Below are positions 1 to 64,000 of a stretch of DNA of 64,000 nt, piece by piece; within the stretch, counting starts at the first letter, position 1; each line of letters begins with the position of its first letter. The stretch lies in NCBI RefSeq assembly GCF_003703395.1, contig NZ_RDQN01000005.1, positions 62,001 to 126,000 on the forward strand. The letters are read 5' to 3'. The position numbers and the translations under genes were made by a program. Source of the stretch: Pseudoxanthomonas spadix (GTDB lineage: Bacteria; Pseudomonadota; Gammaproteobacteria; Xanthomonadales; Xanthomonadaceae). Below the pieces are notes generated by a model. The model searched no databases and had not been told where the DNA came from. It saw only the letters and a program-made list of their open reading frames with translations.

Positions 1-2
1 CT

Positions 3-2108
3 GCCACCCCGCCGGATGCGGCCCGCAAGCCGCATGTGGTCACCGCCCCGTTCGGCGCCCAGCGCCAGGACGAGTACTACTGGCTGCGCGACGACGAGCG
101 CAGCAATCCGCAGGTACTGGATTACCTGAGGGCCGAGAACGCCTACGCCGATACGGTGATGGCACCGCTCAAGCCGCTGCAGGACACGCTGTACGAAGAG
201 ATCGTCGCGCGCATCAAGCAGGACGATGCCACGGTGCCGTACCGCCAGCGCGGTTACTGGTATTACACCCGCTACGAGGCCGGCAAGGACTATCCGGTGC
301 ATGCGCGGCGCAAGGGCGGCATGCAGGCGCCCGAAGAAGTGCTGCTGGATGTCAACGTCCTGGCCCAGGGCAAGAGCTACTACAGCGTCGGCGCATGGGA
401 GCTCAGCCAGGACAACCAGCTGCTGGCCTACGCCGACGATGCGGTCGGCCGGCGCCAGTACACGATCCGCTTCAAGGACCTGGCCAGCGGCAAGGTGCTG
501 CCCGACGAGATCCCCGGGGTGTCGCCCAACGTGGTCTGGGCCGATGACAACAGGACCCTGTTCTATGTCGAGAACGATCCGGAGACCCTGCTGACCGTGC
601 GGGTGAAGAAGCACGTGCTGGGCACGCCGGTGGCGCAGGACGTGCTGGTCTACGAAGAGCACGATGACAGCTTCTACATGGGCCTGGGCAGGACCCGCGA
701 CGAGAAGTACATCACCATTGGCGTGCACAGCACCGTCTCCAGCGAGGAGCGCTACGCACTGGCGGCCGATCCGGAAACCTTCACCGTGCTGGCCCCGCGC
801 GCGCGCGATGTGGAATACCAGGCCGAGCACTTCGACGGGCGCTGGGTGATCCGCACCAACGCCGATGGCGCCACCAACTTCAAGCTGGTCACCGCGCCGG
901 ACGGCAGTTCCTCGCGCAAGGACTGGAAGGACTGGGTCGCGCACAGCGACAGCGTCTACATCGAGGATTTCGAGCTGTTCGACGGTTTCACCGCGATCGG
1001 CGAGCGTTCGCAGGGCCTGCAGCGCATCCGCCTGCTGGGCAAGGACGGGAACAAACTGCAGAGCCCGGACATGGAGGCGCGGGATTTTGCGCAGGATGCG
1101 CAGGCAACCTATGTCAGGGCCGACGAGCCGGCCTATTCGATGGGCCTGGACATCAACTCCGAACACGACACGCCGTGGCTGCGCTACAGCTACACCTCGC
1201 TGACCACCCCTGTCACCACCTACGAGCTCAACACCGTCACCGGCGAGCGCCGTCTGATGAAGCAGCAGCCGGTGCCCGGTTATGACGCCTCCCGCTACAC
1301 CACCGAGCGGCTGTGGGTGAGCGCCGGTGACGGCACCCAAGTGCCGGTCTCGCTGGTCTACAGGAACGGCTTCAGCAAGGACGGCACCGCTGCACTGCTG
1401 CAGTACGGCTACGGCAGCTATGGCGCGTCGATGGACCCGGGTTTCTCCGGCCCGGTGGTGAGCCTTTTGGATCGCGGCATGGTCTATGCCATCGCCCACA
1501 TCCGCGGCGGCGAGGAAATGGGCCGGGCCTGGTATGACAACGGCAAGCTGCTCAACAAGAAGAACACCTTCACCGACTTCATCGACGTGACCCGGGCACT
1601 GGTTGCGCAGGGCTACGCCGCCAGGGACCGGGTGGCGGCCATGGGTGGCAGTGCCGGCGGCCTGCTGATGGGCGCCATCACCAACATGGCCCCGGACGAC
1701 TATCGGGTGATCATCTCGCAGGTGCCGTTCGTCGATGTGGTCACCACCATGCTCGACCCGAGCATCCCGCTGACCACCAACGAGTACGACGAGTGGGGCA
1801 ATCCCGAGAACAAGCAGTTCTACGACTACATGGTCACTTACTCGCCCTACGACAACCTCAAGCCACGCGCCTATCCGGCGATGTTCGTCGGCACCGGCCT
1901 GTGGGACTCGCAGGTGCAGTACTGGGAGCCAGCCAAGTACGTGGCCCGCCTGCGCGACCTCAACACCGGCAGCCAGCCGGTCGTGTTCCGCACCAACATG
2001 GAAGCCGGCCACGGCGGCAAGTCCGGCCGCTTCCGCCGCTACCAGGAAATGGCCGAGTACTACGCCTTCATGCTGGACCAGCTGGGCGTGGCCGGCACGG
2101 CGCGCTGA
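3..2108 (+). CDS. ptrB: Oligopeptidase B-like S9 peptidase (5' partial)
   Basis: Serine peptidase of the prolyl oligopeptidase family (S9A), which cleaves short peptides, typically after basic residues. The frame is open to the left edge, so the true start and probably a signal peptide lie outside the window; the first internal start codon is the GTG at 36. Numbered from that GTG, the nucleophile is Ser539 in GGSAGG, the acid is Asp624 in GLWDSQ and the base is His659 in EAGHGG, in the family's order. The N-terminal half is the beta-propeller, with the EYYWLRDDER stretch typical of PtrB. About 700 residues fit the family. PtrB is the best call; a general prolyl oligopeptidase is less likely. 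Confidence 0.9.
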   Translation, partial: ATPPDAARKPHVVTAPFGAQRQDEYYWLRDDERSNPQVLDYLRAENAYADTVMAPLKPLQDTLYEEIVARIKQDDATVPYRQRGYWYYTRYEAGKDYPVHARRKGGMQAPEEVLLDVNVLAQGKSYYSVGAWELSQDNQLLAYADDAVGRRQYTIRFKDLASGKVLPDEIPGVSPNVVWADDNRTLFYVENDPETLLTVRVKKHVLGTPVAQDVLVYEEHDDSFYMGLGRTRDEKYITIGVHSTVSSEERYALAADPETFTVLAPRARDVEYQAEHFDGRWVIRTNADGATNFKLVTAPDGSSSRKDWKDWVAHSDSVYIEDFELFDGFTAIGERSQGLQRIRLLGKDGNKLQSPDMEARDFAQDAQATYVRADEPAYSMGLDINSEHDTPWLRYSYTSLTTPVTTYELNTVTGERRLMKQQPVPGYDASRYTTERLWVSAGDGTQVPVSLVYRNGFSKDGTAALLQYGYGSYGASMDPGFSGPVVSLLDRGMVYAIAHIRGGEEMGRAWYDNGKLLNKKNTFTDFIDVTRALVAQGYAARDRVAAMGGSAGGLLMGAITNMAPDDYRVIISQVPFVDVVTTMLDPSIPLTTNEYDEWGNPENKQFYDYMVTYSPYDNLKPRAYPAMFVGTGLWDSQVQYWEPAKYVARLRDLNTGSQPVVFRTNMEAGHGGKSGRFRRYQEMAEYYAFMLDQLGVAGTAR

Positions 2109-2199
2109 TCGACGTGGGAAATCCCCTGACGTCGTGCCGTTGCGACGGACTGCCGGCGCGGGCCGGCCGTGGGCCGGGTCGAATCGCTATACTCGAGCC

Positions 2200-2484
2200 A
2201 TGAACACCGTATCGCGATGGGCGCTCTGGTGCGCCACGCTGCTGGCGCTGACCGCCTGCGGCAACAAGGGTCCGCTGGTGCTGCCGGAAAAGCCGGCACC
2301 GGTGACCACTCCTGCGCCTGCGGCCGAACCGGCCGCGGACCCGACCCAGCCGGCCGCAGCGGGCGAACCCGGCGCCACCCCGCCGGTGCAGACCACGCCG
2401 CAGGACGGCACCACCGCGCCCAGCCCCGCCGATCAGGCCGCCGATCAGGCCCTGGACAGGGGCGGTGCCGACGGGGATGGCTGA
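2200..2484 (+). CDS. lptM: LptM (YifL)-like small lipoprotein
   Basis: Protein of 94 residues with a lipoprotein signal peptide: a hydrophobic run, then the lipobox LTAC with Cys20, followed by GNKGPL, the conserved start of mature LptM/YifL. The rest is a Pro/Ala-rich tail of low complexity. In Escherichia coli LptM helps mature the LPS translocon LptDE at the outer membrane; the same role here is inference. The order lptM-dapF-yigA-xerC matches that of other gammaproteobacteria and supports the call. An upstream in-frame start at 2134 exists, but it would bury the signal peptide, so ATG 2200 is chosen. The 3' end overlaps the dapF start. Confidence 0.85.
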
Positions 2485-3319
2485 TCAGGCCCCGCTGCGG
2501 TTTTCCAAGATGCACGGGGCGGGCAACGACTTTGTCGTGCTCGACCTGCGCGGCGGCCAGCCAGCACCCGATGCCAAGCTGGCCGCACGACTGGCCGACC
2601 GCCATACCGGCGTGGGCTGCGACCAGATCCTGACCATCGAGACACCACGCCAAGCAGGCTCGGTGGCGTCCTATCGCATCTGGAATGGCGATGGCTCGGC
2701 CGCCGGCCAGTGCGGCAACGGCGCGCGCTGCGTGGCGGCCTGGCTGGTGCGCGATGGCGTGGCCGGGCAGGGCAGTTTCCAGCTGGACAGTCCGGCCGGC
2801 ACCCACCAGGTGCATCAGGTGCCGGCCGGTTTTGCGGTGGCCATGGGCGTACCACGCTGGCATCCGGCCGAGATTCCACTGGCCGGCTTCGCAACCGAGC
2901 AGCCGTTCTACGAAGTGACCCTGGACCAGGCCAAGGTGACATTCGGCGCGGTGTCGATGGGCAATCCGCACGCGGTGGTGCAGGTGGACGAGCTGGCCAC
3001 CGCGCCGGTGCACGCACTGGGCCCGGCGCTGCAGGCCCATGCGGCCTTTCCCGACTCGGTCAACGTCGGCTTCGCCCAGATCGTCTCGCGTCAGCGCATC
3101 GCCCTGCGCGTGTACGAGCGTGGCGTGGGTGAAACCCTGGCCTGCGGCAGTGGTGCCTGTGCGGCTGCGGCGGTGCTGATGCGTGCGGGGCTGGTCGAGC
3201 GCAGCGTCACCGTCGCCCTGCCCGGCGGCGAACTGCAGATCGAGTGGCCGCACGATGCCGCCGATCTGGTGATGTCCGGCCCGGCCACATTCGTCTTTGA
3301 AGGGGAGTGGAAGCAATGA
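2477..3319 (+). CDS. dapF: Diaminopimelate epimerase
   Basis: Cytoplasmic cofactor-independent racemase that converts LL- to meso-diaminopimelate in lysine and peptidoglycan synthesis. The two catalytic cysteines are present: Cys79 in GQCGNGARC and Cys223 in ACGSGAC, offset by six residues from E. coli Cys73 and Cys217. The N-terminal [11 protein letters not shown] motif is intact. The 280-residue length is normal. ATG 2477 is preferred over GTG 2465 because it leaves a normal N-terminus and overlaps the lptM stop by 8 nt, which suggests translational coupling. It overlaps yigA by ATGA. Confidence 0.97.
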
Positions 3320-3990
3320 GCGAGGTCACCGAGAAACTCGGCGCACACGAAGTGGCCGCCTGGCTGCGCCGGCATCCGACCTTCCTGCAGCAGTTCCCGG
3401 ACCTGGCGCTGACCCTGGTGGTGCCGCGCGAGGAAGGCCCGACCGCCTCGCTGGCCAGCTACCAGCTGGACGTGCTGCGCGAGAAGAACCGCGAACTGTC
3501 GCGCCGCCTGGGCGAACTGTCGGCCAATGCCCTGGAAAACGAGCGCCTGGCCGTGCGTGTGCACCAGCTGACCCTGGCCCTGATGCGCCAGGACAGCCGC
3601 GCCACCACCCTGGCGGCGATGGCCGCTTCGCTGGAAGAGGATTTCCACGGCGACCTGGTGCGCATCGTGCTGCTGGGCCAGATGCCGCCGGAGCTGAGCG
3701 ATGCGCCCTGGCTGCAGGCGGTGCCGGCCGACAGCTCGCACCTGGCGCCGTTCCGCGACTGTCTGGCCGATGGCGAGCCGATCTGCGGCCGCCTGCAGCC
3801 GCAGAAGAACGCGCTGCTGTACGCGGCGCGGGCCGAGGAAGTGGCATCGTCGGCACTGCTGCCGCTGCCGGGCGTGGGTCTGGTGGCGGTCGGCAGCTGC
3901 GACGGCAACCGCTTCTATCCAGGCATGGGCACGCTGTTCCTGCGGATGATGGGCCAGTCACTGGCGGCGGCGCTGCGGCGGTACGGGTGA
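3316..3990 (+). CDS. yigA: DUF484 family protein (YigA)
   Basis: Protein of 224 residues with the DUF484 signature: an N-terminal helical part ([15 protein letters not shown]), a coiled coil at about 55-90 ([16 protein letters not shown]), then a GAF-like fold. The function is not established; the gene almost always lies between dapF and xerC, as here. The start ATG overlaps the dapF stop (ATGA) and has a GGGGAG ribosome site upstream. An alternative GTG at 3307 would add only three residues. The stop overlaps the xerC start as TGATG, so the four genes probably form one translationally coupled operon. Confidence 0.9.
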
Positions 3991-4979
3991 TGAAGGTCCG
4001 GGAACGCCGGGACTTGGGACCCGGGGCCCGGGACCCGGCGGAGCAAAAGCATCCACCGCCAGGCGATCGTGCCGTTGCGGTTGCCTTCCCGGGCCCGGAT
4101 CCGGACTTCATCGCCCAGTTCCTGACCCACCTCCAGGTCGAGCGCCAGGTTTCCGCACACACGCTCGATGCCTATCGCCGCGACCTGCGCGCGCTGCAGC
4201 AGTGGGCCCAGGCCCAGCAGCTGCCGGCCCCAAGCGAACTGCAGAGCGAGCAACTGCGTGCCTTCATCGCCAGCGGCCATCGCGCCGGGCTGGCGCCCAA
4301 GAGCCTGCAGCGCCGGCTCTCGGCCTGCCGCAGTTTCTACAGCTGGCTGCTCAGGCACGGGCGCATCGGCGCCAGCCCGGTGGCCGGGCTGCGTGCGCCC
4401 AAGGCGCCGCGCAAGCTGCCGCAGGTGCTCGACGCCGACGAGGCGGTGCAGCTGGTCGAAGTGCCCACCGATGCGCCAATGGGCCTGCGCGACCGCGCGC
4501 TGCTGGAGCTGTTCTATTCCTCCGGCTTGCGCCTGAGCGAGCTGTGCGCGCTGCGCTGGAGCGACATGGACCTGGATGCGGGTCTGGTCACGGTGCTGGG
4601 CAAGGGCCGCAAACAGCGGATCGTGCCGGTCGGTTCGCACGCAAGAAAAGCGCTGCTCCAATGGCGCGCGCAGAAGCCGACTGCCGACACCGCGCAGGTC
4701 TTTCCCGGGCGCGGCGATGCGCCCATTTCCCCGCGTGCGGTGCAGCTGCGGATCAAGGCCCTGGCGCAGCGGCAGGGGCTGTTCAAGCACGTCCATCCGC
4801 ACATGCTGCGGCACAGTTTTGCCAGCCACATCCTGGAATCCTCCGGCGACCTGCGCGGCGTGCAGGAACTGCTCGGCCACGCCGACATCGCCACCACCCA
4901 GATCTACACACACCTGGACTTCCAGCACCTGGCCAAGGTCTATGACGGCGCCCATCCGCGCGCCAGGCGCAAGTCCTGA
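3990..4979 (+). CDS. xerC: Tyrosine recombinase XerC with extended N-terminus
   Basis: Site-specific recombinase that acts with XerD at dif to resolve chromosome dimers. All catalytic residues are visible: Arg181 (GLRLSEL), Lys205 (GKGRKQR), His271 and Arg274 (HMLRH), His297 (LLGHAD) and Tyr306 (QIYTHL). The SAM-like core-binding domain is at about 38-120. At 329 residues it is roughly 30 longer than usual XerC. The extra N-terminus is encoded by a GGGACCCGGG-rich repeat of the family also seen near 43.6-43.9 kb. ATG 3990 overlaps the yigA stop; no other ATG or GTG occurs in frame before the conserved domain, only TTG 4014. Confidence 0.95.
4003..4042 (+). repeat. GGGACCCGGG-type repeat inside the xerC 5' end
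   Basis: A stretch rich in GGGAC, CCCGGG and GGCCCGGGACCCGG words. It resembles the repeat block between fliE and fliF (43.59-43.92 kb). It lies inside the frame of xerC and encodes the non-conserved residues after the initiator Met. Insertion of a REP-type repeat at the yigA/xerC border, kept in frame, is the simplest reading (inference). Confidence 0.6.
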
Positions 4980-5256
4980 CGCGTCGGCGATGTGAGGGGC
5001 CGCAGGTGGCGCGCGGCGGTGGGCCGCGCTCGATGCTGGCATCCATGCCACCTGCATGGCCGTCATGTCCCGGTTTCCGGCTGCCAGGTCCTGACTACCA
5101 GCGGTTCCAGCCGCTGTTTCTGCTGGATGACACCCGCGCTGGCCCGGTCCGCGCCGATGGCCGCTGCACAGGCGCTGGCACGCCGGCCGATCCAAGTGCG
5201 GTTCATGCGGGATCGTCAAGGATGGCAGGCTCTTGAGCGAAGCAGGGAGCTGACGG

Positions 5257-5619
5257 ATGAAGCGCATCACGACGTTCGGAAGGGTCATGGCTATGGCCGT
5301 GCTGGCATGCGCAGGCGTGGCGCACGCCCAGAGCAGCCAGGCACCGCCGGGCTACAACGAACAGCTGATTGCCACAGGTGGTCAGGTCGATGCCATCGCG
5401 GTGTACTGCGGCAAGATGGACCAGTCCGCAGCCGACCAGCACAAGGCCGGGCTGCGCGCGCGCATGCTGCAGAAGGGCGTGGGCGCCTCGACCTTCGACC
5501 GCGGATATGCGAGCAGTTTCGATGCCACCATGGCCCAGGCCAAGTCCAACCCGGTGCAGGCCAAAGCGGCGTGCCAGCGTGTGGAGCAGATGGGTGCGGC
5601 AGCGGCCAGGCAACCCTGA
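5257..5619 (+). CDS. Small exported protein of unknown function
   Basis: Protein of 120 residues. The N-terminus is a clear signal peptide with basic MKR, a hydrophobic core and an AHA|QSS cleavage site near residue 24. The mature part has two cysteines (YCGKM and AACQRV), which could form a periplasmic disulfide, and is helix-rich. I recognise no family. The start is ATG 5257, with AGGGAG about 20 nt upstream and weak spacing. The 277 bp between xerC and this gene show no convincing ORF or RNA; the gene probably has its own promoter there, which I could not define. It is followed by hslV. Confidence 0.6.
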   Translation: MKRITTFGRVMAMAVLACAGVAHAQSSQAPPGYNEQLIATGGQVDAIAVYCGKMDQSAADQHKAGLRARMLQKGVGASTFDRGYASSFDATMAQAKSNPVQAKAACQRVEQMGAAAARQP

Positions 5620-5715
5620 GTTCCCCGGGTCCTCGACGCCGGCGCCCAGGGCCAGTGGCCATGGTTGAAGATCAGGGCGGCGGCCCCATCTGGTTCGGAC
5701 CGCATCGGAGTTGCC

Positions 5716-6267
5716 ATGGATCCCAGCCAGAACCCCCACGTCTTCCACGCCACCACCATCCTCTCGGTCCGTCGCGAGGGCAAGGTTGCCATCGCCGGTG
5801 ACGGCCAGGTGACGCTGGGGAATACGGTCATGAAGGGCAACGCGCGCAAGGTGCGACGCCTGGGGCGCGACGGCCACGTGCTGGCCGGCTTTGCCGGTGC
5901 GGCCGCCGATGCCTTCACCCTGTTCGAGCTGTTCGAAGCCAAGCTTGAAAAGCACGGCCAGCTGCAACGCGCTGCGGTCGAGCTGGTCAAGGATTGGCGC
6001 ACCGAGCGTCGCTACGGCAAGCTGGAAGCGCTGCTGGCGGTGGCCGACAAGGACACCTCGCTGATCATCAGCGGCACCGGCGATGTGATCGAACCGGAGG
6101 ACGGCATCATCGCCATCGGCTCCGGGGGCGCGTATGCGTTGTCGGCCGCGCGCGCGTTGCTGGGTCACACCGCGCTGGATGCCCGGACCATCGCGGTCGA
6201 GTCGCTCAACATCGCCGGCGACATCTGCATCTACACCAACCGCAACGTGGTGGTCGAAGAGCTCTAG
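5716..6267 (+). CDS. hslV: HslV, ATP-dependent protease peptidase subunit
   Basis: Threonine protease subunit of the HslVU (ClpQY) complex in the cytoplasm. The mature N-terminal nucleophile is expected to be Thr13 in [10 protein letters not shown], after a 12-residue propeptide; E. coli HslV has only the initiator Met removed. The [20 protein letters not shown] and [12 protein letters not shown] motifs are intact and the C-terminus NRNVVVEEL is typical. Length is 183 residues. The frame is open further upstream to GTG/TTG codons, but ATG 5716 gives the form known in xanthomonads. hslU follows after an unusual 287-bp leader region. Confidence 0.97.
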
Positions 6268-6384
6268 CAGCGAGGAGCGCGTAAAGGGGAAGTGAGAAAT
6301 CACATCATCGTGCGCTCATTCCTCCCGCGCCCCGCTCATGCCGTTGCCCCCTCCTTTCTCACTCCTCATCCCGCTGCCGACCCC

Positions 6385-6554
6385 ATGTCCAATCCCGACA
6401 ACACCTCTGCCACCATGACCCCGCGCGAGATCGTGCAGGGTGAGCCGGACAAGACCAGATGCGTTCAAGCGCATCTGGTCCCGGCGAACGCCCGCACATG
6501 GATGTGCGGGCCGGTCTCTCCGACAGCCGCGCATGTCGCGGCAGGGATGCCCGC

Positions 6555-6558
<4 letters not shown>
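6385..6558 (+). pseudogene. Upstream copy of the hslU start / leader ORF
   Basis: A 57-codon ORF beginning [18 protein letters not shown], which is the usual N-terminus of a xanthomonad HslU. It then departs into unrelated sequence ([10 protein letters not shown]...) encoded by a hairpin-rich insert. The stop TGA at 6556-6558 overlaps the ATG of the intact hslU at 6555 (ATGA). The intact gene repeats TMTPREIVQ with different synonymous codons 152 bp downstream. It may be a dead remnant of the original start or a translated leader coupled to hslU. Expression is not known. Confidence 0.7.
6441..6554 (+). repeat. Hairpin-rich insert in the hslU 5' region
   Basis: Three perfect inverted repeats in a row: an 11-bp stem 6453-6463/6470-6480 (GACCAGATGCG) with a 6-nt loop, a stem 6491-6499/6502-6510 (CCCGCACAT), and GCCGCG 6526-6531/6537-6542. 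The last stem ends just before an AGGGA ribosome site (6543-6547), seven bases ahead of ATG 6555. It looks like a REP-type mobile repeat inserted in the coding start of hslU. It could fold in the mRNA and affect initiation (inference). Confidence 0.7.
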
Positions 6559-7910
<1,352 letters not shown>

Positions 7911-8035
7911 GCGCGCCCGATGGAGGGACCTGGCCGATTCCCGCGCCGCGCCTGCCCGGGGCGGGGCGCGGCCGTGCAGGTTTCAGCCGGGCAGGTTCGG
8001 CTCGACAGCCCTTCAAGCAGACAGACAAGGACAAG

Positions 8036-8473
8036 ATGATGATTCGTGCCACCGTGCTGGTTTCGTTGTTGGCCCTGGCGGGTCTGTCGGTGCCGGCGCA
8101 AGCCAAGCCGCCCGATATCAAGTGCAAGCTGCGTTTCTCCGCGTCGGGCTGGTCGGTCATTTACAAGACCGCCAAGGGCACCGGCGTGGTGACCTGCAGC
8201 AACGGTACCTCGCTGCCGGTCAGGATCAGCATGAAGGGGGGTGGCTTGACTGCAGGCAAATCGACCCTCCAGGGCACCGGTGTTTTCAGCGACGTGCACA
8301 GCGCGCGCGAGGTGCTGGGCAGCTATGTCACCGCCGAGGCGCACGCCGGCGCCGTGAAATCCAGCGATGCCCAGGTGCTCACCAAGGGTGAGGTCTCGCT
8401 GGCGCTGGCGGCCACCGGCAGGGGCTGGGATCTGGGCATCGCCTTCGGCGCGTTCCACATCGATCCGCGGTAA
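8036..8473 (+). CDS. Exported protein of unknown function
   Basis: Protein of 145 residues with a signal peptide (MMIRATVLVSLLALAGLSV, cleavage near PAQA|KPP). The mature part has two cysteines (IKCKLRF and VTCSNG) and a beta-rich, glycine-rich sequence ending in a GIAFGAFHI strand, which suggests a small periplasmic or surface beta-barrel or sandwich. I cannot place it in a named family with confidence. AAGGACAAG precedes the ATG. Between hslU and this gene is a GC-rich hairpin (GCCGCGCC/GGCGCGGC) without a T tract. Its stop lies directly next to the stop of the convergent deaminase gene. Confidence 0.65.
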   Translation: MMIRATVLVSLLALAGLSVPAQAKPPDIKCKLRFSASGWSVIYKTAKGTGVVTCSNGTSLPVRISMKGGGLTAGKSTLQGTGVFSDVHSAREVLGSYVTAEAHAGAVKSSDAQVLTKGEVSLALAATGRGWDLGIAFGAFHIDPR

Positions 8474-8929
8474 TCAGTCCTGGCCGATGTCCTCGTTCCA
8501 CACTTCGGGATTGGCGGCGATGTAGCCGCCGAGCAGGTCCACACATTCCTGGCTGTCCAGGTCGATGACCTTGACCCCGGCTTCGCGCAGCCAGGCGACG
8601 CCGCCCTGGAAGGTGCGCGATTCACCCACCACCACGGTGCCGATGTTGAACTGGCGCACCAGGCCGCTGCAATACCAGCACGGGGCCAGGGTGGTGACCA
8701 TGAGCGTGTCCCGGTAGCGCCGCTGGCGGCCGGCCCTGCGGAAGGCGTCGGTCTCGCCGTGCGCCGATGGATCGCCTTCCTGCACACGGCGATTGTGGCC
8801 GCAGCCCAGCAGCCGGCCATCGTCGTGGTAGAGCGCCGCGCCAATGGGGATGCCGCCCTCGGCCAGGCCCGCGCGGGCCTGGTCGATGGCGGTCTGCAGC
8901 AGGGCCTGGTAGTTCGGCGTGGCGATCAT
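8474..8929 (-). CDS. Cytosine/nucleoside deaminase
   Basis: Zinc-dependent deaminase of the cytidine deaminase-like fold, 151 residues, cytoplasmic. Zinc ligands and catalytic acid are visible: His57 and Glu59 in SAHGETDAF, and Cys84 and Cys87 in PCWYC. The HGE form, the RRYRDTLMVTTLAPCWYC segment and the C-terminal NPEVWNEDIGQD resemble the yeast Fcy1-type cytosine deaminase more than tRNA adenosine deaminase TadA. The substrate is therefore probably cytosine or a related pyrimidine base (inference). It stands alone and is divergent from the sugar transporter. Confidence 0.85.
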   Translation of the reverse strand: MIATPNYQALLQTAIDQARAGLAEGGIPIGAALYHDDGRLLGCGHNRRVQEGDPSAHGETDAFRRAGRQRRYRDTLMVTTLAPCWYCSGLVRQFNIGTVVVGESRTFQGGVAWLREAGVKVIDLDSQECVDLLGGYIAANPEVWNEDIGQD

Positions 8930-9060
8930 GTGGAACTCTCCATCGGCAGGGTGCGCCGGTTGCGGGCATGGACGAAAGGATATTGCATCGCAACAGGGTG
9001 ATGACGGTGCACATGAAATACTGGTGGCTTACGCCGAAACGACACCAGCAGGAACGTCCA

Positions 9061-10371
9061 ATGACGCATGCCAGCCCCTCATCGACCTCCGCGCCGACGG
9101 CCCACTCGACGCCCAAGCTGGCCATGGCGGTGGTCACCACGATCTTCTTCATGTGGGGCTTTTTGACCTGCCTCAACGACATCCTGATGCCGCACCTGAA
9201 GTCGGTGTTCACCCTCAACTACACCCAGGCCGCACTGGTCCAGTTCACCTTCTTTGGTGCGTATTTCCTGATGGCGCTGCCGGCCGGCCGGCTGGTGGCC
9301 AGGCTGGGCTACAAGAACGGCATCGTCGCCGGCCTGGCCGTGGCCGGCGTGGGCGCGTTGCTGTTCTGGCCGGCCGCCGCGATGTACAGCTACCCGCTGT
9401 TCCTGTGCGCGCTGTTCGTGCTGGCCACCGGGATCACCGCGCTGCAGGTGGCGGCCAATCCGTATGTGGCGCTGCTGGGCCCGGAGAAGACTTCTTCCAG
9501 CCGCCTCAACCTGTCGCAGGCCTTCAACTCGCTGGGCACGGCGATCGCGCCGCTGTTCGGTGGACTGCTGATCCTGGCCGCCGAGCCCAGGACGCCAGAG
9601 CAGCTGGCGGCCATGTCGCAGGCGCAGATGCTGGCCTACCGTGCCGCCGAGGCGCAGTCGGTACAGATGCCGTACCTGGGGCTGGGCATTGCGCTGTTCG
9701 CGCTGGCCATCTTCATCTTCCTGTTTCGCCTGCCGGCCATCACCGAGGCCAGCGAAAAGAACGAAACCCGCCATTACGGGCTGTTTGAACCGCTGCGTCA
9801 TCGGCATGTGCTGCTGGGCGTGCTGGGCCTGTTCTTCTACGTCGGCGCCGAGGTGTCCATCGGCAGCTATCTGGTCAACTACCTGTCCATGCCCGACATT
9901 GGCGCGATGTCCGAGCAGGCGGCCACCCGGTACGTCTCGGCCTACTGGACCGGCGCGATGGTGGGCCGCTTCATCGGTTCGGCGCTGCTGCTGAGGATCG
10001 ATGCAGGCAAGCTGCTGGCGACCTTTGCCGGCATCGCCACGCTGCTGCTGCTGGTGACCCTGACCACCAGCGGGATGACCGCGGTGTATGCGGTGGTGGC
10101 GATCGGCCTGTTCAATTCGATCATGTTCCCGACCATCTTCACCCTGGGGATGGCCAAGCTGGGGCCGTTGACCAGCAAGGCCTCCTCGCTGCTGATCATG
10201 GCCATCGTCGGCGGCGCGGTCTTGCCGCTGCTGATGGGTTTCCTGGCCGATCGCATCGGCCTGCAGCACGCCTTCGTGCTGCCGCTGGTGTGCTACCTGT
10301 ACATCGCCTACTACGGCCTGAGCGGGTCGCGCGTGCGCGAGCCGGTGGTGGCTTCGACCCCGGTGAAGTAG
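9061..10371 (+). CDS. FucP/GluP-family sugar:H+ symporter (MFS)
   Basis: Inner-membrane transporter of 436 residues with about 12 hydrophobic segments. Family marks are FFMWGFLTCLNDILMPHLK in the first helix, GRLVARLGYKNG in loop 2-3, and the ANPYVALLGPE and SRLNLSQAFNSLGT stretches of the fucose/glucose-galactose permease family. The exact sugar cannot be told. ATG 9061 is chosen because the longer frame upstream only adds shadow sequence from the divergent deaminase promoter region. No sugar-catabolism gene is adjacent. It converges with the efflux pair after 70 bp. Confidence 0.85.
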   Translation: MTHASPSSTSAPTAHSTPKLAMAVVTTIFFMWGFLTCLNDILMPHLKSVFTLNYTQAALVQFTFFGAYFLMALPAGRLVARLGYKNGIVAGLAVAGVGALLFWPAAAMYSYPLFLCALFVLATGITALQVAANPYVALLGPEKTSSSRLNLSQAFNSLGTAIAPLFGGLLILAAEPRTPEQLAAMSQAQMLAYRAAEAQSVQMPYLGLGIALFALAIFIFLFRLPAITEASEKNETRHYGLFEPLRHRHVLLGVLGLFFYVGAEVSIGSYLVNYLSMPDIGAMSEQAATRYVSAYWTGAMVGRFIGSALLLRIDAGKLLATFAGIATLLLLVTLTTSGMTAVYAVVAIGLFNSIMFPTIFTLGMAKLGPLTSKASSLLIMAIVGGAVLPLLMGFLADRIGLQHAFVLPLVCYLYIAYYGLSGSRVREPVVASTPVK

Positions 10372-10441
10372 GCGCCGAAGCCTTTGGCGTAGCGGACCGG
10401 CGCTCACCGGGTGCCTTTTTCATGCCGCGCCGGGTGTGATG

Positions 10442-11554
10442 TCAGCGCCGGGCGGCCGTGTCGATGCCCACCACCACCGACATACCCGGGCGCAGGCGCG
10501 TGGCCGGTTGCTGGCCCGGGTCGATGCTGATGCGCACCGGGATGCGCTGGGCGATCTTGACGAAGTTGCCGGTGGCGTTGTCGGCGGGCAGCACGCTGAA
10601 TTCCGAACCGGTGGCTGGCGAGATCTCCTGGACATGGCCGTGCAGGCGCGCGCCGCCCAGGGCATCGACGCTGAAGGACACCGGCTGGCCCAGCCGCACC
10701 TGGGCCATCTGGGTTTCCTTCATGTTGGCCACCACCCACAGCACGTCGGGCACGATGGCCATCAGCTGGGTGCCGTTGGTGACATAGGCGCCCTGGTGGA
10801 CCGAGACCTGGCCCAGTTGGCCGGCACGCGGGGCCACGATGCGGGTGTTGTCGAAGTTGATCCGGGCCAGGCGCACGGCCGCACGGGCATTGGCTACGGC
10901 CGCCTCCAGGGTGGCCCGATTGACGGTCACGCTGCGTACGCCCTGTTCGGCGGCGTTGAGCGCGGCCTGGGCCTGGGCCAGGCTGGCGCGGGCCTGGGCA
11001 TCGGTGGCGAAGGCGGTGTCGCGGTCCTGCCTGGACAGCATCTGCTGCGCGGTCAGGGCCTCGATGCGGCGCAGGCTGACGCGGGCGTTGTCGCGCTGGG
11101 CGGCGCTGCTGGCCACCCCGGCCCGGCTTTCGGCGACGCTGGCTTCGGCGCTGGCCTTCTGCTGGACCCAGTTGTCCAGGTTGGCCTGCGCGCTCTGCAG
11201 TTGGGCCTGGGCCTGTTCGAGCTGCTGGTAATAGATGCGGTCGTCGATCTGGGCCAGCAGCTGGCCGGCGCGCACGTGCTGGAAATCCTGGACCGGCACC
11301 TGGGTGACGTAGCCGCTGACCTGCGGTGCGATCAGGGTGACCTGGCCACGCACCATGGCGTTCTCGGTGGTCTGGAGGGTGCTGGTGAAGGGCGGCAGGC
11401 GCCAGGCATAGAGCACCAGCGCCACCCCCAGCAACACCACCACGATGAAGGCGACGTAGCCGACGATGCGCCGCCGCCGCCGGCGGCGCGCGCGTGCGGC
11501 CTGCTCGGCTTCGGGTGAGGGGACCGGGGCAGGATCGGCGGCAGGTGTGCTCAT
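10442..11554 (-). CDS. emrA: EmrA-like membrane fusion protein of an efflux pump
   Basis: Periplasmic adaptor (HlyD/EmrA family) that links an inner-membrane MFS pump to an outer-membrane channel. It has an Arg-rich cytoplasmic tail (ARARRRRRRRR), one membrane helix at about 29-50, a biotinyl-lipoyl half-motif (VSGYVTQVPVQDFQHVRAGQLLAQID), a long coiled coil at about 105-230 and the second lipoyl half with IVAPRAGQLGQVSVHQGAYV. Length is 370 residues. The start overlaps the 3' end of the MFS gene by 4 nt, so the two are co-translated. No outer-membrane factor gene is next to them. Confidence 0.9.
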   Translation of the reverse strand: MSTPAADPAPVPSPEAEQAARARRRRRRRIVGYVAFIVVVLLGVALVLYAWRLPPFTSTLQTTENAMVRGQVTLIAPQVSGYVTQVPVQDFQHVRAGQLLAQIDDRIYYQQLEQAQAQLQSAQANLDNWVQQKASAEASVAESRAGVASSAAQRDNARVSLRRIEALTAQQMLSRQDRDTAFATDAQARASLAQAQAALNAAEQGVRSVTVNRATLEAAVANARAAVRLARINFDNTRIVAPRAGQLGQVSVHQGAYVTNGTQLMAIVPDVLWVVANMKETQMAQVRLGQPVSFSVDALGGARLHGHVQEISPATGSEFSVLPADNATGNFVKIAQRIPVRISIDPGQQPATRLRPGMSVVVGIDTAARR

Positions 11555-13284
11555 GGGTGTCCGGAAGCGGCGTCGGAGGGAATCGGCAGGGCCGGGGTGC
11601 TGGCCGGTGCCGGATTGGCTGGCGGCGGCGCCGGCGGATGCCAGCGCCGCCAGGCGATCAGGGCACCGTTCCAGGCCAGCGTGGCCAGCGCGATCCAGCC
11701 GATGACCAGGAACACGTCGTTGTAGGCCAGCACGTTGGCCTCGCGCGTGGCCGCCGCGCCCAGCTGGCGCAGGGCCAGCGCCTGCCGCGCCGCCGGGTCG
11801 CCCACCGTGTGCGCATAGGCGCCGGCGTAGGCCTGGACCCGCGCGGCCACCTGCGGGTCGAGCAACGTCAGGTGCTCGTTGAGGACGCTGGAGTGGTATT
11901 TCTCGCGCACCACCTGCAAGGTGCCAAGGAAGGCACTGCCGACCAGGCCGCCCAGGTTCTGGGCCATGCCGAAGAGCACCACGAAGCTGATCAGGTTGCC
12001 CGGCTGGGCCACCACCGCGCCGATCCCGCTGATCATCGCCGGGGCCAGGAAGAAGACGCTGCCGAAGGCCAGCAGGAACTGGCTCAGGTACATCTGCGCC
12101 GGGCGGGTCAGGCTGGTGGAGCCGGCATCCATGAACGCCCCCACGGCAATCGCGGCCACCGCGGCGATCAGGTGGTAAGCAACATGCTCGCGGCGGATCA
12201 GCAGCGCGCTCAGTCCCACGCCAAGAATGCAGCCAAACAGCATGACCAGGAACAGGGTATGCATCTGGTCGTTGCTCAGCCCCAGGGCCTGCAGGAAGCC
12301 CAGGGCGCCGGTGCTCTGCTCGGACAGCACGATCCGGATCAGCAGCAGGGTCAGGCCCAGTCGCAGCATGTCGCCACTGGCCAGCCAGCGGGTGTTGATC
12401 ATGGGGTTGGCGCGGTGGTGCTCGAGCCACAGGGCCGCGGCGATCAGCACGATGGAACAGGCCAGGGTCACGCCCAGCCATGGCGTGCTGGTCCACCACA
12501 GGTAGCGCCCCAGCGACAGCACCGCGGCCAGCCCGGCCGCACCGCCGCCGAACAGCACGATGGTGGCCGCGTCGCGTTTTTCGAAGGTGCGGATGCGGTC
12601 GCTCGGGGGCAGCTTGAGCGCGATTACGCATGCGAGGGCGACCACCGCCAGGCCCAGCTCGAACAGGTACAGGCCGCGCCATTCGCCCAACTCCAGAAGT
12701 TCGGTGGTGAATACCCGCGCCAGCGGCAGCGGCAACTGGCCCATCCCCAATCCGATCACCACCGCGCGCAGGCGATGCCTGGCCGGAAACGCCTGGATCA
12801 TGTAGTAGAGCCCCAGCGAACTCAGTGCCGCCCCGGCGAAACCATGCGCGGCGCGCACCGCGATGGCCGAGGACAGGTCGTTGACGAAGATGTGGCCCAG
12901 CGCGATCAACGCGTACAGGGACAGGAAGATCTCGGTGAAGTGGCGCAGCCCGAACTGTTGGCGGAACTTGACCAGGACCAGGTTGGCCGACAGGTTGGTC
13001 ATCACGTAGGCGGCCGGCAGCCACGCCATCTCGTAGGCATAGGCCCCCAGCGGGCCTTGCAGGTACTGCAGATTGGCGGTGATCAGCGCATTGCCCAGGC
13101 CGCCGGTGAGGGCCACCACCGTGCCGACGATGGCGTACTGGACCCGGCGCAGGGGCCGATGCAGCGGGGTGGAGGCCGACCCCGGCAGCATCGGGCGTTC
13201 GTGCGGCAACCATTGGCGTGGGGCGTACTTGTCGGCCACGATGCTGTGCAGGGGGGGAAGGTCCCGGGGCCGCGATTCTTGCAT
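11551..13284 (-). CDS. emrB: EmrB-like MFS drug efflux transporter (DHA2)
   Basis: Inner-membrane pump of 577 residues with 12-14 hydrophobic segments from about residue 47. It is paired with the EmrA-like adaptor, as in EmrAB, FarAB and aromatic-acid (AaeB-like) systems. The conserved early motif [21 protein letters not shown] is typical of DHA2 pumps. Substrates cannot be predicted. The pump gene precedes the adaptor gene, the reverse of E. coli emrAB. No TetR, MarR or LysR regulator is nearby. The start lies 41 bp from the divergent ubiE start, so promoters must share this short gap. The N-terminal 45 residues are not conserved-looking, and an internal Met32 start is possible. Confidence 0.85.
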
Positions 13285-13325
13285 TCCTGACGCCCACGAC
13301 AGGTGAGCGATGCGATAATCGACCC

Positions 13326-14087
13326 ATGAGCGAATCCCCCTACACCTCGGGCACCACCCATTTCGGCTTCCGCGACGTCGCCGCGCGCGACAAGCAGAAG
13401 CTGGTCGGCCAGGTCTTCACCTCGGTGGCCGGCAAGTACGACCTGATGAATGACCTGATGAGCCTGGGGATTCATCGCCTCTGGAAGCGCTACTTCACCG
13501 CCACCGCGCAGGTCAAGCCGGGCGACCGGGTGCTGGACCTGGCCGGCGGCACCGGCGACATCGCCGCGCTGCTCAGGGAGCGGGTCGGCAAGACCGGCAG
13601 CATCGTGCTGGGCGACATCAATGCCGGCATGCTCACCGTCGGCCGCGACCGCATGACCGACCGCGGTCTGGTGGCGGGCATGGAGTACGTGCAGCTCAAC
13701 GCCGAGGCGTTGCCGTTCCCGGACAACAGCTTCGACTTGGTGACGATTGCCTTTGGCCTGCGCAACGTCACCGACAAGGACGCCGCCCTGGGCGAGATGT
13801 ACCGCGTGCTCAAGGTCGGCGGACAGGCGCGGGTGCTGGAGTTTTCCGAGGTCACCCCGGAGTGGTTCAAGCCGGTCTACGACTTCCACTCGTTCAAGGT
13901 CCTGCCCAGGCTGGGCAAGCTGTTTGCAGGCGATGCCGACAGCTACCAGTACCTGGCCGAGTCGATCCGCAAGCACCCCCCGCAGGAACAGCTCAAGGCG
14001 ATGATGGCCGCGGCCGGGTTCGCCCGCGTGCGCTACACCAACCTGTCGGCCGGCATCGTCGCCATCCACGACGGCTACAAGGCCTGA
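13326..14087 (+). CDS. ubiE: UbiE, ubiquinone/menaquinone C-methyltransferase
   Basis: SAM-dependent methyltransferase of ubiquinone synthesis, 253 residues, cytoplasmic and membrane-associated. The N-terminal [34 protein letters not shown] is the UbiE signature. The SAM-binding motif is [12 protein letters not shown], followed by the [13 protein letters not shown] and FGLRNV motifs, and the C-terminus has the [10 protein letters not shown] end of the family. The start codon is supported by the conserved N-terminus; the longer open frame upstream overlaps the divergent pump gene. The deacylase gene follows within 10 bp, probably in one transcript. Confidence 0.97.
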
Positions 14088-14095
14088 GCGCGGCG

Positions 14096-14563
14096 ATGAG
14101 CCTTGCGTCGGTGCGCGCTTTCCTGGCCGCCCATGCGCCGGACCTGGAGATCGTGGTGACCGACGGTTCCACCGCGACGGTGGCCGAGGCCGCCGCCCGG
14201 CACGGGGTGGCGCCGGGACAGATCGCCAAGACCCTGGCGTTCTGCAAGCAGGATGGCGAGGCTTTCCTGGTCGTGGCCCGTGGCGATGCGCGCATGGACA
14301 ACGCCAAGATGAAGGCCGCCTTCGGCGGCAAGACCCGGATGCTGGACCCCGAGCGGGTCCTGGCCCTGACCGGGCATCCGGTCGGCGGCGTCTGCCCGTT
14401 CGGGCTGGCTACGCCGCTGCCGGTGTACTGCGATGTGTCGCTGCGGTGCTTCGATGTGGTCATCCCCGCCGCGGGAGCGACCAACAGCGCGGTGAGGATC
14501 GCGCCGGGGTGGATGGCCGAACTGATCGATGCCTCCTGGGTGGACGTCTGCCGCCAGGCCTGA
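14096..14563 (+). CDS. YbaK/EbsC-type aminoacyl-tRNA deacylase
   Basis: Protein of 155 residues with the YbaK/ProX editing-domain fold: an N-terminal helix, the catalytic-lysine context IAKTLAFCKQDGEAFLVVARGDARMDNAK, and the GHPVGGVCPFGL loop that is the hallmark of the family. The family hydrolyses mischarged tRNA such as Cys-tRNA(Pro); the exact substrate is not readable here. No further gene follows downstream, only a repeat region. Confidence 0.88.
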   Translation: MSLASVRAFLAAHAPDLEIVVTDGSTATVAEAAARHGVAPGQIAKTLAFCKQDGEAFLVVARGDARMDNAKMKAAFGGKTRMLDPERVLALTGHPVGGVCPFGLATPLPVYCDVSLRCFDVVIPAAGATNSAVRIAPGWMAELIDASWVDVCRQA

Positions 14564-14617
14564 GCAGGTCGATGAGGCTTCGCCTTCGTGGGAGTAACTG
14601 TCTGCTCGATGTGCTCG

Positions 14618-14873
14618 GCCCCCTCTCCCCCGCTTGCGGGGGGAGAGGGGGCTGGGGTGAGGGGGGCTTTTGCTTGAAGCCCAGCAAACCGCAGCCGGCT
14701 TCGGAACGTTGATGTGTCGTCGTCAGCATGACCGTCATCCCTATCCCCCTCACCCTGACCCTCTGCTTCGCACCCCGGCCCGCGCCAGCGGCGCGGGCGC
14801 TCCACAAGGCACGCGCGCCAGTGGCGCGCAAGCCGTGCCTTCTCGCCCCGCTTGCGGGGGGAGAGGGGCAAAA
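14618..14873. repeat. GC-rich inverted repeats upstream of the M1 peptidase
   Basis: The 384-bp gap between the deacylase and M1 peptidase genes contains two copies of a palindrome with CCCTCTCCCCCGC and its complement around TTGCGG (about 14618-14650 and 14850-14873). They enclose GC hairpins (GCGCCAGCGGCGC, GCGCGCCAGTGGCGCGC). The sequence GGGGCTTTTGC after the first palindrome matches the ends of the larger repeat family in the flagellar region, so this is probably a diverged member. No ORF in the gap looks real. The promoter of the peptidase gene should lie in 14870-14940, but no clear boxes were seen. Confidence 0.65.
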
Positions 14874-14947
14874 TCCCAGCGATGCGGCCTACAAATGCGT
14901 GGCGCGTTCTAGACTTGGCTTCTTCTTCCGTTGCAGGACCTTGCCTG

Positions 14948-16921
14948 ATGCGTGCCATGTTGTTGAGCCTGTCCACCGCCGCCGTGCTGGTGGCCGGCTG
15001 CTCGAAGTCCCCCGAACCCGACCACACGCCCGCCACCGCCGCCAAGCCTGCCGCAGTGAACACGCCCGACCGTCGCCACGATGAAAGTTCCTACGCACAG
15101 CCCGACCAGGTGGTCATCAAGGACCTGGCACTGGACGTCAAGGTGGATTTCGACAGCAGGCAGATCGGTGGCACGGCCACCTATCGGCTGGACTGGAAGG
15201 ACCCTGCGGCCACCACGCTGGTGCTGGATACCCGCGCGCTGACCATCGAGAAGGTCGAAGGTGGCGATGCGGCCGGCAAGACCTTCGCCCCGCTGCAATA
15301 CGCACTGGCCGACGCCGACCAGGTGCTGGGCAGCAAGCTGACCGTGCAGGCGCCGCAGCGCAACCCGATCGTGCGCATCAGCTATCACACCACGCCGGAA
15401 GCCTCCGGCCTGCAGTGGCTGGCGCCATCGATGACCGAAGGCAAGCAGTTGCCCTTCATGTTCAGCCAGTCCCAGGCCATCCACGCGCGCAGCTGGGTGC
15501 CGCTGCAGGACACCCCGGGGGTGCGCTTCACCTACACCGCCCGCGTCACCAGCCGCCCGGACCTGATGGTGCTGATGAGCGCGGGCAACGACCCGGCCTC
15601 GGTGCGCGATGGCGACTACCATTTCGTGCAGAACAAGCCGATCCCGTCCTACCTGCTGGCCATCGCCGCCGGCGATCTGGTGTTCCGCCCGCTGTCCGAC
15701 CGCGCCGGGGTGTGGGCCGAACCGGCCATGGCCGACAGGGCCGCAGCCGAGTTCGTCGACACCGAGAAGATGATCACCACCACCGAGCAGCTGTACGGCC
15801 CGTATCGCTGGGGCCGCTACGACATCCTGGTGCTGCCGCCCTCGTTCCCGTTCGGCGGCATGGAGAACCCGACCCTGACCTTCGCCACCCCGACCGTGAT
15901 CGTCGGCGACAGGTCGCTGGTGTCGCTGGTGGCCCACGAACTGGCGCACAGCTGGTCGGGCAACCTGGTGACCAATGCCAGCTGGAAGGACATCTGGCTC
16001 AACGAAGGCTTCACCACCTACGTCCAGGCGCGCATCACCGAGGCGCTGTACGGCCAGGAGATGGCCGAGATGGAGCGCCAGATCGACCAGGCCGACTTGG
16101 CGGCCAACGAGCTGAAGGCGCTGCCGCCCGAGCGCCAGCTGCTGCGCATGCCGCCGCTGGGCGGTGCCGACCCGGACGATGCGCTGAGCGAGGTGGCCTA
16201 CGTCAAGGGCGCCTGGTTCCTGCAGTTCCTGGAACAGCGCTTCGGCCGCGAGCTGTTCGATCCGTTCCTGCGCAAGTGGTTCGACGACCATGCGTTCACG
16301 AGCGTGACCACCGATGCGTTCGTCGATGACCTGAAGAACAACCTGCTGCCCCGCAATCCCAACGCGGTCACCGCGCAGGAACTGGACGCCTGGCTCGACC
16401 AGCCCGGCATCCCGCCCTCGGCGCCGCGCGCGCAGTCGCGTGGCTTTGCCCTGGTGGATACCGCGCGCATCGCCTGGCTGGGCAGCGGCACGCTGCCGTC
16501 CAGCCAGGTCACCGAGCAGTGGGTGACCCAGCAGTGGGTGCACTTCATCGAGGGCCTGGGCGAGACCCAGCCGCTGGACAAGCTCAAACAGCTCGATGCC
16601 ACCTACCACTTCACCGGCACGCCCAACGGCGAGATCGCCATGCGCTGGTATCCACTGGCCATCCGCAGCGGCGACAGGGACGCCTGGCCGGCCGCCGGTG
16701 AGTTCATCCAGCGCGTGGGCCGGCGCAAGCTGATCCTGCCGATCTATGCCGAGCTGGTGAAAACCCCCGAGGGCCTGGCCTTCGCCAGGGAGGTCTTCGC
16801 CAGGGCCGAGCCGGGCTATCACCCGATCACCACCGGCTCGGTCAGGGCGATGCTGGACAAGGCGGCTGCGCCCGAGCCGCAAGCATCCGTGGCCCCGACG
16901 CCGTCCGTGCCGGCGCACTAA
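14948..16921 (+). CDS. M1-family aminopeptidase lipoprotein (LTA4 hydrolase-like)
   Basis: Zinc metallopeptidase of 657 residues. The N-terminus is a lipoprotein signal with lipobox VAGC, so the enzyme is probably anchored to a periplasmic membrane face. The M1 signature is complete: the GGMEN substrate-binding motif, HELAHSW with zinc ligands His330 and His334 and catalytic Glu331, and the third ligand Glu353 in LNEGFTTY. A C-terminal helical domain from about 520 onward is like that of leukotriene A4 hydrolase. The frame is open upstream, but ATG 14948 gives the signal peptide. A strong terminator follows the stop. Confidence 0.92.
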   Translation: MRAMLLSLSTAAVLVAGCSKSPEPDHTPATAAKPAAVNTPDRRHDESSYAQPDQVVIKDLALDVKVDFDSRQIGGTATYRLDWKDPAATTLVLDTRALTIEKVEGGDAAGKTFAPLQYALADADQVLGSKLTVQAPQRNPIVRISYHTTPEASGLQWLAPSMTEGKQLPFMFSQSQAIHARSWVPLQDTPGVRFTYTARVTSRPDLMVLMSAGNDPASVRDGDYHFVQNKPIPSYLLAIAAGDLVFRPLSDRAGVWAEPAMADRAAAEFVDTEKMITTTEQLYGPYRWGRYDILVLPPSFPFGGMENPTLTFATPTVIVGDRSLVSLVAHELAHSWSGNLVTNASWKDIWLNEGFTTYVQARITEALYGQEMAEMERQIDQADLAANELKALPPERQLLRMPPLGGADPDDALSEVAYVKGAWFLQFLEQRFGRELFDPFLRKWFDDHAFTSVTTDAFVDDLKNNLLPRNPNAVTAQELDAWLDQPGIPPSAPRAQSRGFALVDTARIAWLGSGTLPSSQVTEQWVTQQWVHFIEGLGETQPLDKLKQLDATYHFTGTPNGEIAMRWYPLAIRSGDRDAWPAAGEFIQRVGRRKLILPIYAELVKTPEGLAFAREVFARAEPGYHPITTGSVRAMLDKAAAPEPQASVAPTPSVPAH

Positions 16922-16931
16922 GTCCGGCACG

Positions 16932-16978
16932 AAAAGCCGCCGCCCGGTCCGCAGCTGCGGACCGGACGGCGGCTTTTT
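16932..16978. terminator. Strong bidirectional intrinsic terminator
   Basis: Long near-perfect inverted repeat: AAAAGCCGCCG, then CCCGGTCCGCAGCTGCGGACCGG, a single A bulge, and CGGCGGCTTTTT. It has a T tract on both strands. It lies between the stop codons of the M1 peptidase gene (+) and the HDOD gene (-) and can end transcription from both. Confidence 0.92.
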
Positions 16979-17016
16979 CATTTCTTCAAGGGCCGGCCAC
17001 CGGCGCGGCGGTGCGC

Positions 17017-18102
17017 TCAGCCCGGGCTGGCCACCGGTTCCAGCTGGGCATCGGCCAGCGCACGCCAGCGCGGCAGCTGATCCAGGCGGCCGACGCGCCG
17101 CAGGTAGTCGGTGTCCGGTTCGTGGCCTTCGACCAGGGCCGCGGCCACATGGACCGCGCCGGTGACCCAGAACACGGTGCCCGACTGCGCCGGCTGCTGG
17201 TGGAAGGCGACCGCTTCGACGATCGGCGTCGGCAGGCCCCACAGGCCCAGCAGATAGGCACCGGCGATGCCCTGCGGCAGGATCACGGCGGTGCCGCCCT
17301 GCTGGACCTGCATCGGCGGCAACAGCAGCCCCACTTGCGAGAGCAGCCCGGCGGTGCCGGCCAGGCCGGCGCTGGCGCCGGGCAGCAGCTGCGCGCTCAG
17401 GCGCGAGATGCTCATCGCGCGCTCGCGCACCACGTCGGCGCCGGGACCGGAGGAAAACACTTCACTGGCCAGTACCAGCTGGCGCAGCGCGTCCTGGCCC
17501 AGGCGGATGACCGCCGTGCGCAGGTCGCTGATCTCGCGGCCGCCGGAGTAATAGGCCGAGTTGCTCAGGCGCAGCACCCGCGCGGCCAGCGCCGGGTCCT
17601 GCGAGACCACCGCCACCACGTCGCCGGCCTGGGTCGCCGGATCGCGCAGCATGCGGGTCAGGGTGAGGTACTGCCTGGGCGCAGCCGGCAGCGGTCCGGC
17701 GCGCTCGATGGCCTGCTTCAGGCCGGCATCGTCGAGCAGGTCGCGCAGCGCAGCCATGCTCTCGATCGCCTCGATCACCGCCGCACCATCCAGCGGTTCG
17801 GGCAGCACGCGATGGACCACGTCCAGCGCATGCATGACCTCCTCGTCGCGCTGGCCGTCCATCAGCACAAACCGCGCGGCCAGTGGATGGTGCTCGCGGG
17901 CGTGATTGAGCAACAGGCTGCAGCGGTTCCAGCCGTCGGCCGAAAAGCACACCAGCGCGTCCGGCGCCTGCAGGGCGTCCAGCGGCGTGGGGCCATCGTC
18001 CAGCGGCAGCCAGGTGACCTGCCAGTCCAGGCCCTGTTCGGCCAGCTCGGCGCGCAGGGTCGCGGCGTCTTCCTGATGTTGGCCTGCCACGACGATGTGC
18101 AC
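17017..18102 (-). CDS. HDOD-domain signalling protein with receiver-like N-terminus
   Basis: Protein of 361 residues. The N-terminal 115 or so residues look like a degenerate response-regulator receiver (VHIVVAGQHQEDAATLRAEL; LVCFSAD where the phospho-Asp is expected). The HDOD domain covers about 145-330 (QDPALAARVLRLSNSAYYSG, AVIRLGQDALRQLVL), ending with a GLPTPIVEAVAFHQQP segment. HDOD proteins act in signalling without the HD metal residues. GTG 18102 is chosen because AGGAGA lies five bases upstream; a longer frame to 18183 lacks a site. It is last in the minus-strand run after motCD-parA-EAL-kinase, so a role in motility or c-di-GMP signalling is inferred. Confidence 0.85.
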   Translation of the reverse strand: MHIVVAGQHQEDAATLRAELAEQGLDWQVTWLPLDDGPTPLDALQAPDALVCFSADGWNRCSLLLNHAREHHPLAARFVLMDGQRDEEVMHALDVVHRVLPEPLDGAAVIEAIESMAALRDLLDDAGLKQAIERAGPLPAAPRQYLTLTRMLRDPATQAGDVVAVVSQDPALAARVLRLSNSAYYSGGREISDLRTAVIRLGQDALRQLVLASEVFSSGPGADVVRERAMSISRLSAQLLPGASAGLAGTAGLLSQVGLLLPPMQVQQGGTAVILPQGIAGAYLLGLWGLPTPIVEAVAFHQQPAQSGTVFWVTGAVHVAAALVEGHEPDTDYLRRVGRLDQLPRWRALADAQLEPVASPG

Positions 18103-18192
18103 GGTCTCTCCTGATGGTGTGGTGCCTTCGGGCACGGATGATAGCAACGCGGTTGCCGTACACATGGACTGTCGCGCACCCAAGACGCGCGT

Positions 18193-18852
18193 TCAGGCGT
18201 GCAGTGGCAGCCGGGCGATGAGGCAGGTGCCGGTGGCGGCAGCGGTTTCCTGCAGGGTACCGCCCAGCGCGGTGGCGCGCTCGCGCATGGCCAGGCGGCC
18301 GAAGCCGGGCGCCGCGTCGATGTCGTGGCCGCGACCATCGTCGTCAATCTGCAGCTGCAGCAGGCTGGCTTCCACGGACAGGTGCAGGCGCACGTGCGTG
18401 GCCTGGCCGTGGCGCAAGGCGTTGCTGATTGCTTCCTGGGCGATGCGGTAGGCGGCCAGTTCCACCTCGGCTGCTGCCCGCGGTACCGGGGTGGCCAGAG
18501 TGAGTTGCAGCCGGGCCGGCCCGCGCCGGCTCAGATCCTCGCACAGCGCCTGCAGCGCGGCGACCAGGCCGAAGCTGTCCAGCTGCGGCGGATGCAGCCC
18601 GCGGGCCAGCCGGCGAATGCGTTCCAGCGCGTCCTGCGCCAGGGCCAGCACATCGCAGGCCAGGTCCTGCTGGGCCGGGTCCTGCAGGGTCTGCGCCAGC
18701 GCGCTGGCGCTCAGGCGCAGCGCGGTCAGCAGCTGGCCGAGCTCGTCATGCAGGTCACGGGCGATACGGGCGCGTTCGGCTTCCTGCACGGCCAGCCGTT
18801 GGCGGGTGGGCAGCGCAGGGGGCGATGGGGTCGGATGGCCGGAGGCGCTCAT
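18193..18852 (-). CDS. Soluble NarL-type histidine kinase
   Basis: Kinase of 219 residues without any membrane segment or sensor domain. The HisKA_3 dimerisation box is ERARIARDLHDELGQ with phospho-acceptor His35, and the HATPase_c domain has the N box EAISNALRHG and the G1 box DDDGRG. Kinases of this class phosphorylate LuxR-type regulators; the one in this window at 47.5-48.1 kb is a possible but unproven partner. Input probably comes through another protein. The stop lies 90 bp before the HDOD gene, and the start is 9 bp after the EAL gene. Confidence 0.88.
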   Translation of the reverse strand: MSASGHPTPSPPALPTRQRLAVQEAERARIARDLHDELGQLLTALRLSASALAQTLQDPAQQDLACDVLALAQDALERIRRLARGLHPPQLDSFGLVAALQALCEDLSRRGPARLQLTLATPVPRAAAEVELAAYRIAQEAISNALRHGQATHVRLHLSVEASLLQLQIDDDGRGHDIDAAPGFGRLAMRERATALGGTLQETAAATGTCLIARLPLHA

Positions 18853-18861
18853 CCGCGAAGA

Positions 18862-20307
18862 CTACCCGAGCCGGCCGCCGGGCAACTGGCGGGCCTGCTG
18901 GTAGTTGGCCAGCCACTGGTCGAATTCCGGCGCCGGCAGCGCGGGCGAATACAGGTAGCCCTGCACCTCGTTGCAGCCCAGCGCACGCAGGAACTCGGCC
19001 TGTACGGTCGACTCGACGCCTTCGGCTGTGACCTGCAGGTCGAAGTTGCGCGCGATCAGCAGGATCGAGCGCACGATCGCTGCATCGCCGCGGTCCTGCA
19101 TCACATCGCGCACGAAGCCGCGGTCGATCTTGACCCGGTCCACGGCCAGGTGATGCAGCATCGACAGCGACGCGTAGCCGGTGCCGAAATCATCGTAGGC
19201 CACGCGCACGCCGCGACGACGCAGGGCCTGCAGGGTGGCGCCGGCGCTGCCGTCGTTGCGCAGGGCGATGGTTTCGGTCAGTTCCAGCTCCAGCCGGGCC
19301 GGGGCCAGGCCGCTGTTGGCCAGGGCGGTGTCGACCTCGTGCAGGAAGTCCTCGTGGTCGAACTGGGCCGGAAACAGGTTGACGCTCACCGCCAGCGGCC
19401 GGCCATCGACCAGTGGCCAGGTGGTGGCGTCCCTGCAGGCCTGTTCCAGGATCCACCAGCCCACCGTGGTGGCGATGCCGCTGATGGCCAGCGCATCCAG
19501 GAACGCGGCCGGCATCAGCAGGCCACGCTCGGGATGGCGCCAGCGCAGCAGCGCCTCGGCACCGGCTACGCGACCGGACTTGAGTTCGATCTGCGGCTGG
19601 TAGTGCAGCTCGAACTCGCCGTCGCGTTCGGCCCGGCGCAGTTCCAGGTCCAGCCTGCGCCGGTCGATGGCCTCGGTGCGCATGCCCGGTTCGAACCGGC
19701 GCAGCGAACGGCCGCGGCTGCGCTTGGCGTGATGCATGGCCAGCTGCGCGCGGGTGACCAGTTCCAGCGCATCGGGAACCTCGGGCGAGACATCGACCGC
19801 GGGTACTTCGTCGGCGCCGGGGCTGTCGCTGCTGTCCGCTGTCTCGTCATGGTCCAGCGCCATGCCGATGCACGCATCCAGGTGCACCCGGTGCAGATCG
19901 ACCTCGCATGGCTGGGCCAGGTCCAGCAGCAGTGCATTGAGCATCGCCTCGATGGTCTTCTGGCGCGCGCTGGGAAAGGCCATGGCGAACTCGTCGCCCT
20001 CCAGGCGGGCGAGGAAGACGTCATCGGGCAGACGCGCCATCAGCCGCGCGGCCACCACCTGCAGCACCGTGTCGGCGGTGCCGTGGCCCAGGGTCACGAT
20101 GATCGAGCGGAAGTTGTCCAGGCCCAGCAAGGCCACCGTGGTGGGTTCGCTGGACATGCGCCGCGCGTCCAGGGCCGTCAGCAGCGCGTTGCGGTTGGGC
20201 AGGCCGGTGACCGGGTCTTCCTCGGCACGCGAAGGTTCGCGCGACGCGCCGTCCAGCAGCGCGTCCAGGTAGTTCGCCAGCGGGTCTTGGTTGGGCGGGC
20301 TGCTCAT
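18862..20307 (-). CDS. GGDEF-EAL protein, probable c-di-GMP phosphodiesterase
   Basis: Cytoplasmic protein of 481 residues. The GGDEF domain (about 30-210) has the DPVTGLPNRNAL start, but its signature reads EGDEF at 103-107, so cyclase activity is doubtful. The EAL domain (about 225-475) keeps the catalytic set: EALLRW at 251-256, Asn310, the ELTE motif, DDFGTG at 372-377, Lys393 and EGVE at 429. It should hydrolyse c-di-GMP to pGpG. The start overlaps the parA stop by ATGA, which links it to the motC-motD-parA transcript and to control of motility (inference). Confidence 0.9.
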   Translation of the reverse strand: MSSPPNQDPLANYLDALLDGASREPSRAEEDPVTGLPNRNALLTALDARRMSSEPTTVALLGLDNFRSIIVTLGHGTADTVLQVVAARLMARLPDDVFLARLEGDEFAMAFPSARQKTIEAMLNALLLDLAQPCEVDLHRVHLDACIGMALDHDETADSSDSPGADEVPAVDVSPEVPDALELVTRAQLAMHHAKRSRGRSLRRFEPGMRTEAIDRRRLDLELRRAERDGEFELHYQPQIELKSGRVAGAEALLRWRHPERGLLMPAAFLDALAISGIATTVGWWILEQACRDATTWPLVDGRPLAVSVNLFPAQFDHEDFLHEVDTALANSGLAPARLELELTETIALRNDGSAGATLQALRRRGVRVAYDDFGTGYASLSMLHHLAVDRVKIDRGFVRDVMQDRGDAAIVRSILLIARNFDLQVTAEGVESTVQAEFLRALGCNEVQGYLYSPALPAPEFDQWLANYQQARQLPGGRLG

Positions 20308-21083
20308 GCGGCCTGGCTCTGCGGCGAGGTCGCCGGCGGCTGAGCCAGCAGCCAGGCCAGTGCCTGCCGGTAGGCTTCGGCACCGGCGCCGGTCAGCGGT
20401 GCGTTGGCGGCGATGGCCCGGGCGTCGCGCAGGCGCGCATCCATCGGCACCGCATCGGGCCATACCCGTCCGGCGTACAGGCCGTGCAGCAGCTCCAGGC
20501 TCTGCTGGCCCAGGGCGGTGCGCCGGTCGAACAGCGTGGGCAGCACGAAGCGCGCCAGTGGACGGCGGCGCGAGGTCTCCACCATCTCGGCGGTGTGCAG
20601 CATGTCGGCCAGGCCGTGCAGGGCCAGCGGGTCGGTCTGGGTCGGCACCACCAGGCGGTCGGCCGCGGCCAGCGCGTTGACCATCAGCAGGCTCAGGGTG
20701 GGTGGGCAGTCCAGCAGCGCGTAGTCATACAGGTGGGTGACGCTGGCCAGTGCGCGCTGCAGGGCCATGCCCAGGCCAGGCTGGGTCGCGCTGCGGCGTT
20801 CCAGCGTGGCCAGTCCCGGTTGGGCGGCCAGCAGGCGCAGGCCATCGATGGGCGTGGTCCGGGCCAGGGCGTCCAGCGACGGTGCGTCGGCCGAGAACAG
20901 TTCGTGTGTGCCGAGGGGCACCGGATGGCGCGGCACGTTGAAGGCGCGCGTCATCGAGGCATGTGGGTCCAAGTCGACCAGCAGGACCTGCCGGGCGGAT
21001 TCAGCCAGCCCGCGTGCCAGGCACAGCGTACTGGTGGTCTTGCCCACCCCGCCCTTCTGATTGGCGATTGCCCAGATCTGCAT
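20304..21083 (-). CDS. parA: ParA/MinD-type ATPase of the motility operon
   Basis: Deviant Walker A ATPase of 259 residues: KGGVGKTT at 10-17 with the signature lysine, the LLVDLDPHAS box and DYALLDCPPTLS. It is a chromosomally encoded orphan with no ParB neighbour. Genes of this kind directly after motCD are usual in xanthomonads and pseudomonads and are thought to position chemotaxis or flagellar proteins at the pole (ParC-like); that role is inference. ATG 21083 lies one base after the motD stop and is preferred to the upstream start at 21110. Confidence 0.88.
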   Translation of the reverse strand: MQIWAIANQKGGVGKTTSTLCLARGLAESARQVLLVDLDPHASMTRAFNVPRHPVPLGTHELFSADAPSLDALARTTPIDGLRLLAAQPGLATLERRSATQPGLGMALQRALASVTHLYDYALLDCPPTLSLLMVNALAAADRLVVPTQTDPLALHGLADMLHTAEMVETSRRRPLARFVLPTLFDRRTALGQQSLELLHGLYAGRVWPDAVPMDARLRDARAIAANAPLTGAGAEAYRQALAWLLAQPPATSPQSQAA

Positions 21084-21084
21084 G

Positions 21085-22107
21085 TCAGTTGCCCCCTGTG
21101 GCAGGTGCATGCGTGCCCGCGCCGATCATCGCAGGTGCGGCAGTGGCCGGCGCAGGGTCGGCGGCACCGGCCGCGGTCGACGCGGCCGGTGCAGGCGCCT
21201 GAGCGATCACCGGCGGGGGCTTGATGATGGCGTCCGGTCCCTGTGGCGCGCCTTGCGGGGTGGCCAGGATCACCAGCATCACCCGGCGGTTGGCATTGCG
21301 TCCGGCCGCGGTGGCGTTGTCGGCGATCGGCTGGTGTTCGCCGTAGCCGACCACGGCCAGGCGCGAAGCGGGCACGCCCTGGTCGGCGAGCACGTGGACC
21401 ACGCTGGCCGCGCGCGCGGCCGACAGTTCCCAGTTGGAAGGGTATTGCACGGTGGCGATGGGCTGGTTGTCGGTGTAGCCCTCCACGCGCACCGCGTTGG
21501 GCACCTTGCGCAGGACCTCGGCCAGCTGGCGCACGATGTTGGTGGCCGCCGGGTTGGCCCTGGCCACGCCGCTGGCGAACAGGATGTCGCTCTGGATTTC
21601 CACTTCCAGGTAGTTGGCGCCGCGGCGCACGGTGACCAGTTTCTTCTGCACCAGGTCAGAGAGCACGGCCTGCAGGTCTTCGCCCAGCGCGATCAGCTGG
21701 CCTTCGGAGGTGTCCTTGCCGCCGCCCGGACCGTCGATGTCGGTGGGCAGCCGGCCGGCGGTGCTCTTGCCGTAGCGCGGCATGTCCAGTGCCTGGCGGG
21801 CCCTGGACTGCATCAGCTCGCTGGCCGGGGCCGGCCCGATGCGTGCGGCGGCGGTGGCCAGCGAGGGCCGATCGAAGGAGGACCCCAGCAGCTGGTGCTT
21901 GCCCAGCTGCAGCGGCGAGACCGAACGCGGCGGCCCGCCGAACTCGGCGTTGAGCGCATCGGACACCGCGCGGAACTTGCCTTCATTGACCGAGGAAATG
22001 GCGTACATCACCACGAACAGCGCCAGCAGCAGCGTTACCAGATCGCCATAGGGGATGGCCCAGGCTTCGTGGTTGGCGTGTTCTTCGTGCTGGTGCTTGC
22101 GCGCCAT
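21085..22107 (-). CDS. motD: Flagellar motor stator protein MotD (MotB family)
   Basis: Stator B-subunit of 340 residues. After a short cytoplasmic tail (MARKHQHEEHANHEAW) it has one membrane helix with the proton-carrying Asp in AIPYGDLVTLLLALFVVMYA. A linker follows, then an OmpA-like peptidoglycan-binding domain at about 185-290 (VEGYTDNQPI, NWELSAARAASVV, RVMLVI). The C-terminus is a Pro/Ala-rich tail of about 50 residues. The longer frame upstream overlaps motC. It forms an operon with motC, 25 bp upstream. MotCD in related bacteria is the swarming-type second stator. Confidence 0.95.
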   Translation of the reverse strand: MARKHQHEEHANHEAWAIPYGDLVTLLLALFVVMYAISSVNEGKFRAVSDALNAEFGGPPRSVSPLQLGKHQLLGSSFDRPSLATAAARIGPAPASELMQSRARQALDMPRYGKSTAGRLPTDIDGPGGGKDTSEGQLIALGEDLQAVLSDLVQKKLVTVRRGANYLEVEIQSDILFASGVARANPAATNIVRQLAEVLRKVPNAVRVEGYTDNQPIATVQYPSNWELSAARAASVVHVLADQGVPASRLAVVGYGEHQPIADNATAAGRNANRRVMLVILATPQGAPQGPDAIIKPPPVIAQAPAPAASTAAGAADPAPATAAPAMIGAGTHAPATGGN

Positions 22108-22132
22108 GATCGCCTCAGGTCCCTTGAACGGT

Positions 22133-22876
22133 TCAGTGCTGCACGTAGACGGACAGGCGCGACTCGATGTTGCGCGGGTTCTCGCCCTGGGCAATGGCGA
22201 TCAGGCCTTCCAGGATCATCTCGCGCGATTCGTTCTGCTCGGCGATCAGCGCCTTGAGCTTGCTGGCCATCGGCAGGAACAGCAGGTTGGCCAGGCCAAT
22301 GCCGTAAATGGTGGCGGTGAACGCGCCGGCGATGCCGTGGCCCAACTTGGACGGGTCGGCCAGGTTCTTCATCACCGCGATCAGGCCCAGTACCGCGCCG
22401 ATGATGCCCAGGGTCGGCGCATAGATGCCCATGCCCTCGAACACCTTGGCCGCGGCGGTGTCGCGGGTCTGCTGGTGGTGCATGTCGGTTTCCAGGACGT
22501 TGCGGATCGCGTCCGGCTCGATCCCGTCGACCACCATCTGCAGGCCCTTCTTGATGAATTCATCGTCCTGGTCCTTGACCTGCGCTTCCAACCCCAAAAG
22601 GCCCTGCTTGCGTGCGGTGTTGGACCACTCGACGATCTTGGCCAGCACGCCGGCGCGGTCCTGGGACGGGGGCATGAACACCCACCGGGCGATCTTCCAG
22701 GCCAGCATGAAGGTGCTCATGTGGGTCTGGAGCATGATCGCGGCGAAGGTGCCGACCACGACGATGACGAACGCGGCCGGCGACCACAGGGCTTCGATCC
22801 CCGCGCCCTTGAGCACGCTGCCCAGCAGCAGCGCGCACAGGGCGAGGATTCCACCAATGAGGCTGAGCTTGTCCAT
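22133..22876 (-). CDS. motC: Flagellar motor stator protein MotC (MotA family)
   Basis: Stator A-subunit of 247 residues with four membrane helices: two near the N-terminus (LIGGILALCALLLGSVLKG, AAFVIVVVGTFAAIML) and two at about 150-200 (GIYAPTLGIIGAVLGLI, GIAGAFTATIYGIGLANLLFLP). A cytoplasmic loop between them carries the charged residues that contact FliG. The start ATG 22876 has only a modest AGAGGA site some 30 bases upstream. Between this gene and fliA lies a 900-bp repeat array, so motCD is probably transcribed from its own promoter, which I could not identify in the 100 bp upstream. Confidence 0.95.
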   Translation of the reverse strand: MDKLSLIGGILALCALLLGSVLKGAGIEALWSPAAFVIVVVGTFAAIMLQTHMSTFMLAWKIARWVFMPPSQDRAGVLAKIVEWSNTARKQGLLGLEAQVKDQDDEFIKKGLQMVVDGIEPDAIRNVLETDMHHQQTRDTAAAKVFEGMGIYAPTLGIIGAVLGLIAVMKNLADPSKLGHGIAGAFTATIYGIGLANLLFLPMASKLKALIAEQNESREMILEGLIAIAQGENPRNIESRLSVYVQH

Positions 22877-22977
22877 GGTGTCTTTGACGGCCGCAGGCCG
22901 CGATCCTGAAGAGGAAATTTTCGGACGAGGTGGTGGGCAGCGTCGAGGACGCCTGGGGCAGGTGACGCTCGCTCGAT

Positions 22978-23879
22978 GGGCCGGGCACATCGAGAACGCT
23001 GCCTTGCCCCTGCCTTTCGCGCCTCAGCGCGAAGGGGAGGGTCTGGGAGGGGTGCTTTTGCTTTCGGCGCGCAGCACATGCAAGAGCGAGCAGATCAACA
23101 GCAACCCCTCCCCATCCCTCCCCTGCTTCGCAAGGGAGGGGGCCAAGCGGCTCGCTCGGTGGGCCGGGCACATCGAGAACGCTGCCTTGCCCCCTGCCTT
23201 TCGCGCGTCAGCGCGAAGGGGAGGGTCGGTGAGGGGTGCCTTTGCTTTCGGCGCGCAGCACATGCAAGAGCGAGCAGATCAACAGCAACCCCTCCCCATC
23301 CCTCCCCTGCTTCGCAAGGGAGGGGGCCAAGCGGCTCGCTCGGTGGACCGGCACATCGAGAACGCTGCCTTGCTCCCTCCCCTTCGCGCGTCAGCGCGAA
23401 GGGGAGGGTCTGGGAGGGGTGCTTTTGCTTTCGGCGCCGAGCACATGCAAGAACGAGCAGATCAACAGCAACCCCTCCCCATCCCTCCCCTGCTTCGCAA
23501 GGGAGGGGGCCAAGCGGCTCGCTCGGTGGGCCGGGCGGATCGAGAACGCTGCCTTGCCCCCTGCCTTTCGCGCGTCAGCGCGAAGGGGAGGGTCGGGGTG
23601 CCTTTGCTTTCGGCGCCGAGCACATGCAAGAGCGAGCAGATCAACAGCAACCCCTCCCCATCCCTCCCCTGCTTCGCAAGGGAGCGGGCCAAGCGGCTCG
23701 CTCGGTGGGCCGGGCAAATCAAGAACGCTGCCTTGCCCCTGCCTTTCGCGCGTCAGCGCGAAGGGGAGGGTCGGGGAGGGGTGCCTTTGCTTTCGGCGCG
23801 CAGCACATGCAAGAACGAGCAGATCAACAGCAACCCCTCCCCATCCCTCCCCTGCTTCGCAAGGGAGGGGGCCAAGCGC
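22978..23879. repeat. Tandem array of five ~182-bp repeat units between fliA and motC
   Basis: Five head-to-tail units start at 22978, 23151, 23335, 23518 and 23697, each beginning CTCGCTCG(A/G)TGG. Each unit has a palindrome with CGCGCGTCAGCGCG flanked by GGGGAGGG words, a middle part containing CACATGCAAGA(G/A)CGAGCAGATC, and an oppositely oriented arm ACCCCTCCCCATCCCTCCCC. So each unit is an inverted pair. The units differ by short indels and point changes. Open frames across it on both strands are products of the repeat period, not genes. Confidence 0.95.
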
Positions 23880-23916
23880 AGCGCGATCGAGGATGGCCTG
23901 CGCTGCCGCGTGTCCG

Positions 23917-24669
23917 TCAGTCTTCCGGGTCCTGCGGCTCGCGCTTCCAGTCGGCCAGGCGGGCGCGCAGGCGGACCATGGCCTGGCCATGGATCTGGCA
24001 GGCCCGCGATTCGCTGACCGCCAGCACCGCGCCGATCTCGCGCAGGTTCAGTTCCTGCTCGTAATAGAGCGAGAGCACCAGGCCTTCGCGCTCGGGCAGG
24101 CTGGCGATGGCCTCGGCCAGGGCGCAGCGGAATGCTTGGTCCTCGAACGCGCGTGCCGGGGTGGCGTGGTCGGCGGTGGCCAGTTGCGGTTCGCCGTCGT
24201 GCTCGTCCATGTGCGCGTCCAGGCTGGAGAGCTGGCCGCGGGCAGCGTCCTCGACCAGCTGGTGATATTCCTCCAGCGGGATCTCCATCGCCGCGGCCAC
24301 TTGGGCCGGGCTTGCGGCGCGGCCGGTGGACTGCTCGATCCGGCGCACCGCGGCGATCATCTGCCGGTAGTTGCGATGGACCGAACGCGGGGTCCAGTCG
24401 CCGCGGCGCATCTGGTCGATCATCGCCCCGCGGATGCGGATGGACGCATAGGTCTCGAAGGTCGCGCCCTGGTCGGCCTGGTAGTTGCGGGCCGCCTCGA
24501 TCAGGCCGAGCATGCCGGCCTGGATCAGGTCGTCGATCTCCACGCTGGCCGGCAGCCGCGCGGCCAGGTGGTGGGCGATGCGGCGGACCAGCTCGCCGTG
24601 CCTTTCGACGATGTCGCTGGCCGAGCCGTTCTGGTGGGCGCGATAGCTTCTGGCGGCAAGGGCGTTCAT
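23917..24669 (-). CDS. fliA: RNA polymerase sigma-28 factor FliA
   Basis: Alternative sigma factor for late flagellar and chemotaxis genes, 250 residues. Region 2 (VEIDDLIQAGMLGLIEAARNYQ, FETYASIRIRGAMIDQMRRGDW), region 3 and region 4 (LPEREGLVLSLYYEQELNLREIGAVLAVSESRACQIHGQAM) are intact. The start overlaps the flhG stop by 4 nt, as expected for flhF-flhG-fliA. A FliA-type promoter in this window lies upstream of fliC. Downstream, transcription would run into the five-unit repeat array. Confidence 0.97.
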   Translation of the reverse strand: MNALAARSYRAHQNGSASDIVERHGELVRRIAHHLAARLPASVEIDDLIQAGMLGLIEAARNYQADQGATFETYASIRIRGAMIDQMRRGDWTPRSVHRNYRQMIAAVRRIEQSTGRAASPAQVAAAMEIPLEEYHQLVEDAARGQLSSLDAHMDEHDGEPQLATADHATPARAFEDQAFRCALAEAIASLPEREGLVLSLYYEQELNLREIGAVLAVSESRACQIHGQAMVRLRARLADWKREPQDPED

Positions 24670-25520
24670 GGCGTGCGGCTCCCCGGGGCGGCGGGCTGGC
24701 CGACCAGGCGTTCAAGGAAGAATTCCACGTGCCCACGCGGGCCGGTGGGCTGCTGCCACTGGCGGGCACGCCGGGCCACCTCACGGTAGGCGGCGGCCGA
24801 GGGCGCCGAGGGGAAGGCGTCCACGACCGCTTCCTGGCGCTGCACCGCGCGGCGCAGCCACTCGTCGCGCGGGATCGCGCCCAGATAGTTGAGGGTGATG
24901 TCCAGGAAGCGCGAGACCACCCGTTCGAGCTTGGCGAACAGGGCCGGGCCCTCGGCGGCGTCTGCCACCTGGCTGGCCAGCACGTGCACGCGCTGCACGC
25001 CGCGGTCGCGCCCGAGCACCTTGATCAGCGCGTAGGCGTCGGTCATCGAGGCTGGCTCGTCGCAGACCACCACCACCACATCGTGCGCGGCCTGGCAGAA
25101 GGTCAGCACCCCATCGGCGATGCCGGCGGCGTTGTCGATCACCATCACCTCCAGCGGCAGGTCCAGCTCGGAGAAGGCATGGACCAGGCCCACGTGTTCC
25201 TGCGCCGAAAGCTGGGCCATGTGCTGCTTGCCCGATGCGGCCGGCACCACCAGCAGGCCGTTGGGGCCTTCCAGCAGGGTGTCGGCCAGCGTGCACTTGC
25301 CGGCGAACACATCGGACAGGGTGAAGCGCGGGGACAGGCCCAGCATCACATCGGCATTGGCCAGGCCCAAGTCGGTATCCAGCAACAGGGTGCGCTGGCC
25401 GGCATTGACCATGGCCGCGGCCAGGTTGATCGAGGTGGTGGTCTTGCCCACCCCGCCCTTGCCGCTGGCCACGGCGATCACCCGCGGCATGCGCAGGGCG
25501 CTGGCATCAGGCGACTGCAT
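24666..25520 (-). CDS. flhG: FlhG (FleN), MinD-type ATPase controlling flagellar number
   Basis: ATPase of 284 residues that limits the number of polar flagella, acting on FlhF and on the master regulator FleQ. The Walker A box is GKGGVGKTTTS at about 20-30, and the LLLDTDLGLANADVMLGL and MVIDNAAGI boxes are typical of FlhG/FleN. The longer frame is rejected because ATG 25520 gives the normal N-terminus. It overlaps the flhF 3' end by 14 nt and the fliA start by 4 nt, which indicates coupled translation. With FlhF it fits a bacterium with one or few polar flagella. Confidence 0.96.
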   Translation of the reverse strand: MQSPDASALRMPRVIAVASGKGGVGKTTTSINLAAAMVNAGQRTLLLDTDLGLANADVMLGLSPRFTLSDVFAGKCTLADTLLEGPNGLLVVPAASGKQHMAQLSAQEHVGLVHAFSELDLPLEVMVIDNAAGIADGVLTFCQAAHDVVVVVCDEPASMTDAYALIKVLGRDRGVQRVHVLASQVADAAEGPALFAKLERVVSRFLDITLNYLGAIPRDEWLRRAVQRQEAVVDAFPSAPSAAAYREVARRARQWQQPTGPRGHVEFFLERLVGQPAAPGSRTP

Positions 25521-27183
25521 GGCGGGCCTCGATGCCGTGAGTGGCGACCTCGCTGCTGCGGCGCGCGCTTTCCATCGCCTGGGCGATGCGCTCGGCATCG
25601 CCGGCCTCGATGTCGGTGTCGATGCGCTGGCCGTGAGTGGTGTAGGCGATCGGCATGCCGGCACGGGTGCTGACCGACAGCGCACTGCCCAGGTAGCCGG
25701 TTTCGTCCAGCTTGGTCAGGACCAGGCCTTCGGGTGCGGCCGGCCGGTAGCGGCGGATCACCTCGCCCAGGTCCTGCGGGTGGCCATTGGCCGGCAGCAC
25801 CAGCAGGCTGCGGACCTTGCGCGTGGCGCGCAGCCACAGGATCTGGTTGAACAGGGCGCGGTCGGTCGGCGCGTAGCCGGTGGTATCGACCAGCACCAGC
25901 GGGTAGTCGGCCAGCTGCTCCAGCGCCAGCTGCAGGCCGCCGATCCCGCGCGCCTCGCATACGGTGATGCCCAGCTTGCGGCCATGGGCCTGCAGTTGTT
26001 CGTGTGCGCCGGGACGCTCGCAGTCGGTGGTGACCAGGGCCACGTCGCGGGCGCGGTGGCGGGCGGCGAAGCGCGCGGCCAGCTTGGCCGCGGTGGTGGT
26101 CTTGCCGGCGCCGGTCGGGCCGACCAGGGCGATCACCCCGCCTTCGTCGATCGATTCGGAAGCGGCGATGGACAGGCTGCGGGCCAGCTCGGCTATCAGC
26201 GCGGCATTGATCTGCGACACCGGCAGCGCCGGGTCGATGCGCAGGGCCACGGCTTGGGCCAGCGACTGCTCGCAGCCGTGGCCGATCAGCGCATCGAAGG
26301 CCGCCGCCCGCGCCGGCGACCCGCGCAGGCGCTCCAGCGAGAGCTGCTCGATCTGCGTTTCCATCAGCGCGCGCATGCGGGCCATCTCCTCGCGCATGGC
26401 GGCAATCGCCGGGTCGACCTCGGCGGTGGGTACCAGCGACAGCGCTGGACGATCGGCCTCGACTGGCGCTGCGGCCGGCGTGAGCGCAGCCGGCGCGGCG
26501 GCTTCGACCTCCGCGCCGACCGTGACCTGGGCCAGCGGCGCGGCGAGCTGGGCCTGGTCGGTGCCGGTCATGTCCTGGGTGACGCGCGCCTGGGCTTGGC
26601 TGGCTGCCAGGCGCGCACGCAGGCTGGCGGCGAAGTCGGGGACCGGCGTTTGCGCCACCTCGGCCTGGGCGGCATGCAGCTGCGCCGGTGCGGCGGTGCG
26701 GGTCGGCGCGGCCGGAGCCGGAGCTGGAGCCTGTTCGGCCAGGGTCTGTTCGCCATGCTGGCCGCGCAGGCGGGCACGGGCGCGGGCCAGCAGCGACTCC
26801 GGGGCGGCGGTTTCGGCGCGGGGGCTGGTCAGGGCCGCGGCGAACGCGGCGGCCGGGTCGGCCTGGCGGCCGGCCGCTGCGGCGCCCGTGTCGGCTGGTG
26901 TTGCGGGCGGTGCGGGCGGCGCCGGGATTCCGGCGGCTGCCGAGATTCCGGCGTGGCCCTGGGCCAGGGCCGACAGTGCGGCCGGGCTGGAGTCGGTCGG
27001 GTCGGCACCGGCGGCGCGCATGGCCCGGGCCAGAGCGGCCTGGTCGTAGCCGGTGGCCGAGACCACTTCGATGCCACCGGCCACCGGCTGGCTGGACAGG
27101 ATCACCGCATCGGGGCCCTGCGCATCACGGATCATCCGCAGGGCGGTGCGCATGTCGCTGGCAACGAAACGCTTGATGTTCAT
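25507..27183 (-). CDS. flhF: FlhF, SRP-type GTPase for polar flagellar placement
   Basis: Signal-recognition-type GTPase of 558 residues. The N-terminal MNIKRFVASDMRTALRMIRD is typical. A long Ala/Pro-rich B region (about 85-290) makes it longer than many homologues (380-500). The NG domain follows with the P-loop GPTGAGKTTTAAKLAAR. The G2-G3 region reads TTDCERPGAHEQL where most homologues have TTDSYRIGAHEQL. LVDTTG and LTKLDETGYLG follow. ATG 27183 has a strong AGGAGGT site, so the longer frame to 27213 is rejected. A possible sigma-54 promoter lies 56 bp upstream. Confidence 0.95.
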   Translation of the reverse strand: MNIKRFVASDMRTALRMIRDAQGPDAVILSSQPVAGGIEVVSATGYDQAALARAMRAAGADPTDSSPAALSALAQGHAGISAAAGIPAPPAPPATPADTGAAAAGRQADPAAAFAAALTSPRAETAAPESLLARARARLRGQHGEQTLAEQAPAPAPAAPTRTAAPAQLHAAQAEVAQTPVPDFAASLRARLAASQAQARVTQDMTGTDQAQLAAPLAQVTVGAEVEAAAPAALTPAAAPVEADRPALSLVPTAEVDPAIAAMREEMARMRALMETQIEQLSLERLRGSPARAAAFDALIGHGCEQSLAQAVALRIDPALPVSQINAALIAELARSLSIAASESIDEGGVIALVGPTGAGKTTTAAKLAARFAARHRARDVALVTTDCERPGAHEQLQAHGRKLGITVCEARGIGGLQLALEQLADYPLVLVDTTGYAPTDRALFNQILWLRATRKVRSLLVLPANGHPQDLGEVIRRYRPAAPEGLVLTKLDETGYLGSALSVSTRAGMPIAYTTHGQRIDTDIEAGDAERIAQAMESARRSSEVATHGIEARHAVA

Positions 27184-27238
27184 TTTCAGTGGACCTCCTG
27201 CGCTGCCGGCCACCCGGCATCACGCTGTCCAGGGCCAT

Positions 27239-27253
27239 GCAGGACCCGTGCCG
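27239..27253 (-). promoter_or_regulatory. Candidate sigma-54 promoter of flhF
   Basis: On the minus strand CGGCACGGGTCCTGC matches TGGCAC-N5-TTGC, with the GG and GC elements kept and two mismatches. It lies in the 223-bp gap after flhA; transcription would start about 45 bases ahead of flhF. The rest of the gap shows no gene. Confidence 0.5.
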
Positions 27254-27406
27254 CGATCGCCGGGCGCAGGCAGCGACGGTGTGTCGGCGCGGAAGCCCCG
27301 GCATGGCCGATCGCCGGCGTGCCCATGGCCCCGGCAGCGCCTGGCGCGGACCCGGGACCACCGAGGCGGGGTCGACGCAGGAATCCGCGCGAACCCACCT
27401 TCCGGC

Positions 27407-29491
27407 TCAGCCCACCGCCCCCACCAGCCGCAGGCGCTTGTCCTCGGGCACTTCCGAATAGGCCAGCACCGACAGCGCCGGCACGCTGTGGCGGACCAGG
27501 CGGGCGATGGAGGCGCGCACCCCGCCGGGGACCAGCAGCACGGCCGGTTCGCCCTTGCTTTCCTGCTGGGTCACGCACTGGCTCAGGTTCTGGTGGATGC
27601 GTTCGGCCAGGCCCGGCTCCAGCGCGGCGCCGGCGCCGTTGACCGAATCCTGCAGCACCCGTTCCAGCTGCGGGGCCAGGGTGTAGACCGGCAACTCTTC
27701 GGCCATGCCGTTGATCTCCTGGACGATGAAGCGGCCCAACGCCACGCGCACCGCGGCGGTGAGCTGGGCCGGGTCCTGGGTATGCGGGGCGTGCTCGAGC
27801 AGGGTCTCCACGATCTGACGGATCTGGCGCAGCGGGACCCTGTCGGTCAGCAGCGACTGCAGCACCTTGGCCACCACCGACAGCGGCAGCAGCTTGGGCG
27901 TGAGGTCCTCGACCAGCTTGGCGTTGCCGCCGCGGCCCAGGGTGGCCAGCAGCTGCTGTACTTCTTCCAGGCCCAGCAGTTCGGCGGCGCGCTCGCGGAT
28001 CAGGTGCGACAGATGGGTGGCGACCACCGTGGCCGCATCGACCACGGTGTAGCCCAGCGATTCGGCATGCGCGCGCTGGCTGGGCAGGATCCAGGTCGAA
28101 TCCAGGCCGAAGGCCGGGTCCTTGCCGGGGATGCCGTCCAGCGCCCCGAACACCCGGCCCGGGTCCAGGGCCAGTTCGCGATCCGGGTGGATCTCGCCAC
28201 CGGCCAGCGGCACCCCGTGGACCAGCACCCGGTACTGGCCCGGAGCCAGCTCCAGGTTGTCGCGCACGTGCACGGCCGGGATCAGGAAGCCCAGGTCCTG
28301 GGTCAGCTTGCGGCGCACGCCCTTGAGCCGCGCCAGCAGCTCGCCGCCCTGTTGCTTGTCCACCAGCGCGATCAGCTTGTAGCCCACTTCCAGGGCCAGC
28401 GGCTCGACCGGGCGGATCTCGTCCCAGCTCAGCTCGGCATTGGGCGCGGCGGCGGCGCCGGCACTGGCCGCCGCGGCGGCTTCGGCCTGGGGCGCGGCCA
28501 GGGTGCGCTGGTGCAGCCTGAAGGCGGCAAAGCCCAGGATGCCGGCCAGCAGCAGGAACGGGATGTTGGGCATGCCCGGGATGATCCCGATCAGGCCCAG
28601 CAGCAGCGCGGCCACGGTCAGCGCGCGCTGGTGGCCGAACACCTGCCTGGACACCGTGGCGCCCATGTCCTGCTCGCCGGTGGAGCGGGTCACCAACATC
28701 GCCACCGCGGTGGCGATCAGCAGCGCCGGCAGCTGCGCGACCAGGCCGTCGCCGATGGCCAGCAGGGTGTAGGTCCTGAACGCATCGCCGAAGCCCATGT
28801 CGTGCTGGAGCACGCCGATCAGCAGGCCACCGATGATGTTGATCGCCAGGATCAGCATGCCGGCGATGGCATCGCCGCGGACGAACTTGGAGGCACCATC
28901 CATCGAGCCGTAGAAGTCGGCTTCCTCGCGCACTTCCTGGCGGCGGGCCTTGGCTTCCTCGCGGGTCAGCAGGCCGGCGTTGAGGTCGGCATCGATCGCC
29001 ATCTGCTTGCCGGGCAGGGCGTCCAGGATGAAGCGCGCCGAGACCTCGGAGATGCGCCCGGCGCCCTTGGTGACCACCACGAAGTTGACGATGGTCAGGA
29101 TCGCGAAGACCACGATGCCCACGGCAAAGCTGCCGCCGATCACGAACTGGCCGAAGGACTCGATCACATGGCCGGCCGCGCCCGGACCCTTGTGGCCGTG
29201 CAGCAGGACCACCCGGGTGGAGGCCACGTTCAGCGCCAGCCGCAGCAGGGTGACCATCAGCAGGACGCTGGGGAAGATCGAGAACTCCAGCGGCCGCTTC
29301 ACGTACACCACCGCCAGCATCACCACCAGCGACAGGGCGATGTTGATGGTGAACAGCCCGTCCAGGACGATCGGCGCCAGCGGCACGATCACCATGGCCA
29401 GCATCGCCACCACCACCAGCGGGGCGGCCGCACCGCTCCGGATCGCGCCGATCACGCCGTTGACGGAGATCCGTCCGGGTTGTGCGCTCAC
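27407..29491 (-). CDS. flhA: Flagellar export gate protein FlhA
   Basis: Inner-membrane core of the flagellar type III export gate, 694 residues. It has eight membrane helices in the first ~330 residues, with the conserved cytoplasmic FHIPEP-type loop (RISEVSARFILDALPGKQMAIDADLNAG, FYGSMDGASKFVRGDAIAG). A linker is followed by the large cytoplasmic domain that docks chaperone-substrate complexes. The start is GTG 29491, overlapping the flhB stop as GTGA; the much longer frame upstream is a shadow of flhB. It is followed by a 223-bp gap before flhF. Confidence 0.97.
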   Translation of the reverse strand: MSAQPGRISVNGVIGAIRSGAAAPLVVVAMLAMVIVPLAPIVLDGLFTINIALSLVVMLAVVYVKRPLEFSIFPSVLLMVTLLRLALNVASTRVVLLHGHKGPGAAGHVIESFGQFVIGGSFAVGIVVFAILTIVNFVVVTKGAGRISEVSARFILDALPGKQMAIDADLNAGLLTREEAKARRQEVREEADFYGSMDGASKFVRGDAIAGMLILAINIIGGLLIGVLQHDMGFGDAFRTYTLLAIGDGLVAQLPALLIATAVAMLVTRSTGEQDMGATVSRQVFGHQRALTVAALLLGLIGIIPGMPNIPFLLLAGILGFAAFRLHQRTLAAPQAEAAAAASAGAAAAPNAELSWDEIRPVEPLALEVGYKLIALVDKQQGGELLARLKGVRRKLTQDLGFLIPAVHVRDNLELAPGQYRVLVHGVPLAGGEIHPDRELALDPGRVFGALDGIPGKDPAFGLDSTWILPSQRAHAESLGYTVVDAATVVATHLSHLIRERAAELLGLEEVQQLLATLGRGGNAKLVEDLTPKLLPLSVVAKVLQSLLTDRVPLRQIRQIVETLLEHAPHTQDPAQLTAAVRVALGRFIVQEINGMAEELPVYTLAPQLERVLQDSVNGAGAALEPGLAERIHQNLSQCVTQQESKGEPAVLLVPGGVRASIARLVRHSVPALSVLAYSEVPEDKRLRLVGAVG

Positions 29492-30651
29492 GGCGAGGAC
29501 TCCCCGGCGCCGTGCGGATCGAAGTCGACCGCGCCCTCGGGTCCGGCATCGACCTCGGCCAGCGAGGGCATCGGCCCGCGACCAGGGGCCCAGGCGCGCA
29601 GCTGGTACACGTAGGAGAGGACTTGTGCGACGGCTGCGTAGAGCTTCACCGGGATTTCCTGATCGAGCTGGGCCTGCCTGTACAAGGACCGTGCCAGCGG
29701 CGGGGCCTCGACCACCGCGATGCGGTGCTGCCCGGCCAGTTCGCGGATCGCCATGGCCATCTCGTCCATGCCCTTGGCCACCACCACCGGCGCGCGCATG
29801 CCGCCGTCGGCCTTGTACTTGAGGGCCACCGCGTAGTGGGTGGGGTTGACCAGCACCACATCGGCGGTGGGCACCGCCTCCATCATCCGGCGCCGCGACA
29901 TCTGCATGGCCACCTGGCGCACCCGGGCCTTCATCTCCGGATTGCCCTCGGCCTCCTTGTGCTCGTCGCGGATCTCCTGCTTGGTCATCTTCAGCCTGGC
30001 CCGGTACTGGAAGTGCTGCCACGGCACGTCGATCAGGGCCAGTGCGCCCAGCGCACCGACCATGGCCAGCAACGTGGTCATGGCCATCTGCACCCCGCCG
30101 GCCACCGACTGCTCCAGCGAGGCCTGCGGCATGCCCAGCAAGGCCTTGAACGCGCGGTACACCATCCAGCCGCCGATCCCGCCGATCAAGGCCACCCGCA
30201 GCAGCGAGCGCAGCACCTCGGCCAGGCTTTCCCTGCCCCACATCCGGGCCAGGCCGGACATCGGGTTCAGACGCGAGAAATCCGGCTGCAGCGACTGCCC
30301 GGCAAAGCGCAGGCTGCCCATGATCGCCGGGGAAATCGCACAGGCGATCAGCGCAGCGAAGAGCATCGGCAGCATCGGCGCCACCAGCGATCCCAGCAGG
30401 CCCGCGGCGTGCGGCAGCAGCCGGTCGGGCGCGTCGAGCAGGGCGCGGTCGTAGTGCAGCGCGGCCCGCATCCAGTCGCGACTGGCCGCGCCGATGTGGC
30501 CGGCGCTGGCCTTCAGTGCCAGCACCGCGCAGCCCAGCACGGCCACGTTGGCCAGTTCGCGCGAGCGCGGGACGTTGCCTTTCTCCCGGGCCTGGCGCAG
30601 GCGTTTTTCGGTCGGGGCCTCGGTGCGGTCTTCCTGGTCCTGGCTGCTCAT
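29488..30651 (-). CDS. flhB: Flagellar export switch protein FlhB
   Basis: Export-gate component of 387 residues that switches substrate class from rod/hook to filament. It has four membrane helices in the N-terminal ~215 residues and a cytoplasmic domain with the self-cleavage site NPTH (Asn269-His272), at the same number as in enteric FlhB. The N-terminal DRTEAPTEKRLRQAREKGNVPRS is the family hallmark. The start lies 26 bp after fliR and the stop overlaps the flhA start, so it lies in one transcript with fliR and flhA. Confidence 0.98.
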   Translation of the reverse strand: MSSQDQEDRTEAPTEKRLRQAREKGNVPRSRELANVAVLGCAVLALKASAGHIGAASRDWMRAALHYDRALLDAPDRLLPHAAGLLGSLVAPMLPMLFAALIACAISPAIMGSLRFAGQSLQPDFSRLNPMSGLARMWGRESLAEVLRSLLRVALIGGIGGWMVYRAFKALLGMPQASLEQSVAGGVQMAMTTLLAMVGALGALALIDVPWQHFQYRARLKMTKQEIRDEHKEAEGNPEMKARVRQVAMQMSRRRMMEAVPTADVVLVNPTHYAVALKYKADGGMRAPVVVAKGMDEMAMAIRELAGQHRIAVVEAPPLARSLYRQAQLDQEIPVKLYAAVAQVLSYVYQLRAWAPGRGPMPSLAEVDAGPEGAVDFDPHGAGESSP

Positions 30652-30677
30652 CGTGCGGTCCTGTCAGGCGGCCGTGT

Positions 30678-31466
30678 TCAGCCAGTGACCGCGTGCGCGG
30701 CGGCAAAGGCCTGGTCGAACAGCGCCTGTACCGGGGCCTGCAGCTGGCGTGCCAGCAGCATCAGCAGGACCAGGCCGACCAGCAGCGAGACCGGCAGGCC
30801 GATCTGCATGGGATTGAGTTGCTGGGCCGCGCGGGCAAGGACCCCGAACGCGATATTCACCGCCAGCAGCGCCATGATCACCGGCAGCGCCAGCAGCACC
30901 CCGGCGCGCAGGCAGGCGCCGAAGAATTCCGGCACCGCCGACAGCACCGCCTGGCGATCGGGCAGGGCTGCGCCGATGGGCAGGTTGACGTAGCTGTCGG
31001 CCAGCAGGCTGATCAGCGCCAGGTGCCCGTCCAGGGTGAAGAACAGCAGCGAGAACACGAGGAAGAACCACTGCGCCAGCACCGGCGAGGACGCCCCGCT
31101 CAGCGGATCGGCCATGGTCGCAAACGACAGGCCCATGCCCTGGGACACCAGTTCGCCGGCCAGCTGCCCGGCCTCGAACGCCAGCCGCAGCATCAGGCCG
31201 ATGGCGATGCCGACGGTGAACTCGCGCAGCACGCCCAGCACCGTGGCCGCATCGATCGCCATCGGCGGGGCCGGCGGCAATACCGTGGAAAGTGTGGCCG
31301 ACAGGGCCAACACCAGGATCAGGCGCACCCGCGCCGGCAGAGTCCGGCCGCCGATCACCGGCAGCACCTGCACCGCCGCACCGATCCGCAGCGCATGCCA
31401 CAGCACCGTGGCCAGCAGGCCGAACAGGTCCACGCCGGTGGACGTGGTCAGGGTCACGGTGTCCAT
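30678..31466 (-). CDS. fliR: Flagellar export gate protein FliR
   Basis: Membrane protein of 262 residues with about six hydrophobic segments, part of the FliPQR export channel. The sequences LPVIGGRTLPARVRLILVLAL and FEAGQLAGELVSQGMGLSFATMADP are typical of FliR. ATG 31466 is preferred; an upstream TTG at 31493 would overlap the fliQ stop by 8 nt and adds nine residues (MAKRQALRA) not expected in the family. No strong ribosome site was seen, so the start is the least certain point. Confidence 0.95.
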   Translation of the reverse strand: MDTVTLTTSTGVDLFGLLATVLWHALRIGAAVQVLPVIGGRTLPARVRLILVLALSATLSTVLPPAPPMAIDAATVLGVLREFTVGIAIGLMLRLAFEAGQLAGELVSQGMGLSFATMADPLSGASSPVLAQWFFLVFSLLFFTLDGHLALISLLADSYVNLPIGAALPDRQAVLSAVPEFFGACLRAGVLLALPVIMALLAVNIAFGVLARAAQQLNPMQIGLPVSLLVGLVLLMLLARQLQAPVQALFDQAFAAAHAVTG

Positions 31467-31485
31467 GGCGCGCAGTGCCTGCCGC

Positions 31486-31755
31486 TTAGCCAATCAGCTG
31501 CGGGATGCGGTGGAACAGATCGACGGTGAAGCTGGTCAACCGGCCGAGCAGGAAGTTGCCGGCCACCGCCAGGGTCGCCACCAGGGTCAGCGCCTTGACC
31601 ACGAAGGCGATGGTCGGCTCGTTGATCTGGGTGGCGGCCTGGGCGATCCCCACCACCACCCCGATCACCAGCACCGCCAGCAGCGGCGGCGCGCCCAGGA
31701 CCAGGGCGGTCTCCAGCCCGCGGGAAATTTCGGTCATGGCGGTTTCGGGGGTCAT
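31486..31755 (-). CDS. fliQ: Flagellar export gate protein FliQ
   Basis: Small hydrophobic protein of 89 residues with two membrane helices (ALVLGAPPLLAVLVIGVVVGI and FVVKALTLVATLAVAGNFLLG) and the QINEPT loop between them, as in all FliQ. It is normally directly downstream of fliP. Here 981 bp with repeats and a reversed DUF559 gene separate it from fliP, so fliQ-R-flhB-A must be reached by read-through or from a promoter I could not find. Confidence 0.95.
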   Translation of the reverse strand: MTPETAMTEISRGLETALVLGAPPLLAVLVIGVVVGIAQAATQINEPTIAFVVKALTLVATLAVAGNFLLGRLTSFTVDLFHRIPQLIG

Positions 31756-31883
31756 GGCGTGCTGCGCGATGTTGAGAGGACGCGCCGGAAGCCCGGCGCC
31801 TGCGCAGGGCAGTTGCAAGGCGCGTGCCGGGGTTGGTGGGTGCGGCCCCCGGGGTGGTCGCTGCATGGGAGCGACCTTTCGCG

Positions 31884-32089
31884 GCAGAAGCGACCCCTCC
31901 CCAGCCCTCCCCTGCGCTGCGCGCAAGGGAGGGGGCAGAGCGCACGGCAACAGCGACGCCGGCAGGCTTTTCGCGCCCCTCGTCTGCGCTGCCGGAGGGC
32001 CGGGCCAATCCAGTCCGCTGACGACCAGGGCTTTTGGCCCCCTCCCTTGCGCGCAGCGCAGGGGAGGGTTGGGGAGGGGTTGCTTTGGG
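31884..32089. repeat. Inverted repeat pair on the fliQ side of the DUF559 gene
   Basis: Two arms in inverted orientation, each about 45 bp: AAGCGACCCCTCCC(C)... on the left (31888-31935) and its complement ending GGGGAGGGGTTGC on the right (32037-32084). Each arm is itself a hairpin around TGCGC. The spacer is about 100 bp and codes for nothing evident. Together with the flanks this fills the 395-bp gap between fliQ and the DUF559 gene. Confidence 0.9.
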
Positions 32090-32150
32090 CTTCCAGCAGC
32101 CCCGCCAGCCTTGCTACGCTGGGTTGTCTTTCCAGACCCAGGACCCAGGC

Positions 32151-32492
32151 ATGGATGCCTTGCGTCACCGCGCACGCACGCTGCGCAACGCCCCCACCGA
32201 CGCCGAGCACCGGCTCTGGCAGCGCCTGCGCGGCCGGCAGCTGGCGGGCGTGAAGTTCCGCCGGCAGATGCCGATCGCAGGCTTCATCGCCGATTTCGCC
32301 GCGCCGGCGGCCCGATTGATCGTGGAACTGGACGGCGGGCAGCACGGCGCTCGGGCCCAGGCCGATGCGCGCCGGACCGCCGCCCTGAACGCGGCCGGCT
32401 ACCGCGTCGTGCGCTACTGGAACCACGAGGTGCTTCAGCAGACCGATGCGGTGCTGGAGGACCTGTTGCGGCGGCTGGCGCTGCCGGACTGA
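32151..32492 (+). CDS. DUF559 endonuclease-domain protein inserted in the fli operon
   Basis: Protein of 113 residues of the DUF559 family, a PD-(D/E)XK/Vsr-like nuclease fold. The family pattern is complete: TDAEHRLWQRLRGRQLAGVKFRRQ, the acid Asp48 in GFIADF, and Glu59-Leu-Asp61-Gly-Gly-Gln-His65, then ALNAAGYRVVRYWNHEVL. Known members are mostly uncharacterised. It is transcribed against the surrounding fli genes and sits between fliP and fliQ, which are adjacent in nearly all bacteria. Repeat pairs bracket it on both sides, so it probably arrived with them. DNA nicking or cleavage is inferred from the fold only. Confidence 0.85.
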   Translation: MDALRHRARTLRNAPTDAEHRLWQRLRGRQLAGVKFRRQMPIAGFIADFAAPAARLIVELDGGQHGARAQADARRTAALNAAGYRVVRYWNHEVLQQTDAVLEDLLRRLALPD

Positions 32493-32516
32493 GGCGCAAA
32501 GCGGAGGCGGAAGCAA

Positions 32517-32728
32517 AAGCAAAAGCGACCCCTCCCCAGCCCTCCCCTGCGCGCTGCGCGGGCAAGGGAGGGGGCGGAAAGCGGGTCAGCCTGGTTGTCG
32601 CCGTGTGCTCTGGCCCTCCCCTGCGCAAGGGAGGGGGCGAAAAGCGGGTCAGCCTGGTTGTCGCCGTGTGCTCTGGCCCCCTCCCTTGCGCGCAGCGCAG
32701 GGGAGGGCTGGGGAGGGGTCGCTTTTGC
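32517..32728. repeat. Inverted repeat pair on the fliP side of the DUF559 gene
   Basis: Near-perfect inverted ends: GCAAAAGCGACCCCTCCC at the left and its complement ending GGTCGCTTTTGC at the right, each arm about 45 bp and hairpin-forming. Inside is a direct repeat of about 60 bp (GTCAGCCTGGTTGTCGCCGT... at about 32585 and 32649), so the inner part was duplicated. It ends 8 bp from the fliP stop codon. Confidence 0.9.
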
Positions 32729-32736
32729 CCCTGGCG

Positions 32737-33603
32737 TCAGAACGGATTGAAGCTTGAGGCCAGCGAGCCGACCACCAGGACCCAGCCGTCGACCAGCACG
32801 AACAGCAGGATCTTGAACGGCGCTGAGATCAGCATCGGCGAGAGCATCATCATGCCCATCGACATCAGCACGCTGGCCACCACCAGGTCGATGATCACGA
32901 ACGGAATGTAGATCAAAAACGCGATCTCGAAGGCGGTCTTCAGCTCGCTGGTCAGGAACGAGGCGGCCAGCACGCCGAACGGCACGTCCTGCGCATTGGC
33001 ATAGGGCCCGGTGTGGGACAGGCCGGCAAAGGTCATCAGGTCGTTCTGCCGGACCTGGGCCAGCATGAAGCCGCGGAACGGGTCGATCGCCGCGCTCCAT
33101 GCGGTCTTGAAGTCCATGGTCTTGTCCAGGTACGGCGCGATGCCGTGGGCCCAGGACGCATCGAACACCGGCGTCATCACCATGAAGGTCAAAAACAGCG
33201 CCAGCGCCAGCAGCACCTGGTTGGACGGCGTCTGGCCGGTGCCCAATGCCTGGCGCAGCAGGCCCAGCACGATGATGATCCGGGTGAAGGCAGTCATCCC
33301 CAGCAGCGCCGCCGGCAGCAGCGTGATGGAGGTCATCAGCAGCAGCACCTGCAGCGGCATGCTGACCTTCTCGCCGCCGACCTGGCCGACGTTGACCTGC
33401 GGCAGCTGCTGGCCGGCCAGGTCGGCGACGCTGGGCAGGCTGTTCTGCGCCGGCGTGGCGGCCGGGGCCTGGGCCTGCGGCGCGGCTGGTGCGGCGGCCT
33501 GCTGGGCCAACGCGCTGCCGGCCAGCGGCAGGGCAATGCCCAGCAACAGGACCACCAGCAGGCGGATCAGGCGGGCACGTGACCGGACACGCGGGCGGCT
33601 CAC
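32737..33603 (-). CDS. fliP: Flagellar export gate protein FliP
   Basis: Core of the FliPQR channel, 288 residues. A cleavable signal peptide (LLVVLLLGIALPLAGSALA|QQ) precedes an Ala/Pro-rich stretch of about 35 residues and then four membrane helices. The signatures ITLLPAALLGMTAFTRIIIVLGLLRQALGTGQ and FEIAFLIYIPFVIIDLVVASVLMSMGMMM are family-defining. The start is GTG 33603, overlapping the fliO stop (GTGA). The stop is only 8 bp from the inverted-repeat element, so the hairpin may act as the 3' end of the fliL-P mRNA (inference). Confidence 0.97.
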   Translation of the reverse strand: MSRPRVRSRARLIRLLVVLLLGIALPLAGSALAQQAAAPAAPQAQAPAATPAQNSLPSVADLAGQQLPQVNVGQVGGEKVSMPLQVLLLMTSITLLPAALLGMTAFTRIIIVLGLLRQALGTGQTPSNQVLLALALFLTFMVMTPVFDASWAHGIAPYLDKTMDFKTAWSAAIDPFRGFMLAQVRQNDLMTFAGLSHTGPYANAQDVPFGVLAASFLTSELKTAFEIAFLIYIPFVIIDLVVASVLMSMGMMMLSPMLISAPFKILLFVLVDGWVLVVGSLASSFNPF

Positions 33604-34283
33604 GGCTTTCTGCCCAAGCGTTGCGCCAGCACCTGGGCGAAGGCGGGTGGCGCCTTGGCCGGGGTGACGGGCAGCGGTGTGTCGAGCTGGTGCAGCAGGC
33701 GGGTGCCGCCGGCGCCGGTGCCCAGCACCAGCTGGGTGTCACCGACGGCCACCACCACCACCCGTTCGCGCGGGCTCAGGGACAGCGATCCGATCACCTT
33801 CAACGCCGGATTGCTGGCCCCGCCGATCCCCGGCATGCGCTTGGCCAGCCATCCCAATACCAGGATCAGGCCGACCACCAGGACCAGGGCGAGCACGGCG
33901 CCACCGATGCTGCCGGCGCCGCCGGGCGAAGCCGCAGGCGCACCGATCGGCGTGCCCAGCTGGGTGGTGGTGGCGGTACTGGCCGGGTGACCGGGCACGG
34001 TGAACTGCTTTTCGACCTGCGCCGGTGCGCTGGCTGGCGCGTTGCCGGCGAGTGCGGCGTCGCTGCCAGTGGCCCGGGCCTGTGTCGGCGCGTTGCCGGC
34101 AGGCGCGGCCGCGGCTGACGTGGCTTCGCGCTGGGCTGGCATCTGGCTGGCTTGATCCGGTGCAGCGGTGTTGCCGGCATTGGTGGAGGCAATGGCCATC
34201 GCCGGGACTGCGATCAACGGCGATGCGGCGCCCGCGCCGGGCGCCGGGTGGGCCGGCGCCGGTGCGGGCGCCGCAGGATTCAC
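33600..34283 (-). CDS. fliO: Flagellar biosynthesis protein FliO
   Basis: Assembly factor for FliP, 227 residues. It has a long Ala/Pro/Gln-rich N-terminal part (about 1-120), one membrane helix (GGAVLALVLVVGLILVLGWLAKRM, about 125-148) and a small cytoplasmic domain (VIGSLSLSPRERVVVVAVGDTQLVLGTG) typical of FliO. GTG 34283 overlaps the fliN stop as GTGA with AGAGG upstream, so the longer frame (a shadow of fliN) is rejected. The N-terminal region is longer than in enteric FliO. Confidence 0.92.
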   Translation of the reverse strand: MNPAAPAPAPAHPAPGAGAASPLIAVPAMAIASTNAGNTAAPDQASQMPAQREATSAAAAPAGNAPTQARATGSDAALAGNAPASAPAQVEKQFTVPGHPASTATTTQLGTPIGAPAASPGGAGSIGGAVLALVLVVGLILVLGWLAKRMPGIGGASNPALKVIGSLSLSPRERVVVVAVGDTQLVLGTGAGGTRLLHQLDTPLPVTPAKAPPAFAQVLAQRLGRKP

Positions 34284-34612
34284 TTGAGCCTCTTGATGCG
34301 CTCGGCCGGGCTGACCACGTCGGTCAGGCGCACGCCGAAACGCTCGTTGACCACCACCACTTCGCCCTGGGCGATCAGGGTGCCGTTGACGAACACGTCC
34401 AACGGTTCGCCGGCGGCGCGTTCCAGCTCCACCACCGAACCGGCGGTGAGCTGCAGCAGGTCGCGGATCGGGATGCGGGTGCGGCCCACTTCCAGCGACA
34501 GCTGCACCGGCACGTCCAGGATGACGTCCAGGTTCAGGTCGCCGGCCACCGGCGCGCCGGGCTCGGCGGTCAGCGGATCGAAGGCGGCGGGGGCGGCGTT
34601 CTCGGTGCTCAT
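34280..34612 (-). CDS. fliN: Flagellar motor switch protein FliN
   Basis: C-ring protein of 110 residues with the SpoA (FliN/FliM-C) domain: LDVILDVPVQLSLEVGRTRIPIRDLLQLTAGSVVELERAAGEPLDVFVNGTLIAQGEVVVVNERFGVRL. Together with FliM and FliG it sets rotation direction. The start overlaps the fliM stop by ATGA, and the stop overlaps the fliO GTG. Confidence 0.98.
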   Translation of the reverse strand: MSTENAAPAAFDPLTAEPGAPVAGDLNLDVILDVPVQLSLEVGRTRIPIRDLLQLTAGSVVELERAAGEPLDVFVNGTLIAQGEVVVVNERFGVRLTDVVSPAERIKRLK

Positions 34613-35613
34613 GAGGCGACAGGCTCTTGGGAATCATTGGAGGAGGGCACGTGCGGGAACTGCACCTGGGTGACCTTGAAGGCGTTGAAGCCGTTGTGGG
34701 TGCCGAACTCGCCGACGGACATCGGCGTGCGTTCGACTTCCAGATGCACGGGGCGTGCCAGCTCGATCGGGATGATGTCGCCGACCTTCAGGCGCGACAG
34801 CTCGCGCAGGCTGATCTGACGATGGGCGATGGACAGGCTCACTTCCAGGCTGGCCTGTTCGATGGCCGTGCGCATCGCACGGGCCCAGGTGGTGTCCGGT
34901 TCGGCGTGCGGGCGGCGGGGGGCTTCCAGGTCCTCGCGCAGCGGTTCGAGCATCCTGTAGGGAATGGCGATGGCGAAATCGCCGCCGCCGGTTTCCAGCG
35001 CCACCGAGAACCGGCTGACCACCATGTGGTCGCGGCCGTCCATCAGCTCGCCGATCGGGGTGTAGGGATCGGGCGGCAGCGCCTGGAAATGCACTGCCAG
35101 CAGCGGTGTCCAGGCCTCGGCCAGGTCGGTGAAGGTCTGCTTGAGCATCAGCTGGATCACCCGCTGCTCGGACGGGGTGAACTCGCGGTTTTCAAGGCGC
35201 GCCGGCATCCGCCCGGTGCCGCCGAAGAAGTTCTCCACCACGGTGAACACCAGGCGCGGCTCGTACACCACCAGGGCGGTGCCCTTGAGCGGGGCCATGT
35301 GCACGCGGGTGACGCTGGCCGGCACCGGCAGGGCGTTGGCGTATTCGTCGAAGCGCAGCACGTCGGTGCCGCGGTAGGTCAGCTCCGGCGCACGCCGCAG
35401 CAGGTTGAACAGGCCAGTCTTGAAGTTGCGCACGAAGCGCTCGTTGACCGTGTCCAGTCCGGGAAGGCGGCTGCGCACGACACGGCCGGCGTTGTTGAAG
35501 TCGTAGCTGCGCACTTCGCCCGGCGCGGCGGCCGGACCCATGCCCACCGCGCCACTGTCCACGCCGTGGAGCAGGGCGTCGATTTCCTCCTGGGACAGCA
35601 GCTCCTCGCTCAT
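34609..35613 (-). CDS. fliM: Flagellar motor switch protein FliM
   Basis: C-ring protein of 334 residues that receives phospho-CheY. The CheY-binding peptide LSQEEIDALL is at 5-14. The middle CheC-like domain and a C-terminal SpoA domain (about 250-320) follow, with FFGGTGRMPARLENREFTPSEQRVIQLML as the typical core. The longer frame upstream is a shadow of fliL. The start overlaps the fliL stop as TGATG. Confidence 0.98.
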   Translation of the reverse strand: MSEELLSQEEIDALLHGVDSGAVGMGPAAAPGEVRSYDFNNAGRVVRSRLPGLDTVNERFVRNFKTGLFNLLRRAPELTYRGTDVLRFDEYANALPVPASVTRVHMAPLKGTALVVYEPRLVFTVVENFFGGTGRMPARLENREFTPSEQRVIQLMLKQTFTDLAEAWTPLLAVHFQALPPDPYTPIGELMDGRDHMVVSRFSVALETGGGDFAIAIPYRMLEPLREDLEAPRRPHAEPDTTWARAMRTAIEQASLEVSLSIAHRQISLRELSRLKVGDIIPIELARPVHLEVERTPMSVGEFGTHNGFNAFKVTQVQFPHVPSSNDSQEPVAS

Positions 35614-36107
35614 CACTGCACGACCAGGCTGGTGAAGATCACCGCTTCGGGCTTGTTGGCGCCACCTTCGGCGGCCAGCACCTTCTTGACCTCCTCCAGC
35701 GCCGCCGCCTGCAGGCGCTCCTTGCCGCTGCGCTGGGCCAGCTGCACCGAGGTCTGCTGGCCGAACAGCAGCAGCAGGCGGTTGCGGATGGCCGGGGCCT
35801 GGGCCTCGATGGCCTTGAGCGTGTCCGGATCGCGGGTCATGAGCTGCACGTCGCACTGAAGGTAGCGGTTGGCATCGGTATCGGCCAGGTTGACCACGAA
35901 GGCCGGTTCCAGCGCGTAGTAGGTGGCCGCGGCCCTGGCGGGCGCAGCGCGGGGCCCAGCTTCGGCGGTCGCGGCATGCTTGGCGCCGCGCTGCTGCAGG
36001 AACCAGCCACCGGCCATGCCGCCGCCCAGCAGCACCACCGCGCCGATGATCAGCGGCAGCTTGCTCTTCTTCTTCGGCGCATCGGCCGCTGCGGGTTTGG
36101 TCGCCAC
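35613..36107 (-). CDS. fliL: Flagellar basal-body protein FliL
   Basis: Stator-associated inner-membrane protein of 164 residues: Lys-rich N-terminus (KKKSK), one membrane helix (LPLIIGAVVLLGGGMAGGWFL) and the periplasmic FliL domain (YYALEPAFVVNL ... TRDPDTLKAIEAQAPAIRNRLLLLF ... GKERLQAAALEEVKKVL). GTG 36107 is chosen with GGAG eight bases upstream. A longer frame begins at GTG 36152, but that codon lies upstream of the start expected for the sigma-54 promoter at 36154-36168, so it cannot be used on that transcript. First gene of fliL-M-N-O-P. Confidence 0.92.
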   Translation of the reverse strand: MATKPAAADAPKKKSKLPLIIGAVVLLGGGMAGGWFLQQRGAKHAATAEAGPRAAPARAAATYYALEPAFVVNLADTDANRYLQCDVQLMTRDPDTLKAIEAQAPAIRNRLLLLFGQQTSVQLAQRSGKERLQAAALEEVKKVLAAEGGANKPEAVIFTSLVVQ

Positions 36108-36153
36108 GGGAACAACTCCGGTATTGATGGAAAAGGACTCCTCCGATGCCACT

Positions 36154-36168
36154 GCAAGCCGCGTGCCG
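36154..36168 (-). promoter_or_regulatory. Sigma-54 promoter of the fliL operon
   Basis: On the minus strand CGGCACGCGGCTTGC matches TGGCAC-N5-TTGC with one mismatch; GG and GC are spaced correctly. Transcription should begin near 36143, about 35 bases ahead of the GTG of fliL. It fits control by RpoN2 and FleQ, both encoded in this window. Confidence 0.8.
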
Positions 36169-36685
36169 CAGCCGCGGGGTTGCTGGCGGGTGGCGCGACG
36201 AAGCGCCGACGGTGGCGGCGGCGGGATTCCGTCGGCGGTCGGGCAGCAGGCGGCGATCAGGCGATCAGCGCAGCCGACTGGGGGCTTGCGGTGCCGATGT
36301 CGTACGGACCTCGCCTCGCCGGGCCGACCCGAAGCGCAGGTCGCGCGTGGGTTTCAGGCCCGGTCCGCGAGCTTGACGCCCGCCGCACCGGACCGAACAA
36401 TCCCCGTGCCGGCCGCTCCGTGCGCAGGGCCGGGAAAAAAACCCGCCGCTGGGGGCAACCCCTTCATCGAACAGGGAAGGTAAAGATGACCGAGGCATGC
36501 ACAGGCCCGCGCGCCCATGTCGCCACCACACCGCGCGCGTGCGCCACGCTGGACGATGAGCCGGTCACCGCTTGGGCCGGCCCGGCGCACGCGCGGGCTG
36601 GGTTTCAGGGCTGAAAACCGGGAACTTTCGAGCTGGCCTGGCCGACGCGCGCCAGGGCGACCTTTCACATCACCGGAGAACGAAT
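36169..36685. other. Non-coding gap between fliL and a small membrane-protein gene
   Basis: About 515 bp without a convincing gene. It contains a poly-A/C stretch (GGGAAAAAAACCCG near 36433) and partly repeated words (GGGTTTCAGG at 36350 and 36600). It should hold upstream FleQ sites for the fliL promoter and the promoter of the + strand small gene, but I could not define them. Confidence 0.4.
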
Positions 36686-36862
36686 ATGGACATTCTCGAG
36701 TACGCACTGCTGGCCGTGGGCGTCATCTGCCTGGTCATCGGCTATCGCAGGAACAGCCGCAACATCTTGCTGGCCGCGGCCCTGGTGTTGTTCGCGGCAG
36801 CGGGCCTGGGCAGTTTCGTTGATGGTTTCGTTGACGGCTACAGCGGTCCCCTGGCGTCGTAG
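36686..36862 (+). CDS. Small membrane protein of unknown function
   Basis: Protein of 58 residues with two hydrophobic segments (YALLAVGVICLVIGY and ILLAAALVLFAAAGLGSF) separated by RRNSRN, giving a probable hairpin in the inner membrane. GGAGA lies eight bases before the ATG, a better site than most here. It is the only + strand gene besides DUF559 in the flagellar region. I recognise no family; its small size and good ribosome site make it likely but not certain to be real. Confidence 0.6.
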   Translation: MDILEYALLAVGVICLVIGYRRNSRNILLAAALVLFAAAGLGSFVDGFVDGYSGPLAS

Positions 36863-36882
36863 CGCTAGGGGCACCACCCGCG

Positions 36883-36898
36883 CCGGCGCTTGCGCCGG
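36883..36898. terminator. Hairpin between convergent small gene and fliK
   Basis: CCGGCGC-TT-GCGCCGG is a perfect 7-bp stem in the 54-bp gap between two convergent stop codons, extended by outer GGCAC/GTGCC pairing. There is no T tract, so it is at best a weak or Rho-assisted terminator. Confidence 0.35.
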
Positions 36899-36916
36899 GT
36901 GCCACGGCGCGGGCGA

Positions 36917-38308
36917 TCAGGCGTACTCGTCCAGCAGGCCGCGGCTGCGCACGAGGATCGGGGCGGGTGCGGCGGCAACGCCGGCCAGGGTGCCGGTGTC
37001 GCTGCCGCCGGTGACGCCGCGCGGTGCGGGCTGGCCCTGCCCGGATTGTTGCTGCGCCTGGCCCTGGCCGATGTCGGTGTTGCCCAGCTGCATGCCCTGC
37101 TGACCGAGCATTTCGCGCAGGCGCGGCAGGCTGGCTTCCAGTGCCTGACGCACCTCGGCACTGGCGCTGTGGAAGCTGGCGTTGACCTGGCTGCCGTCCA
37201 GCTGGATGCGCACATCGATCGGGCCGGCGTTTTCCGGGTTGAGGCGGATCTGCGCATGGCCAAGCTTCTGTTCGGCCATCCACCCGATGCGTGCGCCCAG
37301 GCCATCGTCGAAGCCATCGTCCGGGCGCGTCGGCATGGCCAGCGGCGTGGCGGTGACCGCGTTGCTGGTCAGCGGACGATCCAACGTGGGCGCGGTGGCG
37401 CCGGTGCCGGACAGGCCAAACAATGAAGTCCTGTCGTCCTTGTCGGTCTGCACCGCGAACGTGCTGCCAGCATCTGCGTCGGCCGCCACGTTCAGCGCCA
37501 GCTTGAGCGCATCGGCCGGCGTGTCGGTGGATGCGGCGGCCCTGGGATCGAGCAGCGCCGAGAGTGCGCCGGCCTGGGCCAGGCCCGGCGATTGCTGCAG
37601 CTGGCTGGCGGCATTGCTGGCCATCAGTGCCGAAGCCGTGCCGGTGCCTGCGCCGGTGGCGCTGGTGTCGGCGACCGGCAGGGTCACCGCGTTCTGCGCG
37701 GGCGGGGCCGGTGCAGCGATCGCCAGGCTGCCGGCCAGCAGCGCCAGCATCTGCTGGGACAGCGTGGTCTCGGCCGGCGGGGTGGCTTCAGCCGCGGGGT
37801 CGGCGTCGGTGGCCTCGGCGAACCTGGTCGCCAGCGGAGGCGTCGTGGCGGCATCGCCCGGTTCCTGCGCCCCTAGCGCGGCGCGCATCGACAACGCATC
37901 GGCCGGTGCCTCGGCGGCGGCCATCCTGGCGCTGTCCTTGGCCTGCGCAGTGGCCGAAGCGGCCGTCGTGCCCACTAGCTTGGCGGCATTGGCGGCCAGG
38001 GAGGCGGCCTGGTTGGTGGCGGCCGCCGCAGCGGCTGCGCCCTGCTGCAAGGAGGACACGTTGTGCATGGCAAGCGCCGTCGTGGTGGAGGGCGGCGGCG
38101 CCAGGCCAGCGGGGCTGGCCGCCGCGGGCGCAGCTGCGTCCTGGGGGGAAGCCGAGTTGGCGCTGGCATCGGCACTGGCGGCGAAGTCGGCGTAGCTGAG
38201 CCGGTCCTGCGCCGCCTCGCTGGGCGCGCGGGCATTGGCCAAGCCGCCGCCACCGGCGCCGGCCAGCAGCACGTTGCCCTGCGTTGCGGTGGCGTTGCCC
38301 ACGCTCAT
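36917..38308 (-). CDS. fliK: Flagellar hook-length control protein FliK
   Basis: Secreted molecular ruler of 463 residues. The N-terminal ~330 residues are Ala-rich and of low complexity, as expected for the ruler part. The C-terminal domain (Flg_hook) has LGARIGWMAEQKLGHAQIRLNPENAGPIDVRIQLDGSQVNASFHSASAEVRQALEASLPRLREML, which interacts with FlhB to switch export. The start overlaps the fliJ stop by ATGA. Last gene of the fliF-K operon. Confidence 0.95.
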   Translation of the reverse strand: MSVGNATATQGNVLLAGAGGGGLANARAPSEAAQDRLSYADFAASADASANSASPQDAAAPAAASPAGLAPPPSTTTALAMHNVSSLQQGAAAAAAATNQAASLAANAAKLVGTTAASATAQAKDSARMAAAEAPADALSMRAALGAQEPGDAATTPPLATRFAEATDADPAAEATPPAETTLSQQMLALLAGSLAIAAPAPPAQNAVTLPVADTSATGAGTGTASALMASNAASQLQQSPGLAQAGALSALLDPRAAASTDTPADALKLALNVAADADAGSTFAVQTDKDDRTSLFGLSGTGATAPTLDRPLTSNAVTATPLAMPTRPDDGFDDGLGARIGWMAEQKLGHAQIRLNPENAGPIDVRIQLDGSQVNASFHSASAEVRQALEASLPRLREMLGQQGMQLGNTDIGQGQAQQQSGQGQPAPRGVTGGSDTGTLAGVAAAPAPILVRSRGLLDEYA

Positions 38309-38760
38309 GCGTCCTCTCCCGCGCTGATCGCCAGGGCGGTCACGTTGCTGCGACGGCTGCCGATCTCGTCCAGCTCGCGCTGGGCCTTGGCCTGTTCGAC
38401 CTGTGCTTCCTGGGCGCGATAGCTGTCGGCCAGCTTCTCCAGCACCAGCGTCTGGCGGCTGGCCAGCATCAGGCGGGCGCGTTCGACGTCGCTGAGCTGG
38501 CGGCTCCTGTCGACGATGCCGGCCTGCTGTACCACGGCCGCATTGAGCCGCTCGCGGAAGGCGATGCGGTTGACCAGCAGCGCCGGCGAAATGGTCGCGT
38601 TGGCCGGCGAGGCGGCGTATTCCTCGGCGTAGCGGCGCAGCGCCTCCAGGCGCTCCTGCTGCTCGCGCACGGCCTGTTCGCGTTCGGCCACCGTGCGGGC
38701 GGCCTCATCCTGGCGCTGTTGGGTCACCTTGATCAGCGGGTCGAGCCGTTGGGAGCGCAT
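38305..38760 (-). CDS. fliJ: Flagellar export protein FliJ
   Basis: Soluble coiled-coil protein of 151 residues, the central stalk of the FliHIJ ATPase. Almost all of it is predicted helix with heptads (VTQQRQDEAARTVAEREQAVREQQERLEALRRYAEEY and the C-terminal SYRAQEAQVEQAKAQRELDEI). ATG 38760 is preferred to the longer frame, which is a shadow of the fliI end. It lies between fliI (43 bp) and fliK (overlap). Confidence 0.93.
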   Translation of the reverse strand: MRSQRLDPLIKVTQQRQDEAARTVAEREQAVREQQERLEALRRYAEEYAASPANATISPALLVNRIAFRERLNAAVVQQAGIVDRSRQLSDVERARLMLASRQTLVLEKLADSYRAQEAQVEQAKAQRELDEIGSRRSNVTALAISAGEDA

Positions 38761-38803
38761 GGTCGTGGGTCTCTTGCGTGGGGGCTTTCGTGGGTTGAAA
38801 CGG

Positions 38804-40210
38804 TTACTGCGTGAGCGGGAACGGCTGGCCGTTGCCCTCGTCGAGCAGGCGCGAGAGCGCATCGCGGCTGGCGGCCACATCCGAGCACTCGCGCACGTCC
38901 TGGCCGAGGAAATTCTGGATCGCCGGCCAGCGCGCCAGCGCCTGGTCCACATTCGGATCGCTGCCGCGCTGGTAGGCGCCGATCGCGATCAGGTCGCGCT
39001 GGGCGTTGTAGGCGGCGATCAGGCGCTTGAGCTTGCGGATGTGTTCGCGCCAGGGCGCGTCGGTGATGTCCTGCATCACCCGGCTGACGGATTGCTCGAT
39101 GTCGATGGCCGGGTACTGGCCGGCATCGGCGATGCGTCGGGTCAGCACGATGTGGCCGTCAAGGATGGCGCGCGAGGCGTCGGCGATCGGCTCCTGCTGG
39201 TCATCGCCTTCGGTCAGCACGGTATAGAAGGCGGTGATCGAACCGCGCCCGTCGGCGCCCATGCCGGCACGCTCCACCAGGGCCGGGAGCTTGGCGAACA
39301 CGCTGGGCGGATAGCCGCGGGTGGTCGGCGGCTCGCCGACCGACAGCCCGATCTCGCGCTGGGCCTGGGCGAAGCGGGTCAGCGAATCCATCAGCAGCAG
39401 CACCTGCAGGCCCTGGTCGCGGTACCACTCGGCGATCGCGGTGGCGCGCAGCGCGCCATGCAGGCGCGCCAGTGGTGGACGGTCGGCCGGGGCGGCGACC
39501 ACGACCGCACGGCGCAGGCCTTCCTCGCCCAGCGTGGCTTCGACGAAATCGCGCACTTCGCGGCCGCGTTCGCCGATCAGCCCGACCACGATGACGTCGG
39601 CCCCGGTGAAGCGGGTCATCATCCCCAGCAGCGTGGATTTGCCCACGCCCGAGCCGGCGAACAGGCCCACGCGCTGGCCGCGGCCGATCGGCAGCACGGC
39701 GTTGATCGCGCGCACGCCGACATCGAGCGACTCGCTGATCGGCATCCGCGAGAGCGGGTTGATCGGAGTGCCAGCCAGCGGCACGTAGCGTTCGGCGCGG
39801 ATCGGGCCCTTGCCGTCCAGCGGTGCGCCTTCGTTGTCGATGACCCGGCCGAGCAGGCCTTCGCCGACGGCCACTTCGCCCTTGCGACGGGTCCAGACCA
39901 CGCGCGCGTTGGGCAGCAGGCCCTGCAGGTCGCCGGTCGGCATCAGGTAGGTGCGGTCGCCGGAGAAGCCGACCACCTCGGCATCGACCCAACGTCCGCC
40001 GGAGGTGGCCACGCGGCAGCGCGAGCCCCTCGGCGCGCTGCAGCCGGAGGCTTCCAGGGTCAGGCCGACCGCGCGGCGCAGCACGCCTTCGCGGACCAGG
40101 CCCATGTGCGGCGGCTCCGGCGCGGCCGCGCGCAGCCGCTCGGCCAGGCGCAGGTTGCGTGCGCCCTGCAGGCCCTCGATCGTGGCGGCGCGGTGCGCGG
40201 TGGTGTTCAT
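38804..40210 (-). CDS. fliI: Flagellum-specific ATPase FliI
   Basis: F1-beta-like ATPase of the export apparatus, 468 residues. Walker A is AGSGVGKST, followed by LIGERGREVRDFVE, the Walker B strand LLLMDSLTRFAQAQREIGLSVGEPPTTRGYPPSVF, and a C-terminal helical domain with the DQALARWPAIQNFLGQ stretch. The start overlaps the fliH stop by ATGA. Confidence 0.98.
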   Translation of the reverse strand: MNTTAHRAATIEGLQGARNLRLAERLRAAAPEPPHMGLVREGVLRRAVGLTLEASGCSAPRGSRCRVATSGGRWVDAEVVGFSGDRTYLMPTGDLQGLLPNARVVWTRRKGEVAVGEGLLGRVIDNEGAPLDGKGPIRAERYVPLAGTPINPLSRMPISESLDVGVRAINAVLPIGRGQRVGLFAGSGVGKSTLLGMMTRFTGADVIVVGLIGERGREVRDFVEATLGEEGLRRAVVVAAPADRPPLARLHGALRATAIAEWYRDQGLQVLLLMDSLTRFAQAQREIGLSVGEPPTTRGYPPSVFAKLPALVERAGMGADGRGSITAFYTVLTEGDDQQEPIADASRAILDGHIVLTRRIADAGQYPAIDIEQSVSRVMQDITDAPWREHIRKLKRLIAAYNAQRDLIAIGAYQRGSDPNVDQALARWPAIQNFLGQDVRECSDVAASRDALSRLLDEGNGQPFPLTQ

Positions 40211-40821
40211 TGCGGGGTCGTGGCCTCGTCGCTGGCGGCCAGGGCGGCTTCCAGCACCGACTGCAGCCGTGCATGAAGCGTGCCGTCGATGCGCACGCCC
40301 TCGCTGTGCAGGCGCAGTTCGCCGCGGCCCAGGGCCGGGTCGGCGGTCAGGCGCACGCCGTCCAGGCCGGCCAGGTGCGGGGCGAGCACGCCGAAATCAT
40401 CGCCGTGCAGGCGCAGTTCGATCTCGCGGCTGCCGCTGCCCACCGCATCCAGGGCTTCGCGCACCAGGTCGGCCAGCAGGGTCGGGTCGGCGGCATAGGC
40501 GCGTCCGACCAGCACCCCGGCGATGCGCACCGACAGGTCCGCCAGCGCATCGGCCACTTCGCCATCCAGGCGCGCCAGCGGATGGATGAAGCCATCCAGC
40601 ACGCCCTGGATCTGGGCGATGCGGCGCTGCACCTCGGCCTGGCCGGCGGCGACACCGGCGGCATAGCCGGCCGCGTGGCCCTCTTCCTGGGCGGCGCTGC
40701 GGATCTGGTCGATCTCGGCGGCGGTCGGCGGCTTGGGCAAGGCCGGCTCGGCCGCGGCCGGCCCCAGGCCGGGGGCGTTCCAGCGCACCGCATCGGCGGC
40801 GGGTGCGAAGGGGCTGCGCAT
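40207..40821 (-). CDS. fliH: Flagellar assembly protein FliH
   Basis: Regulator of FliI, 204 residues. It has an Ala/Pro-rich N-terminus, then the helical AAEIDQIRSAAQEEGHAAGYAAGVAAGQAEVQ with the AxxxG repeats of FliH, and a V/F-ATPase E-subunit-like C-terminal domain. The start overlaps the fliG stop by 1 nt. It lies in the fliF-G-H-I-J-K operon. Confidence 0.95.
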   Translation of the reverse strand: MRSPFAPAADAVRWNAPGLGPAAAEPALPKPPTAAEIDQIRSAAQEEGHAAGYAAGVAAGQAEVQRRIAQIQGVLDGFIHPLARLDGEVADALADLSVRIAGVLVGRAYAADPTLLADLVREALDAVGSGSREIELRLHGDDFGVLAPHLAGLDGVRLTADPALGRGELRLHSEGVRIDGTLHARLQSVLEAALAASDEATTPQ

Positions 40822-41825
40822 CAGATCAGGGCCTCGGCGCGGGTGCTGATGGAGATCTCGCCGGCCTCGGCCATCTTGCGGACCTGGTCCAGGATGTCCT
40901 TCTGCGCCGCTTCCACTTCGGCCAGGCGCACCGGGCCGCGCGCTTCCATGTCGTCGAGCAGGATCTCGGCCGCGCGCTGGGACATGTTGCGGGTGATCTT
41001 CTCGCGCACCCGCATGTCGGCGCCGCGCATGGCCAGGGCCAGCTTGTCGGTGGAGACCTCGCGCAGGATCGCCTGCATGGTGCGGTCGTCCAGCCCGGCC
41101 AGGTTGTCGAACACGAACATCAGGTCGCGGATTTGCGTGCCCAGGCTGTCGTCCACCTCGGCGATGGCCTTGAGCAGCGCTTCGTCCTGGCCGGCCTCGA
41201 CGAAATTGAGGATGTTGGCCGCGACCTTGGCCCCGCCGATGGCCGAGGGTTTGGTCTGGCTGCCGGTGAACTGGCGCGCCATCACGTCATTGAGTTCGGC
41301 CAGCGCCTGCGGCGGGATGCCGTCCAGGGTGGCGATGCGCACCAGCAGGTCGCCGTGCAGCTCGGCCGGCAGGCACTTGAGCACTTCGGCGGCCTGGTCG
41401 CCTTCCAGGTGGGCCATGACGATGGCGATGATCTGCGGGTGTTCGTTGCGCACCAGCTGGGCAATGGCCTTGGGCTCCATCCACTTGAGCGCTTCCAGGC
41501 CGGGGGTGTTGCGGCCGGTCAGGATGCGGTCGATCAGGCCGCTGGCACGTTCCTCGCCCAGCGCCTGCATCAGCACGGCGCGCACGTACTCGTCGGCACC
41601 GTCGCCGATCTTGGCCGGCTGCTGCAGGGTGTCGACGAACTGGCCGATGATCTGCTCGACCACCTTGTGCGGGATGTCGCCGACGCTGGCCATGGCCAGG
41701 CCGAGCTTCTGTACTTCCCGGGCGCCCATGTGCCTGAGCACTTCGGCGGCCTGGGCTTCGCCCAGCGACAGCAGGACCACGGCCGCGCGCTGGGTGCCGC
41801 TGAGTTTTTCGTCCTGGTCAGCCAT
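40821..41825 (-). CDS. fliG: Flagellar motor switch protein FliG
   Basis: C-ring protein of 334 residues that transmits torque from the stator. N domain: KLSGTQRAAVVLLSLGEAQAAEVLRHMG. The middle domain contains EHPQIIAIVMAHLEGDQAAEVLKCLP, and the C domain has the charged torque helix FVFDNLAGLDDRTMQAILREVSTDKLALAMRGA. It overlaps the fliF 3' end by 8 nt, as is usual for these partners. Confidence 0.98.
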   Translation of the reverse strand: MADQDEKLSGTQRAAVVLLSLGEAQAAEVLRHMGAREVQKLGLAMASVGDIPHKVVEQIIGQFVDTLQQPAKIGDGADEYVRAVLMQALGEERASGLIDRILTGRNTPGLEALKWMEPKAIAQLVRNEHPQIIAIVMAHLEGDQAAEVLKCLPAELHGDLLVRIATLDGIPPQALAELNDVMARQFTGSQTKPSAIGGAKVAANILNFVEAGQDEALLKAIAEVDDSLGTQIRDLMFVFDNLAGLDDRTMQAILREVSTDKLALAMRGADMRVREKITRNMSQRAAEILLDDMEARGPVRLAEVEAAQKDILDQVRKMAEAGEISISTRAEALI

Positions 41826-43533
41826 CGGAAGCCACCATCTCGCGCACGACCTGGGCCACGCGCTTGGGATCGGCGCTGGCGATCTCGCGCGCGCTCTGCA
41901 GTTTCTGGTCGAAGCCCGGGGCCGGCGGCAGCACCGGCTTGGGCGAATAGGCCGGGGAGAGCTTCACCGGCACGTCCTCGTCCTCCACCATCTCGCCGGC
42001 CACCGTGGGCATCACCTGCGGCCCAGCAGCCACCGGCGCCAGGGCGCTGCCGGCTGCGCCGCGCGGGGAGAGCATCGACCTGAAGGCCGGGCGCAGCACG
42101 AAGAAGATCAGTCCCAGCACCGCCAGCCCGCCCAGGACCAGGCGCGCGATCGTCAGGGTGCGCGGGTCCTGCCACAGCGGCACCGAAGTGTCCGGCGCGT
42201 CGATGGCCGACGCGGCGAACGGCGCGTTGACCACCGAGACCACATCCCCGCGCTGCTGGTCGTAGCCGATGGCCTGCTGGACCAGAGTCTGGATGCGCTT
42301 GAGTTCGGCGTCGCTGAGCGCGCGGCTGGCGGCGGGCTTGCCCGCGGCGGCCGGGGCACCGGCCACGTTGTCCACCAGCACCGCGGCGGTGACCCGGCGG
42401 ATGCGCGGAGTGGCCTGGCGGGTATGGGTCAGGGTGCGGTCGATCTCGTAGTTGCGGACCGAGCTGCGCGTGCCCTGGCCACCGCCGGGATTGGCGGTAG
42501 CGGTGGCGTCGGCGGCCGGCGCGGCGCCATTGGCCGGTGCGGCCGGGCTGGCGGTGTTGGCCGGGGTCGGGGTGTTGCTGGCGCTGCCCGGCACGCCCTG
42601 GGCGTTGGCGTTGGAAGGGGACAGGGTGCCCGATTCGCTCAGCTGTTCGCTGCGCACGATCGCCGGCTGCGGGCCGTAGGTCTCGCTGGCCTGCTCGGTC
42701 TGGGCAAAGTCCATGTCCACGCTGACCTTGGCGCTGACCCGGCCAGCGCCGGTCATCGGCGCCAGCAGTTCCTCGATGCGCTGCACGTACATCGCTTCCT
42801 GACGGCGCTGCTGTTCGAACTGCTTGTTGCTGACCGCCTCCTCGCTGGTCGGATCGTCCTGCGAGAGCAGGCGGCCGAACTGGTCGACCACGGTGACCCG
42901 CTCGGGCGATAGGTCCGACACCGAGGAGGCCACCAGGCGCTCGATCGCATCGATCTGGTTCTGTTCCAGGGTCTGGCCGGCGTTGAGCTGCAGCACCACC
43001 GAGGCACTGGCCGGCTCGTTCTGGCGGGTGAAGGCCGACGGCTTGGGCATGGCCAGGTGGACCCGGGCTTCGCGTACCGGCCGCAGCTGGGTGATGGTGC
43101 GGGCCAGCTCGATCTCCATCGCGTGCTGGTAGCGCGCGTTCTCGACGAACTGGCTGGTGCCGAAGCCCTGGTCGCCCTGCAGCGACTCGTAGCCAGCCGG
43201 GTTGGCTGCGGCGATGCCGGCGCTGGCCAGGGCCATGCGCGCGGCACCGGCCTGGTCGGCCGGCACGGTCAGCGCGCCGGAGGCGGGGTCGAGCTTGAAC
43301 GGGATCTGCGAGGTGCGCAGCGCATCGGAGGCCTCGGCGGTGGACTTGGCATCCAGCCCGGCCTGGACCATCACGTCGTCCGGCTTCTGGGTCCAGAAGA
43401 ACAGCCACAGGCCCAGCGCGATGGCCGCTGCGGCCAGCACGAACACGCCCAGCTGGCGCACCACCGGGATGTCCTGGAAACGCCCGAGCTCGCGCAGGGC
43501 GTTGGCAGCTTTGGGAAGGGCGGTTGCGCTCAT
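41818..43533 (-). CDS. fliF: Flagellar MS-ring protein FliF
   Basis: Base of the flagellum, 571 residues. It has two membrane helices: one near residue 30 (LGVFVLAAAAIALGLWLFFWT) and one near 455 (LVLGGLAVLGLIFFVLRPAF). Between them are the ring-building periplasmic domains (YQHAMEIELARTITQLRPVREARVHLAMP) and a Pro/Ala-rich loop at about 300-350. The C-terminal cytoplasmic tail binds FliG. It should be transcribed from the sigma-54 promoter of fliE, but a 388-bp repeat block now lies between fliE and fliF. Confidence 0.97.
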   Translation of the reverse strand: MSATALPKAANALRELGRFQDIPVVRQLGVFVLAAAAIALGLWLFFWTQKPDDVMVQAGLDAKSTAEASDALRTSQIPFKLDPASGALTVPADQAGAARMALASAGIAAANPAGYESLQGDQGFGTSQFVENARYQHAMEIELARTITQLRPVREARVHLAMPKPSAFTRQNEPASASVVLQLNAGQTLEQNQIDAIERLVASSVSDLSPERVTVVDQFGRLLSQDDPTSEEAVSNKQFEQQRRQEAMYVQRIEELLAPMTGAGRVSAKVSVDMDFAQTEQASETYGPQPAIVRSEQLSESGTLSPSNANAQGVPGSASNTPTPANTASPAAPANGAAPAADATATANPGGGQGTRSSVRNYEIDRTLTHTRQATPRIRRVTAAVLVDNVAGAPAAAGKPAASRALSDAELKRIQTLVQQAIGYDQQRGDVVSVVNAPFAASAIDAPDTSVPLWQDPRTLTIARLVLGGLAVLGLIFFVLRPAFRSMLSPRGAAGSALAPVAAGPQVMPTVAGEMVEDEDVPVKLSPAYSPKPVLPPAPGFDQKLQSAREIASADPKRVAQVVREMVASDG

Positions 43534-43589
43534 GGGTCAGGGGTCGGGTTGGGCTGGTGTGTCGGGGCGTGGGACGGGGACTGGTGACC

Positions 43590-43919
43590 CGGGACTCGGG
43601 ACTCGGGACCCGGGACCCGGGACCCGGGAAAGCGTTCTGCTGTGGTCTTGTTGTCTTTTTCTGTCGGGACTTGGGACCCGGGACCCGGGTCCCGGGGAAA
43701 GCGTGTCCTGCCGTGGCCTTCTCGTCTTGGCGATTCAAGCTGTGGCGTGCGTCTTTCGATGTTGTCTCTGCTTTCCCGGGTCCCGGGTCCCGGACCCCGA
43801 GTCCCGGGGAAAGCGTGTCCTGCCGTGGCCTTCTCGTCTTGGCGATTCAAGCTGTGGCGTGCGTCTTTCGATGTTGTCTCTGCTTTCCCGGGTCCCGGGT
43901 CCCGGACCCCGAGTCCCGG
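43590..43919. repeat. GGGACCCGGG-type repeat block between fliE and fliF
   Basis: The fliE-fliF gap is filled by words such as GGGACTCGGGACCCGGGACC in changing orientation, forming extensive palindromes (CCCGGGTCCCGGG). A 112-bp direct repeat (43691-43802, 43803-43919) shares a middle part containing GTGTCCTGCCGTGGCCTTCT. The last copy ends at the fliE stop codon. The same family occurs at the xerC start. No gene is seen. Confidence 0.9.
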
Positions 43920-43921
43920 CC

Positions 43922-44290
43922 TCACACCGGCATGTTCATCACGTCCTGGTAGGCCTGGACCAGGCGGTTGCGGACCTCGACCGTGGCCCGGAATGCCACC
44001 TGCGCCTGCTGCATGGCGACCATCGTGCGGGCCAGGTCGGCGCGCGGATCGCCCAGTTCGAAGGCGGTCTGCAGCGCGCCGGCGTTGGCCTGGGTCTGGC
44101 TGACGTTGTCGATCGCCCTGGACAGCAGCTGGCCGAAGCCTGCGCCGTTGGCCGGCGCCGTTTCGCCGGTGCCGCCGGGCTTGCCGACGTTGCCCAAACC
44201 GCCGACGTCGATGGCGCTGCCGAGCCCTTCCCGGGTCCGCGCTTCATGCGCGCGGATCTGGGAGAGGATCGAGGAGATGGCGTCGGTCAT
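43922..44290 (-). CDS. fliE: Flagellar hook-basal body protein FliE
   Basis: Rod adaptor of 122 residues between the MS ring and rod. The C-terminal two thirds is the FliE domain (FGQLLSRAIDNVSQTQANAGALQTAFELGDPRADLARTMVAMQQAQVAFRATVEVRNRLVQAYQDVMNMPV). The N-terminal ~45 residues include a Gly-rich stretch. It is first in the fliE-K operon, preceded by a consensus sigma-54 promoter. Confidence 0.97.
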   Translation of the reverse strand: MTDAISSILSQIRAHEARTREGLGSAIDVGGLGNVGKPGGTGETAPANGAGFGQLLSRAIDNVSQTQANAGALQTAFELGDPRADLARTMVAMQQAQVAFRATVEVRNRLVQAYQDVMNMPV

Positions 44291-44327
44291 TGCGGCTTTC
44301 CGGCGGACGGGTTCTTGACCTGATCAG

Positions 44328-44342
44328 GCAAATCCCGTGCCA
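44328..44342 (-). promoter_or_regulatory. Sigma-54 promoter of the fliE operon
   Basis: On the minus strand TGGCACGGGATTTGC is a perfect match to TGGCAC-N5-TTGC. It lies in the 61-bp gap between fleQ and fliE; transcription would begin about 27 bases ahead of the fliE ATG. FleQ, encoded just upstream, is the expected activator. Confidence 0.9.
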
Positions 44343-44351
44343 CCGGCCCCG

Positions 44352-45874
<1,523 letters not shown>

Positions 45875-45875
<1 letters not shown>

Positions 45876-47272
45876 CAGGCGGCGACCTGCTGGCTGTTCT
45901 GGCGGGACTGGCGGGCCTTGGCCGGACCGATGGACAGCTGATCGCGGTACTTGGCCACGGTGCGGCGGGCGATGCGCACGCCCTGGCGGGCGAGCAGGCC
46001 GGCGATGACCTCATCGGCCAGCGGCGCGGTGCGCGGTTCGTCCTCGATCAGGCGCTTGACCATGGCGCGCACCGCGCTGCCGGAGACATCGGCGCCTTCC
46101 AGGCGTACCGCGAACAGGCGCTTGAGTTCGATGGTGCCGCGCGGGGTCTGGATGTACTTGCCCGAGACGATGCGTGAGACGGTCGATTCGTGGACGCCGA
46201 TGGCGTCGGCCACCTCGCGCAGGGTCAGCGGCAGGATGGCTTCCTCGCCATGCTCCAGGAAACCGCGCTGGCGCTCGACCAGCAGCTGGGCGGTGCGCAT
46301 CAGGGTGTCGTTGCGCATGGCCAGGCCGCGGACCAGCCAGCGGGCCTCGTCCAGCAGGCCGCGCAGCACCGCGTTGCCGCCGCCGGTGCCGGACAGGGCG
46401 CGCTCGCAATGGGCCGAGATGCGCACCCGCGGGCTGCTGTGGCGGCCCAGCGCGACCCGCCAGGCGCCGCCGGCAAACCACACCACCACGTCGGGCACGA
46501 TGTGGGCCGGCTCGGCCATGGCTGGGGCCTGGGCCGGATGGGGCCGCAGCGACATCAGCAGGGCGACGGCGGCCTGGACCTGCTCCAGTGAGGCGCCGGT
46601 GGCGGCGGCCAGGGCGGCATCGTCGTGCGCGGCCAGCAGCGCCAGGTGCTCGGCCAGGATGCGCGCGGCCAGGGCGTTGGCCGGGCCTTGCGGGGCCATG
46701 CGCAGCTGGGCGCGCAGACACTCGCCCGGATCGGCGGCGGCCATGCCGGGCCATTCGCCGTGCAGCAGGCGCTGGCGCACGACCTGCAGCTGGTCCACAT
46801 CAAAGCAGGCCGCGCCCTCGGCCAGCAGCGCTTGCAGCGGCTGCTCCAGGTAGCCGTTGTCGTCGCAACGGTCCAGCCACCAGGCGGCCATGGTCAGCTC
46901 GGCCTTGCGCCAGGACAGGGCCAGCAGGTCCAGCAGGCGCAGGCGCATGTCGCTGGACTCACCTTCGGCGATGCGGGCACTGGCATCGTCCAGATCGCCG
47001 CCACCGGCGCTGTTGCCGGACAGGCCGGACAGGAAGGCCGCCTCGGGGAGTTCGTCCCAGGCGCCGGTTTCGCGCTGCGCCACTTCGGCGTCCTCGCCGG
47101 TGTCGAGCTCGGGCTCGGCGTCCGCGGTCTCCAGCAACGGGTTGCGCTCCAGGGTCTGGGCCAGTTCCTGTTCGAGCTGCTGGCCGCTCAGCTGCAGCAG
47201 GCGGATGGACTGGAGCAGTTGCGGCGTCAGGTTGACGCCTTGCGCCATCCTGGCGGTCAGGGTGCCTTTCAC
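45875..47272 (-). CDS. rpoN2: RNA polymerase sigma-54 factor, flagellar paralogue RpoN2
   Basis: Sigma-54 factor of 465 residues. N-terminal region I is Gln/Leu-rich ([34 protein letters not shown]), followed by the core-binding domain, a helix-turn-helix ([29 protein letters not shown]) and the RpoN box ARRTVAKYR. Location beside fleQ marks it as RpoN2, the flagellar copy of xanthomonads; a second general rpoN is expected elsewhere. GTG 47272 is used, with GGAG eight bases upstream. The sigma-54 promoters in this window are its likely targets. Confidence 0.95.
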
Positions 47273-47498
47273 GTTGATTTCTCCGGGTCATCCGGCTGCG
47301 GTGCCGGCTTGGGAGCTATCGTGAAGTTGACGCGACGGGTCTCTAATCAGGGTGATCCCTGTAGGGACTCGGGGTTTTCCCGGCGCAATGTAAGGCAATG
47401 CCCGACATTGCGTCGTAAAAATGACGTGAATCGAAGCGGTTGGCCATGAAGTGACACGCCCGGTCAGGTGTCGACTGCGTCACAAGACGGGGTTTTTG

Positions 47499-48128
47499 TC
47501 ACGGCCGGTCGTAGTGGCGCATGGCCACGCGCAGCAGCTCGCCGGCATTCCGGCAGCCGAGCGCTTCCATCATCCGCGCGCGGTGGGTTTCCACCGTCTT
47601 GACGCTGATGTTCAGGTCGGCGGCGATCTGCTTGGTGGTGCGCCCGGCGCCGAGCGCGTCGAGGATCTCGCGCTGGCGGCGCGGCAGGCTTTCGATGTCG
47701 CCCGGCTCGCGCGCGGCGCGGTAGCCGCGCAGCTGCGGCGCGGCGACCTGGGGACTGAGGAAATTGCGACCGGCCGCCGCCGCACGCAGCGCGATCTCCA
47801 GCTCGGCCGGCGAGGCGTCCTTGACCACGTAGCCCAGCGCCCCGCGCGAAAGCGCCTCGCGCACGTGCAGCACGTCCTCATGCATGGACAGCACCACGAT
47901 GGCCGCCTCGGGACAGGTGCGGCGCAGTTCGGCCAGCGCATCAAAGCCACTGCGGCCCTTCAGGGACAGGTCCAGCACGATGACCTCCGGCAGCACCTGC
48001 CGGGCCTTGATCACCACCTCGTCGGCACCCGCGGCCTCGCCGACGACCTCCACCCCGTCCATCGCTTCCAGCAGGCGCTTGACGCCGGCGCGGACGAGGG
48101 CATGGTCATCGCAGATCAGCACGCGCAA
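47499..48128 (-). CDS. NarL/LuxR-type response regulator in the flagellar locus
   Basis: Regulator of 209 residues. The receiver domain has Asp53 as phospho-acceptor in VIVLDLSL with the acidic pair CDD at 6-8, and the C-terminal LuxR helix-turn-helix is LPRRQREILDALGAGRTTKQIAADLNISVKTVETHRARMMEALG. The start codon is TTG 48128, preceded at eight bases by CAGGAG; an in-frame GTG two codons on is less well placed. Place and type suggest control of flagellar genes. The sensor-less kinase at 18.2-18.9 kb is a possible partner (inference). Confidence 0.92.
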   Translation of the reverse strand: MRVLICDDHALVRAGVKRLLEAMDGVEVVGEAAGADEVVIKARQVLPEVIVLDLSLKGRSGFDALAELRRTCPEAAIVVLSMHEDVLHVREALSRGALGYVVKDASPAELEIALRAAAAGRNFLSPQVAAPQLRGYRAAREPGDIESLPRRQREILDALGAGRTTKQIAADLNISVKTVETHRARMMEALGCRNAGELLRVAMRHYDRP

Positions 48129-48216
48129 GGGTGAGACTCCTGTTTCGGCCGCCCTGGCCGCATGTCACCTTAACGAAACCACCGGCGCGGCAACAAGGCG
48201 CCGGTCGCCCCGGGGC

Positions 48217-48780
48217 CTAACGCTCGCGGCGCAGCTGCGCCACCTCGCGTCGATGGATGCGAAAGACATGGCGTTCCAGCGCCGATTGCAGCGCCGGCGA
48301 GAGCTGCACGAACGCCAGCCAGACCCGTGTCCCCGCACCTTCGGCCTGCACCGCCAGCACCTGCGCAGGCAACAGCAGCCAGGTTGGCAGCCAGTCCGAG
48401 GCACGCACGCGCAACAGGCCTTGCTGGCCGGCCGCGGGCGGGTCACTTGCCACCAGCTCCACCCCGCGCGCGGACCACACCAGCGGCTGGCGCGGATCGC
48501 CGCGTTCCTGCGCGGCCGCCAACTCGGCCACCAGCAGGGTCAGGACGTCCAGTTTGGCCTCCATGCGCAGCAGTGCCGGCTCGCCCTGCGGGTCCTGCTC
48601 GTCGCTGCGCGCGGCGCCGTCGTCGATCACCGCCAGCGCGCGCAGCAGTGCTTCGCCCTGGGCGCAGGCGTCCTGGACCGCCGCCGGCAGCAGCGCGCCG
48701 GGCAGGAAGCGGGCCGCACGGGTTTCCTCCAGGGTCAGGATCTCGCCAAACAGGGCGTGGCGGGCTTGCTCGGGCGTCAT
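48217..48780 (-). CDS. PilZ-like protein of the tetrameric type
   Basis: Protein of 187 residues. An N-terminal helical part includes a heptad segment (LLRMEAKLDVLTLLVAELAA, about 72-91). A beta domain follows with WSARGVELVA, a relic of the PilZ (D/N)xSxxG motif, and ends in VFRIHRREVAQLRRER. The canonical RxxxR motif is not evident. This layout recalls XC_6012-type tetrameric PilZ proteins of Xanthomonas that do not bind c-di-GMP strongly; PilZ partners of FleQ are known there. ATG 48780 has GAGG eight bases upstream; ATG 48798 is an alternative. Confidence 0.7.
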   Translation of the reverse strand: MTPEQARHALFGEILTLEETRAARFLPGALLPAAVQDACAQGEALLRALAVIDDGAARSDEQDPQGEPALLRMEAKLDVLTLLVAELAAAQERGDPRQPLVWSARGVELVASDPPAAGQQGLLRVRASDWLPTWLLLPAQVLAVQAEGAGTRVWLAFVQLSPALQSALERHVFRIHRREVAQLRRER

Positions 48781-48849
48781 CGAAGGAACCTCGGTCATGG
48801 CGCACTCGGCAGGACGGGCGCGCAAGGATGGCGCAAACGGCGTGCTGGG

Positions 48850-49205
48850 TGGGTGCCACCCTCTCCCTTTCGCACCGCGAAGGGGAGGGCTGGGGGTGGG
48901 GTGCTCGGCGCTGCGCCCCCTCCCTTTCGCATCGCGAAGGGGAGGGCTGGGGAGGGGTGCTTGGCGCTGCGCCCCCTCCCTTTCGCATCGCGAAGGGGAG
49001 GGCTGGGGTGGGGTGCCCGGCGCTGGCCCCCTCCCTTCGCATCGCGAGGGGGAGGGCTGGGCTGGGGTGCTTGGCGCTGCGCCCCCTCCCTTTCGCACCG
49101 CGAAGGGGAGGGCTGGGGAGGGGTGCTTTTGCGGACGCAACAGCACCAAGCCAACAGCAACCCCTCCCCAGCCCTCCCCTGCTGCGCAAGGGAGGGGGCC
49201 AGGAG
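48850..49205. repeat. Array of five ~56-bp palindromic repeats plus one inverted arm
   Basis: Five tandem copies of a hairpin unit (CCCTCCCTTTCGCATCGCGA and its continuation GGGGAGGGCTGGGG), with centres near 48878, 48936, 48992, 49047 and 49102. They are followed by GTGCTTTTGCGGACGCAACA and a single inverted arm ACCCCTCCCCAGCCCTCCCC to 49199. The block fills the gap between the PilZ-like gene and the FliT-like gene. Open frames across it are artefacts of the repeat period. Confidence 0.93.
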
Positions 49206-49223
49206 CACGCCGCGCCCTGAGGC

Positions 49224-49538
49224 CTACTTCAGCGCGCGCAGCCAGGCGTTGGCGCCACGGCGGCCGGCGTCCAGGCGGGCCAGTTCCATCGCGGCGGTGT
49301 CGCGCGCGGCGCGCAGCTGGCCCATCAGGCCGCGGTGTTCGGTCAGCAGCTGCAGCCAGGGCGCTCGGTCGGCGGTGTTGAGGTCGACCCCGGCCAGGGC
49401 CACGACCAGCTGGTGCTGATGCCGGGCCAGCAGCTCGGCGGCCTGGTCGAAATCCTCCACGCCGATGGCCTGGCCGATGGCCGCTGCCGGCAGCGCGGGC
49501 ACGCCCGCCGTCGCGGACTGCGGCGCGGCGTCCATCAC
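49224..49538 (-). CDS. FliT-like small flagellar chaperone candidate
   Basis: Protein of 104 residues, helical, with a GVEDFDQAAELLARHQHQLVVALAGVDL segment and ARDTAAMELARLDAGRRGANAWLRAL at the C-terminus. Size, helix content and position directly after fliS (4-nt ATGA overlap) suggest FliT, the chaperone of FliD. Sequence likeness alone is too weak to be sure, so no symbol is given. Confidence 0.6.
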   Translation of the reverse strand: MMDAAPQSATAGVPALPAAAIGQAIGVEDFDQAAELLARHQHQLVVALAGVDLNTADRAPWLQLLTEHRGLMGQLRAARDTAAMELARLDAGRRGANAWLRALK

Positions 49539-49924
49539 GGCGCCTTCGGCGCGATCTGGCGCCAGGCCGACTCGATGTCGTCCAGGATGCCGTCGATCTC
49601 GTGCAGCGGGGCGGCATCGTTGTTGAGGTTAGCCGCCAGCAGGCGGCGCTGGCAGTAGTCATACAGCGCGGCCAGGCCCTGGGCGATCTCGCCGCCGGCT
49701 TCCATGTTCAGCGCGCCGTTGAGCCCGCCGATGATGGCGCAGGTGTCGGTGATCGCGTGTGCCTTGCGGGTCACATCGCCGCGCTCCAGCGAGGCGATCG
49801 CCAGGCGCACGCGCTCGCGCGCGGTGGCCAGCATGATCGCGATCAGCTGGTGCGGGCTGGCATCGAGCACGGCACTGCTGGCGCCGGTCTGCTTGTAGTG
49901 GTTGGCGAGGCTGCGCGCGTTCAT
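49535..49924 (-). CDS. fliS: Flagellin export chaperone FliS
   Basis: Helical-bundle chaperone of 129 residues that keeps FliC monomers unfolded. The pattern YKQTGASSAVLDASPHQLIAIMLATARERVRLAIASLERGD and the later LNGALNMEAGGEIAQGLAALYDYCQRRLLAANLNND are typical. It follows fliD by 12 bp and overlaps the FliT-like gene. Confidence 0.97.
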   Translation of the reverse strand: MNARSLANHYKQTGASSAVLDASPHQLIAIMLATARERVRLAIASLERGDVTRKAHAITDTCAIIGGLNGALNMEAGGEIAQGLAALYDYCQRRLLAANLNNDAAPLHEIDGILDDIESAWRQIAPKAP

Positions 49925-49936
49925 GGGGCGGCTCGG

Positions 49937-51286
49937 TTAGTCATTGCTGCTGCTCTTGGCAAGTTGCTGGGTCAGAAAATCGCTGGTGCTCTGCAGCTGG
50001 GTCATCAGCGTGTCCAGCGCGGTGAACTGGGCCTTGTAGCGCGCCTCGGCGGCGGCCATGCGGGTGTCCAGGGCTTGCTTCTGCGCATCGAGCTTCCTGG
50101 TTTGCGCGCTCAGGCTGTCGCTGCGCGAATCCAGCAGGCCGCCGCTGGTGGTCAGGCCTTTGAGCACCGTGGACATTCCGCTCACCATCGTGTCGGTGCC
50201 GCTGCCGAAGACCTTGGTCAGCGCCGAGGCGTCCTTGGCCATGGCCGCGCTGAAGTCGGCCTGGGACAGGGTCATCGAGCCGTCCTTGGACAAGGTGATT
50301 CCCATGGCCCCCAGATCGACCACGTTGGCGCTGACCAGATCGCGCAGCTGGCGGCTGGTGCCACGCACCATCGAATCTCCGTTCAGCGCGGCGGCGACCT
50401 GGGTGCTGCTGTTGTAGCTGGTGGTCGAGGCGATGGACTGCAGCACCGCGTTGTACTTGTCGGCGAAATTCTTGACCGCGGTGAACTGGGCCGCGGTGTC
50501 GTTGGTGATCGTCATCTGCGTGGTGGTGCCCACACTGGCGGTGGCGAGATTGAACGTCACCCCATCCACCATCCCGGTGACGGTATTGCTGGCGCTTTTC
50601 TTCACGATGCCATCCACCTTGACCTGGGCATCGCTCGCAGCCACCAGCTGGGTCATGCTTCCGGGCGCACCGTCGCCGTAGCTGAGGGCCGAGAGGTCGC
50701 CGCTGTCGTTGTTGGCGCTGATGGTCATGGCGTTGTTGGTGCCACCGTCCAGCGAGGTCATCACCAGATGCGCGCCATCTTCGCCGGTCACGATGCTTGC
50801 CGCCACGCCCTTGCCGCCGGCCGCGGCGTTGATGGCATCGCGGATGCCGGCCAGGGTGTTGTTGGACGAGGAGATGCTCACGTCCAGGCGGGTGCTGCCA
50901 TATTTGATGGTCAGCGAGCCTGTGCCGACCACGGTATCGCGCGTCGCAAAACCGCTGGAAGACAGCTTCTGCGCAGCCGCAAGCGAGACCACTTCGACTG
51001 AATAGTTGCCCGTCGCCGCGCCGGAGGAGGCCGTCGCGGTGAATCCGGCGCCGGTGCCCATGGAAACCGCGCGCGCGTCCGTCGTGGTCTTGCTGGTCAA
51101 GCTTGTGATCGCGGAGGTCAGCGCAGAGAACGCCGAACGCAGAGTCGCGACCGCCGACACCTGCGCGGTGATCTTGGTCTGCGTTGCTGCGTAGCGCGTA
51201 TCGGTCGGCGCGCGTTCGGCGGCGACCAGCTGGGACGCCATCGACGTGGCGTCGATCGTGCCACCGGTGGTGCCAATGGTGGTCAT
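49937..51286 (-). CDS. fliD: Flagellar filament cap protein FliD
   Basis: Filament cap of 449 residues. FliD_N (about 10-110: IDATSMASQLVAAERAPTDTRYAATQTKITAQVSAVATLRSAFSAL) and FliD_C (about 215-430) are both present, with the terminal coiled coil that resembles flagellin D0. The exposed middle region is short and Thr/Ser-rich. The gene lies behind fliC and has a candidate sigma-54 promoter about 125 bp upstream. Confidence 0.96.
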   Translation of the reverse strand: MTTIGTTGGTIDATSMASQLVAAERAPTDTRYAATQTKITAQVSAVATLRSAFSALTSAITSLTSKTTTDARAVSMGTGAGFTATASSGAATGNYSVEVVSLAAAQKLSSSGFATRDTVVGTGSLTIKYGSTRLDVSISSSNNTLAGIRDAINAAAGGKGVAASIVTGEDGAHLVMTSLDGGTNNAMTISANNDSGDLSALSYGDGAPGSMTQLVAASDAQVKVDGIVKKSASNTVTGMVDGVTFNLATASVGTTTQMTITNDTAAQFTAVKNFADKYNAVLQSIASTTSYNSSTQVAAALNGDSMVRGTSRQLRDLVSANVVDLGAMGITLSKDGSMTLSQADFSAAMAKDASALTKVFGSGTDTMVSGMSTVLKGLTTSGGLLDSRSDSLSAQTRKLDAQKQALDTRMAAAEARYKAQFTALDTLMTQLQSTSDFLTQQLAKSSSND

Positions 51287-51409
51287 GCACGGCCTCTGGC
51301 GCGGGGCTGGGCGTCTGGCACCGTGTTGGCGTTGCGCATGGCGCGGTCCTCGCGGAAAGGTACAGCGGGAGGATGGGAGGATGAGTCCGGCTGCACCGAG
51401 CAGCCACAG

Positions 51410-51424
51410 GCAAGATGCATGCCG
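51410..51424 (-). promoter_or_regulatory. Candidate sigma-54 promoter of fliD
   Basis: On the minus strand CGGCATGCATCTTGC has the GG and TTGC elements at the right spacing but two mismatches in the -24 box. It begins directly at the foot of the fliC 3' hairpin and would give a leader of about 113 bases before fliD. Confidence 0.5.
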
Positions 51425-51475
51425 TCCTGTTCCAAATCCACGCCTGAGCCTGGTTGCGTGCGCTTGGAACAGGAC
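51424..51475 (-). terminator. Hairpin downstream of fliC
   Basis: Perfect 12-bp inverted repeat GTCCTGTTCCAA (51424-51435) and TTGGAACAGGAC (51464-51475), loop of 28 bases, in the gap after the fliC stop. There is no T tract, so it may serve as mRNA 3'-end protector or weak terminator. It abuts the candidate fliD promoter. Confidence 0.5.
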
Positions 51476-51509
51476 GCGGCCGATGTGGCCACGCCCTGGT
51501 GTTGCGGGA

Positions 51510-52673
51510 TTACGAGATCAGCTTCAGGACCGACTGGGTCGACTGGTTGGCCTGGGCCAGCATCGCGGTACCGGCCTGCTGCAGGATCTGGTTGCGGGTC
51601 AGTGCAGCCGATTCCTTGGCATAGTCGGTGTCCTGGATGCGGCTGCGGGCGGCCGACAGGTTCTCCGAGGTGGTCGACAGGTTCGACACGACCGAGGTGA
51701 AGCGATTCTGCACCGCACCCAGATTGGCGCGCGCGGAGTTGATTGCTTTCAGGGCGTTGTCGATCTGGCCGATCGCGGCTTGGGCGTCTGTGAAGCTGCT
51801 CACGCTGGTGGTAGAGATGCCGATACTGCTGGTGGTGGTGCTGACGGCGCCGTCGGTGAAGCCCTTGGCGGCCGCAGCGGCGGTGCCGCCGATCGTGATG
51901 GTGGCGCCACTCAAGGTCAGCTGCCCGCTCACGGCATCGAACGACGCGCCCACGCCGGTCTGTGCCGAAACGCGATTGATCGCTTCAGCCAACTGGCTGG
52001 CGCGTTCCTGCGAGTTGGCAGCAACCGGGATGGCGCCGACGTCAACGGTGGCAGGAAGCCCGTCGGGGCCAGTGCCGGTGATCGTCAGGCCGCCAGCGGA
52101 AATTGCAGTGGCGTAACCGGTGATGGAAGAGGCTGCGATGGTGGTGGTGGCGCGGGTGTAAGTGCCGCCCAGGGCTGCGGTCTGGGCATTAACGCCGCTG
52201 ACCGAGATGGTCTGGCCGACATCGGCGCCGACCTGAAAAACAAAAGGATTGGTGCTGGTGAGCAGCGACTGGCCGTTGAACTTGGTCTGCGAGGCGACGC
52301 GCTGGATCTCGTCCTTCAGCTGGGTGACTTCCAGGTTCAGGGCGTCGCGGTCGTCCTGCGAGTTGGTGGAGTTGGACGCCTGGACGGCCAGCTCACGGAT
52401 GCGCTGCAGGTTGTCGCCGATGGTGCTCAGCGCGCCTTCTGCAGTCTGGGCCAGCGAGATGCCGTCGTTGGCGTTGCGCGCGGCCTGGTCCAGGCCGCGG
52501 ATCTGGCTGGTCATGCGCTGGCTGATCGCAAGGCCGGCGGCGTCGTCCTTGGCGCTGTTGATGCGCAGGCCCGAGGACAGGCGCTGCAGCGAGGTGGCGA
52601 GGTCGTTGCCGGACGCGGTCAGGTTGCGCTGGGCGTTCAGCGACGACACGTTGGTGTTGATGACTGAGGACAT
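51510..52673 (-). CDS. fliC: Flagellin FliC
   Basis: Filament subunit of 387 residues. The conserved N-terminal D0/D1 (about 1-150: [47 protein letters not shown]) and C-terminal D1/D0 (about 305-387, ending [14 protein letters not shown]) frame a variable Thr/Ser/Gly-rich middle. ATG 52673 has AGGAGAG at normal distance; the longer frame is rejected. A FliA-type promoter lies about 100 bp upstream. It is the only flagellin gene in the window. Confidence 0.98.
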
Positions 52674-52774
52674 GGGAAAGCTCTCCTGGTTGGGTGGTCC
52701 GGCGGCGACTGAGAGGGCTCGGCCGGGTTGAGGCAGGGTGTGGCCGGGATTGGCCCTCTCCGCTGCTGATAGGT

Positions 52775-52801
52775 TTAACGGCACAAGGTGCGTTGCCTTT
52801 A
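52775..52801 (-). promoter_or_regulatory. Sigma-28 (FliA) promoter of fliC
   Basis: On the minus strand TAAAGGCA, an 11-base spacer and GCCGTTAA match the FliA consensus TAAAGTTT-N11-GCCGATAA, with seven of eight bases in the -10 box and TAAAG kept in the -35 box. Transcription would begin near 52768 and leave a leader of about 95 bases. Confidence 0.85.
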
Positions 52802-53016
52802 GCCCTGGATCGAACATTCTTTCGAGGTTTCTTGCCGGGCCACTTTCAAAGACATTGCCCAGTTGCTGGCGCGTCCGGCCGTGTCATGTGTGTCGTGGAT
52901 CGACACGAATGCGCTCAAACCAGATAGCGGCAGCGAGGACGCGGACTTGAGGCCGGTTCAAAAGGCCTTGCGAAGACGCAGGTGTGGCGCCTGACAGGGA
53001 TAAATGGAGCGTGTTG

Positions 53017-53130
53017 CCGTCATCCCCGCGCAGGCGGGGATCCATGCTGGAGGACGGTCAGGCTGCGATACAGCGGGTTGTGGCGATCTGCAACTGCCCC
53101 AGCCCGGGTTCCCGCCTTCGCGGGAACGAC
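53017..53130. repeat. Second-type inverted repeat pair between fliC and flgL
   Basis: Two imperfect 25-bp arms in inverted orientation: GTCATCCCCGCGCAGGCGGG at the left and, read on the other strand, GTCGTTCCCGCGAAGGCGGG at the right, each itself a hairpin, with about 65 bp between. This is a REP-doublet layout of a family different from the CCCTCCC one. It lies in the 501-bp gap between the fliC start and flgL stop; the rest of the gap holds the fliC promoter and nothing else evident. Confidence 0.85.
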
Positions 53131-53174
53131 GATCAAGCAGTTGGTGCGAGTTGTTTTCTGCAAGTGCAGTGCAC

Positions 53175-54377
53175 CTACATCAGGTCGAACAGCGACTTGC
53201 TCTGCACCGCCAGCATGGTTTTCTGTGCCGCTTCCAGTGCGATCTGCTGGAGCGAAAGATTGCTGGCGGCCTCGGCCGGATCGACGTCGCGCAGGGTGGA
53301 CAGGGTGGTCTGCAGGCTGACGCCATAGGCGCTGCGCACGTCGGTGGCATCGTCCAGTGCAGCCAGGCGCGAGCCGGTCTGCGAGCGGCTGAGCAGGAAG
53401 TGGTCCTGCGCGGTACTGATGTCGCCCAGGGCGCGATTGAGCGCATTGCGGCGGGTGGCCACTTGCGCATCGGTGGTGGCCGGGGCTTCCAGGGCATCGG
53501 CCAGGGTGTCCAGGGTGCTGAAGATGTCCTGGTTTGGCGCCTTGCCCAGGCTGAAGCTGTCGCCGACCGCCGGCGCGCCGCTGAGGGTCATCTGGATGCC
53601 GGCTCCGCTGATGGTGCTGCCGGCGGTGTAGCTGCCGGTGGACAGCACGGTGCCGGCGCTGTCCAGGATCTGGTAAGCATCGGTGGCGGTGAAGCTGACC
53701 GTGACCGACTGTCCGTTCCACAGGCTGTTGTCGGTCACCGCGCTGCCGCCGATGACGCCGCTGCCGGTGTTGCTGCTGGCGGCGGTGGCCACGCTGGTGC
53801 CGTCACCGGTGCGGATGCGCAGGAACAGGGTGCTGCCGGCATCGGTGCCGGCCACTTTCAGGTTGGGCGCCACTTCGACCCGGTTCTGGCCATCGTCGCC
53901 GACGTAGCTGACGTTGCCGCTGGCATCCTGGGTGAAGGGGATCACCGCGTCGCGCGAACCGGCAAACAGCGGGTGTCCGGTGCCGTCATCGCGATTGGCG
54001 ATGGCCAGGACGGCCTCACGGATCTGGCGCAGTTCGGCGGCGATGGAGGTGCGGTCGGCGGCGTTGAGGGTGTCGTTGCCGGCCTGGATGGTCAGCTGGC
54101 GCGCACGGTCCAGCTGGGTGCCCACGTCGGTCAGCGCCTGCTCCTGCGAACGCAAGCGGTGCTCCAGCAACGCCGCGTCCTTGTCCTGCTGGTCCAGGGC
54201 CGCGATCGCATGGTCCAGGCGCTGGGCCTGGGCCATCCCGGCCGGGTCGTCGGCGGCGGTGATCAGCTTCTTCTGCGTGGTCAATTCCAGCTGCGAGCGC
54301 GCGACCCTGGACTGCTGGGCCAGCATCGCGGTCAGGCTCTGCTGGTGCATGCCCATGGTGGAAAGGCGGAGCGTCAT
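53175..54377 (-). CDS. flgL: Hook-filament junction protein FlgL (HAP3)
   Basis: Junction protein of 400 residues with flagellin-like helical ends: N-terminal MTLRLSTMGMHQQSLTAMLAQQSRVARSQLELTTQKKLITAADDPAGMAQAQRLDHAIAALDQ and C-terminal TTLSTLRDVDPAEAASNLSLQQIALEAAQKTMLAVQSKSLFDLM. It follows flgK by 12 bp on the same strand. The operon flgJ-K-L is served by a sigma-54 promoter ahead of flgJ. Confidence 0.96.
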   Translation of the reverse strand: MTLRLSTMGMHQQSLTAMLAQQSRVARSQLELTTQKKLITAADDPAGMAQAQRLDHAIAALDQQDKDAALLEHRLRSQEQALTDVGTQLDRARQLTIQAGNDTLNAADRTSIAAELRQIREAVLAIANRDDGTGHPLFAGSRDAVIPFTQDASGNVSYVGDDGQNRVEVAPNLKVAGTDAGSTLFLRIRTGDGTSVATAASSNTGSGVIGGSAVTDNSLWNGQSVTVSFTATDAYQILDSAGTVLSTGSYTAGSTISGAGIQMTLSGAPAVGDSFSLGKAPNQDIFSTLDTLADALEAPATTDAQVATRRNALNRALGDISTAQDHFLLSRSQTGSRLAALDDATDVRSAYGVSLQTTLSTLRDVDPAEAASNLSLQQIALEAAQKTMLAVQSKSLFDLM

Positions 54378-54389
54378 GGCAATCCCCGG

Positions 54390-56285
54390 TCAGCGGCCCA
54401 CGGCCGCGAGCAACGTCTGGAACATCGTGTCGGCGGTCTTGACCACCTGCGCGGCGGCCTGGTAGGCCTGCTGGAACTTCATCATGTCGGCCGCTTCCTG
54501 GTCCAGGTTGACGCCGCTGACCGACTCGCGCTCGGCGCTGACCTGGGCGTTGATGGCCTGCTGGGCGTCCAGGCTCAGCTGGGCGTGGCTGGCCTCGGTG
54601 CCGGCCCTGGCGGTGAGCTGGCTCATGGCCATGGTCAGCGACTGGGTGCCGCCGCTGAGCAGCGGCTTGCCATCCAGCGCCGAGAACAGCTGCGCATTGG
54701 CGTTGCTGGACGAGCGCGCCGGCGTGGCGGCCAGGTTGAAGCGGTCGCCTGCGGTCGGGGTGCCGCTGAGGGTGATCGACCAGCCGGTGGCCGGATCGGT
54801 GATGGCCGCGCCAACGGTGTAACTCTGCGGCGGGCCACCGTTGATGGTGTACGAGGCTGCGTCGATGAAGTCGATCTGGGCGCCACTGAAACCGGCAAAC
54901 GCGGTGGCATTGGTCACCGTGGTGGCGGCCACCGCCGCGTTGCCCAGGTTGGCGGGACTGGCGCTGGCCGACATCGCGCCGGCGGCGGCGACCTGGGTCG
55001 GGTCGGTGATCGCCACCGCCAGGCTGCCGGCCGCGCCGGCGGTCGGATGCAGGGTGAACTTGTCGCCGACTGCGGCGCTGCCGGACATCGTCAGGCGCAC
55101 GCCTTCGACCAGCAACGGGTTGGCCGCCGAGCCGTCACCGGCCATCGGCACGATCACGCCGGTGTCGGCGCGCTGCGCGGTCCAGCCGCCGGCGCTGTAG
55201 CGCAGCACCAGGTCCTTGCCGGTGAGACTGCCGACATCGCTCACCGCGGTGGTGAAGGCCGCGATCCCGGTGTTGGCCGCGTTGCGGCTCACACTCGGCG
55301 CGCCGATGGAGAACAGCGCGCTGCCCACGTTGCCGTTGTAGTCCACGCCCGCGGCCTGGGCCTGGTTGAAGCTCATTGCGGTAGCGGTGGCCAGGCGGCC
55401 GAGCTCGGCGCGGGCCGGGTCGAGCACGCTGGTGCGGAATTCAAGCAGGCCGCCCAACGCGCCAGAAATCGACGCGTCCGGCAGGCGCACCGCCCTCCCG
55501 TTGCCGGTGTCCAGGCCGACCTGCGAGCGCTCGGGCCGGTCCGGGTCCTGGAGCGCGGTCAGGGTGTTGGCCTTGGCGCCCAGCACCAGCGGCTGGCCGC
55601 CGATGGTGAACACGTTGAGCGCGCCATCGTCCTGGGTCACCGTGGTGGCGCCCACCAGCGCGGCCAGCCTGGTCACCCGCAGTTCGCGCGCATCCAGCAG
55701 GTCGGGCGAGGCGTTGGCGCCGGAGGCGGCGATGGTCTTGTTGAGGTCGGCGATCTCCCTGGCCAGCTGGTTGGCGTCAGCGACCTTGCTCTTGAGGTTC
55801 TCGTTGGTTTCATCGTCGATGGTGGACAGCTGGCCGTCCACCGAATTGAAACGCGCCGACAGCGACTGCGCGGCGGCCAGCAGTGCCTCGCGCGCGCTGG
55901 TCGAGGTCGGGTCGCTGCTCACACCCCTGGCCGCGTTGAAGACGGCCGACATCGGCACGGACAGGCCGGTGGCCGAATCGGACAGCAGGCTGTCCACGCG
56001 CCCGGCCATCGAGGACAGGCTGGTCAGGCGGCCGACTTCGCTGCTGCTGTTGACCTGGCGGCCGAACACCAGGCCATCGGCCAGGCGCTGCAGTGCGCTC
56101 ACGTCCACGCCCTGGCCGGTGTAACCCAGGCCGTTGCCGACCGAGGTGCCCACGCGCGCGGACAGCTCCACCCGCTGACGGCTGTAGCCTTCGGTGGTGG
56201 CGTTGGCCACGTTGTTGCTGATGGTGCCCAGCGCACGCTGGAAGGCCATCAGCGCCGAGCTACCGGTGGAGAGCATGCTGGTCAT
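54390..56285 (-). CDS. flgK: Hook-filament junction protein FlgK (HAP1)
   Basis: Junction protein of 631 residues. The N-terminal rod/hook motif STGSSALMAFQRALGTISNNVANATTEGYSRQRVELS and C-terminal SGVNLDQEAADMMKFQQAYQAAAQVVKTADTMFQTLLAAVGR are hallmarks. The middle region is beta-rich with GT-rich repeats. ATG 56285 is chosen; the longer frame is a shadow of flgJ. It follows flgJ after 10 bp. Confidence 0.97.
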   Translation of the reverse strand: MTSMLSTGSSALMAFQRALGTISNNVANATTEGYSRQRVELSARVGTSVGNGLGYTGQGVDVSALQRLADGLVFGRQVNSSSEVGRLTSLSSMAGRVDSLLSDSATGLSVPMSAVFNAARGVSSDPTSTSAREALLAAAQSLSARFNSVDGQLSTIDDETNENLKSKVADANQLAREIADLNKTIAASGANASPDLLDARELRVTRLAALVGATTVTQDDGALNVFTIGGQPLVLGAKANTLTALQDPDRPERSQVGLDTGNGRAVRLPDASISGALGGLLEFRTSVLDPARAELGRLATATAMSFNQAQAAGVDYNGNVGSALFSIGAPSVSRNAANTGIAAFTTAVSDVGSLTGKDLVLRYSAGGWTAQRADTGVIVPMAGDGSAANPLLVEGVRLTMSGSAAVGDKFTLHPTAGAAGSLAVAITDPTQVAAAGAMSASASPANLGNAAVAATTVTNATAFAGFSGAQIDFIDAASYTINGGPPQSYTVGAAITDPATGWSITLSGTPTAGDRFNLAATPARSSSNANAQLFSALDGKPLLSGGTQSLTMAMSQLTARAGTEASHAQLSLDAQQAINAQVSAERESVSGVNLDQEAADMMKFQQAYQAAAQVVKTADTMFQTLLAAVGR

Positions 56286-56295
56286 GGCAAGTCCT

Positions 56296-57489
56296 TCAGT
56301 AACCGGCCACGGCGCGGTAACGCGCGCCGAGTGCGGCGAAGACCGAGGTGTCCACGCCACTGCCCTGGGCCGATGCAAGTTGCGTGCTGGACGCCGGCGC
56401 GGCCGCGGCCAGGCGCGCGTCGGAGCCATAGAGGGACGAAGGCACGCCGCCATCGGGCATGTTGGCCAGGGCGCGACTGATGGTGCTGCCATTGGCGATC
56501 GCGGTCAGCTTGGCCGCGTAGTGCGGATCGGTGGCATAGCCGGCGCGTTGCAGGGCCCGGGCGAAGCGGTGGGTGTCCTGGCCGGTGCCGCGCGCAGCGG
56601 CATAACGGTCGTTGCCCAGCAGCCGGGTGTAGTCGGCAAAGCTGTCGGCGGCCGAATCATAGGCGCGGAAGTTGGCGCGCTCGGCGTGGCGCACGCCGTT
56701 GACGTATTCGGTGGTGGCGACGTTGACCGAATCGCCGTCCCAGCGGCTGCCGGCTTTGATCCCGAACAGGTTGTTGGAGCTCACGCCCTGCTTGCCGGCC
56801 AGGCGCCGGCCCCAGCCGGTTTCCAGCGCGGCCTGAGCGACCAGCGCCTTGGCCGGCACACCGAGGGCCTGCGCGGCCTTCTGCGCATGCGGCCAGATCG
56901 ACTGGACGAAGGCTTCCGGGCTGCTGCAGTCCAGCTGGCAGTCGCCCGGGTCGAGCGGCTGCGGCGGTTCCGGCATCTGGGTCTGCATCGGTATGGCCTG
57001 CAGCGACACGCCCGCACTGGACGCGGCCAGCGGCAGGGTGCCACCGCTGGCCACCGGCACCGCGCTGGCGCTGGTCGGCGCGCGCAGTGGCAGCTGGCTG
57101 GCGGTGAACGGGAAGGCCCTGGCAGGGGCCTGCGCACGCAGCGGCATCGGCGCGCCGGCCGTGGCTCTGGCCGAAGGCAGGGTGGTGTCCACCGGCGTGG
57201 AGGCTTCACTGCCGCCGTTGTCGCCGCGCAGCTGCTTCTGGATGATCGCCTGCAGGCCCAGGCCGCGGCCCCTGGTCAGTTCCCGGGCCAGCTGCTGGTC
57301 GTACATGTCGCGGTAGCTGGTATCGCCCCCGCCCAGCGGATCGCCGCCAGTGGTGCTGCGCATCGACTTGACCAGCATCGAGGCGAACTGGGTCTCCAGC
57401 TCCTTCGAGGCTTGCTTGATCTGCTCGGGCGAAGCCGTATTCGACTTGCTTAGCGAGAGTGCCGTGGTGCCGGGCAGCTGCAGGGTCAT
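56296..57489 (-). CDS. flgJ: Peptidoglycan hydrolase FlgJ
   Basis: Rod-cap and muramidase protein of 397 residues. The N-terminal rod-binding domain (about 15-100: IKQASKELETQFASMLVKSMRSTTGGDPLGGGDTSYRDMYDQQLARELTRGRGLGL) is followed by a linker of about 100 residues, longer than usual, and a glucosaminidase domain (about 205-355) with the catalytic-Glu context ALVAQAALETGWGRR and SSNNLFGIKAG. It is split from flgI by a 2.5-kb repeat region but has its own sigma-54 promoter. Confidence 0.96.
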   Translation of the reverse strand: MTLQLPGTTALSLSKSNTASPEQIKQASKELETQFASMLVKSMRSTTGGDPLGGGDTSYRDMYDQQLARELTRGRGLGLQAIIQKQLRGDNGGSEASTPVDTTLPSARATAGAPMPLRAQAPARAFPFTASQLPLRAPTSASAVPVASGGTLPLAASSAGVSLQAIPMQTQMPEPPQPLDPGDCQLDCSSPEAFVQSIWPHAQKAAQALGVPAKALVAQAALETGWGRRLAGKQGVSSNNLFGIKAGSRWDGDSVNVATTEYVNGVRHAERANFRAYDSAADSFADYTRLLGNDRYAAARGTGQDTHRFARALQRAGYATDPHYAAKLTAIANGSTISRALANMPDGGVPSSLYGSDARLAAAAPASSTQLASAQGSGVDTSVFAALGARYRAVAGY

Positions 57490-57535
57490 GGCGGGAGGAC
57501 CAGATAAGGGCGCGGAAGGTGTGTGCTGTTCTCAG

Positions 57536-57550
57536 GCAAGTCCCGTGCCG
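57536..57550 (-). promoter_or_regulatory. Sigma-54 promoter of flgJ-K-L
   Basis: On the minus strand CGGCACGGGACTTGC matches TGGCAC-N5-TTGC with one mismatch. Transcription would begin near 57525, about 36 bases before flgJ. It lies between flgJ and the repeat array, so flgJKL need not depend on transcription through the array. Confidence 0.8.
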
Positions 57551-57639
57551 CGGCCTGTCGGATTTCCGTCGCAGGCGCGCGGCGCAGGCGTCTCCAAGGC
57601 CTGGACAACGACCCGGGAAGTCGACCCCACATCAGGAGC

Positions 57640-59940
57640 CCTCCTGCTTTTTGGCCCCCTCCCTTGCGCAGCAGGGGAGGGCTGGGGAGGGGTTGCTCGT
57701 GCTTTGGCTCTGCGCCGAACGCACAAAAGCGACCCCTCCCCGGCCCTCCCCTTTGCTGCGCAAAAGGGAGGGGGCGAAAAGCGGTCGCTTCGACTGCAGG
57801 CAGAGGCCTTGCCGATCCCGGCAGCCTGCGCCAGGCCCAGCCTTGGATGATCTCCAGCTCCGCGCGCAGGGCGCCGGCGCGCTTGAGCGCTTCCAGGATC
57901 GCCACCAGCTCACCAGGCGCCGGCTCCACGGCCACTGCTCCGCCCCCTCCCTTGCGCAGCAGGGGAGGGCCGGGAAGGGGTTGCTTGTGCTCTGGCTCTG
58001 CGCCGAACGCACAAAAGCGACCCCTCCCCGGCCCTCCCCTTTGCTGCGCAAAAGGGAGGGGGCGAAAAGCGGTCGCTTCGACTGCAGGCAGAGGCCTTGC
58101 CGAATCCCGGCAGCCTGCGCCAGGCCCAGCCTTGGATGATCTCCAGCTCCGCGCGCAGGGCGCCGGCGCGCTTGAGCGCTTCCAGGATCGCCACCGGCTC
58201 ACCAGGCGCCGGCTCCACGGCCACTGCTTGGCCCCTCCCTTGCGCAGCAGGGGAGGGCTGGGGAGGGGTTGCTCGTGCTTTGGCTCTGCGCTGGAAGCAC
58301 AAAAGCGACCCCTCCCCGGCCCTCCCCTTTGCTGCGCAAAAGGGAGGGGGCGAAAAGCGGTCGCTTCGACTGCAGGCAGAGGCCTTGCCGAATCCCGGCA
58401 GCCTGCGCCAGGCCCAGCCTTGGATGATCTCCAGCTCCGCGCGCAGGGCGCCGGCGCGCTTGAGCGCTTCCAGGATCGCCACCGGCTCACCAGGCGCCGG
58501 CTCCACGGCCACTGCTTGGCCCCTCCCTTGCGCAGCAGGGGAGGGCTGGGGAGGGGTTGCTCGTGCTTTGGCTCTGCGCTGGAAGCACAAAAGCGACCCC
58601 TCCCCGGCCCTCCCCTTTGCTGCGCAAAAGGGAGGGGGCGAAAAGCGGTCGCTTCGATGGTGCAGACAGAGGCCTTGCCGATCCCGGCAGCCTGCGCCAG
58701 GCCCAGCCTTGGATGATCTCCAGCTCCGCGCGCAGGGCGCCGGCGCGCTTGAGCGCTTCCAGGATCGCCACCAGCTCACCAGGCGCCGGCTCCACGGCCA
58801 CTGCTCCGCCCCCTCCCTTGCGCAGCAGGGGAGGGCTGGGGAGGGGTTGCTTGTGCTTTGGCTCTGCGCTGGAAGCGACAAAAGCGACCCCTCCCCGGCC
58901 CTCCCCTTTGCTGCGCAAAAGGGAGGGGGCGAAAAGCGGTCGCTTCGATGTTGCAGGCAGAGGCCTTGCCGATCCCGGCAGCCTGCGCCAGGCCCAACCT
59001 TAGATGATCTCCAGCTCCGCGCGCAGGGCGCCGGCGCGCTTGAGCGCTTCCAGGATCGCCACCGGCTCACCAGGCGCCGGCTCCACGGCCACTGCTTGGC
59101 CCCCTCCCTTGCGCAGCAGGGGAGGGCTGGGGAGGGGTTGCTTGTGCTCTGGCTCTGTGCCGAAAGCACAAAAGCGACCCCTCCCCAGCCCTCCCCTTTG
59201 CTGCGCAAAAGGGAGGGGCGAAAAGCGGTCACTTCGATGGTGCAGGCAGATGCCTTGCCGATCCCGGCAGCCTGCGCCAGGCCCAGCCTTAGATGATCTC
59301 CAGTTCCGCGCGCAGGGCGCCGGCGCGCTTGAGCGCTTCCAGGATCGCCACCGGCTCACCAGGCGCCGGCTCCACGGCCACTGCTTGGCCCCCTCCCTTG
59401 CGCAGCAGGGGAGGGCTGGGGAGGGGTTGCTTGTGCTTTGGCTCTGCGCTGGAGGCACAAAAGCGACCCCTTCCCGGCCCTCCCCTTTGCTGCGCAAAAG
59501 GGAGGGGGCGAAAAGCGGTCGCTTCGATGTTGCAGGCAGAGGCCTTGCCGATCCCGGCAGCCTGCGCCAGGCCCAGCCTTAGATGATCTCCAGCTCCGCG
59601 CGCAGGGCGCCGGCGCGCTTGAGCGCTTCCAGGATCGCCACCGGCTCACCAGGCGCCGGCTCCACGGCCACTGCTTGGCCCCCTCCCTTGCGCAGCAGGG
59701 GAGGGCTGGGGAGGGGTTGCTCGTGCTTTGGCTCTGCGCTGGAAGTACAAAAGCGACCCCTCCCCAACCCTCCCCTTTGCTGCGCAAAAGGGAGGGGGGC
59801 GAAAAGCGGTCGCTTCGCTGCTTATAGGTGCTTTGGCTCTGCGCTGGAAGCGCAAAAGCGACCCCTCCCCGGCCCTCCCCTTTGCTGCGCAAAAGGGAGG
59901 GGGGCCAAGAGCTGTCGCTTCGCAGGGGGGGGGGGGCTGC
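57640..59940. repeat. 2.3-kb tandem array containing seven copies of the flgI 3' end
   Basis: Seven units of about 289 bp (flgI-like segments start near 57850, 58141, 58428, 58717, 59009, 59298 and 59587). Each unit has about 90 bp nearly identical to the last 30 codons of flgI ([20 protein letters not shown]), about 45 bp like the sequence directly after the flgI stop, and an inverted pair of CCCTCCC-type hairpin arms. The three units next to flgI end the segment in TAA; in the four distal units that codon is CAA. A further partial unit (59825-59915) has only the hairpin arms. Long open frames through it are not genes. Confidence 0.95.
59925..59936. repeat. Run of 12 G next to flgI
   Basis: Homopolymer of 12 G (C on the flgI coding strand) about 35 bp after the flgI stop codon, at the junction between flgI and the repeat array. 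It is prone to slippage and to sequencing error. Confidence 0.8.
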
Positions 59941-59969
59941 CGATCCGGGCAGCTTTCGCCAGCCCAGCC

Positions 59970-61082
59970 TCAGATGATCTCCAGCTCCGCGCGCAGGGCG
60001 CCGGCGCGCTTGAGTGCTTCCAGGATCGCCACCAGGTCGCCGGGCGCCGCCCCCACGGCGTTGACCGCGCGGACGATCGCTTCCAACGACGTGCCGCCCT
60101 GGAACATGAACATCTTGCCGCCGTCGGCGGTGGCGCTGACCGTGGATTGCGGCACCACCGCGGTCTGGCCGCCGCGGGAGAAGGGTTCCGGCTGGCTGAC
60201 CAGGTTGTTCTCGGTGATCGAGACGGTCAGCGAGCCGTGCGAGACCGCCGCCGGCAGCACCGAGATGTTGCCGCCCATCACCACCGTGCCGGTGCGGGCG
60301 TTGATCACCACCCTGGCCGCGGCCGCGCCGGGGCTGACGTCCAATGATTCGAGCTGGGCCATGAAGCCGATCCGGTTGCCCGGCGGGGCGGCGATCTGGA
60401 TCGTCACCGGGTCCACGGCCTGGGCCCGGCCGGCGCCAAAGGTGCGGTTGACCGCATCGACGATCCGCGAGGCGGTGGTGAAATCGGCCTCGTGCAGGTT
60501 CAGGGTGACCACGCCGGTGTCGCCGCCGCCGCCGGGGGCCGAACGCTCGACCGTGGCGCCGTTGGGGATGCTGCCGCCGTTGGGCGCATTGACCGAGATC
60601 TTGGAGCCGTCCCTGCCCGAGGCGCCAAAGCCGCTGACCACCAGCGTGCCCTGGGCCACTGCGTAGATCTGGCCGTCGGCACCGCGCAGGGGGGCCATCA
60701 GCAGCGCACCGCCGCGCAGCGAGCCGGCGTTGCCGATCGAGGACACGGTGACATCGATGGTCTGGCCGGGCTTGGCGTAGGGCGGCAACTCGGCCTGGAT
60801 GGCCACCGCGGCGACGTTCTTCAGCTGCGGGTTGGTGCCCGGCGGAATGGTCACGCCCAGCTGGTCGAGCATGGTCTTCAGGCTCTGCACCGTGAAGGGC
60901 GTCTGGCTGGTGCGGTCGCCGCTGCCGTCCAGGCCGACCACCAGGCCGTAGCCGACCAGCTGGTTGCCGCGCACGCCGGCCACCTGGGCCAGGTCCTTGA
61001 TGCGTTCGGCGTGGGCCGGCGCCGGGATCAGCGCCAGCGCGGCCGCAAGGGACATGAAGGAACGGAACAGGGTCACGCGCAT
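59970..61082 (-). CDS. flgI: Flagellar P-ring protein FlgI
   Basis: Periplasmic P-ring subunit of 370 residues with a cleavable signal (ending [37 protein letters not shown]). The family motifs [13 protein letters not shown] and [37 protein letters not shown] are intact, as is the C-terminus [19 protein letters not shown] with stop TGA. The 3' end has been copied seven times into the adjoining array. It follows flgH by 11 bp. Confidence 0.97.
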
Positions 61083-61093
61083 GATGGCGATGC

Positions 61094-61879
61094 TCAGTAC
61101 GGTGCAGCGGCGGAGTTGAAGAAGCGGCCCAGCCAGCCCATGGCGTTGGAGCGCGCCACGGCGCCGCGGCCGCCATAGACGATCTGGGCGTTGCCCACCC
61201 GATCGGAAGTGACGCGGTTGTCCGGGCCGATGTCGGCGATGCGCACGATGCCCTGCACCTGGACCAGCTCATCACCCTGGTTCAGGCGCAGCTGCTTCTG
61301 CCCGGACACGCGCAGGTTGCCGTTGCCCAGCCGCTCGATCACGGTCACGGTGACATCGCCATCGAGCGAATTGCTCTGCTGGGTGTCGCCGGCACCGTTG
61401 AAGCCGCGCTTGGCGTCCACTTCGGCCTGCAGCAGGTTCTTGCCGTTGTAGGTGACGCCCTGGCCCAGAATGGTCGGCGCGGCCATGGCGATCGAGGCGT
61501 CCTTGCTGATCCCGGTCTTGGCGTTGGACCTGGCACTGGTGCTTTCGACCAGGACGATGGTCAGCAGGTCGCCGACCTCGCGCGCCTTGTTGTCCTGGAA
61601 CAGGCGGATGCCGCGGTTGCCACTGCCGTCGGCCGCGCTGGCGAAGATCGAGCCGCCGCCATCGCCCACGCCTGTCCGCGCGTAGCCCTGTGCAACCATG
61701 CCGGGCTGGCCCTGGCCGGGGGCCGGCTGCGCATAGCCCGGCGGCACCGCCGGCGGCGGCACCAGGCCATTGGGCGCCGGCGGCTGTTCGGCGAACGGGC
61801 GTACATCGCCCATGACGGTGGCGCAGCCGGACAGCGTGCCCAGACAGGCGATGACGGCGGTGGCAAGTAGCAGGCGCAT
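61094..61879 (-). CDS. flgH: Flagellar L-ring lipoprotein FlgH
   Basis: Outer-membrane L-ring subunit of 261 residues. The lipobox LSGC with Cys19 ends the signal peptide. A Pro/Gly-rich stretch (about 30-75) precedes the conserved [52 protein letters not shown] and the C-terminal [56 protein letters not shown] 61879 is chosen; the longer frame shadows flgG. Confidence 0.97.
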
Positions 61880-61884
61880 GGCGA

Positions 61885-62670
61885 TCACAGGTTCTGGTTG
61901 AGGAAGCCCAGCATCGAATCGACGGTGCTGATGGCCTTGGCATTGGTTTCGTAGGCGCGCTGGGTTTCGATCATCGACACCAGCTCCTCGACGCTGTTGA
62001 CGTTGGAGTTTTCCAGCGCGCCCTGGACCAGCAGGCCGGCGCCGTTTTCGCCCGGGGCGCCGGCCTGGGCCGGGCCGGAGGCACCGGTCTCGGTGTACAG
62101 GTTTCCGCCCTGCGAATGCAGGCCGGCCGGATTGACGAAATCGGTGATGGTCAGCTGGCCGACCTGGGTAGCGGCGGCCTGGCCCTGCAGCTGCACGCTG
62201 ACCGTGCCGTCGCTGCCGATGGTGATGCTCTGGGCGCCTTCGGGGATCTGCAGGCCCGGCTGCACCGGATAGCCTTCGTTGGTGACCAGCTCGTTGTCGG
62301 CATTGACCTGAAAGGCGCCGTCGCGGGTGTAGGCGCTGCTGCCGTCGGGCATCAGCACCTCGAAGAAACCGCGGCCGTTGATGGCCACGTCCAGCGCGTT
62401 GCCGGTCTGGCTCAGGTTGCCCTGGACGAAGGACTTGGCGGTGGTGGCCACGCGCACGCCGGTCCCGGTGGACATGCCCGAGGGCAGCATCGTCTGCTCG
62501 GAGCTGGCACCGCCGGGCTGGCGCTGGGTCTGGTAGAGCAGGTCCTCGAAATTGGCACGGTCGCGCTTGAAGCCGGTCGTGTTGATGTTGGCGAGGTTGT
62601 TGGAAATGACCGCCATGCGCGTCTGCTGCGCGTCGAGGCCGGTCTTGGCGATCCACAGTGCCTGGGTCAT
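61885..62670 (-). CDS. flgG: Flagellar distal rod protein FlgG
   Basis: Distal rod subunit of 261 residues. N-terminal [47 protein letters not shown] and C-terminal [42 protein letters not shown] are typical and complete. It stands 31 bp after flgF and 5 bp before flgH. Confidence 0.98.
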
Positions 62671-62701
62671 GGCGGTTCTCCGTCGGGGAAAAGTCGGGAA
62701 A

Positions 62702-63448
62702 TCAGCGCGAGGACAGCAGCGAGTTGGCGCTCTGCGCGGTTTCATCACCGCTGTGCAAGACCCGTACCTGCATCTCGAACTGGCGCGCCAGCGCGATCAT
62801 CGACACCAGCGCGCCGGTGGCATCGACGTTGCTGCTTTCCAGCACGCCGGTGGACAGCACCGCGCCGGTGGAAGGCGTGGGTGCCGGCGCGCCGGGTGCC
62901 TGGCGCATCAGGCTGTCCTGCCCGCGTACCAGGTCGGTGGTGCGGGTCTGGACCACCTGCAGGCGACCGACCTGGGTCGTCGACGAGGCCGGCGAGCCCT
63001 GCGGGATCACCGAGATCGTGCCGTCGGCGCCGATGTCCATGCCGTCGTTGGGCGGGATCACCATCGGCGCGCCACCGGCGTCCAGCAGCTGCAGGCCGCT
63101 GGAGGTGGTGAGCAGGCCGTTCTGGGTGAGCCTGAGGTCGCCGGCGCGGGTGTAGGCGGTGCCGCCGTTCTTGTCCTGCACCGCGAACCAGTGGCCGGGC
63201 GCGAGCGCCACGTCCAGCGGATTGCCGGTGGTGCTGAGCGCGCCGCTGGCATCGGAGACGCCAACCAGCTTCTCGGCCGTGGCCACGCGCGAGGCCAGCC
63301 CGGCGCCGGTGACCGGCATGGCCTGGGTCGCGCTCAGGGTGGCCTGGAAACCGACCGTGCTGGCGTTGGCCAGGTTGTGCGAATGGGTGGCCTGCGCCTT
63401 GAGCGTTGCGCTGGCGCCGGTCATGGCGATGTAGAGGGCTCTGTCCAT
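62702..63448 (-). CDS. flgF: Flagellar proximal rod protein FlgF
   Basis: Rod subunit of 248 residues. It has the N-terminal [36 protein letters not shown] and the C-terminal [49 protein letters not shown] 63448 is the start; longer frames run only through the repeat array. flgE and earlier genes are expected beyond the right edge of the window. Confidence 0.97.
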
Positions 63449-63517
63449 GCACAGGGCCTTGCAAGGGCCGTGCCGCGAGGGACCTTCGGTGCACGGGAGT
63501 CGGCACGCGCGGCGCTG

Positions 63518-64000
63518 CCCCTGCCTTTCGCATCGCGAAGGGGAGGGCCGGGGAGGGGTGCTCGGCACTGCCCCCTGCCTTTCGCATCGCGAAGGGGAGG
63601 GCCGGGGTGGGGTGCTCGGCACTGCCCCCTGCCTTTCGCATCGCGAAGGTGGGGCCGGGGAGGGGTGCTCGGCACTGCCCCCTGCCTTTCGCATCGCGAA
63701 GGTGGGGCCGGGGAGGGGTGCTCGGCGCTGCCCCCTGCCTTTCGCATCGCGAAGGTGGGGCCGGGGTGGGGCGCTCGGCACTGCCCCCTCCCTTTCGCAT
63801 CGCGAAGGGGAGGGCCGGGGGTGGGGTGCTCGGCGCTGCCCCCTCCCTTTCGCATCGCGAAGGGGAGGGCCGGGGGTGGGGCGCTCGGCGCTGCCCCCTC
63901 CCTTTCGCATCGCGAAGGGGAGGGCCGGGGTGGGGTGCTTTTGGGGACGCGACGGCAACACCACCAAGCAACAGCAACCCCTCCCCAGCCCTCCCCTGCT
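63518..64000. repeat. Array of eight ~54-bp palindromic repeats upstream of flgF
   Basis: Eight tandem copies of the CCTTTCGCATCGCGAAGG hairpin unit (hairpins ending near 63540, 63594, 63648, 63701, 63754, 63807, 63862 and 63917), each followed by GGGAGGGCCGGGG and GGTGCTCGGC. The third to fifth copies read GAAGGTGGGGC. After the last copy comes GTGCTTTTGGGGACGCGACG and the start of one inverted arm ACCCCTCCCCAGCCCTCCCC, cut by the window edge. The organisation matches the array at 48.85-49.2 kb. Confidence 0.93.

Follow-up and report, generated by a model that had tools for sequence, protein, structure and literature searches.

A tandem array of flgI 3′ ends and inverted hairpin pairs between flgI and flgJ of Pseudoxanthomonas spadix, probably founded by duplication at hairpin repeats

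BIMEs of enterobacteria are inverted palindromes that alternate between genes, and their hairpin sequence differs from that of the array between flgI and flgJ described here. This array likewise has alternating inverted palindromes between genes, but, unlike a BIME, its unit holds coding DNA. Tandem REPIN clusters that include flanking sequence have been published, and the passages on these clusters describe two large arrays that are nearly identical at distant places in the genome (Bertels and Rainey 2011, PMC3116915). Compared with the clusters in those passages, the flgI array is similar in being built of tandem inverted hairpin pairs with their flanks, and different in that the flank includes a coding end and that no link to a RAYT was found in this genome. 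Clustered REPs tagged with GTAG or CGTC are treated in sections of Di Nocera 2013 (PMC3733652); unlike the REPs in those sections, the flgI array carries neither tag. Relative to published REP-type arrays, the coding ends and an ectopic copy of exact units are unusual. Our literature search found no report on gene ends in REP-type arrays, and we do not claim priority.

We analyzed a 64-kb stretch of the genome (hereafter the window), on whose minus strand an intact flgI encoding the P-ring protein (59970..61082; PF02119, E = 1.2e-137; stop codon TGA) is followed by a 2,480-bp gap and then by flgJ, with rod-binding and glucosaminidase domains (56296..57489; PF10135 and PF01832). The gap contains seven head-to-tail units, spaced 288–291 bp apiece, and a closing hairpin pair. 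Tandem Repeats Finder (TRF) reported the array at 57651..59822 with a period of 288, 7.5 copies, 96% match and a score of 3951, a periodicity far beyond chance; the copy number of seven is that of the assembly, a draft in 26 contigs. Read on the plus strand, each unit runs from hairpin A through a short spacer into hairpin B and on to the flgI 3′ flank and 90 bp of the flgI end, the core of B being the reverse complement of that of A. Eight A cores (57658..59705) start at 57658, 57946, 58234, 58522, 58812, 59103, 59392 and 59682, and nine B cores (57744..59901) at 57744, 58032, 58320, 58608, 58899, 59189, 59478, 59768 and 59873. The copies of the flgI end, all on the minus strand, lie at 57843..57932 (u1), 58132..58221 (u2), 58420..58509 (u3), 58709..58798 (u4), 59000..59089 (u5), 59289..59378 (u6) and 59579..59668 (u7). 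At the position of the stop codon, u1–u4, far from flgI, read CAA and u5–u7, near it, read TAA (TTG and TTA on the plus strand), against TGA in native flgI. Thus, the sevenfold, hairpin-containing array of the flgI end, the length of about 90 bp and the division into three near TAA and four far CAA units, all named in the original prediction, were borne out; the native TGA had gone unmentioned, and both a 105-bp side duplication of spacer and B hairpin beside flgI (59723..59923, detected by TRF) and two further units on contig C12 had been overlooked.

Since the genome is a draft and the units of u2 and u3 are identical over 288 bp, the assembly could contain fewer or more units than the chromosome. 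The other units differ from one another, and the C12 units sit inside a 560-kb contig, which makes an artefact of this kind highly improbable.

Folded as RNA, one unit was more stable than each of 200 shuffled sequences (z = −3.7), which fits the hairpins and tells nothing of function. A promoter or terminator role was considered and dropped: no promoter-like site was found at the array, and the single terminator-like site (plus strand, 57633–57646) lies outside it, whereas shuffled sequences average 2.8. Should transcription continue from flgI into flgJ, the array would form part of the operon transcript. The CAA units also leave open a 334-aa frame (57486–58490, minus strand) whose stop overlaps the flgJ start (ATGA); we rejected it as a gene because both strands of the array contain long open frames, and it is probably a chance product of G+C-rich DNA.

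We then compared the copies with native flgI column by column. The gene-derived part is the last 90 bp of the gene (59970–60059); eight of the nine columns beyond it differ from native flgI in all, or in six of nine, copies. Over these 90 bp, the seven array copies match native flgI at 81–82 positions and the flgI genes of ten relatives at 63–75; over 99 positions, the figures are 82–84 and 64–77. Each copy is therefore closer to native flgI than to any of the ten relatives, which supports an origin from the genome's own gene. A second flgI as the source was ruled out, as the genome holds a single full-length match, the nine short matches being the copies themselves. A weak 57-bp match on contig C21 lies in another ORF, presumably that of ribose-phosphate pyrophosphokinase, and was treated as chance. 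Within the collection searched, the most similar named FlgI is that of Luteimonas terrae (87%), which points to the Lysobacteraceae as the probable family. The flgI of L. terrae, together with those of six other relatives, ends in TGA; the three relatives sharing 92% FlgI identity (G004, G009 and G017) have TAA.

The junction between flgI and flgJ was next examined in related genomes. As anticipated, the two genes are neighbors there: a flgJ match was also present within a 4.8-kb stretch in all 26 loci fetched by the flgI end. In G004 and G017, a single A–B pair separates the two genes, matching the array in position and orientation, with no second flgI end; unduplicated counterparts of the array thus exist in related genomes. 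In G009, the gap is about 170 bp and contains neither an A–B pair nor a second flgI end; because this genome is equally close by FlgI, the age of the pair is uncertain. Within the array, the junction of successive units reads 90 bp of flgI, then CACTGCT, then hairpin A; part of this is similar to what lies outside the first A. Such an arrangement is expected after a single contiguous stretch has been duplicated in tandem, but the microhomology at the junction comes to a few bases at most, which counts against this account. Separately, runs of a 7-bp GGGATTC/GGGAATC-type repeat lie between flgJ and the A–B pair in both relatives (about 1100–1290 in L112 and 1110–1170 in L111) and differ in length between G004 and G017.

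Taken together, these comparisons make it very probable that the flgI array is an ordinary tandem duplication at hairpin repeats whose founder was then multiplied. An ancestral pair of G+C-rich hairpins would have stood between flgI and flgJ before the split from the two sister species, and one stretch, extending about a dozen bases beyond hairpin A at one end and 90 bp into flgI at the other, would, judging by collinearity, have been duplicated head to tail, leaving a complete flgI at its own end. The order and direction in G004 and G017 match the array unit; the segment that separates hairpin B from flgI in these genomes could not be aligned by eye to the flank of the unit, so the exact ancestral stretch is an inferred one. 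The noncoding spare copy would then have gathered changes and been multiplied to seven, presumably as the near-identical repeats underwent unequal exchange or replication slippage, a process that may also have shuffled variants among units. The original prediction had suggested that the end of flgI might have been captured and amplified. Its amplification of flgI-derived units holds, but capture is unneeded, because the unduplicated flgI–(A–B)–flgJ order in G004 and G017 lets tandem duplication explain the unit.

The divergence of the units bears on how the founder was multiplied. Counting differences without gaps, the nine copies (the seven array units plus c1 and c2 at C12) differ from one another at 0–15 positions and from the native segment at 30–36 of 220–221. 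Being alike yet far from the native sequence, they point to one founder that was amplified later. The division into near TAA and far CAA units had been taken to suggest stepwise, directional growth outward from flgI, and the array had been named as a possible reservoir for recombination into the gene. This single character does split the array in two, but the differences from native, from the far to the near end, are 30, 33, 33, 32, 33, 36 and 33, with no gradient, and the sole identical pair, u2 and u3, is on the flgJ side. Furthermore, in a four-gamete test restricted to two-state, gap-free columns, 16 of 28 site pairs failed for the full set of nine copies, 13 of 28 when the seven units of the array were taken alone, and 8 of 10 when native flgI was included. 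The failing pairs among the copies all link gene-end columns (125–221) to spacer columns (266–286), so the failures are not independent and may reflect one or a few exchanges, or recurrent change. At alignment column 187, u1, u4 and c1 share the native base against all other copies, the TAA units included; this split nests within the CAA group when the copies are taken alone and conflicts with the TAA/CAA division once native flgI is added. Exchange or conversion among units thus fits these patterns better than directional growth, recurrent change being a possible contributor.

Nor did flgI itself bear the mark of such a reservoir. At four sites of the 90 bp, all copies differ from native flgI and four outgroups agree; the native gene keeps the outgroup base at three of these, where all copies changed, and has alone changed at one. 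The outgroups are mixed at three further sites. In this 90-bp comparison with four outgroups, native flgI shows no sign of a copy-derived base, and nothing points to a role of the array for the gene. Outward growth with storage for flgI is accordingly hard to credit, and the array leaves the understanding of the flagellum unchanged.

Beyond the array, the 90-bp segment recurs at a single further locus of this genome, with two units, and not at many loci, in keeping with the original prediction. The insert on C12 is 578 bp long, in the order B, flank, gene end, A and spacer, and both of its borders fall at one repeat point, just before the foot of hairpin B. It differs little from the array units: c2 has one difference from u2 and u3, and c1 has 4–5 from c2, u2, u3 and u4 and 7–11 from the other four copies, so the C12 copy is probably recent. 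It is flanked on one side by a C92 peptidase family gene and on the other by one that encodes a peptidoglycan-binding domain. Of 37 other genomes of the genus, 6 contain the C92-type gene, and no empty C12 site emerged from these six loci, in which the DNA beyond the opposite border of the insert has no blastn match. By eye, the peptidoglycan-binding gene beside the copy (L009 7042–7845, G000:C12) seems 5′-truncated relative to its L178 homologue.

Tandem duplication alone does not give two units at C12; under the preferred duplication account, they would have been copied there afterwards by some route. One candidate route is that pieces of exactly one or more units leave the array, either as circles or through cuts at the hairpin foot, and insert elsewhere. 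We regard this as unlikely; if true, a gene 3′ end would become a dispersed element, and the C12 copy, exactly two units opened at the base of hairpin B, would be one such event. With its well-defined borders, the ectopic copy offers a place where the route of repeat dispersal could be tested.

The exact 578-bp length and the shared border position also suit a different origin, in which the flgI end was captured by a mobile REP/REPIN-like hairpin element that depends on a Y1 transposase for its movement, and the resulting composite now travels as an element. No direct repeat adjoining the insert is visible by eye, the genome has seven Y1_Tnp matches, six of them above the cut-off, and a second array in the window has also been partly copied elsewhere. 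In this second array (22967–23878), an A–B pair is amplified about five times in a 183-bp unit upstream of a gene that we take to be motA-like. Its partial copy (C16:4008–4334) ends at another repeat position than the C12 piece, however, and the flgI units have reached one ectopic place only. Neither GTAG nor CGTC occurs on either strand of 57640–59930, and, in flanks of up to 1.5 kb per side, CCCTCCC/GGGAGGG is absent for six of the seven Y1 matches in this genome, the seventh having one lone CCCTCCC in a flank cut by the contig end. Capture by a mobile element is therefore quite improbable.

The same observations bear on classification. This genome matches the pattern CCCCTCCC-N-GGGAGGG 22 times in the forward and 23 times in the reverse direction (one hairpin may score on both strands), against 0 and 1 for a backwards control, and among 38 genomes of the genus, 32 have matches; the hairpin arrays inspected for this point lie between genes. 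In these respects, and in the inversion of its two palindromes, A and B, which form a single pair in G004 and G017, the array agrees with REPs and REPINs as repeated intergenic palindromes. Because the tag is missing and no RAYT flanked by array-type palindromes was found in this genome within up to 1.5 kb per side, we do not file it as REP/REPIN, although it works like a REP-type cluster.

Finally, we surveyed the window and 85 loci (L240–L242 left out) with TRF at a score of at least 150 and a period of at least 90, and obtained 11 distinct arrays if the side duplication is scored as part of the main one; L224 and L226 look like one array in two genomes. Among the ten inspected (one at 43673 was left out), three carry a gene 3′ end, which is no rate because the loci were picked for hairpins: that of flgI, an Obg-type gene and a succinyl-CoA-ligase-type gene, the latter two presumably obgE and sucD. 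In G011, the Obg-type end contributes 24 bp with its stop codon to a 261-bp unit (L193), and the succinyl-CoA-ligase-type end contributes 27 bp, with the stop in one copy and a truncated further copy, to a 152-bp unit (L225). The Obg-type end is repeated in G036 too, where the succinyl-CoA-ligase-type unit is single, which gives a second case in which the single and the repeated state can be compared. No ectopic copies of either unit were found in G011 or G036 among the matches listed. These cases suggest that intergenic hairpin pairs can act as seeds for the multiplication of coding 3′ ends, of flgI here and of two genes in a congener.

The same 64-kb window also holds hairpin arrays that carry no gene end. 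At 48859–49128 and 63510–63939, A-type hairpins are repeated in units of 53–56 bp, about five and eight times, respectively, each array being followed by one inverted B-type hairpin. At 43577–43919, GGGTCCC/GGGACCC-type motifs are repeated in a nested fashion, with a 112-bp tandem unit, and belong to a different repeat family.
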